Shown here in pieces: positions 1 through 38,911 of a stretch of DNA of 38,911 nt. A program made the translations under genes and the position numbers. Each line of letters begins with the position of its first letter. Position 1 is the stretch's first letter. The notes under the pieces were generated by a model. The model did not search any database and was not told the origin of the DNA. It saw only the letters and a list, made by a program, of their open reading frames with translations. Source of the DNA: an uncultured Eubacteriales bacterium (GTDB taxonomy: Bacteria; Bacillota; Clostridia; Christensenellales; Aristaeellaceae); the NCBI GenBank assembly GCA_902790175.1, contig CADAQZ010000027.1, forward strand, positions 1 to 38,911, in the 5' to 3' direction.

Positions 1-594
1 CCCCGCTGCAAGCAGCCCGCCTCGAAGTTCGTGAAGGTGGAGCCGGAAGTCCCGAAGAAGAATCCCTATGCCGGAACGCAGACCGAGAAGAATCTTGAGG
101 CCGCCTTTGCCGGCGAATCCCAGGCCCGCAACAAGTACACCTATTTCGCCTCCCGGGCAAAGAAGGACGGCTTCGAACAGATCGCGGCGCTGTTCCTCAA
201 GACTGCGGACAACGAAAAGGAGCACGCAAAGATGTGGTTCAAGGAGCTGAACGGCATCGGCACCACGGCGGAGAACCTGGCTGCCGCCGCGGATGGCGAG
301 AACTACGAGTGGACGGACATGTATGAAGGCTTCGCCGTCACCGCCGAGGCGGAGGGCTTCCCTGAGCTGGCCGCGAAGTTCCGCATGGTCGCCGCCATTG
401 AAAAGCATCATGAGGAGCGCTACCGTGCGCTTTTGAAGAACGTGGAGATGCAGGAGGTCTTCAAGAAGAGCGAGGTCAAGGTGTGGGAGTGCCGCAACTG
501 CGGGCACATCGTGGTCGGCACTCAGGCCCCGGAGATCTGCCCGGTGTGCGCCCATCCCCAGAGCTACTTTGAAGTGAACGCGGAGAATTACTGA
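1..594 (+). CDS. rbr: Rubrerythrin with rubredoxin-like domains at both ends (5' partial)
   Basis: Non-haem diiron peroxidase that reduces hydrogen peroxide in the cytoplasm of anaerobes. The reading frame is open from the first base: the first codons read [10 protein letters not shown], the second knuckle of a rubredoxin fold, so a GTG at 31 is not the true start and the gene begins before the window. After that knuckle comes a ferritin-like four-helix domain with the iron-ligand motifs [10 protein letters not shown] and IEKHHEERY. The C-terminus carries a second rubredoxin-like site with CRNC and CPVC. Canonical rubrerythrin has rubredoxin only at the C-terminus and reverse rubrerythrin only at the N-terminus; this one has both. 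The superoxide reductase gene follows after 23 bp, so the two probably form an oxidative-stress operon. Family assignment is secure; the double-rubredoxin reading depends on sequence just outside the window. Confidence 0.93.
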
Positions 595-617
595 TTGGTT
601 CAAAGGAGGATATTGAC

Positions 618-989
618 ATGACGTTCTACAGATGCGAACACTGCGGCAACATCATCGCCCACATCCAGGATTCTGGCGTCCGCTGCCACTGCTGCGGCGA
701 GGAGATGAAGCCCCTTACCCCCAACACCACCGACGCAGCCGGCGAGAAGCATGTGCCGGTAATCGCTGTCAACGGTCAGATTGTGACGGTCACCGTCGGC
801 TCCGTGGAACACCCCATGCTGGACGCGCACTACATCCAGTGGATCCTCCTTGAGACCCAAGAAGGCCGTCAGCGCAAAGCGCTGAAGCCGGGTGATAAAC
901 CCGTCGCTGTCTTCGCGCTCACAGAGGGTGATGCCGTAGTTGCGGCATACGAATACTGCAATCTGCATGGGCTGTGGAAGTCTGAATAA
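618..989 (+). CDS. dfx: Desulfoferrodoxin (superoxide reductase)
   Basis: Reduces superoxide to hydrogen peroxide without making oxygen; the peroxide can then be handled by the rubrerythrin encoded just upstream. The 123-residue product has the two-domain layout of class I desulfoferrodoxins. The N-terminal desulforedoxin domain has C6, C9, C25 and C26 as the expected Cys4 iron ligands, with an extra C23. The catalytic domain has the EKHVP motif (K44, H45), H65, H71 and the C114-N-L-H117 motif, giving the four His plus one Cys that hold the active iron. An AAAGGAGG site lies about 8 bases before the ATG. Length and ligand spacing fit the family, so this is a confident call. Confidence 0.96.
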   Translation: MTFYRCEHCGNIIAHIQDSGVRCHCCGEEMKPLTPNTTDAAGEKHVPVIAVNGQIVTVTVGSVEHPMLDAHYIQWILLETQEGRQRKALKPGDKPVAVFALTEGDAVVAAYEYCNLHGLWKSE

Positions 990-1022
990 GCGGAAGCATA
1001 CTGGATCTATACGGACAGAGCA

Positions 1023-1062
1023 CCCCTTTCCCACAGGGTTTTCAGCCACAGTGGGAAAGGGG
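1023..1062 (+). terminator. Perfect 12-bp hairpin after dfx
   Basis: CCCCTTTCCCAC (1023-1034) pairs perfectly with GTGGGAAAGGGG (1051-1062) around a 16-base loop, 34 bases after the dfx stop. The following bases (CTGTTGCTTTG) are only moderately T-rich, so it may be a weak terminator or an mRNA 3'-end stabiliser for the rbr-dfx transcript. Confidence 0.65.
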
Positions 1063-1080
1063 CTGTTGCTTTGTGCTGAT

Positions 1081-1379
1081 TTATATCAGCCGCAGAAGGT
1101 GAAATTCGCCTTCGATCCCAACACTAGCAACGTTGTACAGGCACTAGCTTTCGGCGTCAATGCAACGCCCGCCGGTCAGGAATATGTTTCCAGTGGCTTC
1201 AAGTCTATCAGCAAGAGCCGCGTGGATGGTGCGAATAGCATCAAGGAGACGATGCCAACGCTACTTATTACCGCCGGGCAAGCCAGATCATCAACGACAA
1301 CGACGACCCCAAGACCGTTGAATCGAAGCTGAAGAAACTGAAGACCGACATCAAAAAAGAGTACATTGGAGGTGAATAA
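1081..1379 (+). pseudogene. Frameshifted gene remnant, probably phage-derived
   Basis: No start codon or full-length frame is visible. One frame reads a protein-like segment up to about 1240 (FAFDPNTSNVVQALAFGVN, then NATPAGQEYVSSGFKSISKS). The coding signal then jumps to another frame at about 1240-1250 and continues as YYRRASQIINDNDDPKTVES and KLKKLKTDIKKEYIGGE up to TAA at 1377. In the second frame a TAG at 1236 blocks an upstream extension, so a single indel near 1236-1250 would explain both pieces. The piece ends one base before the ATG of the gp3-like packaging gene, and its last codons contain that gene's Shine-Dalgarno site, which is typical of tightly packed phage genes. Base composition is visibly less GC-rich than the flanking chromosome. 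I do not recognise the family. Confidence 0.5.
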
Positions 1380-1380
1380 T

Positions 1381-1893
1381 ATGGCACGAAGCAGGCTGGG
1401 AAAGATTGAGTACAGATCGAAGCTGGCAACCGAAGGCAAGAACTTCAAGGCATCTACGCTGGAAGAAAGCTACCCACGCGCCTCGCTACTCAGGCGGCGC
1501 GTGAAGCAGTACTTTGACGACTGCGATCTGAAGGGCAAGCATTATTCCGTCCCCGGCCTGGGGCTGTTCCTGGGCCTAAGAACGCGGGTCATTGTGAACT
1601 ACACGACTGAAGACGAAGACTTCATGGAACACAAGCGCATCATCGACTACGCGCTCCAGCGGATCGAGACCTACATCGCCGAGCGCCTGTTCGAGACGAA
1701 GGGCAGTACCAAGGGCACGGAGTTCCTTCTTCAGAACGCCCTCGGCTATGCCAACAAAAGCGACGTGAACTCGAAGCAAGAGGTCGAGGTCACAGAGAAG
1801 CAGAGGATCAAGAACCTGCCGGACGAGGAGGTCGAGAACCACCTGAAACGGCTGGAGCCGAGAATCCTCGAATTTACCAAGAAGGCAAAATGA
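1381..1893 (+). CDS. DNA-packaging protein gp3-like / terminase small-subunit-like phage remnant
   Basis: A 170-residue product with no housekeeping match that I recognise. Its middle (VKQYFDDCDLKGKHYSVPGL, GLFLGLRTRVIVNY, then an IIDYALQRIETYIAERLFE helix and a short LQNALGYANKSDV end) follows the layout of the phage DNA-packaging gp3 family: a small HTH-type domain, a helical segment, and the 'xNxxGYxxK' turn. That family recognises packaging DNA for the large terminase. ATG 1381 is chosen over TTG 1366 because GGAGGTG at 1368-1374 sits six bases before it. No large terminase, portal or capsid gene follows: a terminator comes within ten bases and then a tRNA, so this is an isolated remnant. 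Assignment is by motif pattern only and could be wrong. Confidence 0.55.
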   Translation: MARSRLGKIEYRSKLATEGKNFKASTLEESYPRASLLRRRVKQYFDDCDLKGKHYSVPGLGLFLGLRTRVIVNYTTEDEDFMEHKRIIDYALQRIETYIAERLFETKGSTKGTEFLLQNALGYANKSDVNSKQEVEVTEKQRIKNLPDEEVENHLKRLEPRILEFTKKAK

Positions 1894-1899
1894 CCAAAA

Positions 1900-1934
1900 G
1901 CCCTCTCCCCCAGCGGGAGGGGGCTTCTTTTTTT
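1900..1934 (+). terminator. Rho-independent terminator after the phage remnant
   Basis: GCCCTCTCCC (1900-1909) pairs with GGGAGGGGGC (1915-1924), ten pairs with one G-T, over a five-base loop, followed by TTCTTTTTTT. A strong intrinsic terminator starting 7 bases after the gp3-like stop codon. Confidence 0.9.
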
Positions 1935-1959
1935 GACATCAATTTTGACATCAATGTCA
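1931..1959 (+). repeat. Tandem 12-bp repeat with overlapping palindrome
   Basis: TTTTGACATCAA occurs twice in a row (1931-1942 and 1943-1954). The second copy runs into TGTCA, making the palindrome TGACA-TCAA-TGTCA (1946-1959). It lies between the remnant's terminator and the tRNA in AT-rich sequence. It may be a leftover phage operator or recombination arm site; nothing in the sequence decides this. Confidence 0.5.
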
Positions 1960-2052
1960 TTGTGAAAAGATATGATTTATGTGAGAAAAGTGAAACGATT
2001 TTACATAATCGAGGGCGCTGATCTATGTGTCAAGATGGTTGCAGGGCACAAG

Positions 2053-2086
2053 AAAACCCCTGAAATATCGCGATTTCAAGGGTTTT
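2053..2086 (-). terminator. Terminator of tRNA-Arg
   Basis: AAAACCC-C-TGAAAT (2053-2066) pairs with ATTTCA-A-GGGTTTT with one internal C/A mismatch. Read on the minus strand it lies about 8 bases after the tRNA 3' end and finishes in TTTTC. It is close to symmetric, so it could also act from the other side. Confidence 0.7.
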
Positions 2087-2093
2087 TGTGATG

Positions 2094-2170
2094 TGGCGTG
2101 CCCGGCGGGATTCGAACCCACGGTCTTCAGAGTCGGAGTCTGACGCGATATCCAGCTTCGCTACGGGCAC
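2094..2170 (-). tRNA. tRNA-Arg (anticodon CCG)
   Basis: On the minus strand the 5' acceptor strand GTGCCCG pairs with CGGGCAC, followed by G and an encoded CCA. The anticodon arm is TCAGA-CTCCGAC-TCTGA, giving anticodon CCG, which reads CGG arginine codons. The T arm is GTGGG-TTCGAAT-CCCGC. The D stem is GCGA/TCGC rather than the common GCTC/GAGC; both strands changed together, so pairing is kept. All four arms fold and the GC-rich genes here use CGG codons. Its 3' end points toward the phage remnant, consistent with a tRNA used as an integration site. Confidence 0.96.
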
Positions 2171-2186
2171 ACAGAATGCAAGGGTT

Positions 2187-2215
2187 ATTATAGCGCATGG
2201 GGTCCAAAATGGCAA
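2187..2215 (-). promoter_or_regulatory. Sigma-A promoter of tRNA-Arg
   Basis: On the minus strand TTGCCA (2215-2210) and TATAAT (2192-2187) are separated by exactly 17 bases, with the -10 box about 17 bases before the tRNA 5' end. Confidence 0.85.
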
Positions 2216-2297
2216 GGGTTGAGGGAGGAAATGACACGGATTTTTCAAAATATTATTAATTTGCGGTCATTAATGCGGCGTCGGGCGGCGCAAATGC

Positions 2298-2330
2298 TTG
2301 CGAATTTACATTCCATTTGATACAATATCA
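2298..2330 (+). promoter_or_regulatory. Promoter of the plsX-acpP-rnc operon, with overlapping palindrome
   Basis: TTGCGA (2298-2303), a 17-base spacer and TACAAT (2321-2326) form a plausible sigma-A promoter 32 bases before plsX. The palindrome TGATA-CAA-TATCA (2318-2330) lies across the -10 box, where a repressor could block transcription. In Bacillus plsX is controlled by FapR; this palindrome does not resemble the FapR site I know, so the regulator is unknown. Confidence 0.65.
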
Positions 2331-2357
2331 TAGGTATAGCATAATGGGGGTTTTATA

Positions 2358-3380
2358 ATGAGCGAGTATATCATTGCGCTGGACGCCATGGGCGGCGACA
2401 ACGCGCCGGACGCCATCGTGGCGGGCGCGGTGGCGGCGCTGCGGCGCTTTGAGGACATCCGCATCCTGCTGGCCGGGCCCGTCGAGCGGCTGGAGCCGCT
2501 GCTGGCCGAAGCCCAGGACGTGCGCGCGCGGGTGGAGTTTTTGCCCGCGGACGAGGTGATCGCGATGGACGAATCGCCGATGCTAGCCGTGCGCAAGAAG
2601 GTCAATTCGTCGCTGGTGCAGGCCATGCTGGCCGTGCGCGAGAAGCGGGCCGGGGCCGTGGTGTCCGCCGGGAACACCGGCGCGCTGCTGGCGGGCGGCA
2701 TGCTGCGCATAGGCCGCATCCAGGGCGTCGAGCGCCCGGCGCTGGCCCCGGTGATCCCCGGCGTGAAGAAGCCGTTTCTGCTGATCGACGCCGGCGCGAA
2801 CGTGGACTGCCAGCCCAAGTACCTGGAGCAGTTCGGGCTGATGGGCTCGGTGTACATGCGCGCGGTGATGGGCGTCGAGGACCCCGCCGTGGGCCTGGTG
2901 AACATCGGCGCGGAGGCCGAGAAGGGCAACAAACTGACCAAGGAGACCTTCCAGCTGATGTCCCGGCAGACCAGCTATCGCTTCGCCGGGAACGCCGAGG
3001 CGCGCGACATCCCCTCCGGCGGCTTCGACGTGGTGGTGGCCGACGGCTTCGACGGCAACATCATCCTCAAGTACACCGAGGGCATCGTGGGCGCGATGAT
3101 GAGCATGCTCAAGGCCAACCTGACGGCCTCGAAGGTGTCGAAGCTGGGCGCGGCCCTCTGCCGCCCCGCGTTCCGCAAGTTCAAGCGCAGCATGGACTAC
3201 AACGCCTACGGCGGCGCGCCGCTGCTGGGCGTGGAGGGCGCGGTGATCAAGGCGCACGGCGCTTCCGGCGAAACGGCGATCATGAACGCCCTGCGCCAGG
3301 CCCGCGAGATGCTGGTCGGCGACGTGTGCGGCAAGATCAAGGAAGGGTTAAGCGGACTGTCGTCCGATACAGAACAATAA
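2358..3380 (+). CDS. plsX: Phosphate acyltransferase PlsX
   Basis: Converts acyl-ACP to acyl-phosphate, the first step of phosphatidic acid synthesis by the PlsX/PlsY route, at the inner face of the membrane. The 340-residue product shows the family landmarks: DAMGGDNAP at residues 9-17, SAGNTG at 103-108, a GLVNIGAEAEKGN loop, GFDGNIILK and DYNAYGGAPLLGV near the end. Length is normal for PlsX. ATG 2358 has GGGGG seven bases upstream. The gene heads a tight cluster with acpP (20 bp gap) and rnc, the usual Firmicutes order, although rpmF and fapR often found upstream elsewhere are absent here; a phage remnant and tRNA lie there instead. Confidence 0.97.
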   Translation: MSEYIIALDAMGGDNAPDAIVAGAVAALRRFEDIRILLAGPVERLEPLLAEAQDVRARVEFLPADEVIAMDESPMLAVRKKVNSSLVQAMLAVREKRAGAVVSAGNTGALLAGGMLRIGRIQGVERPALAPVIPGVKKPFLLIDAGANVDCQPKYLEQFGLMGSVYMRAVMGVEDPAVGLVNIGAEAEKGNKLTKETFQLMSRQTSYRFAGNAEARDIPSGGFDVVVADGFDGNIILKYTEGIVGAMMSMLKANLTASKVSKLGAALCRPAFRKFKRSMDYNAYGGAPLLGVEGAVIKAHGASGETAIMNALRQAREMLVGDVCGKIKEGLSGLSSDTEQ

Positions 3381-3399
3381 TTTTCAGGAGGTAAAGAAC

Positions 3400-3639
3400 A
3401 TGGATCGCAACGCTATTTTCGACAAGGTGAAGGAGTACATCCTGATGCAGCTGCCCGTGGACGAGGGCAAGGTGGTGGACGACGCCCGCATGGTGGAGGA
3501 CCTGGGAGCCGACAGCGCCAACCTGATGATGCTGATCATGGACCTGGAGACCGAGTTCAACATGACCGTCGAGGACGACGCGCTGGGCACGATCAAGACC
3601 GTGGGCGACATCGTGGACTACATCCAGAAGAAGGGCTGA
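3400..3639 (+). CDS. acpP: Acyl carrier protein
   Basis: Carries growing fatty acids on a 4'-phosphopantetheine arm. The 79-residue acidic product has the attachment serine at residue 39 in the motif LGADSANL. Most ACPs have DSLD at this site, so the Ala-Asn after the serine is a mild variation. A strong AGGAGG site precedes ATG 3400. It sits between plsX, which uses acyl-ACP, and rnc, and is probably transcribed with both. Carrier proteins of other pathways look similar, but the plsX neighbour and the length make the fatty-acid ACP the best reading. Confidence 0.94.
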   Translation: MDRNAIFDKVKEYILMQLPVDEGKVVDDARMVEDLGADSANLMMLIMDLETEFNMTVEDDALGTIKTVGDIVDYIQKKG

Positions 3640-3642
3640 TCT

Positions 3643-4314
3643 GTGAAGGCGCTTTGCCAAAAGCTGGGATATACCTTCAACGACATGAAGCTGCTGGAGA
3701 CGGCACTGACGCATCCCTCCTACGGGGGGGATCATCATGTGCCGCACTACCAGCGGCTCGAATTTCTGGGCGACGCGGTGCTGGAGCTGGCGGTGAGCCG
3801 CTACCTGTACTTTGAGTTCCCGGAGGTAGACGAGGGCAAGCTGACGCGCATCCGCGCGGGGCTGGTGCGGGAGGAGACGCTCTGCCGCGCCGCCCAAAGG
3901 CTGGAGCTGGGCAGGCACATCCGCCTGTCCGTGGGCGAGGACCGCTCCGGCGGCCGCGAAAAGTCCTCCATCCTGTGCGACGTGATGGAGGCGGTGCTTG
4001 CCGCCGTGTACCTCGACGGGGGCTTCGACGAGGCCGTGGCCGTGATTCGCCGCGCCCTGGCGGACGACCTGCATCCGCGCATGCTGGAGGACCACCTCGA
4101 TGCCAAGAGCCGCCTGCAGGAGATTTTGCAGCGCGACGGCGACATGCCGCGCTACGAGTTCGTTTCCATGCAGGGCCCACCCCACGCCCCGCTGTTTCGC
4201 TACAGCGTGACGCTCAACGGCAAGACGCTGGGCATCGGCGACGGCACCAGCAAGCAGAACGCCCAGCAGGAAGCGGCGCGCTCTGCGCTGCGCGCGATCA
4301 GAAATCACAAATAA
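3643..4314 (+). CDS. rnc: Ribonuclease III
   Basis: Cuts double-stranded RNA in rRNA precursors and in structured mRNAs. The 223-residue product has the catalytic signature QRLEFLGDAVLELA, with E40 and D44, and the second metal site DVMEAVLAAVYLDGG, with D113 and E116. A double-stranded RNA-binding domain follows from about residue 152, ending in the usual TSKQNAQQEAARSAL helix. GTG 3643 is three bases after the acpP stop, implying translational coupling; an ATG-only start would lose the first helix. The plsX-acpP-rnc-smc-ftsY order matches many Firmicutes. Length and motifs are complete. Confidence 0.97.
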   Translation: MKALCQKLGYTFNDMKLLETALTHPSYGGDHHVPHYQRLEFLGDAVLELAVSRYLYFEFPEVDEGKLTRIRAGLVREETLCRAAQRLELGRHIRLSVGEDRSGGREKSSILCDVMEAVLAAVYLDGGFDEAVAVIRRALADDLHPRMLEDHLDAKSRLQEILQRDGDMPRYEFVSMQGPPHAPLFRYSVTLNGKTLGIGDGTSKQNAQQEAARSALRAIRNHK

Positions 4315-4332
4315 TTACGGAGAGCATTTACT

Positions 4333-7300
4333 TTGCGACTTAAGAAACTCATCCTCCACGGCTTCAAGTCCTTCGCGGACCACGTGGAGATCACCTTTGA
4401 AGACGGCATCACCGGCGTGGTGGGCCCCAACGGCTGCGGCAAGAGCAACATCTCCGACGCGGTGCGCTGGGTGCTGGGCGAGCAGAGCGCCAAGAGCCTG
4501 CGCGGCGCGAAGATGGAGGACGTCATCTTCAACGGCACCGAGAACCGCCGCCGCCTGTCCTACTGCGAGGTGACGCTGGTCTTCGACAACGAGGACCACG
4601 CCCTTGCCATCGACTTTGCCGAGGTCTCCGTCACGCGCCGCGTGTACCGCAACGGCGACGGCGAGTACAAGATCAACGGCGCGTCCTGCCGCCTGCGCGA
4701 CATCGTGGACCTGTTCCGCGACACCGGCATCGGCAAGGATGGCTATTCGCTGATCGGCCAGGGCCGCATCGACGAGATCCTGTCCGCGCGCAGCGAGGAC
4801 CGCCGCCAGGTGTTCGAGGAGGCCGCGGGCATCGTCAAGTACAAGGCCCGCAAGCTGGACGCCCAGAAGCGCATCCAGCGCACCCAAGAAAACCTGAACC
4901 GCGTGGAGGACATCCTCGCGGAGCTGGAGGACCGCGTCGAGCCCCTCAAAGAGCAGAGCGAGCAGGCGCGGGAATACCTGGCCCTGCGCGACGAATTGAA
5001 GGGGCTGGACCTCAACGTGTTCCTGGTGCGCACCGAGCGCTACGAGGCGCGCATCCGCGAGCTGAAGGAGTCGGTGCAGGCGCTGGGCGAGTCGATCCTC
5101 GAGGCCAACCAGGCGCTGGAAAAGCAGGGCGCCGAGCGCGACGAGGCGCAGGCCAGGCTGGACGCGCTGGAGCATGAGAGCAGCGAAAAGCGCGAGGCCG
5201 TACAGCGGCTGATCCGCGAGGTGGAGGCCGGCGAAGGCGCGGTGCAGGTGATGCGCGAGCGCATCGCCGCGGGCGAGAAGGACCGCGATCGCATCCAGGC
5301 CCAGCGCGCGTCCGCCGCGGAGGGCGGCGAGGGCATCCGCAAGCAGATCGAGCGCATGAGCGAGGAGATCGACGCGGAGTCGAAGGCGCTTCGCGAGGCC
5401 GAGGCCGCGCTGCTCGAGCGCGAGGGCGTGCTGGAGGGCTCGGAGACGAAGCTTGCGGACCTGGAGGAGGCCTCCGAGAACGCCAAGCAGCAGATCATCC
5501 AGGCCATGAACCGTCTGGGCGACGTGCGCAGCCAGCGGGCGCGTTTGAGCGCCATGCAGACGGCGCTGGAGAACCAGCTGAAGGCCATGGAAGTCGACCG
5601 CGAGCGCGAACAGAACGGCTCCGAAGCGCTCGGCGCGCACGTGCAGGCGGCGCAGGAGCTGCTGGACAGCGAGAACGCCCGCAAGGGCGAGCTGGACGGC
5701 CAGGCCGCCGAGATGCAGGCGAAGGTGCAGGCGCTGGGCGACGAGGCCGCGGCGCTGTCCGACCACGTGGCGCGGATGCAGGCCGAGAAGCAGCAGCGCG
5801 ACTCCCGCCTGCGGCTGCTCAGGGAGATGCAGCGCGACTACGAGGGCTACAACAACTCCGTCAAGCAGGTGCTCTTGCAGGCGCGCCGCCAGGGCGAGAG
5901 CTCGGGCGTGCACGGCGTGGTGGCCGACCTGATCCACGTGCCGGCCCGCCTGGAGCGCGCCATGGACATGGTGCTGGGCGGGGCGCTTCAAAACATCGTG
6001 GTGGACCGCGACGAGGACGCCAAGCGCATGATCGAATACCTGCGCGCCAACCGCTTCGGCCGGGCCACGTTCCTGCCGATCGCTTCCGTGCGCGGGCGCA
6101 CGCTGTCCCAGCAGGAGCGGGCCGTGCTGGCCATGCCGGGCTGCGTGGGGCTGGCGTCGGAGCTGGTGGAGTTCGACCCGAAGTACCAGGGCGTAATCGA
6201 CAACCTGCTGGGGCGCACCGTGGTGGCCGAGGATTTGACCGCCGGCATCGCCATCCAGCGCGCCGGGAAGTATCAGTTCCGGCTGGTGACGCTGGAGGGC
6301 GACGTGATGCACTCCGGCGGCTCCATGACCGGCGGCAGCGTGCAGAGCCGCATGACCAGCCTGCTGTCGCGCACCCGCGAGATCGAGGAGAGCGAGCAGG
6401 CGCTCAAGCAGCTGGAGGCGCAGTTTGACGAGGCGCGCCAGCGCTACGCCGCCATTGAGGACGCCAGAACCGGGCTGAAGAAGGAGCGCGGCGAGCTGTA
6501 CGACGAGCTGCACAAGCAAGAGGTCGTCGTGGCCCGCGCGGAGGCCCAGCTGAAGGCGGCTCTGGACGAACAGGAGAGCAACAACCAGCGGCTGGCCCGC
6601 TCCGAGGCCGAGCGCGAGCGCCTGCGCGAGCAGCACGCGGACGTGACGCAGGGCCTTGCCAAGCTTGACGAGCAGCAACAGAGCGCCGAGAGCAGCACCG
6701 ACGATCGCCAGACCGAGGTGAAGCGCCTGTCCGAGGCGATCTACCGGCTGCGCGGCGAGACGGAGGCCCTGCGCGACGAGGTGAACGCCGAGCGCGTGCG
6801 CCTGGCCTCGCGCAAGCGCGGCCTGGAGGCGAGCGTCGCCGACCGCGACCGGCTTTCCAGCCAGGCCGAGGACGCCGAGAAGCTGATGGCCGAATCGGAG
6901 GTTCTGCTGAAGGACTGCCTGGAGGAACTGGAGAAGAACGCCGCGCTGCTGGAGGCGGACATCGAGCGCCTCACCGGCAACAAGGCGCTGCTGGACGGCG
7001 CGCGGGAAGCCTTCAACGAGGTGGACGCGCGGCGCACCGGCGTGCAGAAGCAGTTGCAGGCCATGGGCGAGCAGATGGATGCCCTGCGCGCGAACCTCGA
7101 CGAGTTCAGCGACAAGCACCATCGCAGCGAATTGCAGCTGGCACGCGTGGAGAGCGAATTCAAGCAGATCCAGGACCGCATCTGGGAGGACTACGAGCTG
7201 ACCTACGCCGGCGCCGAGCCGTTCCGCCAGCCGGACTTCAAGCTGACGGAGTCGGAAAAGCGCATCGCCGCCATCCGCCAGCGCATCCGCGCGATGGGCA

Positions 7301-7896
7301 CCGTGAACGTGGCGGCGCTGGACGAGTACCGCCGCACGGTGGAGCGCGTGGAGGAGCTCACCAGCCAGCGCGACGACCTGTTGAAGGCCCAGGCGGACCT
7401 GGAGGGCATCGTCGCGGAGCTGGAGAGCAAGATGGACAAGCAGTTCAAGGAGCAGTTCGCGCTGATGAACGAGAACTTCCAGCGCACGTTCGTCAAGCTG
7501 TTCGGCGGCGGCAAGGCGGAGCTTCGCCTGTCCGACCCGAAGGACGCGCTGAACTGCGGCATCGACATCGTGGCCCAGCCGCCCGGAAAGAAGCTGCAGA
7601 TGCTGTCGCTGCTCTCCGGCGGCGAGCGCGCGCTGACCGCCATCGCGATCCTGTTCGCGATCCTCGATCTGAAGCCCACCCCGTTCTGCATACTGGACGA
7701 GATCGAGGCGGCGCTGGACGACGCGAACATCGACACCTACGCCGACTACCTGAAGTCCTACTCCGAGAACACCCAGTTCATCGTCATCACCCACCGCAAG
7801 GGCACCATGGAGCGCTGCGACGCGCTCTACGGCGTGGTGATGGAGGAGAAGGGCGTGTCGAAGACCGTGTCGGTCAAGCTGAACGAAGCAGTTTAG
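4333..7896 (+). CDS. smc: Chromosome segregation ATPase SMC
   Basis: Core subunit of the SMC-ScpAB condensin that organises and separates the nucleoid. The 1187-residue product is full length. Walker A GPNGCGKSN is at residues 31-39. Two long coiled-coil arms rich in Glu, Arg, Lys, Gln and Ala flank a hinge at about residues 520-680 (starting near VHGVVADLI and containing GGSMTGGS). The C-terminal head has the LSGGE signature at 1094-1098 and Walker B ILDEIEAALDD with the catalytic E1123. The start is TTG 4333, with CGGAGAG eight bases upstream; no better start is available. A 7-bp repeat array begins at its stop codon and a long inverted repeat separates it from ftsY. Confidence 0.98.
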   Translation: MRLKKLILHGFKSFADHVEITFEDGITGVVGPNGCGKSNISDAVRWVLGEQSAKSLRGAKMEDVIFNGTENRRRLSYCEVTLVFDNEDHALAIDFAEVSVTRRVYRNGDGEYKINGASCRLRDIVDLFRDTGIGKDGYSLIGQGRIDEILSARSEDRRQVFEEAAGIVKYKARKLDAQKRIQRTQENLNRVEDILAELEDRVEPLKEQSEQAREYLALRDELKGLDLNVFLVRTERYEARIRELKESVQALGESILEANQALEKQGAERDEAQARLDALEHESSEKREAVQRLIREVEAGEGAVQVMRERIAAGEKDRDRIQAQRASAAEGGEGIRKQIERMSEEIDAESKALREAEAALLEREGVLEGSETKLADLEEASENAKQQIIQAMNRLGDVRSQRARLSAMQTALENQLKAMEVDREREQNGSEALGAHVQAAQELLDSENARKGELDGQAAEMQAKVQALGDEAAALSDHVARMQAEKQQRDSRLRLLREMQRDYEGYNNSVKQVLLQARRQGESSGVHGVVADLIHVPARLERAMDMVLGGALQNIVVDRDEDAKRMIEYLRANRFGRATFLPIASVRGRTLSQQERAVLAMPGCVGLASELVEFDPKYQGVIDNLLGRTVVAEDLTAGIAIQRAGKYQFRLVTLEGDVMHSGGSMTGGSVQSRMTSLLSRTREIEESEQALKQLEAQFDEARQRYAAIEDARTGLKKERGELYDELHKQEVVVARAEAQLKAALDEQESNNQRLARSEAERERLREQHADVTQGLAKLDEQQQSAESSTDDRQTEVKRLSEAIYRLRGETEALRDEVNAERVRLASRKRGLEASVADRDRLSSQAEDAEKLMAESEVLLKDCLEELEKNAALLEADIERLTGNKALLDGAREAFNEVDARRTGVQKQLQAMGEQMDALRANLDEFSDKHHRSELQLARVESEFKQIQDRIWEDYELTYAGAEPFRQPDFKLTESEKRIAAIRQRIRAMGTVNVAALDEYRRTVERVEELTSQRDDLLKAQADLEGIVAELESKMDKQFKEQFALMNENFQRTFVKLFGGGKAELRLSDPKDALNCGIDIVAQPPGKKLQMLSLLSGGERALTAIAILFAILDLKPTPFCILDEIEAALDDANIDTYADYLKSYSENTQFIVITHRKGTMERCDALYGVVMEEKGVSKTVSVKLNEAV

Positions 7897-7986
7897 TCCA
7901 ATTAGAAATGAGGAATTAGGAATTAGGAATTGAGTTTGCCTGTCTGCGCATTTTCATTCCTCATTCCTCATTCCTAATTCCTCATT
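7894..7986 (+). repeat. Heptad repeat array and long inverted repeat between smc and ftsY
   Basis: Directly after the smc stop come 7-bp units AATGAGG, AATTAGG, AATTAGG, AATTGAG (7907-7934). After 20 bases the reverse complement follows as CATTCCT units and AATTCCT (7955-7986). The two arms can pair over about 28 bases with few mismatches, giving a long hairpin that ends just before the ftsY Shine-Dalgarno site. It may limit read-through from smc or set ftsY expression. Related heptads occur after fumC, the MATE gene and pilB. Confidence 0.85.
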
Positions 7987-8005
7987 ATTCATCGGAGGTA
8001 CAAAG

Positions 8006-8908
8006 ATGGGGCTGTTTGACAAGTTTAAAAAGGGTTTGCAGAAGACCCGGAGCGCGTTCTCCGGGCGGATGGACGAACTGGTGGAGAATTACCAGGAGCT
8101 CGACGACGACTTCTACGAGGACCTGACGGACGTTTTGATCATGGCCGACGTGGGCGTGACGACCGCCGAGCTGGCCGTGGACCGGCTGAAGGAAAAGTGC
8201 AAGAGCGAGAAGATCGGCAACCCCGCCAAGGCTCGCGAGGCGCTCAAGCAGATTCTGGTGGACATCCTCTGGGCCGAGCCGATGACGCTCTCGAGCCCGA
8301 TGGTGCTGCTGATCATCGGCGTCAACGGCGTGGGCAAGACCACGTCCATCGGCAAACTGGCCTCCCGCATGAAGGCGCTGGGCCGCCGCGTGATCATCTG
8401 CGCGGGCGACACGTTCCGCGCCGCCGCCGCTGACCAGCTGACCGTGTGGGCCGAGCGCGCCGACGTGCCGATCATCAAGCACCGCGAGGGCGCCGACCCC
8501 GCCGCCGTGGTGTTCGACGGCATCCAGGCCGCGAAGGGACGCCACGCGGACGTGCTGCTGGTGGACACCGCCGGCAGGCTGCACAACAAGGCCCACCTGA
8601 TGGAGGAGCTTCGCAAGATCAGCCGCGTGGTGGAGCGCGAGTTCCCCGAGGCCTCGCTGAGCGCGCTGCTGGTGATCGACGCCACCACCGGCCAGAACGG
8701 CTTGGCGCAGGCCAAGGTGTTCAGCGAGGTGGCGAATCTGCAGGGCATCGTGCTGACCAAGCTGGACGGCACGGCCAAGGGCGGCATCGCCATCGCCATC
8801 CGCAACGAGCTGGGCCTGCCCGTGCGCTACATCGGCCTGGGCGAGCAGCTGGATGACATGCAGCCCTTTGACGCGAAGGAATTTGTGGACGCGATATTTG
8901 GGGAGTAA
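8006..8908 (+). CDS. ftsY: Signal recognition particle receptor FtsY
   Basis: Membrane-associated SRP receptor GTPase that hands ribosome-nascent chains from Ffh to the Sec translocon. The 300-residue product lacks the long acidic A domain seen in E. coli, as is normal in Gram-positives. The N domain occupies about residues 1-90. The G domain has GVNGVGKTT (105-113), DTFRAAAADQL (135-145), DTAGR (187-191), DATTGQNG (225-232) and TKLDGTAKGG (251-260), followed by the closing GLGEQLDDMQPF. GGAGGT precedes ATG 8006. It follows smc as in many Firmicutes. Confidence 0.98.
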   Translation: MGLFDKFKKGLQKTRSAFSGRMDELVENYQELDDDFYEDLTDVLIMADVGVTTAELAVDRLKEKCKSEKIGNPAKAREALKQILVDILWAEPMTLSSPMVLLIIGVNGVGKTTSIGKLASRMKALGRRVIICAGDTFRAAAADQLTVWAERADVPIIKHREGADPAAVVFDGIQAAKGRHADVLLVDTAGRLHNKAHLMEELRKISRVVEREFPEASLSALLVIDATTGQNGLAQAKVFSEVANLQGIVLTKLDGTAKGGIAIAIRNELGLPVRYIGLGEQLDDMQPFDAKEFVDAIFGE

Positions 8909-8922
8909 AGAGGCACACAGCC

Positions 8923-10038
8923 ATGACCATAGACAATCAGCTTGCGCATATCATCGCACAATTTGACTTCCCCGGCGCGCTCGCCGGGTGCGAGGCCATC
9001 AAGACGGGGCACATCAACCGCACCTACCGGCTGCGCTTCGAGCAGCCGGACGGCAGCGCGCGGGACTACGTGCTCCAGCGCATCAACACGTTCGCGTTCA
9101 AGAAGCCGCGCGAGGTGATGCACAACGTGGCGCTGGTGACGAACCACCTGCGCGCGGCGATGGAGCGACAGGGCATCGACCCGAAGAACCGCGTGCTGAC
9201 GCTGGTGCCGGTGAAGGGCGGCGGCGCGCTTTACGAGGACGAGAGCGGCAGCTGGCGCGCCTACGACTTCATCACCCACGCGCGCACGGTGGACCGGGTG
9301 GACTCCCCCGCCCAGTTCCGCGAGATCGGCCGCGCGTTCGGTCAGTTCCAGAACATGCTCTCCGACTTTCCCATCGGCGAGCTCTACGACACGATCCCCG
9401 ACTTCCACGACACCGTCAAGCGCCTTCAGACGTTCGAGCGCTCGGTGGCGGCGGACGCGGCGGGCCGCGTCCATGAGGTCGGAGCGGAAATCGCCGCCAT
9501 ACGCGCGCGCCAAGAGGCGATGGGCCGCATCGTGCGGATGATCGAAGCGGGCGAACTGCCGCTGCGCGTCACCCACAACGACACCAAGATCAACAACGTG
9601 ATGCTGGACGAGGACACCGGCGCGGCGCTGTGCGTGATCGACCTGGATACGGTGATGGCCGGGTCGGTGCTGTACGACTTTGGCGATGCGATCCGCTACG
9701 GCGCGTCCACTGCCGCCGAGGACGAGCGCGATCTGGGCAAGGTGCGCCTGGACACGGACCTGTTCACCGCCTACGCCGACGGCTTCATCTCCCAGACGGC
9801 CCGGGGGCTGACGGAGGCGGAGCTCCTGAACCTGCCGCTGGGCGCGCTGGTGATGACGTTTGAAAACGGCATGCGCTTCTTGACGGACTACCTGGATGGC
9901 GACGTGTACTTCCACATCGAGAACCCCGACGACAACCTGGCCCGCGCGCGCTGCCAGCTCGCGCTGCTCTCGGACATGGAGGCCCACGCCGGGGAGATGT
10001 ATGAGAGCGTGCGGGAATTGGTGGAAAAATACAGATGA
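8923..10038 (+). CDS. APH-fold sugar kinase, N-acetylhexosamine 1-kinase-like
   Basis: A 371-residue cytoplasmic phosphotransferase of the aminoglycoside-phosphotransferase fold. The Brenner motif HNDTKINN gives the catalytic D220 and metal-binding N225, and the metal-binding DLD follows at 240-242. Details such as INRTYR, QRINTFAFKKPREVM near the N-terminus and DTVMAGSVLYDFGDAIR resemble the NahK group, which phosphorylates GlcNAc or GalNAc at C1 for salvage of host glycans, more than antibiotic kinases. ATG 8923 lies 14 bp after ftsY with only a weak AGAGG site, so it may be co-transcribed with ftsY. No other glycan genes are next to it. The superfamily is certain; the substrate is inferred. 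Confidence 0.8.
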   Translation: MTIDNQLAHIIAQFDFPGALAGCEAIKTGHINRTYRLRFEQPDGSARDYVLQRINTFAFKKPREVMHNVALVTNHLRAAMERQGIDPKNRVLTLVPVKGGGALYEDESGSWRAYDFITHARTVDRVDSPAQFREIGRAFGQFQNMLSDFPIGELYDTIPDFHDTVKRLQTFERSVAADAAGRVHEVGAEIAAIRARQEAMGRIVRMIEAGELPLRVTHNDTKINNVMLDEDTGAALCVIDLDTVMAGSVLYDFGDAIRYGASTAAEDERDLGKVRLDTDLFTAYADGFISQTARGLTEAELLNLPLGALVMTFENGMRFLTDYLDGDVYFHIENPDDNLARARCQLALLSDMEAHAGEMYESVRELVEKYR

Positions 10039-10045
10039 CACCTAT

Positions 10046-10086
10046 AAAAAAAGACCGAAGTCTTTTTAGACTTCGGTCTTTTTTTC
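10046..10086. terminator. Bidirectional terminator
   Basis: AGACCGAAGTCT (10052-10063) pairs perfectly with AGACTTCGGTCT (10068-10079) over a TTTT loop. It has an A-run before and a T-run after, so it works for the kinase gene on the plus strand and for the diguanylate cyclase gene on the minus strand, which converge here. Confidence 0.95.
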
Positions 10087-10092
10087 AATCCA

Positions 10093-11085
10093 CTAAACTT
10101 TTTCCTTCTCCTCCCCGAACCCGTCGGCCTCCTCGGGCAGCGATTCGGCGAACACGCGGGAGAAGGCGCGGCCCACGTAGCAGTCCTTGCCCAGGCCCTT
10201 GGCGTCGTAGAGGTTGCTGTCGGCCTGGTGCATCATCAGGCGCAGGTCGTAGGAGAGCTCGCACACGCCGTGCACGTACCCGGCGGAGAAGTGCACCGGC
10301 AGGCGCTCATCGTCCATGTCGATGCGCCGCACGCCGCGCTTCAATGCCTCCAGCTTGCCGAGGAACGCCCCCTCCGACACGTCCGGCAGCACCACCAGGA
10401 ACTCGTCGCCGCCGTAGCGGTAGCACCACTCGCTCCCGAATGTCTCCGCCAGCACCGCGCTCAGCCGGCGCAGGATGTGGTCGCCGGCGGAGTGGCCAAA
10501 CTGGTCGTTGAGGGCCTTGAAGTTGTCCAGGTCCAGCATCATCACGTGCACGTTCCGGTTCTCGAAGCGGCTGTAGTCGCGCCGCAAGGCGAAGCGGTTG
10601 CGGATGCCGGTCAGGTCGTCGGTCATCGACGCGGCCTCCAGCGTGCGGTTGTCCTGCTGCAGCTCTTGGTTCATCTCGCGCAGCCTGCGCGCGGCCTCGC
10701 TCTGCCGGTGCTTCAAATTGCCGATGAACGCCGTGTTCAGCACCACGCCCAGCACGATCACGCCGATCTTTTGCAGGTTGATCGCCGTGTAGCTGAAGAA
10801 GCTGTGGTCGGTGGAGAAGAAGTACATCGAATAGACGATCATCACCAGCCCGCACGCGATGCCCGCCGGATAGCCGTAGATCGACGTGAACACCGCAAGG
10901 CCCGTGATCAGCAGCATGTTAGGGTTGGGAATGTTGAACGCGAACACGATCGCCACCATCAGCAGCATCACCGCCAGCGCGATGAGCACGCGCTTCGCCT
11001 CGCGCCTCACGTCCGGCGCGCCGTTGGTCCGGCCTTCCCTGTCCGCGGTATGCACGATCGACGTCCTCCGATTTTCGTATTTCAC
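10093..11085 (-). CDS. Membrane-bound diguanylate cyclase (GGDEF)
   Basis: Makes the second messenger cyclic di-GMP from two GTP. Residues 31-125 form a membrane module of about four hydrophobic segments. A short linker (KHRQSEAARRLREMNQELQQ) leads to a complete GGDEF domain beginning at SMTDDLTGIRNR. DLDNFKALND (185-194) supplies metal and nucleotide contacts and RYGGDEF holds the active site at 225-229. Where the RxxD inhibitory I-site would lie, five residues before GGDEF, the sequence reads FGSE, so product inhibition at that site is not expected. c-di-GMP often controls type IV pili in Clostridia, and a pilus cluster lies about 20 kb away. The gene stands alone, divergent from fumC. Confidence 0.93.
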   Translation of the reverse strand: MKYENRRTSIVHTADREGRTNGAPDVRREAKRVLIALAVMLLMVAIVFAFNIPNPNMLLITGLAVFTSIYGYPAGIACGLVMIVYSMYFFSTDHSFFSYTAINLQKIGVIVLGVVLNTAFIGNLKHRQSEAARRLREMNQELQQDNRTLEAASMTDDLTGIRNRFALRRDYSRFENRNVHVMMLDLDNFKALNDQFGHSAGDHILRRLSAVLAETFGSEWCYRYGGDEFLVVLPDVSEGAFLGKLEALKRGVRRIDMDDERLPVHFSAGYVHGVCELSYDLRLMMHQADSNLYDAKGLGKDCYVGRAFSRVFAESLPEEADGFGEEKEKV

Positions 11086-11098
11086 AAAAGTTGTTACA

Positions 11099-11126
11099 AT
11101 TATACCACAAAAAAGTTTAATTTCAA
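11099..11126 (-). promoter_or_regulatory. Promoter of the diguanylate cyclase gene
   Basis: On the minus strand TTGAAA (11126-11121), a 16-base spacer and TATAAT (11104-11099), 14 bases before the ATG at 11085. The very short distance implies a short or leaderless 5' end; no clear Shine-Dalgarno is seen, apart from GGAGG just inside the coding sequence. Confidence 0.75.
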
Positions 11127-11136
11127 GCCTTTGAGG

Positions 11137-11168
11137 GGCCGTCGCGCTTCACAAGCGGCCTTTTTTTT
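11137..11168 (+). other. Terminator-like hairpin with T-run between divergent promoters
   Basis: GGCCG (11137-11141) can pair with CGGCC (11156-11160), with additional partial pairing inside, followed by eight Ts. No plus-strand gene precedes it closely, so it would only stop stray transcription. It overlaps the -35 box and spacer of the fumC promoter. Confidence 0.5.
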
Positions 11169-11176
11169 GGTACAAT
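11148..11176 (+). promoter_or_regulatory. Promoter of fumC
   Basis: TTCACA (11148-11153), a 17-base spacer and TACAAT (11171-11176), 34 bases before the fumC ATG. The T-run of the hairpin above lies within the spacer. Confidence 0.7.
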
Positions 11177-11210
11177 AATCTCAAAGCATTCGTTGTCAGG
11201 AGGCATTCAT

Positions 11211-12590
11211 ATGGATTATCGCGTCGAACGGGACTCCATGGGCGAGATGAAGGTGCCCGCGGACCGCTACTGGGGCGCGCAGACGCAGCGCAGCCTGCAG
11301 AACTTCAGGATCGGCGGCGAGAGGATGCCGATCGAGATCGTGCGCGCGTTCGGCGTCCTGAAGAAGGCCGCCGCCATCGCCAACCACCGCATCCAGCCCG
11401 GGCGCATGACGCCGGAAAAGCTGTCGGCGATCGGCGAGGCGTGCGACGAGGTGATCTCCGGCGCGCTGGACGGCCACTTCCCCCTCGTCGTCTGGCAGAC
11501 GGGCAGCGGCACCCAGAGCAACATGAACGCCAACGAGGTGATCGCGAACCGGGGCAACGAGATCGCCGGAAAGGCGCTTCTGCACCCGAACGACGACGTG
11601 AACATGTCCCAGAGCAGCAACGACACCTTCCCCACCGCCATGCACATCGCGGCGGTGCTGGCGATCGAGGACGCGCTGATCCCGGCGATGGACCGATTGA
11701 TCGAAACGCTCCGGCGGCTGGAGGCGGAGAACGCGGGCGTCGTGAAGTCCGGCCGCACGCATTTGCAGGACGCCACGCCCATCCGCTTCTCTCAGGAGAT
11801 CATGGGCTGGCGCGGCTTGGTGGAGGCCCCGCGGGAAATGCTGCTGGCAACCCTGCCACAGCTTAAAAAGCTTGCCCTGGGCGGCACCGCCGTGGGCACG
11901 GGCCTGAACGCCCCGAAGGGGTTTGACGAAGAGGTGGCCCGCGCGGTGTCTGAATTGACGGGCAAGGCGTTTGCCAGCGATGAAAACAAGTTCCACGCGC
12001 TGACGTGCAAGGACGCGCTGGTGTTTGCCCACGGCGCGATGAAGGCGCTGGCGGCGAACCTGATGAAGATCGCCAACGACGTGCGCTGGCTGGCCTCCGG
12101 CCCGCGCTGCGGCCTGGGCGAGATCCGCATCCCGGAAAACGAGCCCGGCAGCAGCATCATGCCCGGCAAGGTGAACCCCACGCAGTGCGAAGCCATGACG
12201 ATGGTGGCCGTGCAGGTGATGGGCAACGACGCCGCCGTGGGCATCGCCGCCAGCCAGGGCAACTTCGAGCTGAACGTGTTTATGCCGGTGCTGATCTACA
12301 ACTTCCTCCAGTCGGCGCGGCTGCTGGCGGACGGCCTGCGCTCGTTCAACGACAACTGCGTCGCCGGCATCGTCGCCAACCGGGAGAAGATGGCCGAGAA
12401 CCTGCACAACAGCCTGATGCTGGTGACGGCGCTGAACCCCTACATCGGCTACGACAACGCCGCGAAGACCGCGAAGCTGGCCTACCGGGAGAACATATCG
12501 CTGAAGGAGGCGTGCGTGAAGCTGGGATTTCTGACGCCGGAGCGGTTTGACGAGGTGTTCAAGCCGGAGGAGATGGCGGGAGGAGAATGA
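11211..12590 (+). CDS. fumC: Class II fumarate hydratase
   Basis: Interconverts fumarate and malate in the cytoplasm. The 459-residue product has SGTQSNMN, the SGRTHLQDATP segment, the superfamily signature GSSIMPGKVN at 313-322 with the catalytic loop serine, and the HNSLMLVTALNPYIGYD stretch specific to fumarases rather than aspartase or argininosuccinate lyase. ATG 11211 is chosen over an in-frame ATG at 11193 because AGGAGG at 11198-11203 sits seven bases before it. This is the oxygen-stable, iron-free type; many Clostridia instead use the iron-sulfur class I enzyme. It is transcribed from its own promoter, and a heptad repeat array begins at its TGA. Confidence 0.97.
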   Translation: MDYRVERDSMGEMKVPADRYWGAQTQRSLQNFRIGGERMPIEIVRAFGVLKKAAAIANHRIQPGRMTPEKLSAIGEACDEVISGALDGHFPLVVWQTGSGTQSNMNANEVIANRGNEIAGKALLHPNDDVNMSQSSNDTFPTAMHIAAVLAIEDALIPAMDRLIETLRRLEAENAGVVKSGRTHLQDATPIRFSQEIMGWRGLVEAPREMLLATLPQLKKLALGGTAVGTGLNAPKGFDEEVARAVSELTGKAFASDENKFHALTCKDALVFAHGAMKALAANLMKIANDVRWLASGPRCGLGEIRIPENEPGSSIMPGKVNPTQCEAMTMVAVQVMGNDAAVGIAASQGNFELNVFMPVLIYNFLQSARLLADGLRSFNDNCVAGIVANREKMAENLHNSLMLVTALNPYIGYDNAAKTAKLAYRENISLKEACVKLGFLTPERFDEVFKPEEMAGGE

Positions 12591-12613
12591 GGAATTAGGA
12601 ATGAGGAATTGAG
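12588..12613 (+). repeat. Heptad repeat array at the fumC stop codon
   Basis: The fumC TGA lies inside the first unit; units read AATGAGG, AATTAGG, AATGAGG, AATTGAG. They resemble the smc 3' array and give stop codons in all three frames within about 25 bases. Confidence 0.8.
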
Positions 12614-12630
12614 ATAGTTTGGAAACGCGA

Positions 12631-12660
12631 CGGGGCGGGCGGCGAAACGCCGCCCCTACA
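12631..12660 (+). repeat. Dispersed GC hairpin repeat, copy 1
   Basis: A GGGGCGGGCGGCG arm faces AACGCCGCCCCTACA. The second arm recurs exactly at 15659-15673 and 36893-36907. The stem is imperfect here because of an insertion in the left arm. It may act as a 3' end for fumC mRNA. Confidence 0.7.
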
Positions 12661-12692
12661 GCCGGATATGGACGGAGAGGAGCGGTGAGGCG

Positions 12693-13895
12693 ATGCTGAC
12701 GCTGACGAACACGCAAGCGCGGGCGCTGCTGGTGCGCTATCACAACCTGGACGGCGCGGACGGCTTTCGCGGGCTGGACGGCGCGCGGGCCATCATGGAC
12801 CGGCTCGGCACGATCCAGTTCGACCCGCTGAACGTGGCGGGTCGCAACCCCGACCTGGCGCTGCAGGCGCGCGTGTGCGGGTACAAGCCCGACTACCTTC
12901 GAAGGCTGCTGTACGGGGAGCATCATCTCATGGACGGCTACGACAAGGAGATGTGCATCTACACCGCGCGCGACTTCCCCCACTTCGCGCCGCTGCGGGC
13001 CATGCGCAGCGCAGACATCCAGCGCTGGCTGACGGGCCGGGGCCAGGCCGAGGCGTTCGACATGCTGGAGGACGTCGTCGATTTGATCCGCAAGCGCGGC
13101 CCCTCGTCGCTCACGGACATCCCCGTCGGCGAGTCGAAGGACTACGGCTGGGGCCCGCGTCGGCCCTCCGGCGCAGCCATCGAGTACCTGTTCGCGTCGG
13201 GGCGGCTGTGCGTGGCGGACAAGGCGGGCACCCAGCGACGCTTCGACCTGACGGAGCGCGTGCTGCCGCCGGAGCTGATCGCGCCCGTCGAGCGCGACGC
13301 AGACGCCTTCGCCGACTGGTACGTGAAGCGCCGCCTGGGCTGCGTGGGCCTGCTGTGGGATAAGCGCGGCGGAGCCTGGCAGGGCTACGTCGTGGGCAGC
13401 GACGCGGCCCGCAAGGCCGCGCTCAACCGGCTTGTCGAGCGCGGCGAGGTCGTCCCCTGCCGGATAGAAGGGCGCAGGGAGGCCTTCTACATGCTGCCCG
13501 AGGCCGCCGAAATGCTGGGAAGCGCCCAGCCCCGCCCCGCCGCGCGGTTCATCGCGCCGCTGGACAACTTGATGTGGGACCGGGACATGGTCGAGGCGCT
13601 GTTTTCCTTCCGCTACCGCTGGGAGGTGTACACGCCCGTGGCCAAGCGCCAGTACGGCTACTACGTGCTGCCGGTGCTCTACGGCGACCGGTTCGTCGCC
13701 CGCTTCGAGCCGGAGCCGGTCGGCCGCGCCGGGTGTTTCCGCGTGAAGGGCTGGTGGTGGGAGAACGGCGTGCGCGTCACGGACGCGATACTGAACGCCA
13801 TCGAGGCCGCGTTCAACCGCTTTGCGCGCTTCCTGGGCGTGGAAAACGCGCCGGAAAACATCGACCTCGTTCGCAATAGCATCACACAGAATTAA
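12693..13895 (+). CDS. YcaQ/AlkX-type DNA glycosylase (winged-helix, HTH_42 family)
   Basis: A 400-residue protein of the family that includes E. coli YcaQ (AlkX) and Streptomyces AlkZ, which remove alkylated bases and unhook interstrand crosslinks. It begins with the family N-terminus LTNTQARALLVR and has LGTIQFDPLNV, in which Q42-x-D44 fits the QxD catalytic motif of the YcaQ branch rather than the QxQ of AlkZ. The middle winged-helix segments (AIEYLFASGRLCVA; DRLV-type loops) and the closing APLDNLMWDRDMVEALFSF and RYRWEVYTP motifs are also typical. GGAGAGGAG precedes ATG 12693. No toxin biosynthesis genes are adjacent, so a general repair role is more likely than self-resistance. Confidence 0.82.
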   Translation: MLTLTNTQARALLVRYHNLDGADGFRGLDGARAIMDRLGTIQFDPLNVAGRNPDLALQARVCGYKPDYLRRLLYGEHHLMDGYDKEMCIYTARDFPHFAPLRAMRSADIQRWLTGRGQAEAFDMLEDVVDLIRKRGPSSLTDIPVGESKDYGWGPRRPSGAAIEYLFASGRLCVADKAGTQRRFDLTERVLPPELIAPVERDADAFADWYVKRRLGCVGLLWDKRGGAWQGYVVGSDAARKAALNRLVERGEVVPCRIEGRREAFYMLPEAAEMLGSAQPRPAARFIAPLDNLMWDRDMVEALFSFRYRWEVYTPVAKRQYGYYVLPVLYGDRFVARFEPEPVGRAGCFRVKGWWWENGVRVTDAILNAIEAAFNRFARFLGVENAPENIDLVRNSITQN

Positions 13896-13923
13896 CATTT
13901 ACACAGTCTTTACACTCAACCCG

Positions 13924-13952
13924 TTGTATGGACTGCAAAAATGGAGTATATT
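13924..13952 (+). promoter_or_regulatory. Probable promoter of the peptide transporter operon
   Basis: TTGTAT (13924-13929), a 17-base spacer and TATATT (13947-13952), 82 bases before the binding-protein ATG. The leader between them shows no riboswitch that I recognise. Confidence 0.55.
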
Positions 13953-14034
13953 TGTAGGAAGGATTGTTGTAATCCGAACGACCCGAGACCGTCCGCGGGG
14001 CGGGCGGCAAACATCAAATGACGGAGGATTTCCC

Positions 14035-15624
14035 ATGAAGAGAATGCTGAGCTTGCTGGCCGCGATGGCGCTGGCGCTGTCGATGCTGGTCGTCCCGGCT
14101 TTCGCCGAGGCGAACGACAACTGGCTGCACATCTTCCTGACCGAGGACCCGGAGACGCTGGACGTGCAGATGACCTCCGACAGCTACACCATCCCGCTGA
14201 ACTGCTTTGACCGCCTGGTGGAGACCGACACCGTGGACGGCGAGGCGCAGATCATCCCCGGCCTGGCCGACAGCTGGGAGGTTTCCGAGGACGGCCTGAC
14301 CTACACCTTCCACCTGCACGAGGGCGTCACGTTCCACAACGGCGATCCCCTGACCGCCGACGACGTGGTGTTCACCGTGAACCGCATGATGGAGCCCGAC
14401 CGCGCCGCGAACAACTACGACATCTACTACGGCATCGTCGAGGGCGCGGCGGAGTACTTTGACGGCGCGGCCGACGGCGTCTCCGGCGTCGTGGCGCTGG
14501 ACGACGATACCGTCCAGTTCACGCTCGTCAAGCCCTGCTCCTCGTTCCTCAGCCGCCTGGCCACCCCCGGCGGGAGCATCTTCAACCGCGAGAGCACCGA
14601 GGGCGTGGACGACTTCGGCGTGAACCCCGCCGTCTGCTTCGGCACGGGCCCCTTCCAGGTGACCGGTTGGGAGCTGGGCAGCAAGGTGACCGTCGTCGCC
14701 AACCCCAACTACTTCAAGGGCGCGCCGCAGATCGACGGCATCGAGATGTTCATCGTCTCCGACGCCGACACCCAGCGCCTGATGTTTGAAAACGGCCAGG
14801 TGGACGTGTTCAACTTCGACTATGCCGAGAGCCAGCTGCCCTGGTTCCTGGAGAACGGCTATCAGGACCAGATCGTGTCCGGCAGCCGCGCCGGCACCTA
14901 CTACTTCATGTTCAACACCACCATCGAGCCGCTGGACAACGCGAACGTGCGCAAGGCGCTGCAGATGGCCGTGGATCGCCAGCTGATCCTCGATCAGATG
15001 TACAACGGCGAGGGCCGCGTGCTCTCCACCTTCATCCCCCAGGGCGTGCTGAGCTACAACGCCGACGCCGAGGAGATCTCCTATGACCCCGAGCAGGCCA
15101 AGGCCATCCTGGCCGACGAGGGCTACGCCGACGGCTTTGACATGGAGCTGGCCATCTCCTCCGATTCCGAGACCGCCCGCAAGGTGTCCAAGACGCTGTG
15201 CAGCTTCTTCGGCAAGATCGGCGTGCGCGCCACCGTCGCCGAGTATGACGACGCCACCTACAAGGACATCCGCCACACCGGCGCGCTGCCCAGCTACTAC
15301 GGCGTCTGGAGCGCGGACTACAACGACCCGGACAACTTCCTGGATACGTTCTTCGCCCGCCGCAACACCGTCGGCCGCTCCATCAACTACTCCAACGAGG
15401 AGATCCTCGACCTGATCGACGAGGCCCAGGGCATGATCGACTTCGACGCGCGCATGGCCGCCTACCAGAAGATCGACCAGGCCGTGGTGCACGACGACGC
15501 CGTGACGCTGCCGCTGTACCAGCGCAACCACCTGTTCTGCCTGAACCCGCGGGTGCACGGCTTCAAGGTGGCCTGGAACGGCTGGAGCGACATGAGCTTC
15601 TACCCCATCTCTCTGGGCGACTGA
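14035..15624 (+). CDS. Peptide ABC transporter substrate-binding protein (DppA/OppA type)
   Basis: Extracellular binding protein that captures peptides for the permease encoded downstream. Of 529 residues, the first 24 form a signal peptide (MKRMLSLLAAMALALSMLVV, then PAFA) with a signal peptidase I site AFA|EA. No lipobox cysteine follows, although Gram-positive binding proteins are normally lipoproteins. The mature part has the family traits GLADSWEVSEDGLTYTFHLH, FHNGDPLTADDVVFT and GTGPFQV, and a C-terminal lobe ending in LPLYQRNHLFCLNPRVHGF. ATG 14035 follows GGAGG by seven bases; the frame stays open upstream but has no ribosome site there. First gene of a six-gene operon. Confidence 0.93.
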   Translation: MKRMLSLLAAMALALSMLVVPAFAEANDNWLHIFLTEDPETLDVQMTSDSYTIPLNCFDRLVETDTVDGEAQIIPGLADSWEVSEDGLTYTFHLHEGVTFHNGDPLTADDVVFTVNRMMEPDRAANNYDIYYGIVEGAAEYFDGAADGVSGVVALDDDTVQFTLVKPCSSFLSRLATPGGSIFNRESTEGVDDFGVNPAVCFGTGPFQVTGWELGSKVTVVANPNYFKGAPQIDGIEMFIVSDADTQRLMFENGQVDVFNFDYAESQLPWFLENGYQDQIVSGSRAGTYYFMFNTTIEPLDNANVRKALQMAVDRQLILDQMYNGEGRVLSTFIPQGVLSYNADAEEISYDPEQAKAILADEGYADGFDMELAISSDSETARKVSKTLCSFFGKIGVRATVAEYDDATYKDIRHTGALPSYYGVWSADYNDPDNFLDTFFARRNTVGRSINYSNEEILDLIDEAQGMIDFDARMAAYQKIDQAVVHDDAVTLPLYQRNHLFCLNPRVHGFKVAWNGWSDMSFYPISLGD

Positions 15625-15643
15625 CACACAGATATATTAACCC

Positions 15644-15674
15644 ATGTAGGGGCGGCGTAACGCCGCCCCTACAT
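15644..15674 (+). repeat. Perfect hairpin, dispersed GC repeat copy 2, between binding protein and permease
   Basis: ATGTAGGGGCGGCG (15644-15657) pairs perfectly with CGCCGCCCCTACAT (15661-15674) over a TAA loop. With no T-run it is probably not a terminator. Intercistronic hairpins at this position in other importers (such as malE-malF in E. coli) stabilise the upstream mRNA, so more binding protein than permease is made; that role is inferred here. Confidence 0.85.
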
Positions 15675-15710
15675 CGACATTGATCCCTAAATTTTCTCCC
15701 GGAGGCTCAA

Positions 15711-16622
15711 ATGGTCAAGCACATCGCCAAGCGCGTAATCGTCACCATCCCGGTGCTGCTGGGCATGGTCCTGGTGATCTTCTTCATGCTCAACGTGGTG
15801 CCGGGCGACCCGGTCACGGTGATGATGCGCGAGCATCTCAAGGAGGACCTGATCGACCGTCTCCGCCAGAGCATGCACCTGGACGACCCGTTCTTCGTGC
15901 GCTACTTCCGCTACATCTGGGACGCGCTGCACGGCGACCTCGGCGTCAGCTGGAAGCTGAACCGGCCCGTCACCGGGCTGATCGCCAACGCCTTCCCCTG
16001 CACGCTGAAGCTGGCCGTGGCCTCGTCGGTGTTCTCGTGGATCATGGGCATCCCGGTGGGCATCATCTCCGCCGTGAAGAAGAACTCGCTGGTGGACCAC
16101 CTGAGCATGGGCGTTTCGCTGTTCGGCGTGTCGATGCCGATCTTCTGGGTGGCGCTGATCCTGCAAAACATGTTCAAGAACGTGCTGCCCGTGTCCGGCA
16201 TCGAGAGCTGGAAGAGCTACATACTGCCCACCATCGTGCTGGGCTGGTCGTCGGCGGGGCGCATCGCGCGGCTGACGCGCTCGAACCTGCTGGAGGTGCT
16301 GCGCAACGACTACATCCGCACCGCGCGCTCCAAGGGGCTCTCGCCGCTGCGCGTCATCACCGGCCACGCGCTGAAGAACGCGCTGATCCCCGTCGTCACC
16401 GTGATGGCGATCCAGATCTCCTCGCTGCTCTCGGGCGCTGCCATCACCGAATCGGTGTTCGCGATTCCCGGCGTCGGGAGCCTGGCCGTCAGCGCCATCA
16501 AGAACCGCGACATGCCGCTGTTGCAGGGCACGGTGATCTTCACCGCCGTGCTGATCATCGCCGGGAACCTGGTGGCGGACGCGCTCTATTCCGCCATCGA
16601 CCCGCGCATCCGCGTGGAATAG
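15711..16622 (+). CDS. dppB: Peptide ABC transporter permease (DppB type)
   Basis: First membrane subunit of the peptide importer. The 303 residues hold about six membrane segments, with the classical N-terminus of the DppB/OppB group (RVIVTIPVLLGMVLVIFFML then NVVPGDPV) and the extracellular loop LDDPFFVRYFRYIWDALHGDLG. The EAA-type coupling loop reads YIRTARSKGLSPLRVI, which contacts the ATPases. It ends at IDPRIRVE, typical of this subunit. CGGAGG precedes ATG 15711. The dppC ATG follows 13 bp after the stop. Confidence 0.95.
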   Translation: MVKHIAKRVIVTIPVLLGMVLVIFFMLNVVPGDPVTVMMREHLKEDLIDRLRQSMHLDDPFFVRYFRYIWDALHGDLGVSWKLNRPVTGLIANAFPCTLKLAVASSVFSWIMGIPVGIISAVKKNSLVDHLSMGVSLFGVSMPIFWVALILQNMFKNVLPVSGIESWKSYILPTIVLGWSSAGRIARLTRSNLLEVLRNDYIRTARSKGLSPLRVITGHALKNALIPVVTVMAIQISSLLSGAAITESVFAIPGVGSLAVSAIKNRDMPLLQGTVIFTAVLIIAGNLVADALYSAIDPRIRVE

Positions 16623-16635
16623 GGGGTGCCGGGAG

Positions 16636-17544
16636 ATGTTTACGAGCAAGGACAAATACACCCGGGCCTTATCGGACCAGATCATCAACGCCGAGATCCA
16701 GCCGGACGACGGCGTGCTGGCCAGCATCCGCAACATGTTCCGCACGAACCGGGCCGCGCTGCTGGGGCTGATCCTGATCCTGCTGATCGTGTTGATGGCG
16801 CTGGCCGCGCCGCTGATCACGCGCTACGACCCCAACGAGATGGACCTGGCGAGCATGAACGAGCCGCCCTCCGCCCAGCACTGGTTCGGCACCGACGACC
16901 TCGGCCAGGACGTGTTCACCCGCGTGGTGTACGGCGCGCGCATATCGCTGATGATCGGCTTCGTGCCCTCGCTGATCTCGCTGATCCTGGGCACGGCACT
17001 GGGGCTGATGGCCGGCTACATGGGAAGGCGCGTGGACGCCGTAATCATGCGCCTGGCGGACGTGGTGCTGGCGTTCCCGTCGCTGCTCTTGGCAATGGTG
17101 ATCATGTACACGCTGGGCTCGTCGATCCTCAACATGTTCATCGCGCTGTCGATCATCAACTGGGCCGGAACGGCCCGCGTGGTGCGCGCGCAGACGCTCT
17201 CGCTGAAGGAAAAGGAGTTTGTGGAGGCCGCGCGCAGCATGGGCGTATCCCGCTGGCGCATCGCCTTCAGGCACATACTGCCCAACTGCCTGCCGAACCT
17301 GATCGTGCTGTTCACGCTGGACATCCCCGGCGCGATCATGTGGGAGAGCAGCATGAGCTTCCTGGGCGTGGGCGACCCGAACACCGCCTCCTGGGGCCTG
17401 ATGGTCAGCCAGGGCAAGGGCTACGCCTACATGTGCCCGTGGCTGATCCTCGCGCCCGGCATCGCGATCCTCGTCACCGTCATGGCGTTCAACTTCCTCG
17501 GCGACGGCCTGCGCGACGCCATCGACCCCTATATGAAAACCTGA
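16636..17544 (+). CDS. dppC: Peptide ABC transporter permease (DppC type)
   Basis: Second membrane subunit. The 302 residues start with a cytoplasmic tail and the N-terminal helix motif FRTNRAALLGLILILLIVLM, followed by the family phrases HWFGTDDLGQDVFTRVVYGA and the coupling loop EAARSMGVSRWRIAFRHILP. It ends in NFLGDGLRDAIDP, the standard DppC/OppC terminus. A GGGAG site precedes ATG 16636. It is co-transcribed with dppB and, 16 bp downstream, dppD. Confidence 0.95.
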   Translation: MFTSKDKYTRALSDQIINAEIQPDDGVLASIRNMFRTNRAALLGLILILLIVLMALAAPLITRYDPNEMDLASMNEPPSAQHWFGTDDLGQDVFTRVVYGARISLMIGFVPSLISLILGTALGLMAGYMGRRVDAVIMRLADVVLAFPSLLLAMVIMYTLGSSILNMFIALSIINWAGTARVVRAQTLSLKEKEFVEAARSMGVSRWRIAFRHILPNCLPNLIVLFTLDIPGAIMWESSMSFLGVGDPNTASWGLMVSQGKGYAYMCPWLILAPGIAILVTVMAFNFLGDGLRDAIDPYMKT

Positions 17545-17560
17545 CTGAAGGATTAGTGCA

Positions 17561-18558
<998 letters not shown>

Positions 18559-18562
<4 letters not shown>

Positions 18563-19512
18563 GCGAGCTTCTGCGCGCCGAGCGCCTCGTGAAGGAATTT
18601 CCGGTGAAGGGCGGCGTGGTGCACGCGGTGTCCGACGTGTCCTTCGCCATCGAGAAGGGCGAGACGCTGGGCCTGGTGGGCGAATCCGGCTGTGGCAAGT
18701 CCACGCTTGGAAAGCTGCTGCTGGACCTGATCCCGCCCACGTCGGGCAAGGTGTTCTTCAACGGCGAGGATCTGTCGCTATACAAAGGCGAAGCCCTGCG
18801 CGAGCTGCGCCGGGGCATGCAGATGATCTTCCAGGACCCCTACGCCTCGCTGGACCCGCGCTTGTCCGTGGGCCGCATCATCGCCGAGCCGCTGACAGCG
18901 CACCGCATCGGCGACAGCCGCGAGGAGCGTGCCGCCATCGTGCGCGATTTGATGGAGCAGGTGGGCCTGCGGCCGGAGTTCTACTCGCGCTATCCCCACC
19001 AGTTCTCCGGCGGCCAGCGGCAGCGCATCGGCATCGCGCGGGCGCTGGCGCTGAACCCGGAGCTGATCATCTGCGACGAGCCCGTCAGCGCGCTGGACGT
19101 GTCGATCCAGGCGCAGATATTGAACCTGCTCGGCGATCTGCAGCGCCAGCGCGGGCTGACGTACCTGTTCATATCGCACGATCTGAACGTGGTGCGCTAC
19201 CTGTCCGACCGCGTGATGGTGATGTTCCTGGGACAGCTGTGCGAGCTGTCGGACACGCCGTCGCTCTACGAATCGCCCCGGCACCCGTACACGCGCTTCT
19301 TGCTGGACGCGGTGCCCCAGCCCGACCCGACGCGGCGCGACGAGAACCGGGCGCTGTTGATGGGCGAGGTGTCGAGCCCCGTAAACCCACCGTCCGGATG
19401 CCGGTTCCGGCTGCGCTGCCCCTACGCCGACGCGCGCTGCGCCGAGCAGAAGCCCGAGCTCACGGAGCTCGCGCCCGGGCACTTCTGCGCATGCCATCAT
19501 CCGCTGGGATAA
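18559..19512 (+). CDS. dppF: Peptide ABC transporter ATPase (DppF type)
   Basis: Partner ATPase of DppD. The 317 residues begin with the typical [20 protein letters not shown] segment, then Walker [26 protein letters not shown], signature FSGGQRQR and Walker [13 protein letters not shown]. The C-terminus again carries [15 protein letters not shown] and CAC, the same four-cysteine pattern as DppD. Start GTG 18559 overlaps the dppD stop and has GGAGG about eight bases upstream. It precedes the aminopeptidase gene by 17 bp. Confidence 0.95.
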
Positions 19513-19529
19513 AATCATCGGAGGCTATT

Positions 19530-20753
19530 ATGAAAAAGACGATCCTGCGCAAGTACGCCCGCCTGATCGCCGAGTGCGGCGCGAACGTCCAGAAGGGCCA
19601 GGAGGTGTTCATCTGGGCAGGGCTGGACCAGCCGGAGTTCGTGGCGATGGTCGTGGACGAGTGCTACAAGCTGGGCGCGAAGCGCGTCGTGGTGGACTGG
19701 GAATACCAGCCGCTGGAAAAGCTGCACGTGCGGCACCAGAGCGTCAGGACGCTCTCGGAGCTGACCGACTACCAGGAGGCGCGCTACAAGCACTACCTGG
19801 ACAAGCTGCCCTGCCGCATCTACATCGACTCCGACGACCCGGATGGCCTCAAGGGCATCAACCAGAAAAAGCAGGCCGCCGCGCGCCAGAAGCGCTACCC
19901 GCTGATCAAGGGCTACGTGGACGCGCTGGAGGGCAAGTACCAGTGGTGCATCGCCGCCGTGCCCGGAGTCGCGTGGGCGAAGAAGCTGTTCCCCGAATTG
20001 TCCAGGCGCCAGGCGATCGAAAGGCTGTGGCAGGCCATACTGGACACCAGCCGCGTCACCGACGACCCCGTCGCCGCCTGGAAGGCGCACAACCGCGACC
20101 TACACGAGCGCTGCGCCTGGCTGAACAGCCTGGGCATTGAAAAGCTGCACTACACTGCCTCCAACGGCACGGACTTCACCGTGGGCATGATCCCCGAGGC
20201 CGAGTTCAAGGGCGGCGGCGACACGAGCCTCTCCGGCATCTTCTTCAACCCGAACATCCCCACCGAGGAGTGCTTCATCTCCCCCATGCGCGGGCAGGCG
20301 GAGGGCATCGTGTACGCCTCGATGCCGCTGAGCCACGACGGCCAGCTGATCGACGGCTTCTGGATCCGCTTCAGTGAGGGCAAGGCCATGGAGTGGCACG
20401 CGGACGTGAACAACGAGCTGCTGACGCACATCATCACGATGGACGAGGGCAGCGCCTGCCTCGGCGAGTGCGCGCTGGTGCCCTACGACTCCCCGATCCA
20501 GAACAGCGGCATACTGTTCTACAACACGCTGTTCGACGAGAACGCCGCCTGCCACCTGGCGTTGGGCGCGGGCTTCCCGGACACGATCAGGGGCTATGAG
20601 AACAAGACGCTGGAGGAATGCCGCGCGATGGGCATCAACGATTCGATGGTGCACGTGGACTTCATGATCGGCACCGCCGACATGTGCATCGACGCCATCA
20701 CCCGCGACGGAAAGACCGTGCCGGTGTTCCGGGACGGGAACTGGGCGTTCTAG
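19530..20753 (+). CDS. M29-family aminopeptidase
   Basis: Cytoplasmic metallo-aminopeptidase that removes N-terminal residues from short peptides. The 407-residue length is normal for AmpS/AmpT/PepS. The metal ligands are visible with family spacing: E247 in NIPTEECF, E313 in CLGECALV, H342 in DENAACHLALG, and H375 with D377 in DSMVHVDFMIG. The N-terminal half is the usual Rossmann-like domain. ATG 19530 has CGGAGG seven bases upstream. As last gene of the peptide importer operon it probably degrades the imported peptides to amino acids. The upstream open frame that reads through the ATPase genes is a high-GC artefact. Confidence 0.95.
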   Translation: MKKTILRKYARLIAECGANVQKGQEVFIWAGLDQPEFVAMVVDECYKLGAKRVVVDWEYQPLEKLHVRHQSVRTLSELTDYQEARYKHYLDKLPCRIYIDSDDPDGLKGINQKKQAAARQKRYPLIKGYVDALEGKYQWCIAAVPGVAWAKKLFPELSRRQAIERLWQAILDTSRVTDDPVAAWKAHNRDLHERCAWLNSLGIEKLHYTASNGTDFTVGMIPEAEFKGGGDTSLSGIFFNPNIPTEECFISPMRGQAEGIVYASMPLSHDGQLIDGFWIRFSEGKAMEWHADVNNELLTHIITMDEGSACLGECALVPYDSPIQNSGILFYNTLFDENAACHLALGAGFPDTIRGYENKTLEECRAMGINDSMVHVDFMIGTADMCIDAITRDGKTVPVFRDGNWAF

Positions 20754-20773
20754 GCGTACATTTAAACATTCTT

Positions 20774-20960
20774 AGCGGCTTCCCCTTTAGGGGAAGCTGT
20801 CATGCGCAGCTATAGGCAAGCATGACTGAAGAGGTCGTTCTCCCAATGATTCGCACAATTTTGCGATCGGATTGGGGAACGACCTCTTCCGTCTGGCCTT
20901 TACGCTTCGCTGGGCCTACGGCCACGGCCAGCCACCTTCCCCTAAAGAGGAAGGCTTTTA
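20774..20960. mobile_element. MITE-like repeat element with nested inverted repeats
   Basis: The left end GGCTTCCCCTTTAGGGGAAG and the right end, read in reverse as GCCTTCCTCTTTAGGGGAAG, form imperfect terminal inverted repeats that are themselves near-palindromes. Inside, GAAGAGGTCGTTC (20828-20840) plus CCCAAT is matched by ATTGGG plus GAACGACCTCTTC (to 20889), with a smaller TCGCA/TGCGA pair in the loop, giving one long hairpin. No transposase or ORF is present. The right end contains the stop codon of the minus-strand zinc-ribbon gene. Such elements are often mobilised in trans; that is inferred. Confidence 0.7.
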
Positions 20961-21788
20961 CCTCCCCGGCCTGCCGGGGCCGCCCTGGCGGCCCATGCCG
21001 CCTCCAGTCCTGCCGGGGCCGCCAGTCCTGCCAGGACCGCCAGTCCTGCCAGGACCGCCGGTCCTGCCGGGACCAGCCGGACGCACGGGCGGCTGAGGCG
21101 CCGCGGGGCGCGCGGGCGCTGCGGCGGGGCGCGGTGCTGCCGGGCGAACCGGAGCCGTGGGCCGCGGGGGCTGGGCCACGGGCGGCGGTGGGGGCACGGG
21201 CCGAACGGGTGCAACGGGCCTTGGCGGCGGCGCGTGGTGCACCGGCGGGCGCACGGGCGCGACCCGGCGCGGCGGCACGGCGCGCAGCGTGTTGTGCAGC
21301 CGGTACACCGGCGGGCGCGTGCCGCTGAAGCGATACGGATAGTCCATGCGGTGCATCATGTCGCGGCTGATGCGGTTGCTGCCTGTCATCAGGCCCAGCG
21401 CCGTAGCGACGCTGTTGATCAGATCGCCCGCCGCGTCCCACACAGAGCCGCTGTCGGACTCCCAGTCGCGCCAGCCGTCGCCGTCGTACACGGAGACCTC
21501 CAAGCCGTACTCCGCCAGCGCCTGCGCCAGGAAGCGCGCCTGGGCGTCGTTGAGGCCGCGTGCGATCACGATGGGCGCGTTGTCCACGATCAGCAGCGCC
21601 TCTTCGACTGTGTAGCCGCAGATCTGCTGCAGCAGCGCCGCCGCCGTCGTCCGGGCACAGTTGCCCAGCGACAGCAGCATCACCCGGTTGTCGAGGTCGT
21701 TTGTCGCCACGGCGACGACCTTCGTTCCGCAGTTCGGGCAGAAGTTCACGCCGCTGGCCAGCTGCGTGCCGCAATTCGGACAAAACAT
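20958..21788 (-). CDS. Zinc-ribbon protein with L7/L12 C-terminal-like domain and Pro/Gly-rich tail
   Basis: A 276-residue protein of unknown function. Residues 1-24 hold two CPNCG knuckles (MFCPNCGTQL and NFCPNCGTKV), a zinc ribbon. Residues about 33-103 read like the C-terminal domain of ribosomal protein L7/L12: a strand (RVMLLSLGN), a helix, the conserved turn TVEEALLIVDNAPIVIARGL, a helix and a last strand LEVSVYDG. In the ribosome that domain recruits translation GTPases. From about 165 on the chain is disordered, rich in Pro, Arg and Ala, ending in GGPGRT repeats encoded by an 18-bp tandem repeat. ATG 21788 is preceded by GGAGGAG; a longer upstream frame has no such site. It lies 40 bp behind the macrodomain gene, probably in one operon. 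Confidence 0.75.
   Translation of the reverse strand: MFCPNCGTQLASGVNFCPNCGTKVVAVATNDLDNRVMLLSLGNCARTTAAALLQQICGYTVEEALLIVDNAPIVIARGLNDAQARFLAQALAEYGLEVSVYDGDGWRDWESDSGSVWDAAGDLINSVATALGLMTGSNRISRDMMHRMDYPYRFSGTRPPVYRLHNTLRAVPPRRVAPVRPPVHHAPPPRPVAPVRPVPPPPPVAQPPRPTAPVRPAAPRPAAAPARPAAPQPPVRPAGPGRTGGPGRTGGPGRTGGPGRTGGGMGRQGGPGRPGR
21005..21076 (+). repeat. 18-bp tandem repeat inside the zinc-ribbon gene
   Basis: Four units of 18 bp at 21005, 21023, 21041 and 21059, each close to AGTCCTGCCAGGACCGCC. On the minus strand they encode successive GGPGRT hexapeptides. In-frame unit changes would alter tail length without frameshift. Confidence 0.85.
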
Positions 21789-21828
21789 ATCTCTCACTCC
21801 TCCTGCATTTGAATGATGAAACAATGCG

Positions 21829-22869
21829 TCAATAACCCAACGGCTGCAAATCCAGCCGGAAGAGCACCTGGTTGATCTCAATGAGGTCGTAGTTGCCGTT
21901 CAGGATGCAGTACTCGATGACGATGTCCTCCTTGTTGCTGTGCGAGAGCGCGTAGCCCGCCTTCATCAGCAGCTCCGTCGTCTCGCGCATCGACAGCTGC
22001 AGCGCGATGGCGAACGCCAGCGCGGTCTGCTTGCCGGGCCGATAGGCCGGGTTGTTCTTGATCTTGTTGAACAGCCGGCGATCGACGTTCGCGCGCTTGT
22101 AGCACTCGGCGTCGGTGATGCCCTTCTCGTCGATCTTGCGCAGCAGCATTTGTGAAAACGACTCGTCCACATGCGCAAGCATCTCGTCGAGGTTGGCCCT
22201 GGGCGCGGGCATGGCGGAATCGGCAAAGATCGTCTCGTTGCGGGCGGTGTCCTCGCGGTGCGGGCGGCGGAACAGGCCGTTTGCCGGGGCGCGGTCCACG
22301 CGGGCGCTGCGGCGCGCCTCGCGGTCCGCCTCGTAGTGCTCGGCGACGTACACGTCGTCGATGTAGGCGACGACCTCCTTGAACAGCTTTCCGGCCATGT
22401 CCACGCTCTCGCGCGTGAACACGACGATGTACACCGTCATGTCGTTCTCCAGCAGGAAGCGGCTGATCTCGTCCACCGCCACCTGCATGGCCTCGGCCTT
22501 GGGATAGCCGTAGACCCCGGTGGAGATCAGCGGGAAAGCCACGGTCTCGCAGCGATATTCCTTCGCCAGCGCCAGCGCGCTCTTGTAGCAGGACGCCAGC
22601 AGCGCGCGCTCGCCGTGTTCGCCGCCCTTCCAGACGGGGCCGACGGTGTGGATCACGTACTGGCAGGGCAGGTCGTAGCCGCGGGTGATCTTGGCCTGAC
22701 CCGTCTCGCAGCCGTTCAGCGTGCGGCACTCCTCCAACAGGCGCGGGCCCGCGGCGCGATGGATCGCGCCGTCCACACCGCCCCCGCCCAGCAGCGTCTC
22801 GTTCGCGGCGTTCACGATGGCGTCCACCGCCATGCGGGTGATGTCGTTTCTCACAATTTCAAGCGGCAT
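21829..22869 (-). CDS. Macrodomain protein with C-terminal helical (putative HTH) domain
   Basis: A 346-residue fusion. Residues 1-165 form a macrodomain of the MacroD/YmdB type: [20 protein letters not shown] at 20-39 and the second ribose loop STGVYGYP at 117-123. Members of this group bind ADP-ribose and remove it from proteins or O-acetyl-ADP-ribose. A basic, probably flexible linker (180-225) leads to a helical domain at 226-346 with a helix-turn-helix-like stretch ([20 protein letters not shown], then [12 protein letters not shown]) and the ending [15 protein letters not shown]. The same C-terminal type occurs in other Clostridia next to macrodomains, from memory. GAGGAGG precedes ATG 22869. 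Three 71-bp repeats lie just upstream, and the zinc-ribbon gene follows after 40 bp. The substrate is unknown. Confidence 0.85.
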
Positions 22870-22909
22870 GGGAACCTCCTCGGTTGATACAATGCTTTAC
22901 TATAGGACT

Positions 22910-22918
22910 ATTATACCA
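22910..22918 (-). promoter_or_regulatory. Extended -10 promoter of the macrodomain gene
   Basis: On the minus strand TGG-TATAAT (22918-22910), an extended -10 element, stands about 40 bases before the ATG. No good -35 box is seen. The same TGGTATAAT is the edge of every 71-bp repeat unit, so three more copies lie upstream in the same orientation. Confidence 0.6.
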
Positions 22919-23127
22919 TGATTGTCGGCGTGCTGCCCTCCGGGGCCCGCCGACCCGGAAAACGTTCCGTTTTCCTAATCATTATACCATGATTGTCGGC
23001 GTGCTGCCGGGGCCCGCCGACCCGGAAAACGTTCCGTTTTCCTAATCATTATACCATGATTGTCGGCGTGCTGCCCTCCGGGGCCCGCCGACCCGGAAAA
23101 CATTCCGTTTTCCTAATCATTATACCA
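22910..23127 (-). repeat. Array of three 71-bp direct repeats with paired hairpins
   Basis: Copies at 22910-22980 (71 bp), 22981-23047 (67 bp, lacking four bases of CCTCC) and 23048-23118 (71 bp, one G-to-A change), plus a partial 9-bp unit to 23127. They are contiguous with no spacers, so this is not a CRISPR. Each unit contains ATTATACCA (a minus-strand TGGTATAAT), a stem GTCGGCG/CGCCGAC enclosing a GCCC/GGGC loop, and a second stem GGAAAACG/CGTTTTCC with a three-base loop. The array ends 40 bases before the macrodomain gene, where it could be a repeated promoter/operator. Confidence 0.9.
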
Positions 23128-23157
23128 ACATTGGGGGAAAAGCGCAAGGGCAGAAAG

Positions 23158-23259
23158 CCAGATTGCCACGTCGCATCCTCGCGGATACTCCTCGCAATGA
23201 CGCATAACGCGTTCCAATGTCATTGCGAGGAGCCCCAGCGGGGCGACGTGGCAATCTGG
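23158..23259. repeat. 102-bp palindromic dispersed element
   Basis: CCAGATTGCCACGTCGC (23158-23174) is the exact inverse of GCGACGTGGCAATCTGG (23243-23259). Inside, CTCCTCGCAATGAC (23188-23201) is the exact inverse of GTCATTGCGAGGAG (23219-23232) around a 17-base loop. Elements with these words are common in many bacterial genomes, from memory. It carries no gene and lies 3' of the Ig-domain gene, where its hairpin could end that transcript. Confidence 0.85.
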
Positions 23260-23277
23260 TCCTCTATGCTTGATCCT

Positions 23278-24642
23278 TTACTTTACGACCTTGATCTTCA
23301 CCTTCGCGATCTTGCCGTTGGCGGTGCGCACAGCGATCTTGCAGCTGCCCTTCTTCAGGGCGGTGACGGTGCCGTTGGCGTCCACGGTGGCGACTTTGGC
23401 CTTCGAGGTGGCCCAGGTGAAGGTCGTGGTGGCGGTGGTGGGCAGTATGGCGGCCTGCAGCTGGATGCTCTCTCCCACCTTCAGCTTGATGGTGCCGGTG
23501 TGGTTCAGCGCGACGGCGGCGGGCACGGAGGGATCCACCACCTTGATCGTCAGCGTGGCCTTTTTCTTGTTCTGGGTGATCACGGTGATCTTGGTCTTGC
23601 CCTCGCCCGTCGCGGTGACGAGCCCGCCGTCGGTGATCGTGGCGACCCCGGCCTTCGAGGACTTCGCGCCCTTCACGGTCCAGCCCTTGCTGGTGGCGAA
23701 ATCGGGCACCAGCTGCAGCTGCTCGCCCAGGCCCAGCACCACGGTGCCGTTGCCGCCGGTCTTGGTCAGAGCCTTCTGCGCGACGGGCTTCTTGACCGTC
23801 ACGGCGCAGGTGGCGGTGAAGCCGCCGTCGGTGGTCTTGACGCCGACGGTGGCCGTGCCGGCCTTCAGCGCGGTGACCCTGCCATCGGCCACGGAGGCCA
23901 CGGAGGCGTCGCTGCTGGCCCATTCGACGCTTTTGACGGTGGCGTTCTCGGGGGCGACGGTCGCCGTCAGGGTCGCGCTCTCACCCACGTTCATCGTCAG
24001 GCTCGACTGGTTCAGGCTCACGCCGGTGACGGCCACGGTGCCGCCGTCGGCGGGGACGGAATTCGCGGCCAGCGGCTGCGCGCCGGGCCACTTGATGTAC
24101 TTGATGTAGGTGTAGCCCTTCCACGAGTTGCAGAAGCCCTGCCAGGTGTAGTAGCGGGTGTGCGAGCTGGCGTTGTCCATCATCACGACGCCGTCGTCGT
24201 TCTTGTCGGCCACGATCAGGCTGTGGCCCTTGTGGCCGCAGGACAGGCCGTCATTGTTGAAGCTGGAACACTCGCTGGAGCAGGCGCAGACGCGGATCGT
24301 CGCGCCGGGCGTGGTCTGCATGATGAAGGCGCGCAGGTGCGCCGCGGTCAGCGTGCGCTGGGCGTCGCTCAGGTTGGCCAGCAGGTTCAGACCCGTCTTT
24401 TCATTGCCCTTGAAGTTCTCGCTAAAGTTGCAGCCCCAGGCCAGCTTGTAGATGCTCTGGGCCCACTTCCAACAGTTGCCCGCGCCGGTCTCGCCCACCA
24501 TCGAGGCGCTGATCTGCACGCCGTTGAGGGTGAAGGTGGTGTCGTTGCTGTAGTTCGTGGCGGCCAGCGCCGACAGGCCGGGACAGATCATTGTCATCAG
24601 GCAAAGCGCCGTGAAAAGCGCCAACAGCTTCATCGATCGCAT
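23278..24642 (-). CDS. Secreted Ig-like (BIG2) protein with a cysteine-peptidase-like N-terminal domain
   Basis: A 454-residue exported protein. The signal peptide (MRSMKLLALFTALCLMTMIC, then PGLSALA) is cut near residue 28. Residues 30-186 form a domain with AGNCWKWAQSIYK (C57), KGHSLIVADK (H140) and VVMMDNASS (D156/N157), an arrangement like CHAP or papain-type cysteine peptidases and amidases; six further cysteines are present. Three Ig-like domains follow at about 200-280, 285-365 and 370-454, each with a VGESxxLxA-type strand and a VTALKxGxxxI-type strand. There is no LPXTG or membrane anchor, so it is released or held by its Ig domains. The start at 24642 has GGGAGG upstream. A role in cell-wall cleavage or adhesion is possible but unproven. 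Confidence 0.8.
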   Translation of the reverse strand: MRSMKLLALFTALCLMTMICPGLSALAATNYSNDTTFTLNGVQISASMVGETGAGNCWKWAQSIYKLAWGCNFSENFKGNEKTGLNLLANLSDAQRTLTAAHLRAFIMQTTPGATIRVCACSSECSSFNNDGLSCGHKGHSLIVADKNDDGVVMMDNASSHTRYYTWQGFCNSWKGYTYIKYIKWPGAQPLAANSVPADGGTVAVTGVSLNQSSLTMNVGESATLTATVAPENATVKSVEWASSDASVASVADGRVTALKAGTATVGVKTTDGGFTATCAVTVKKPVAQKALTKTGGNGTVVLGLGEQLQLVPDFATSKGWTVKGAKSSKAGVATITDGGLVTATGEGKTKITVITQNKKKATLTIKVVDPSVPAAVALNHTGTIKLKVGESIQLQAAILPTTATTTFTWATSKAKVATVDANGTVTALKKGSCKIAVRTANGKIAKVKIKVVK

Positions 24643-24687
24643 GATTTCTTCCTCCCAGGGGTTTGCAAATTCTGTCATTACAATAAT

Positions 24688-24716
24688 ATTGTAATATTAT
24701 GTCATAAGTTTGTCAA
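24688..24716 (-). promoter_or_regulatory. Promoter of the Ig-domain gene
   Basis: On the minus strand a consensus TTGACA (24716-24711), a 17-base spacer and TACAAT (24693-24688), 46 bases before the ATG. The near-palindrome ATTACAATAATATTGTAAT (24678-24696) covers the -10 box and start region and could be an operator. Confidence 0.85.
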
Positions 24717-24753
24717 GTCGCAGCTGATTCTGCAAAGATTTGGGATAATATTC

Positions 24754-24783
24754 CGCTTCGCTCGATTTACATCGAGCGAAGCG
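24754..24783 (+). terminator. Perfect 13-bp hairpin followed by Ts
   Basis: CGCTTCGCTCGAT (24754-24766) pairs with ATCGAGCGAAGCG (24771-24783) over TTAC, then ATAATTTTTTG. It is oriented to stop plus-strand transcription just before the exporter promoter; no plus-strand gene is nearby upstream, so it may insulate the promoter. Confidence 0.6.
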
Positions 24784-24812
24784 ATAATTTTTTGTTATGT
24801 CACGCAAACGGA

Positions 24813-24841
24813 TTGACAACGGCGCGCCTATCCGGTATACT
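24813..24841 (+). promoter_or_regulatory. Promoter of the ABC exporter operon
   Basis: TTGACA (24813-24818), a 17-base spacer and TATACT (24836-24841). A strong sigma-A promoter that gives a leader of about 195 bases before the first exporter gene. Confidence 0.9.
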
Positions 24842-24892
24842 GACATCTAACGGCGCGTGCGCGCCAAAACCGATGAAACGGAGGTGGACAAT

Positions 24893-24961
24893 GTGAAGCT
24901 GCGCAATGTATGGATCGCGAAGCTCGCTTTCGCCTGCCGTCATGGAGGTCATTCTGCCTAG
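24893..24961 (+). CDS. 22-residue leader peptide ORF
   Basis: A short ORF starting at GTG 24893 with GGAGG at 24880-24884, eight bases upstream, and ending at TAG 24959-24961. It encodes MKLRNVWIAKL followed by AFACRHGGHSA. It lies between the exporter promoter and an intrinsic terminator that starts 20 bases after its stop, the layout of a ribosome-mediated transcription attenuator. In Bacillus the heterodimeric exporter BmrCD is controlled this way by the leader peptide BmrB; this leader is not recognisably homologous. The start and Shine-Dalgarno are clear; translation and control are inferred. Confidence 0.65.
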   Translation: MKLRNVWIAKLAFACRHGGHSA

Positions 24962-24980
24962 GATCAATGGGCTGTATCCC

Positions 24981-25009
24981 GCCGGACACGCAGGTGTCCG
25001 GCGTTTTTT
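24981..25009 (+). terminator. Intrinsic terminator in the exporter leader (putative attenuator)
   Basis: GCCGGACAC (24981-24989) pairs perfectly with GTGTCCGGC (24994-25002) over a GCAG tetraloop, then G and six Ts. It stands between the promoter and the first exporter gene, 34 bases before its ATG, so default transcription should stop here. I could not find a convincing antiterminator by eye. Confidence 0.9.
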
Positions 25010-25042
25010 GTGCGTATTTTCGACCATCTACGGAGGTTTTCC

Positions 25043-26905
25043 ATGTACGATACCATTCAATCCCCCGCGGAGCGCGGCGTACTCCGGCGGTTTGGGGAAT
25101 TCATGAAGGGCAGCGGCCTCAAATACCTGGGCAGCGTGTTTTGCGTTGCCGTCAGCGTGCTGACGGGGTTCATCACGCCGCTGTTGATCGCCGGCGCGGT
25201 GGACGCCGTGACCGATACGTTGAACGGCAAGGGCGTGAACGGCGTGAACCTGCCGGGGTTCCTGGCGGGCTTCTTTGACGCGCGCGGCGGCGCGGAGTAC
25301 CTCGCGCGGCACATCTGGATCGTGGCCGTGATGCTGGTGGCCGTCAGCCTGATAGGTGGGCTGTTCCAGTACCTGCGCGGCAAGTGGAGCGCCGAGGCCA
25401 GCGAGACGATCGCCGAGCGCATGCGCGAGCGCCTCTACGCCCACCTGCTGGCCATGGACTATGACTACCACGTCAAGGCCCAGACCGGCGATCTGATCCA
25501 GCGCTGCACCACCGACGTCGAGACCGTGCGCCGCTTCCTGGCCAGCCAGGTGATCGAGATCTTCCGCACCGTGATCATGGTGGCGCTGGCTTTGACGCTC
25601 ATGCTGTCCATCCACGTGAAGCTGACGCTGATCTCGCTGATCCTGATCCCCGCGCTGTTCGGCCTCGCCTTCTGGTTCTTCCACTGGGTACAAAAGCTGT
25701 TCATGGAGGCGGACGAGGCGGACGGCCAGCTGAGCGCGATGCTGCAGGAGAGCCTGACCGGCGTGCGCGTGGTGCGCGCGTTTGGACGGCAGCGCTATGA
25801 GAGCGACCGCTTCGCCGTGCGCGCCGACTCCGTGCACGACAAGAGCCTGCGTATCAGCCGCGTGATGGCCGTCTACTGGTCCTGCTCGGACATGCTCAGC
25901 ATGCTGCAGACCGGCATGACGCTGCTGTTCGGCATACTGTTCGCCGTGCGCGGCGAGATCACGACCGGCAACGTGCTGACTTTCGTCAGCTACATCTCCA
26001 TGCTCATCTGGCCCATCCGCCAGCTGGGCCGCATACTGCAGGACCTCGGCAAGTCCATGGTGGCCATGCGCCGCGTCTATGAAATCCTGGACGCAAAGGC
26101 GGAGGCCGACACCCCCGGCGCGGGCGAAGCGCCGCTCTGGGAAGACATCGAGTTCAGGCACGTGTCCTTTCACTACGACGGCAAGCAGCCGATCCTGAAG
26201 GACGTGAGCTTCACCGCGAAGGCGGGCCAGACGATCGCCATACTGGGCGCGACGGGCAGCGGCAAGAGCACGATGATGAACCTCTTGCAGCGGCTGTACG
26301 ACGTGTCCGGCGGCGAGATACTGATCGGCGGGCGCGACATCCGCACCATCGAGAAGAAGTACTTAAGAAGCCGCGTGGGCTACGTGCTGCAGGAGCCGTT
26401 CCTGTACTCGCGCTCCATCAAGGACAATCTCGCCATCACCCGCGAGGACGCCGGGACGGACGAGATCGAGCGCGTCGCCGCCGTCACGCACTCCGACGGG
26501 TTCATCGCCCAGTTCAAGGAGGGCTACGACACGATGGTCGGCGAGCGCGGCGTGACGCTCTCCGGCGGGCAGAAGCAGCGCGTCGCCATCGCGCGGACGC
26601 TGCTGCGGGACAACGACATATTGATCCTGGACGACTCGCTGTCCGCCGTGGACACCGAGACCGACCGGGCCATACGAGACGCCCTGGCAAAGGGACGCAG
26701 CGCCGGCGGGCGCGTGCCGACGACGTTCATCATCTCCCACCGGTTGACCACGCTGGCCGACGCCGACCTGATCCTCGTGCTCGAGGACGGCGCGATCGCC
26801 CAGCAGGGCACGCACGAGCAGCTCATCCATCAGGACGGCCTCTACCAGCGGGTGTACCGCATCCAGGCCGCGCTGGAGGAGGAGCTGAAGAACGAGATCG
26901 CGTAA
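25043..26905 (+). CDS. ABC exporter half-transporter, degenerate-site subunit
   Basis: A 620-residue membrane-ATPase fusion of the multidrug/lipid exporter type. Six membrane helices occupy about residues 30-330. The ATPase has Walker A GATGSGKST (402-410), signature LSGGQ (506-510) and Walker B ILILDD, in which the catalytic position is D531 instead of Glu, followed by the H-loop IISHRLTT. An Asp at this position marks the non-catalytic site of heterodimeric exporters such as BmrCD, LmrCD and TM287/288. Its partner is encoded 14 bp downstream. ATG 25043 with GGAGG upstream is preferred over a start at 25010. Expression probably depends on the leader terminator. The substrate is unknown; drugs or host antimicrobials are likely. 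Confidence 0.93.
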   Translation: MYDTIQSPAERGVLRRFGEFMKGSGLKYLGSVFCVAVSVLTGFITPLLIAGAVDAVTDTLNGKGVNGVNLPGFLAGFFDARGGAEYLARHIWIVAVMLVAVSLIGGLFQYLRGKWSAEASETIAERMRERLYAHLLAMDYDYHVKAQTGDLIQRCTTDVETVRRFLASQVIEIFRTVIMVALALTLMLSIHVKLTLISLILIPALFGLAFWFFHWVQKLFMEADEADGQLSAMLQESLTGVRVVRAFGRQRYESDRFAVRADSVHDKSLRISRVMAVYWSCSDMLSMLQTGMTLLFGILFAVRGEITTGNVLTFVSYISMLIWPIRQLGRILQDLGKSMVAMRRVYEILDAKAEADTPGAGEAPLWEDIEFRHVSFHYDGKQPILKDVSFTAKAGQTIAILGATGSGKSTMMNLLQRLYDVSGGEILIGGRDIRTIEKKYLRSRVGYVLQEPFLYSRSIKDNLAITREDAGTDEIERVAAVTHSDGFIAQFKEGYDTMVGERGVTLSGGQKQRVAIARTLLRDNDILILDDSLSAVDTETDRAIRDALAKGRSAGGRVPTTFIISHRLTTLADADLILVLEDGAIAQQGTHEQLIHQDGLYQRVYRIQAALEEELKNEIA

Positions 26906-26919
26906 TTGAGGTGTAAACC

Positions 26920-28758
26920 ATGCAATATCAACAGGAACAGGACTATACCAAGAAGCTGGACGCCGGGCTCTGGCGACGGCTGATCGGGTACATGAAGCCC
27001 TATCACAAGTACCTGATCGCCATCATGGCGACGATGGCCGTCAGCGCGCTGTGCGACACCATCTTTCCCCTGCTCACCCGCGAGGCCATCGACACGTTCA
27101 TCGCGGGCGGGCAGGCCGGAGGGAAGGTGTGGTTCATCGCGCGCTACATCGGCACGGTGCTCTTGCAATCGGCCTGCATATTCACGTTCTGCATGCTCTG
27201 CGGCAGGGCGGAGATGGGCATCAACCGCCACATCCGCAAGCTGGCCTTCAAGCGGCTGGAGGAGCTCTCCTTCTCCTACTACGACCAGACGCCTGTGGGC
27301 TTCATCATCTCGCGCATGACCAGCGACACCGCGCGCCTGGGCGAGACGGTGGCCTGGGGCCTGGTGGACCTGTTCTGGTCCGGCTTCTACATACTGATCA
27401 CGGCCGTGGCCATGCTGATGCTGGACGTGCGGATGGCGCTTATGGTGCTGTGCGTGATGCCCGTGATCGCGGTGGTGGCTGTGTGGTTCCAGAAGCGCAT
27501 TTTGGCGGGCTACCGCATCGTGCGCAAGACCAACAGCCAGATCACCGGCGCGTTCAACGAGGGCATCATGGGCGCCAAGACCAGCAAGACGCTGGTGCGC
27601 GAGGAGTCCAACTGCCGCGAGTTCTCCGTACTGACAGGTACGATGCGCACGGCCTCCGTGCGCGCCGCGGTGCTCAGCGCGCTGTTTTTGCCCATCGTGG
27701 TGTCCCTCGGCTCGGTGGCCACGGCGCTGGTGCTCCAGCGCGGGGGCACGGAGGTGTTCAGCGCCCGTGGCCTGGTGACGGTCGGCACGCTGGCGGCGTT
27801 CGTGCAGTACTCCACCGGCATCTTCGAGCCCATCAGCTCCATCGCGCGCATCTTCGCCGACCTCCAGGCCAGCCAGGCCGCGGCGGAGCGCGTGGTGAGT
27901 TTGCTTGAGACGGAGCCGGAGATCTTCGACACGCCCGAGGTGATCGAGAAGTTCGGAGACAGCTTCAACCCGAAGAAGGAGAACTGGCCGGACATCGTGG
28001 GCGACGTGGAGTTTGACCACGTGTCGTTCCACTACGCCACCGGCGAGGAGGTGCTGGAGGACTTCTCTCTGAAGGTGAAGGCCGGGCAGACCGTGGCGCT
28101 GGTGGGCGAGACGGGCAGCGGCAAGAGCACAATCGTGAACCTGATCTGCCGCTTCTACGAGCCCACGAAGGGCGTGATCCGCATCGACGGCGAGGACTAC
28201 AAGAGCCGCAGCATCCTCTGGCTCCAGGCCCACCTGGGCTACGTGCTGCAGCAGCCGCACCTGTTCTCCGGCACGATCCGCGAGAACATCCGCTTCGGCA
28301 GGCTGGACGCCACCGACCGGGAGATCGAGGCCGCGTGTCGTGCCGTGGACGCCGAGGACTTCATACTGAAGATGGACAAGGGCTACGACAGCGAGGTCGG
28401 CGAGGGCGGCAACCGCCTGTCCACCGGCCAGAAGCAGCTGATCTCCTTCGCCCGCGCGCTGATCGCCAAGCCGGCGATATTCGTGCTGGACGAGGCCACC
28501 TCGTCGGTGGACACTCAGACCGAGCAGAAGCTGCAGGCGGCCATCTCCGTGGCGCTCGAGGGGCGCACGAGCTTCATCATTGCCCACCGCCTCTCCACGA
28601 TCCGAAATGCCGATTTGATCCTCGTGATCAAGAACGGCCGGATCCTCGAGCGCGGCACCCACGCCGAACTGCTCGCCCAGCGGGGCTACTACTACACGCT
28701 CTACGCCAACCAGTTCCGCGAGGAAGGCGAGAAGAAGGCGTGGCAGGAGATCGCGTAA
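26920..28758 (+). CDS. ABC exporter half-transporter, catalytic subunit
   Basis: A 612-residue partner of the preceding exporter half. The membrane domain covers about residues 25-330. The ATPase has Walker A GETGSGKST (396-404), signature LSTGQ (500-504) and Walker B IFVLDEATSSVD with the catalytic E525, then H-loop IIAHRLST. The altered signature (LSTGQ) would face the Asp-type Walker B of the first subunit, making one degenerate site. The intact LSGGQ of the first subunit faces this subunit's complete Walker motifs, making one active site. This complementary pattern supports a true heterodimer. GAGGTG precedes ATG 26920; both genes are on one transcript. Confidence 0.94.
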   Translation: MQYQQEQDYTKKLDAGLWRRLIGYMKPYHKYLIAIMATMAVSALCDTIFPLLTREAIDTFIAGGQAGGKVWFIARYIGTVLLQSACIFTFCMLCGRAEMGINRHIRKLAFKRLEELSFSYYDQTPVGFIISRMTSDTARLGETVAWGLVDLFWSGFYILITAVAMLMLDVRMALMVLCVMPVIAVVAVWFQKRILAGYRIVRKTNSQITGAFNEGIMGAKTSKTLVREESNCREFSVLTGTMRTASVRAAVLSALFLPIVVSLGSVATALVLQRGGTEVFSARGLVTVGTLAAFVQYSTGIFEPISSIARIFADLQASQAAAERVVSLLETEPEIFDTPEVIEKFGDSFNPKKENWPDIVGDVEFDHVSFHYATGEEVLEDFSLKVKAGQTVALVGETGSGKSTIVNLICRFYEPTKGVIRIDGEDYKSRSILWLQAHLGYVLQQPHLFSGTIRENIRFGRLDATDREIEAACRAVDAEDFILKMDKGYDSEVGEGGNRLSTGQKQLISFARALIAKPAIFVLDEATSSVDTQTEQKLQAAISVALEGRTSFIIAHRLSTIRNADLILVIKNGRILERGTHAELLAQRGYYYTLYANQFREEGEKKAWQEIA

Positions 28759-28775
28759 AGAGGCAACTCAATGGA

Positions 28776-28806
28776 ATCGGGCCGGACGCATCGCCTCCGG
28801 CCCGAT
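28776..28806. terminator. GC-rich hairpin between convergent exporter genes
   Basis: ATCGGGCCGGA (28776-28786) pairs perfectly with TCCGGCCCGAT (28796-28806) over nine bases. There is no T-run on either side, so it is a possible but unusual terminator for the ABC and MATE transcripts that converge here. Confidence 0.5.
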
Positions 28807-28823
28807 CTATTCCCTATCCCCTA
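28807..28823 (-). repeat. Short heptad array at the MATE stop codon
   Basis: On the minus strand the stop TAG is followed by GGGATAG and GGAATAG, so TAG recurs every seven bases and falls in all three frames within 17 bases. The pattern matches the longer array after pilB. Confidence 0.65.
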
Positions 28824-30206
28824 GAATTTTTCTCCCGACAGTATCGGGTTCCACTTATTGCCCCGGTAGCGGATGCAGAACAGGACGAACAGCAGTATGT
28901 TGTGGGCGATCATCGCGCCCCAGGCGGCGGTGAGGCCGAGGCCCAGCCCGCGCACGAGCACGGCCGTGGCCAGCACGCGCACGCCCCACATGCCCACGAT
29001 GTTGCATCCGAAGGCGTACATCGTGTCGCCCACGCCCATGAAGATGCCCTCGAGCACCACGGCGACGCCGTACAACGGCTCGGTGACGGCCACCATGCGC
29101 AGCACCGTACTGCCCAATCGGATGACGCGCGCGTCCGGCGTAAACATCGCCATCATCCGCGGCGCGAGCAGGAACAGGGTCGCACCGGAGACGGTCATCA
29201 GCACGGTCTCCAGGATGATGAGCGTGCGGGTGATGGACTTCATGTAGTTCTGGTCGCGCATGCCGCCCGCGTTGCCGGACAGCGTGGCCGCGGCGGTCTG
29301 GATGCCGTAGGCCGGGATGTAGAACGCCGATTCCGCGGTGTTGGCGATGGCGTGCGCGGCGGTGGCCACCGTGCCCAGCGAGTTGATCAACGACGCGAAG
29401 GCCACATAGCCGAACGACGTGCCGCAGCGCTGGATCGCCGCGGGGAGCGCCACTTTCAGGCAGGGCTTCAGGATCGCCCAGTCGGGCTTCAGGCTCTGGC
29501 CGCGCGGGGAGATGCGCGGATGCCGCCAGAGCGCGATCGTCATGGACACGCCGCCCACGGTGAATCCCACCGCCGTGCCGATGGCCGCGCCGGTGACACC
29601 CAGCCCCGCGCCGGGCAGGCGCACGGTCACCCCCAGCAGCGTCACGTCGCGCGCCTCGTAGATCAGCAGGAAGTTCAACACCACGTTCACGGCGTTCACC
29701 AGCAGGTTCACCTTCATCGGCGTGCGGGTGTCGCCGGACGCGCGCAGCACGGTGCCGAAGATCACGGTGGCGGCGCGCAGCAGCATCGGCGTGTAGATGA
29801 TGAAGAAGTAGCGGGCGGCGCTCTTGCGGATGTCCTCGGCGGCGTTCATCCAACCGGGGATCCAGCGGCTCAGCCCCAGCGTGAGCGCCGTGAAGGCCAG
29901 CCCGGCGATCAGTGCCGCCGCGACCGACTGCGCCACGGCGCGAGAGGCATTCTCATAGCGCTGTGCGCCGTATTCCCGCGCGATGAAGGCCAAAAAGCCG
30001 ATGCCCAGGGCCGAGAGCGTGCTGCCCACCATCCAGTTGATGGTGACGGTCGCGCCCACCGTGGCCGTCGCCGCCGCGCCCAGCCGGCCCACCATCGCGG
30101 AGTCCACGTACTGGGCCGCCACCTGCAACAGTTGCTCCAGCATCGTGGGCCACGCCAGCGCCAGCACAATCCACAGCGTCCGCCGCCCTCCGTCCTTCGT
30201 CTGCAA
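28821..30206 (-). CDS. MATE-family efflux transporter
   Basis: A 461-residue inner-membrane antiporter with about twelve hydrophobic helices in two related halves. Family phrases are LAWPTMLEQLLQVAAQYVDS at the N-terminus, the ILRASGDTRTP-like VLRASGDTRTPM after helix 5, and the GVGDTMYAFGC loop late in the second half. MATE proteins expel cationic drugs or metabolites using sodium or protons. The start is TTG 30206, with GGAGGG seven bases upstream. It converges with the ABC exporter operon, so two unrelated exporters stand together. The substrate cannot be told. Confidence 0.93.
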   Translation of the reverse strand: MQTKDGGRRTLWIVLALAWPTMLEQLLQVAAQYVDSAMVGRLGAAATATVGATVTINWMVGSTLSALGIGFLAFIAREYGAQRYENASRAVAQSVAAALIAGLAFTALTLGLSRWIPGWMNAAEDIRKSAARYFFIIYTPMLLRAATVIFGTVLRASGDTRTPMKVNLLVNAVNVVLNFLLIYEARDVTLLGVTVRLPGAGLGVTGAAIGTAVGFTVGGVSMTIALWRHPRISPRGQSLKPDWAILKPCLKVALPAAIQRCGTSFGYVAFASLINSLGTVATAAHAIANTAESAFYIPAYGIQTAAATLSGNAGGMRDQNYMKSITRTLIILETVLMTVSGATLFLLAPRMMAMFTPDARVIRLGSTVLRMVAVTEPLYGVAVVLEGIFMGVGDTMYAFGCNIVGMWGVRVLATAVLVRGLGLGLTAAWGAMIAHNILLFVLFCIRYRGNKWNPILSGEKF

Positions 30207-30291
30207 GCTCTCACCCTCCGCGCATCAGCATCCGCACAATTATAGCACATATGCGCCCGCGGCGCAACCGGCGCAAGCGCAGTACGACGAA

Positions 30292-30332
30292 GCCGCCGCT
30301 TCCCTCGCGCGTGAGGGAAGCGGCGGCTTTTC
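30292..30332. terminator. Perfect 15-bp hairpin at the end of the pilus cluster
   Basis: GCCGCCGCTTCCCTC (30292-30306) pairs exactly with GAGGGAAGCGGCGGC (30313-30327) over six bases, followed by TTTT on the plus strand. It lies 20 bases past the pilO stop and before the MATE promoter region; on the minus strand, where pilO is read, the tail is only CTTCGT, so it may work without a full T-run. Confidence 0.65.
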
Positions 30333-30351
30333 CATCCGGATTGTTCTCTTG

Positions 30352-30936
30352 TCAGTAGCTCGCCGCGCTGTCGGCGGGGAGGCCGGCGTCGGGCGTGCCG
30401 CCCACCATCGTCTCGTAGAAGGTGGCATTGGCCTCGACATCGGTGACGCCGCTGGTGGAGATCGAGCAGCTGATGTCGCTGACGAGGCAGCGGTTCTCGC
30501 TCTTGAGCAGGTTCTCGATGATCTCGCGCGCGGCGCGGAAGCCGCCCGTCTGGTACTTCAGCTTGAAGCTGCGGCGGATCTGGTTGCCCGTGCGCGTGAC
30601 GCTGGAGAACTCGACGGAGTAGGTCAGCGTGTCAGCCAGCAGGTCGTTCAGGAAGCGCACCTCGGCCTTGCTGTTGTTGTAGCTGCCCATGTAGGAGAGC
30701 TTTCCCTGCTCCTCCAGCTTGTCCAGCGTGCTCTGCAGGTTGCGCAGCTTCTCGGCGCGCTGGAGGGCCTCGTCGATCTGCGCCTCCAGGCTCGACGCCT
30801 CCACCTTGGCGTTGTCGGTGACGGAGCGCACGTTCTTGTCCACGAACTGGTAGTACACCAGGCCCATCAGCACCACGAACAGCAGCACGATCAGTATCTT
30901 CTCGGTTTTGGTGAAGTCGCGACTGAGTATCTTCAA
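30352..30936 (-). CDS. pilO: Type IV pilus inner-membrane protein PilO-like
   Basis: A 194-residue protein with a short cytoplasmic start, one membrane helix (KILIVLLFVVLMGLVYYQFV, residues 13-32), a coiled coil at about 45-80 (EASSLEAQIDEALQRAEKLR) and a small alpha/beta domain. PilO pairs with PilN to link the cytoplasmic PilM ring to the pilus machine. The TTG start at 30936 overlaps the pilN stop (TTGA), with GGAGGAG upstream, so the genes are translationally coupled. Sequence identity among PilO proteins is low; position after pilM and pilN and topology carry the call. Confidence 0.8.
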   Translation of the reverse strand: MKILSRDFTKTEKILIVLLFVVLMGLVYYQFVDKNVRSVTDNAKVEASSLEAQIDEALQRAEKLRNLQSTLDKLEEQGKLSYMGSYNNSKAEVRFLNDLLADTLTYSVEFSSVTRTGNQIRRSFKLKYQTGGFRAAREIIENLLKSENRCLVSDISCSISTSGVTDVEANATFYETMVGGTPDAGLPADSAASY

Positions 30937-31715
30937 CTCTCCTCCACCTCCTCCTCCGCGGGCATCAGCAGGTAGATGATGAATTTGCCGCGCACGCCGG
31001 AAGACAGCGCGGTGAGCGACATGGTCTTCGCGTCCTTGTTGGCGGTGGTGAGGGTGCAGCTGTCCACCAGCGGGTTCTCCTCGACCTTGCGGGCCAGCCG
31101 GTTCAGGTTCTCCAGGCTCTTGCCCGTGAGCTCCACCTCCAGGATGTTGTCCTTCACGCTCCAGGAGAGCACCTGCTCGCGATAGGCAACGATCTCTGAG
31201 CCGAGCGTGGCGATGCCGCTCCTGAAGTCGCTCAGGCCCAGGTAGGGGCTGCCGCTCTCCTGCATTGCGCCCACCAGCTCGTCCAGCCGCGGCGCGTAGG
31301 CCCGCATGTCGAACAGGTTGTCCTGCTCCTTGATGATGGAGCTGATCAGCTCCACCACCTGCGTGCGGTCCACTCGGTTCGTCTCCGAGTCGTTCATGTC
31401 GTCGTAGGTGTAGTGGGCGTAGTTGGCCTCCACCTCGCCGTAGCCCTCGACGTCCTTCATCGTCTCATCCAGCGTCTTTTGCAGCTGGGCGACGCGGGAG
31501 GAAGCCGTGGACATGGCTGTGAGGCGGTCCGCCACGAGGAATTTCCCGAATGCGGTCGCCACGGCGATGATGAGCAGCGCGCTCAGGATCGCCTTCACCG
31601 GATTTATTCTGTTTTCATCGACCAACACCAGGTTGATCGACCGCTTGACCGGCAGGCGCCCGCCAATGCCCTTCTTGGGGCGCGCCTTGCCCGCCGGCCT
31701 GCCCTTCGCTGTCAA
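30933..31715 (-). CDS. pilN: Type IV pilus inner-membrane protein PilN-like
   Basis: A 260-residue protein. A basic N-terminus with INLVLVDENRINPVK, resembling the conserved PilN tail that docks in PilM, precedes one membrane helix (about residues 39-58), a coiled coil (RVAQLQKTLDETMKDVEGYG) and a periplasm-like alpha/beta domain with LEVELTGKSLENLNRL. It ends with an acidic tail. The TTG start at 31715 has GGAGGT eight bases upstream. It lies between pilM (79 bp gap) and pilO (overlap), the standard pilMNO order; pilP and pilQ, needed only with an outer membrane, are absent. Confidence 0.82.
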   Translation of the reverse strand: MTAKGRPAGKARPKKGIGGRLPVKRSINLVLVDENRINPVKAILSALLIIAVATAFGKFLVADRLTAMSTASSRVAQLQKTLDETMKDVEGYGEVEANYAHYTYDDMNDSETNRVDRTQVVELISSIIKEQDNLFDMRAYAPRLDELVGAMQESGSPYLGLSDFRSGIATLGSEIVAYREQVLSWSVKDNILEVELTGKSLENLNRLARKVEENPLVDSCTLTTANKDAKTMSLTALSSGVRGKFIIYLLMPAEEEVEES

Positions 31716-31793
31716 GGTCGTCTACCTCCGAAAAAAAGTACATTCCGTTCGAGGTCTCTCTCTGTTTCCCGCAGGAAAAACTCCCGCAGGCCG

Positions 31794-32816
31794 TCAGCCC
31801 ATCGCGATGCCGATCGCCTGGGCGAAGGTGTGGCACTCGGGTATCTTGTCGCCCCCGGGAACGAGCTCGGTGGCGGGGTGCAGCTGGATGTTCAGCATGT
31901 CGCTGATGGCCTCGCCCAGCGGCTCGATCACCGCGCCGCCGCCGCAGAGCCACATGTGCTCCAGGGCGCTATCGCGGTTGGAGAACCGGTAGAAGTTCAG
32001 CGCGCGCATCAGCTCCACCGCTATGTTGGAGTAGGCGTTCACGCACTCCTCGCGCTGGTGGCAGTTCTCGAAGTTGCTCATCAGGTAGGTGTGCGCCAGG
32101 TGGATGTCCACGCCGTAGGCGTCCGCCAGCACGCTGTCCAGGTTGGACATGCCCATCTCCAGCACGCGGGTGGCCACGTGGCGGTCGCCGCGGAACATGT
32201 ACATGCGGATGGCCTCGTAGCCCAGGTCCAGCACGCAGTACTCGTCCGTGATCTGGGACAGCGCCTCGTTCTGCGCGCGGATCAGCGCGATGTAGGCGCT
32301 GATGGCCGGGGCCGACAGCACCAGCTTGAGGCCCGCCTTGCGCAGCATCTCCTTGGCTTCCACCAGCGAGCTTTTCAGCGCGCCGACGGCCATGAGCTCC
32401 ATGGTCGGCGTGCCGTCCTCCCCCTCGCCCTCGCCCTCCTCCTTCGGCGCCGCCTTGGGATCGGAGAGCACGGCGTAGTCGAACACGTAGTCCTTCAACT
32501 CGCCGGTGATGTAGTCATTGAACTCAAAGGGCAGGTTGTACTCCAACTGGTCGATGCTCATCTGGGGCATATCCACGTTCTTGACGAACACCACCTCGTT
32601 GGGCAGCGTAAACGCCGCGCGGCCCGCGCGGATGCCGCCCGCCTTCATGGTGGCCTTCACCATCTCGCCCATGGTCTCGCGACTGGCGATACGGCCCTCC
32701 TTGAGCAGGTTTTCCGGCATCGGGGCGGAGGCGGTCTTGATCACCTGCTTGCCCCGCACCAGCGCCAGCTTCAGCTGGTCGTGCCCAATATCCACACCCA
32801 GTATCGTCTTTGCCAT
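31794..32816 (-). CDS. pilM: Type IV pilus assembly ATPase-fold protein PilM
   Basis: A 340-residue actin-fold protein that forms a cytoplasmic ring under the pilus machine. It begins ILGVDIGHDQLKLALVRG, the phosphate-1 motif of the FtsA/PilM group, has the PilM-type segment VDMPQMSIDQLEYNLPFEF, a second phosphate motif CVLDLGYEAIRMYMF, and a late adenosine-type motif LCGGGAVIEPLGEAIS. An acidic, Gly-rich insertion (EEGEGEGEDG) near residue 130 is unusual. ATG 32816 is preceded by GAGGGG. It lies just downstream of pilD. Confidence 0.92.
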   Translation of the reverse strand: MAKTILGVDIGHDQLKLALVRGKQVIKTASAPMPENLLKEGRIASRETMGEMVKATMKAGGIRAGRAAFTLPNEVVFVKNVDMPQMSIDQLEYNLPFEFNDYITGELKDYVFDYAVLSDPKAAPKEEGEGEGEDGTPTMELMAVGALKSSLVEAKEMLRKAGLKLVLSAPAISAYIALIRAQNEALSQITDEYCVLDLGYEAIRMYMFRGDRHVATRVLEMGMSNLDSVLADAYGVDIHLAHTYLMSNFENCHQREECVNAYSNIAVELMRALNFYRFSNRDSALEHMWLCGGGAVIEPLGEAISDMLNIQLHPATELVPGGDKIPECHTFAQAIGIAMG

Positions 32817-32831
32817 TGAAAACCCCTCTGT

Positions 32832-33623
32832 TTATAGTAACAACCCGCGATACCACTGAATCAGCGGGTCGCCGTAGAGCAGCATCAGCGCCGCGGAGAG
32901 CGCGATGGCCGGTCCGAACGGAAACACCCGGTCGCCGTCGTGCCGCCGAAGCGCAGCGTTCATCATAAGCCCCAGCACGCACGCGATGAGCAGCGTGAAC
33001 AGCGTGCCGATGATCCCCAGGTACAGGCCCACCACCGCGAACAGCTTGATGTCGCCGCCGCCCAGCGAATCCCGGCCCAGCACCTTGTCCATCACCAGAG
33101 ATATTCCCAGCAGCCCGCCGCCGAAGATCAGCGCCGCCGCGAGCGAACGCACCACGTCGCCCCAGCCGATGAACGCGAACGGCAGCGCCGCCAGCCACGC
33201 CAGCGCGGACGCGATGTGGCAGCCGTCGGGGATCGTCATGTCCTCCAGATCCGTCAGCGTCAGCAGGAACAGGCAGCAGAGGAACACATAGTTGCGCAGG
33301 CACAGCGCCGTGAGGTCAAACCGCAGCAGGCACAGCACCGTCGCGAGCGCGAAGCCCAGCTCCGTCAGCGGATAGCGCGCGGAGACCTTCGCCCCGCAAG
33401 CGCGGCACCTGCCCCTCTGGAACACCCAGCTGAGCACCGGGACGAGCTCCCGCGCCGTCAGCTCGTGCCCGCAGGCGGGGCAGCGGCTTCTCCCCTTCAG
33501 GAAGGACTCCCCCCGCACGATCCGAAAGGCCGCGCAGTTGAGGAAGGAGCCCATTGCCGCGCCGAAGCAGGCCGCCACGACGACGCAATACGCGAGCATC
33601 GGCCGATAGGTGTAGATGGACAA
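32832..33623 (-). CDS. pilD: Prepilin peptidase PilD
   Basis: Membrane aspartic protease that cleaves and N-methylates prepilins. About 263 residues with seven to eight hydrophobic segments. The N-terminal part has GSFLNC and a cytoplasmic zinc-binding loop with CPACG and CRACG. The two catalytic Asp regions are TDLEDMTIPD and GGGDIKL. The frame is open back to 33725, but that region contains an intrinsic terminator and lacks a ribosome site, so TTG 33623 with AAGGGGGG seven bases upstream is the better start. It is separated from the prepilin gene by that terminator, so it may be a distinct transcription unit with pilMNO. Confidence 0.92.
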   Translation of the reverse strand: MSIYTYRPMLAYCVVVAACFGAAMGSFLNCAAFRIVRGESFLKGRSRCPACGHELTARELVPVLSWVFQRGRCRACGAKVSARYPLTELGFALATVLCLLRFDLTALCLRNYVFLCCLFLLTLTDLEDMTIPDGCHIASALAWLAALPFAFIGWGDVVRSLAAALIFGGGLLGISLVMDKVLGRDSLGGGDIKLFAVVGLYLGIIGTLFTLLIACVLGLMMNAALRRHDGDRVFPFGPAIALSAALMLLYGDPLIQWYRGLLL

Positions 33624-33682
33624 GCGCCATCCCCCCTTCTCGACCTGTTCCACCCATATCGGGTCATCCTTTACTTTAAACC

Positions 33683-33713
33683 AAAAAAATCCGGATGTCA
33701 AGTGCATCCGGAT
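33683..33713 (-). terminator. Intrinsic terminator between the prepilin gene and pilD
   Basis: On the minus strand ATCCGGATG pairs perfectly with CATCCGGAT over seven bases, followed by seven Ts (33689-33683). It splits the pilus cluster into pilB-T-C-prepilin and pilD-M-N-O units. Confidence 0.92.
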
Positions 33714-33783
33714 ATGCAGAGGCAAGTTTTGAAAAGAAGTATATTTTCCCGCGTATTTCGATCACTTCCGGGTCAAATTTGCG

Positions 33784-34491
33784 CTACGACGAATAGGCGT
33801 CGCCGCTCCACCCGTTTTGCACGCTCCAGATGGCGCAGTAGTTCTCGTCGGCGTAGATGAACCAGCACAGCTTGCCGGCCTTGACGCCCTTCGTGCTGAA
33901 GGTGCCCTCCCCGGCGATGCCGTAAAACGCCACGACGCCATCGTAGCCGGTGGAAGTGGCGGTGCCGCGGTGCAGGCCGGGGATCTCGTCCACGCGGACG
34001 CACTCCACCACCTTGCCGTTCAGGCCCACCGGCACCTTGTCCGGCGTCTCGTCGCTGCCCTTGCGCGCCTTCGTGAGGCTGTCCGACAGCTGCTCGCGCA
34101 CGCGGTTGGCGTTCAGGCGGCAGCGCCGGCGTTCGTCGGCATCGTGCAGGCCGCAGATGGGCTCAAACACGCCGTCGCTCCCGCGCACGAGGTACACCGT
34201 GCCGCCGGCGGGGCAGATGTTCGCCCGCGCGGGCATCACCTCTTCCAGCGTGGCCAGGGCGTCCGCCTCGGTGCCGGTGTCGTAGTGGGTCAGGTAGTCG
34301 ATGATCAGGCCGTCGCGGGCAGACTTGATCGCCTGCTCGCAGGCGGTCGTCTCCGAGTGAAAGCGGAAGGCGTTCCACTTGGGCATCGCGATGATGACGA
34401 GCATGACGGCGACCAGAAGCAAAAGCAGTGCTACGAGGCGGTTGATACCGCCCCGGTCGCGTCCCGTCGCCCATCTCTTCATTCTCTCCAT
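33784..34491 (-). CDS. Prepilin-like protein with atypical N-terminus
   Basis: A 235-residue protein with a basic leader (MERMKRWATGRDRGG) and then one long hydrophobic helix (INRLVALLLLLVAVMLVIIA) continuing into WNAFRFHSETTACEQAIKSA, the usual pilin layout of an N-terminal helix that runs into a soluble domain. The Gly-Gly before the helix could be the PilD cleavage site. The residue five positions after it is Val, not the Glu found in most major pilins, so it is more likely a minor pilin or a pseudopilin variant. The large C-terminal domain with several cysteines is not recognised. AAGGA lies seven bases before the ATG at 34491. It sits directly after pilC. Confidence 0.72.
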   Translation of the reverse strand: MERMKRWATGRDRGGINRLVALLLLLVAVMLVIIAMPKWNAFRFHSETTACEQAIKSARDGLIIDYLTHYDTGTEADALATLEEVMPARANICPAGGTVYLVRGSDGVFEPICGLHDADERRRCRLNANRVREQLSDSLTKARKGSDETPDKVPVGLNGKVVECVRVDEIPGLHRGTATSTGYDGVVAFYGIAGEGTFSTKGVKAGKLCWFIYADENYCAIWSVQNGWSGDAYSS

Positions 34492-34518
34492 CGCTTCGTC
34501 CTTCGCGTTTAAAGTATC

Positions 34519-35739
34519 TTACATCGCGCTGTACATGCCGAACATGGCCATGTAGATGGCGATGACGATGAACCCGGCAAAGCCCGCCAGGAATACCAGC
34601 ACCGCGGGCTCCAGCTTCGCGATGGCGGAGGCGGTGGCCTGTTCCAGCTCGGTGTCGTAGTAGTCGGCGGTCATGCTCAGTGTCTGCTCCAGCTCGCCGC
34701 TCTCCTCGCCCACGGCGGTCATGTCCACCAGGATCTCCGGCAGGCACGCGGCTTCGTTCATGCTGTGGCCCAGCGTGTGGCCCTCCTCCAGGCGGCCCGT
34801 GATCTTGCCGACCTGCTGGCTGACGTAGTAGTTGTCCAGCACGCGGCTGGTGATGGTCACGGACTTGGTCATCGGCAGGCCTGCCCGCAACATCATGGCC
34901 ATGGTGTTGGAAAACTGGCTGGCGCTGTTGAGGATGGCGATGTTCCCCAGCACCGGCAGCTTCATCTGCAGCTTGGCCAGGTTCAGCCGCCCGTTTTCGG
35001 TGTTGCCGTAGATCTTGAAGGCCAGGAAGATGCCCACGCCGACGCCCGCGATCACCATCCAGTAGCGGCTGAAGAAGTTGGACATGCCGATCAGGATCTG
35101 CGTGGGAATGGGCAGCTCGGCGTCGTAGCTGTCAAATATGGCGGTGAACGTGGGCACGACCTTCACCATCAGCACGATCACGACGATGATGGCCACGACG
35201 AACACGAACGCCGGATAGATGAGCGCGCCCTTGACCTTGCCCTTCATCTTGCTCTGCTTTTCAAAGTTTTCGCTGATCGATTCGAAGGACTCGGCCAGGC
35301 TGCCGGCCTCCTCGCCGGCGCGCACCGTCTCCAGGAACGTGATCGGCATCAGCTTCTTGCCGCGCTCCTCGAAGCTCGCGGCCAGCGAGCGGCCGCCGTC
35401 CACGTCCTTGGCCACCTGCTCCAGGATGCGCTTGAGGGGCTTGTCGGTCATCTTGTCGGCGATCAGCTCCACCGTGCGGCGGATGGGCACGCCGGCCTTG
35501 AGGATGACGGAGAACTGGCGGCACATGAGCATGAAGGCCTTGCCGTCCAGCTTGTTGCCGCCGATGTCCGCGGATAGGAACGCGGCCATCTTGTTCTTTT
35601 CCTTCACCTCGTTGATCTGCAGGACGATGGTGTACATCTCCTTGATCTTCGAAGCGGCGTCCAGCTCGTTGAAGCCCTCGATCACGCCGGTGACCTTCTT
35701 GCCGTCCCGGGAAAGGGCGGAATACTTGTATTGGGGCAT
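34519..35739 (-). CDS. pilC: Type IV pilus inner-membrane platform protein PilC
   Basis: The 406-residue platform on which the assembly ATPases turn. It begins with the conserved MPQYKYSALSRDGKKVTGVI and has two copies of the GspF/PilC domain: the first contains FSVILKAGVPIRRTVEL and FLETVRAGEEAGSLAESFE, the second FSNTMAMMLRAGLPMTKSV and DMTAVGEESGELEQTL. Three to four membrane helices include the closing AVLVFLAGFAGFIVIAIYMA. ATG 35739 has GGAGGG upstream. It lies between pilT and the prepilin gene. Confidence 0.96.
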   Translation of the reverse strand: MPQYKYSALSRDGKKVTGVIEGFNELDAASKIKEMYTIVLQINEVKEKNKMAAFLSADIGGNKLDGKAFMLMCRQFSVILKAGVPIRRTVELIADKMTDKPLKRILEQVAKDVDGGRSLAASFEERGKKLMPITFLETVRAGEEAGSLAESFESISENFEKQSKMKGKVKGALIYPAFVFVVAIIVVIVLMVKVVPTFTAIFDSYDAELPIPTQILIGMSNFFSRYWMVIAGVGVGIFLAFKIYGNTENGRLNLAKLQMKLPVLGNIAILNSASQFSNTMAMMLRAGLPMTKSVTITSRVLDNYYVSQQVGKITGRLEEGHTLGHSMNEAACLPEILVDMTAVGEESGELEQTLSMTADYYDTELEQATASAIAKLEPAVLVFLAGFAGFIVIAIYMAMFGMYSAM

Positions 35740-35783
35740 GTCGCGCCCTCCTTTGCGTCAGGCCGCGGTTCGGGCGGCAAAAA

Positions 35784-36836
35784 TCAGGCGTTCTTCTTGA
35801 TGTAGTCCTGCTCGTGGGCGTAGGTCATCGCCATGTCGCGGGTGATCTGCCCGGAGCGCACCAGGCGCACGAGCGCCTGGTCCATCGTCTGGCCGCCGAT
35901 GGCGGCGCTGGTGGCGATGGCGTTGGCGATCTGCGGCGTGTTGCCGTTGCGGATCAGGTTGCGGATGGCGTCGGTGACGACCATCATCTCGCAGGCCAGC
36001 GCGCGGCCGCCGCCCTTCTTCGGGATCAGCTGCTGCGTGAGCACGGCCTGCAGGCACATCGACAGCTGCAGGCGGATCTGCACCTGCATGCCCTCGGGGA
36101 ACACCTGCACGATGCGGTCCACGGCATCGGAGGCGCTGCCGGTGTGCAGCGTGCCAAACACCAAATGGCCGGTCTCAGCGGCGGTGATGGCGGTCTCGAT
36201 GGTCTCGCGGTCGCGCATCTCGCCGATCAGGATCACGTTCGGATCCTCGCGCAGGCTGGCGCGCAGGCCCGCGGCAAACGACATCGTGTCCTTGCCCACC
36301 TCGCGCTGGTTGATGGCGCACTTGTCGGGCTTGTAGACGTACTCCACCGGGTCCTCCAGCGTGACGATGTGGGCCTTGCGGGTGTGGTTGATGTAGTCCA
36401 GCAGCGCCGCCAGCGACGTGGACTTGCCCGAGCCGGTCTCGCCCGTCACCAGCACGATGCCCTTGTGCAGCTCCGGCAGCTTCAGCGCCGCCGGGGGCAG
36501 GCCGAGCATGTCCAAATTCGGGATCTTGTCCGACAGCAGGCGCAGCGCCACGGACGGCACGCCCTGCTGGCGGAAGATGTGGATGCGGCAGCGGTTGCCC
36601 GCGTAGGTCTCCGCCGCGTCCAGCTCGCCGGTCTGCAGGTAGATGTCGTAGGCCTCCGGCGTGCCCGAGAGCTCGCGGGCGTAGGCCACGCAGTCGGAGG
36701 AGGACAGCGGCGTGCCGTCCATGTCCTCCAGCTGGCCGTCCTTGCGGTACTTGGGCGGCAGCCCGGCGATCAGGTGGATATCGGACGCGCGGTCTTCCCG
36801 TGCCTTGAGAACCAGTTGTTCGATCGTCATAGCCAT
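35784..36836 (-). CDS. pilT: Pilus retraction ATPase PilT
   Basis: A 350-residue hexameric ATPase that pulls pili back and drives twitching motility. It starts MTIEQLVLKAREDRASDIHL and has Walker A GETGSGKST near residue 132, the Asp box TLEDPVEY, Walker B LIGEMRDRETIETAI, the His box GHLVFGTLHT, and the PilT-specific AIRNLIRNGNTPQI. AAGGAGG lies eight bases before the ATG at 36836. A separate pilB is upstream, so both extension and retraction motors are present. Confidence 0.96.
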   Translation of the reverse strand: MAMTIEQLVLKAREDRASDIHLIAGLPPKYRKDGQLEDMDGTPLSSSDCVAYARELSGTPEAYDIYLQTGELDAAETYAGNRCRIHIFRQQGVPSVALRLLSDKIPNLDMLGLPPAALKLPELHKGIVLVTGETGSGKSTSLAALLDYINHTRKAHIVTLEDPVEYVYKPDKCAINQREVGKDTMSFAAGLRASLREDPNVILIGEMRDRETIETAITAAETGHLVFGTLHTGSASDAVDRIVQVFPEGMQVQIRLQLSMCLQAVLTQQLIPKKGGGRALACEMMVVTDAIRNLIRNGNTPQIANAIATSAAIGGQTMDQALVRLVRSGQITRDMAMTYAHEQDYIKKNA

Positions 36837-36885
36837 GTCGATGGCCTCCTTATTGTATTCTGGGCGGGCGGTGGGAGCGCGCCCC

Positions 36886-36907
36886 GCGGCGCAACGCCGC
36901 CCCTACA
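36886..36907. repeat. Dispersed GC hairpin repeat, copy 3
   Basis: GCGGCG-CAA-CGCCGC followed by CCCTACA shares AACGCCGCCCCTACA with the copies near 12645 and 15659. It lies between pilB and pilT. Confidence 0.7.
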
Positions 36908-36923
36908 GGATTTGCGGCAGCTC

Positions 36924-36989
36924 CTACTCCATACTCCCTACTCCCTACTCCCTACTCCCTAATCCCTACTCCCTACTCCCTAATCCCTA
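36924..36989 (-). repeat. Nine-unit heptad minisatellite at the pilB stop codon
   Basis: Nine contiguous 7-bp units, CTACTCC or CTAATCC with one ATACTCC (36924-36986), end in CTAG, whose CTA is the pilB stop. On the coding strand it reads TAG then GGATTAG and GGAGTAG units, giving TAG every seven bases and so in all three frames. Confidence 0.92.
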
Positions 36990-38735
36990 GATATCCTCAT
37001 AAATCACGCGCAGGACCTCGTCCGCGGAGGTCTTGCCCTCCTCCACGAGGCGAATGGCGTTGTCGCGCAGGGATACAAAGCCGCTGTTGGGATCCTTGAG
37101 CAGGGTCTCGATGGCCTCGCGGCCCGCGCCTTTGGCGATCATGCGGCGTACCTGGATGGTCAGCGGGAAGATCTCAAACACGGCGGTCCTTCCGCGATAG
37201 CCGGTATCGAAGCACTCCGGGCAGCCCGCGCCGCGGTAGAACGTGCGGCCGGGCACGTACTCCAGGCCCAGCTCGCGCTGCTCGTCCTCGGTGGGCTCAT
37301 AGGGCTTGCGGCAGTTGGGGCAGATGCGGCGCACCAGGCGCTGCGAGAACACGCCCTTCAGGGCGCTGGCGACGAGGTACGGCTCCACGCCCATGTCCGT
37401 CAAACGTTCGACGGTGCCCAGCGCGTCGCTGGTGTGGATGGTGGAGAGCACGACGTGGCCGGTGATGGCCGAGCGCATGGCGATCTCCGCCGTCTCGCCG
37501 TCGCGGATCTCGCCGACGGCGATGATGTCCGGGTCCTGGCGCAGTATGGAGCGCAGGCCGCTGGCGAAGGTCATGCCGATCTTCTCGTTGATCTGCACCT
37601 GGTTGACGCCATCGATGTTGTACTCGACCGGGTCCTCCAGCGTGACCAGGTTCACCTCGCGGGTGTTCATGTCGCCGATCATCGTGTACATCGTGGTGGA
37701 TTTGCCGCTGCCGGTGGGGCCGACGACCAGGATCACGCCGTTTTTGATCTTGATCAGGCGCTCGTACTTCTCCATGTCGTCGCCGGTGAGGCCGATGTTG
37801 TTGCGGCTCAGGCGCATGCCGGACTTGTCCAGCAGACGGGCCACGATCTTCTCGCCGTACACGGTGGGCAGCGTCGAAACGCGCAGGTCGATGTCCTTGT
37901 CGCGCACCTTCACGTTGAAGCGGCCGTCCTGCGGCACGCGGCGCTCGGTGATGTCCAGGCCGGACATGACCTTCACGCGGCTGGTGACGGCGGCCTGCAG
38001 CTCGCGCGGCACGGTCAGTATGTCGCGCAGCAGGCCGTCGATGCGCATGCGCACGGAGAACTCCGTCTCGCGGGGCTCCATGTGAATGTCGCTGGCGCGC
38101 TCGGTGACGGCGCGCTCGATGATGGCGTTCACCAGGCGAATGGCCGGGGCCTGATTTGCGGACTCCTCGCCCACCTGGTTGGCGGAGAAGGAGTTGTCCA
38201 CCGAGGCGGTGTTTTCGCCGGAGACGGCGGCCTCGCGCTTCATCTCCTCGATGGCCTTGGCCGCGCCCTCATTGCCGTAGAGCACCTGGATGGCGCGTTC
38301 CACCGCGGCGGACATGGCCACCATCGGCACCACCTTGCGGCGCGCCGCCTTGCGGACTTCCTCGATGGCGTAAAAGTTCAGCGGGTCGCTCATGGCGATG
38401 TAGAGCTCGTCGCGCGAGATGCGCACGGGCACCACCTGGTACTGCTTGGCGATGTTCTTGGGCACCACCTGCACAAGCTCCGTCGGGATGTTCACCTTGC
38501 TCAGGTCGATGAACTCGATGCCCAGCTGCATCTGCAGAGCTTCGATCAGCTCGCTCTCGGTGATGAAGCCGTTTTCCTGCAGCACCGTGCCCAGGCGCTT
38601 GCCGCTGCCCTTTTGCAGCCGCAGGCCCTCCTCCAGCTGCTCCTCGGTGATCAGGCCCGCAGAGATCAGCAGGTCGCCCAAGCGAAGGTAGCCCTTGCCC
38701 GCGGGCTTTTTATCCTTGTTTCCAAATACTGCCAA
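36987..38735 (-). CDS. pilB: Pilus extension ATPase PilB (GspE family)
   Basis: The assembly motor of the pilus, about 582 residues. An N-terminal MshEN domain (GDLLISAGLITEEQLEEGL onward; about 15-155), which binds c-di-GMP in some relatives, precedes the core with Walker A GPTGSGKST near residue 340, the Asp box TLEDPVEYNIDGVNQVQI, Walker B IIAVGEIRDGETAEIA and the His box STIHTSDA. A zinc site (CPNC and CPEC) is typical of PilB and absent in PilT. TTG 38735 has AAGAGGG eight bases upstream; TTG 38756 in the same frame is possible but lacks a ribosome site. It is the first complete gene of the cluster. Confidence 0.95.
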   Translation of the reverse strand: MAVFGNKDKKPAGKGYLRLGDLLISAGLITEEQLEEGLRLQKGSGKRLGTVLQENGFITESELIEALQMQLGIEFIDLSKVNIPTELVQVVPKNIAKQYQVVPVRISRDELYIAMSDPLNFYAIEEVRKAARRKVVPMVAMSAAVERAIQVLYGNEGAAKAIEEMKREAAVSGENTASVDNSFSANQVGEESANQAPAIRLVNAIIERAVTERASDIHMEPRETEFSVRMRIDGLLRDILTVPRELQAAVTSRVKVMSGLDITERRVPQDGRFNVKVRDKDIDLRVSTLPTVYGEKIVARLLDKSGMRLSRNNIGLTGDDMEKYERLIKIKNGVILVVGPTGSGKSTTMYTMIGDMNTREVNLVTLEDPVEYNIDGVNQVQINEKIGMTFASGLRSILRQDPDIIAVGEIRDGETAEIAMRSAITGHVVLSTIHTSDALGTVERLTDMGVEPYLVASALKGVFSQRLVRRICPNCRKPYEPTEDEQRELGLEYVPGRTFYRGAGCPECFDTGYRGRTAVFEIFPLTIQVRRMIAKGAGREAIETLLKDPNSGFVSLRDNAIRLVEEGKTSADEVLRVIYEDI

Positions 38736-38783
38736 AGCTGCATCCCTCTTTTTCAAGTGAGGTTGAGATCATGGGACGTTGTT

Positions 38784-38911
38784 TCAGGGATTGGTATTCT
38801 GATTCTGTGATCCCGATTTCGTGTTCACAACCAGTATCTCCGGCGCGGGCCAGTCGCCGTAGTGGGTGGCGACAAAGTCGGCGGGAGTCGTGGCGGTGGC
38901 GGTTTCGACGA
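38784..38911 (-). CDS. C-terminal end of an unidentified protein (5' partial)
   Basis: The minus-strand frame is open from the right window edge to TGA at 38784-38786, reading VETATATTPADFVATHYGDW, then PAPEILVVNTKSGSQNQNTNP. The 41 visible residues match nothing I recognise. The gene would lie just upstream of pilB in the same direction and could belong to the pilus cluster. The Thr/Ala-rich start and Gln/Asn tail hint at an exported protein. Confidence 0.55.
   Translation of the reverse strand, partial: VETATATTPADFVATHYGDWPAPEILVVNTKSGSQNQNTNP

Follow-up and report, generated by a model that had tools for sequence, protein, structure and literature searches.

A probable ribosome-mediated transcription attenuator, with the leader Shine-Dalgarno sequence as a switch strand, in front of an ABC exporter operon of uncultured Clostridia

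Introduction

Why does an intrinsic terminator sit between a promoter and the first of two exporter genes, with a short ORF just before it? The genes lie in the window, by which we mean the whole 38,911-nt stretch of DNA from an uncultured Eubacteriales bacterium that was analysed here. An earlier note on this DNA proposed that the ORF is a leader through which a ribosome controls the terminator. If so, which strands of the leader RNA make up the switch, and what does the ribosome on it report?

Organisation of the locus

The features on which the argument depends all lie on the + strand.

24813..24841, +, sigma-70-type promoter, TTGACA-17-TATACT, with 11 of 12 consensus matches and a 17-nt spacer
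24878..24889, +, strand 1, the leader Shine-Dalgarno sequence (SD; GGAGG, 24880-24884) and spacer; predicted 5' strand of the anti-antiterminator, from the family permutation test
24893..24961, +, leader ORF VKLRNVWIAKLAFACRHGGHSA, from GTG 24893 to TAG 24961, 22 codons and stop; position shared with relatives
24931..24941, +, strand 2, CGCCTGCCGTC, leader codons 13-17; its alternative predicted partners are strand 1 (1:2) or strand 3 with the loop (2:3)
24980..24993, +, strand 3, terminator 5' arm (24980-24989) and tetraloop GCAG (24990-24993)
24994..25009, +, strand 4, terminator 3' arm (24994-25003) and T6 (25004-25009)
25032..25036, +, exporter SD, GGAGG, without specific pairing to strand 2 across the family
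25043..26905, +, ABC exporter subunit 1, 620 aa (ABC_membrane, ABC_tran), with DD (ILILDDSLSAVD) at the end of Walker B
26920..28758, +, ABC exporter subunit 2, 612 aa (ABC_membrane, ABC_tran), with the canonical FVLDEATSSVD (DE at the end of Walker B)

The promoter and the ORF are as the earlier note described them, a consensus site and 22 codons behind a good SD. The terminator is likewise a perfect stem followed by six T, but the stem (CGCCGGACAC-GCAG-GTGTCCGGCG, 24980-25003) has ten pairs, not the nine that had been counted; 18 nt separate it from the stop codon of the ORF. Between 23000 and 30000 there are three promoter-like sites, against a shuffle mean of 1.3, and the close relatives repeat TATACT, and TTGACA too wherever the aligned stretch reaches that far. 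The combination of a strong SD, an ORF of 10-60 codons and a strong terminator near the stop is found at a single place on both strands of the whole window, which is this leader. The start codon is ATG in 13 of the 15 aligned close relatives (a set that includes the window copy) and GTG in the window and in L088. These two are also the only ones of the 15 in which an ATG directly followed by TGA (24891-24896 in the window) overlaps the GTG start at good SD spacing, and this start-stop could by itself hold a ribosome on the leader SD.

Upstream of the promoter, a 13-pair terminator-like hairpin with a T-run (24754-24783, +) separates it from a divergent gene on the minus strand, which encodes a 466-aa protein with Big_2 domains. 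Convergent to the exporter operon is a gene for a MATE-family transporter (Pfam MatE; 28821-30206, -), and a tRNA gene (Rfam RF00005) lies at 2097-2170 (-).

The exporter itself had been assigned to the heterodimeric type of bmrCD, and the assignment stands, since two adjacent ABC half-exporters are present, one with a degenerate catalytic site. In subunit 1 the second Asp of the DD pair presumably stands where the catalytic Glu is usual, and such DD/DE asymmetry is typical of heterodimeric exporters. The best PDB matches of both subunits are P-glycoproteins; among the matches listed, the bacterial heterodimers TM287/288 and YheI/YheH appear at E values of 1e-82 or below, with chains named YheI and YheH, which we take to be BmrC and BmrD, at 1.9e-91 (P0002) and 1.3e-102 (P0003). 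Among the best 25 NCBIfam matches listed for each exporter protein none reached its cut-off. The pump may export drugs.

Conservation of the leader among relatives

The exporter was searched for in 150 genomes sampled from the family, with a cut-off of E up to 1e-120, and was matched in 116 of them, with 117 matches in total. The relatives are metagenome-assembled genomes labelled 'Clostridiales' or 'Clostridia', several of them out of named ruminant gut samples. Upstream stretches were read for 110 of the 117 matches and for 11 further named loci, 121 in all; L092 was omitted because it duplicates the record of L005, and L089, L090, L095 and L097 were left out as apparent repeats of L003, L004, L006 and L007. 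A heuristic script, which looks for a strong-SD ORF of 10-70 codons and then a terminator, found this arrangement in 69 of the 121 upstream regions: in 53 of the 70 with an exporter identity of at least 49%, and in 9 of the 11 named loci. All 14 named loci with at least 80% exporter identity have the leader, loci of the same record being counted through their partners. The 17 exporters of at least 49% identity in which it went undetected include two at contig ends (L070, L081) and seven (L054, L058, L060, L067, L071, L082, L083) with an SD and a short ORF and no terminator that the script accepted downstream. Exporter relatives below about 49% identity (L087, L124-L129, L134-L139 and others) mostly have no such leader, the script finding it in 7 of 40, as if they were paralogues under other regulation.

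Other families gave 26 exporter matches at E up to 1e-150. The upstream regions of 22 were read by eye, and in 8 of these, from three families, an SD and a short ORF are followed by a terminator that starts 14-68 nt past the stop codon.

Might the short ORF be incidental to a conserved, structured 5' leader that binds a ligand, as a riboswitch, or a protein? We regard this as most improbable. A covariance-model search gave no match at the gathering score, so that membership of a known Rfam cis-regulatory family was rejected, and the matches of the leader at E up to 5 are of chance level only. What is conserved as strand 1 is, moreover, the SD of the ORF, and it is a strong-SD ORF that recurs in the 69 upstream regions.

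The earlier note had looked to the relatives for conservation of the ORF and the terminator; the architecture is kept in them, the peptide is not. Between genera the leader peptides differ widely in length and sequence while the positions of the helices persist. Is the leader then an amino-acid-starvation attenuator of the trp or his kind, the four-strand logic of which would be identical? This reading too seems to us very unlikely, given that the window leader has no run of one codon, that the listed peptides from different genera share no amino acid, and that the downstream genes are exporters and not biosynthetic.

A drug-specific arrest peptide in the style of ermC or mef(E), for which induction would depend on the nascent peptide and on one antibiotic class, has more to be said for it and is still, in our judgement, unlikely. 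The accessible text of the papers on mef(E) (PMC4335068) and tlrB/yxjB (PMC6851288) describes short arrest leaders, and within the genus the peptides of our leaders do look alike (MKLR...FACRRxGxxSA). Within the genus, however, pairs of leaders differ on average by 0.379, 0.370 and 0.419 at the first, second and third codon positions (22 columns), the third positions being hardly freer than the others, and variation that is about equal at all three argues against such a peptide. The codons that are conserved (GCC TGC CGY) coincide with strand 2, and there is little sign in the sequences of selection on the peptide beyond it.

A search with the 22-aa peptide matched 16 of the 150 genomes at E up to 1. 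Matches in front of the exporter with E below 0.05 are limited to the window and two relatives (E 0.001 and 0.012), the other 13 having E values of 0.12-0.98, and no NCBIfam or Pfam entry matches the peptide. Since the peptide thus finds the leaders of two relatives, and strand complementarity finds dozens, such leaders are probably under-annotated.

Complementarity of the strands

The earlier note had reported that no antiterminator could be found by eye. The relatives reveal one: the end of the ORF can pair either with the leader SD or with the terminator 5' arm. In the later part of the L012 ORF, ATCCGAGGGCTCC has complements in both the SD stretch GGAGGCTTCGGA and the terminator arm GAGCCATCGGAT; the same three-way relation between SD, ORF end and terminator arm is seen, with different letters, in L014, L028, L029 and L057. 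The antiterminators of L012 and L014 are stronger than that of the window.

The generality of this relation was assessed for 60 representatives, less than about 70% identical, in each of which the pairing of a strand with its own partner was compared with its pairing with the partner from every other leader (2000 permutations). Own partners were favoured by -4.39 kcal/mol for 1:2 (permutation sd 0.33) and by -2.09 kcal/mol for 2:3 (sd 0.35), and in neither case were any of the 2000 permutations as low. The controls on the same 60 leaders showed no excess, with +0.57 for 2:4 and +0.20 for 1:3, values that 1951 and 1582 of the 2000 permutations, respectively, equalled or undercut. The test takes the 60 leaders as its units, not the phylogeny; kinship makes the mismatched partners more alike, and so works against the effect.

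Dinucleotide shuffles of 62 leaders (one record being counted twice; 100 shuffles each) gave mean z values of -2.14 (1:2), -0.73 (5' arm) and +0.13 (3' arm), and the proportions of leaders in which at most 5 of the 100 shuffles were as good were 61%, 23% and 3%, respectively.

Two further candidate pairings were examined. An antiterminator in which strand 2 pairs with the terminator loop and 3' arm (2:4) was dropped as a general rule for lack of excess over permutations, and a translational arm, in which strand 2 would hide the exporter SD, was rejected because no specific pairing was seen in the 53 of the 60 leaders that have a recognisable exporter SD.

The proposed switch of the window and its close relatives

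In the window, 1:2 consists of ACGGAGGTG with CGCCTGCCGT (-14.9 kcal/mol) and is predicted to form at 0.80 without a ribosome. The alternative, 2:3, consists of CUGC with the loop GCAG, GUC with GAC and then UGG with CCG (-9.3 kcal/mol), and its probability rises from 0.05 to 0.61 with a ribosome at the start codon, or from 0.00 to 0.48 by a slightly different measure. A crude measure, the capture of the arm by whatever lies upstream, hardly moves (0.65 to 0.67). The mutually exclusive antiterminator and anti-antiterminator helices are a finding at the level of the family: in the window sequence alone, 14 of 100 shuffles match or beat 1:2, and 78 of 100 match or beat the pairing of the leader with the terminator 5' arm. 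The inclusion of the window among the switches rests, therefore, on orthology and on the conserved positions in its relatives.

Hardly any variation is seen in GCCTGCCG or in the GCRG loop of the terminator when the close relatives are aligned, and in the 15 leaders 1:2 is paired in 95.8% of cells and 2:3 in 91.7%. Covariation inside the genus does not exceed that of shuffles for either helix, 422 of 500 scoring as high for 1:2 and 244 of 500 for 2:3; for the terminator there is some, with a covariation score that 1 of 500 shuffles reaches. In four relatives one or two of the 2:3 pairs are lost. L098 (L098:806-946) has lost three of the eight and carries CGCG in place of GCRG as its terminator loop, which would point to a shift of register or to decay of the switch.

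Folding had been suggested as a search for alternative structures, and in the window it yields both 1:2 and the ribosome-dependent 2:3, but leaves the finished terminator unaffected at equilibrium. The terminator (-21.5 kcal/mol) is far more stable than the antiterminator (-9.3 kcal/mol), and in the complete RNA it forms at 0.99 with or without a ribosome. As the finished terminator wins in either state, antitermination must be a kinetic race or be helped by pausing.

Folding with a simulated ribosome

In RNA that ends before strand 4, capture of the terminator 5' arm by upstream sequence was 0.51 when no ribosome was present; a ribosome at the start codon raised it to 0.73, and one at the stop codon lowered it to 0.32. 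The corresponding values with shuffled ORF interiors were 0.62, 0.61 and 0.36. The shift from no ribosome to start-codon ribosome is thus 0.222, against -0.003 for the shuffled interiors (p 2e-9). The difference between start and stop ribosomes (0.407 against 0.252, p 2e-6) partly arises in shuffled leaders too, and capture with the stop ribosome is not different from that in shuffled leaders (p 0.18). The SD itself is paired at 0.68, compared with 0.45 after shuffling.

Across the family, a start-codon ribosome takes the probability of 2:3 before strand 4 from 0.12 to 0.46; the increase is seen in 57 of the 60 leaders and amounts to at least 0.2 in 41. Strand 2 is defined here by its pairing with strand 1, so that the probability of 2:1 would be circular, and that of 2:3 is not. 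In the complete RNA no more than 13 of the 60 leaders show a fall of the terminator by 0.2 or more with a start-codon ribosome.

Proposed mechanism

We conclude that the locus is very probably a four-strand ribosome-mediated transcription attenuator like those of bmrB and vmlR, in which the anti-antiterminator strand is the leader SD and which registers the holding of a ribosome at the start, mostly irrespective of the peptide. The leader-specific complementarity in the family, and the folding with a simulated ribosome against its shuffled control, support the control by ribosomes that the earlier note had proposed for this exporter. Comparison and computation provide the basis for this conclusion, in the architecture, the leader-specific 1:2 and 2:3, the switching in silico and the absence of peptide conservation.

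In this model, strand 1 is the leader SD and its spacer, strand 2 the 3' part of the leader ORF, and strands 3 and 4 the two terminator arms. On a leader without a ribosome 1:2 would form, leaving strand 3 for strand 4, and transcription would stop. Fast and complete translation of the leader would place the ribosome over strand 2, and again the terminator would form. A ribosome held on or just after the start codon would cover the SD and leave strand 2 free; strand 2 could then capture the terminator 5' arm as it emerges, allowing RNA polymerase into the exporter genes. Termination and antitermination of this kind would take place in the cell as a kinetic race, in which certain drugs would act as inducers.

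What does the cell sense by such a device? Because strand 1 is the SD, it would measure how long a ribosome stays at the start site and would depend little on the peptide sequence, and the presence of the same design with differing peptides in many relatives implies that stuck ribosomes, and not one particular peptide, are probably what is sensed. The stronger form of this proposal, to which we give an even chance, is that of a peptide-independent sensor of initiation time: any event that holds a ribosome at the start would open the pump genes and anything that keeps ribosomes off the SD would close them, in at least four families of one order (that of the window and three others), with the peptides free to drift. 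The prediction is that drugs which freeze the initiating ribosome will induce, that drugs which prevent initiation will not, and that recoding of the peptide will be immaterial. If it is true, these leaders form a distinct attenuator subclass that searches for conserved uORFs based on the peptide would largely miss.

With the ribosome-binding site itself as the switch, the design would add an order of Clostridia, largely uncultured and from gut and rumen, to the bacteria in which ribosomes control the attenuation of multidrug-type exporters.

Comparison with known attenuators

A literature search, with most subscription papers outside its scope, found no paper on this leader, and the comparisons that follow refer to the accessible portions of the papers cited. 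A survey of premature terminators lists leaders of ABC transporters, one of them before a Lactobacillus multidrug export operon (PMC2965389), and topAI of E. coli has a uORF that responds to multiple drugs (PMC12121999). The patAB attenuator of Streptococcus pneumoniae also precedes an ABC exporter and, like ours, combines a terminator with a predicted antiterminator and anti-antiterminator; the main text of the paper on it (PMC4319486) nowhere uses the term leader peptide.

The bmrB leader of the B. subtilis bmrBCD operon has in common with the window a short translated leader, an intrinsic terminator and a heterodimeric ABC exporter downstream, and a ribosome inhibitor raises readthrough there in a manner dependent on leader translation (PMC4191407). 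It differs in having 53 residues and a terminator inside the ORF, compared with 22 codons and a terminator 18 nt after the stop; the accessible text makes no mention of the SD as a switch strand. From the place of its terminator, and from the lack of an NCBIfam or Pfam match to its peptide, the window leader does not appear to belong to the bmrB family, in keeping with the view of the earlier note that the two leaders differ.

The cplR leader of Clostridioides difficile likewise shows uORF-dependent transcription attenuation in a clostridium, with a peptide consensus that varies between related genes. In contrast to the window, its uORF encodes a tripeptide, translational attenuation sequesters the cplR SD, and the target is an ABC-F factor (PMC10201436).

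The vmlR leader of B. subtilis (PMC9226507) shares the logic of anti-antiterminator, antiterminator and terminator, in which a ribosome stalled on the uORF prevents the anti-antiterminator; inhibitors of the initiating ribosome induce it, and several peptide variants work. Its uORF is again a tripeptide, the SD of which is single-stranded and precedes the first stem, whereas in the window the leader SD is the 5' strand of the stem. It also has an extra SD-sequestering hairpin over vmlR, which encodes an ABC-F factor. Both cplR and vmlR, as far as these texts describe, hide the SD of the target gene as a second, translational layer; in our leaders, strand 2 and the exporter SD are without specific pairing. 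In its logic the leader of the window resembles bmrB, and vmlR most closely of all.
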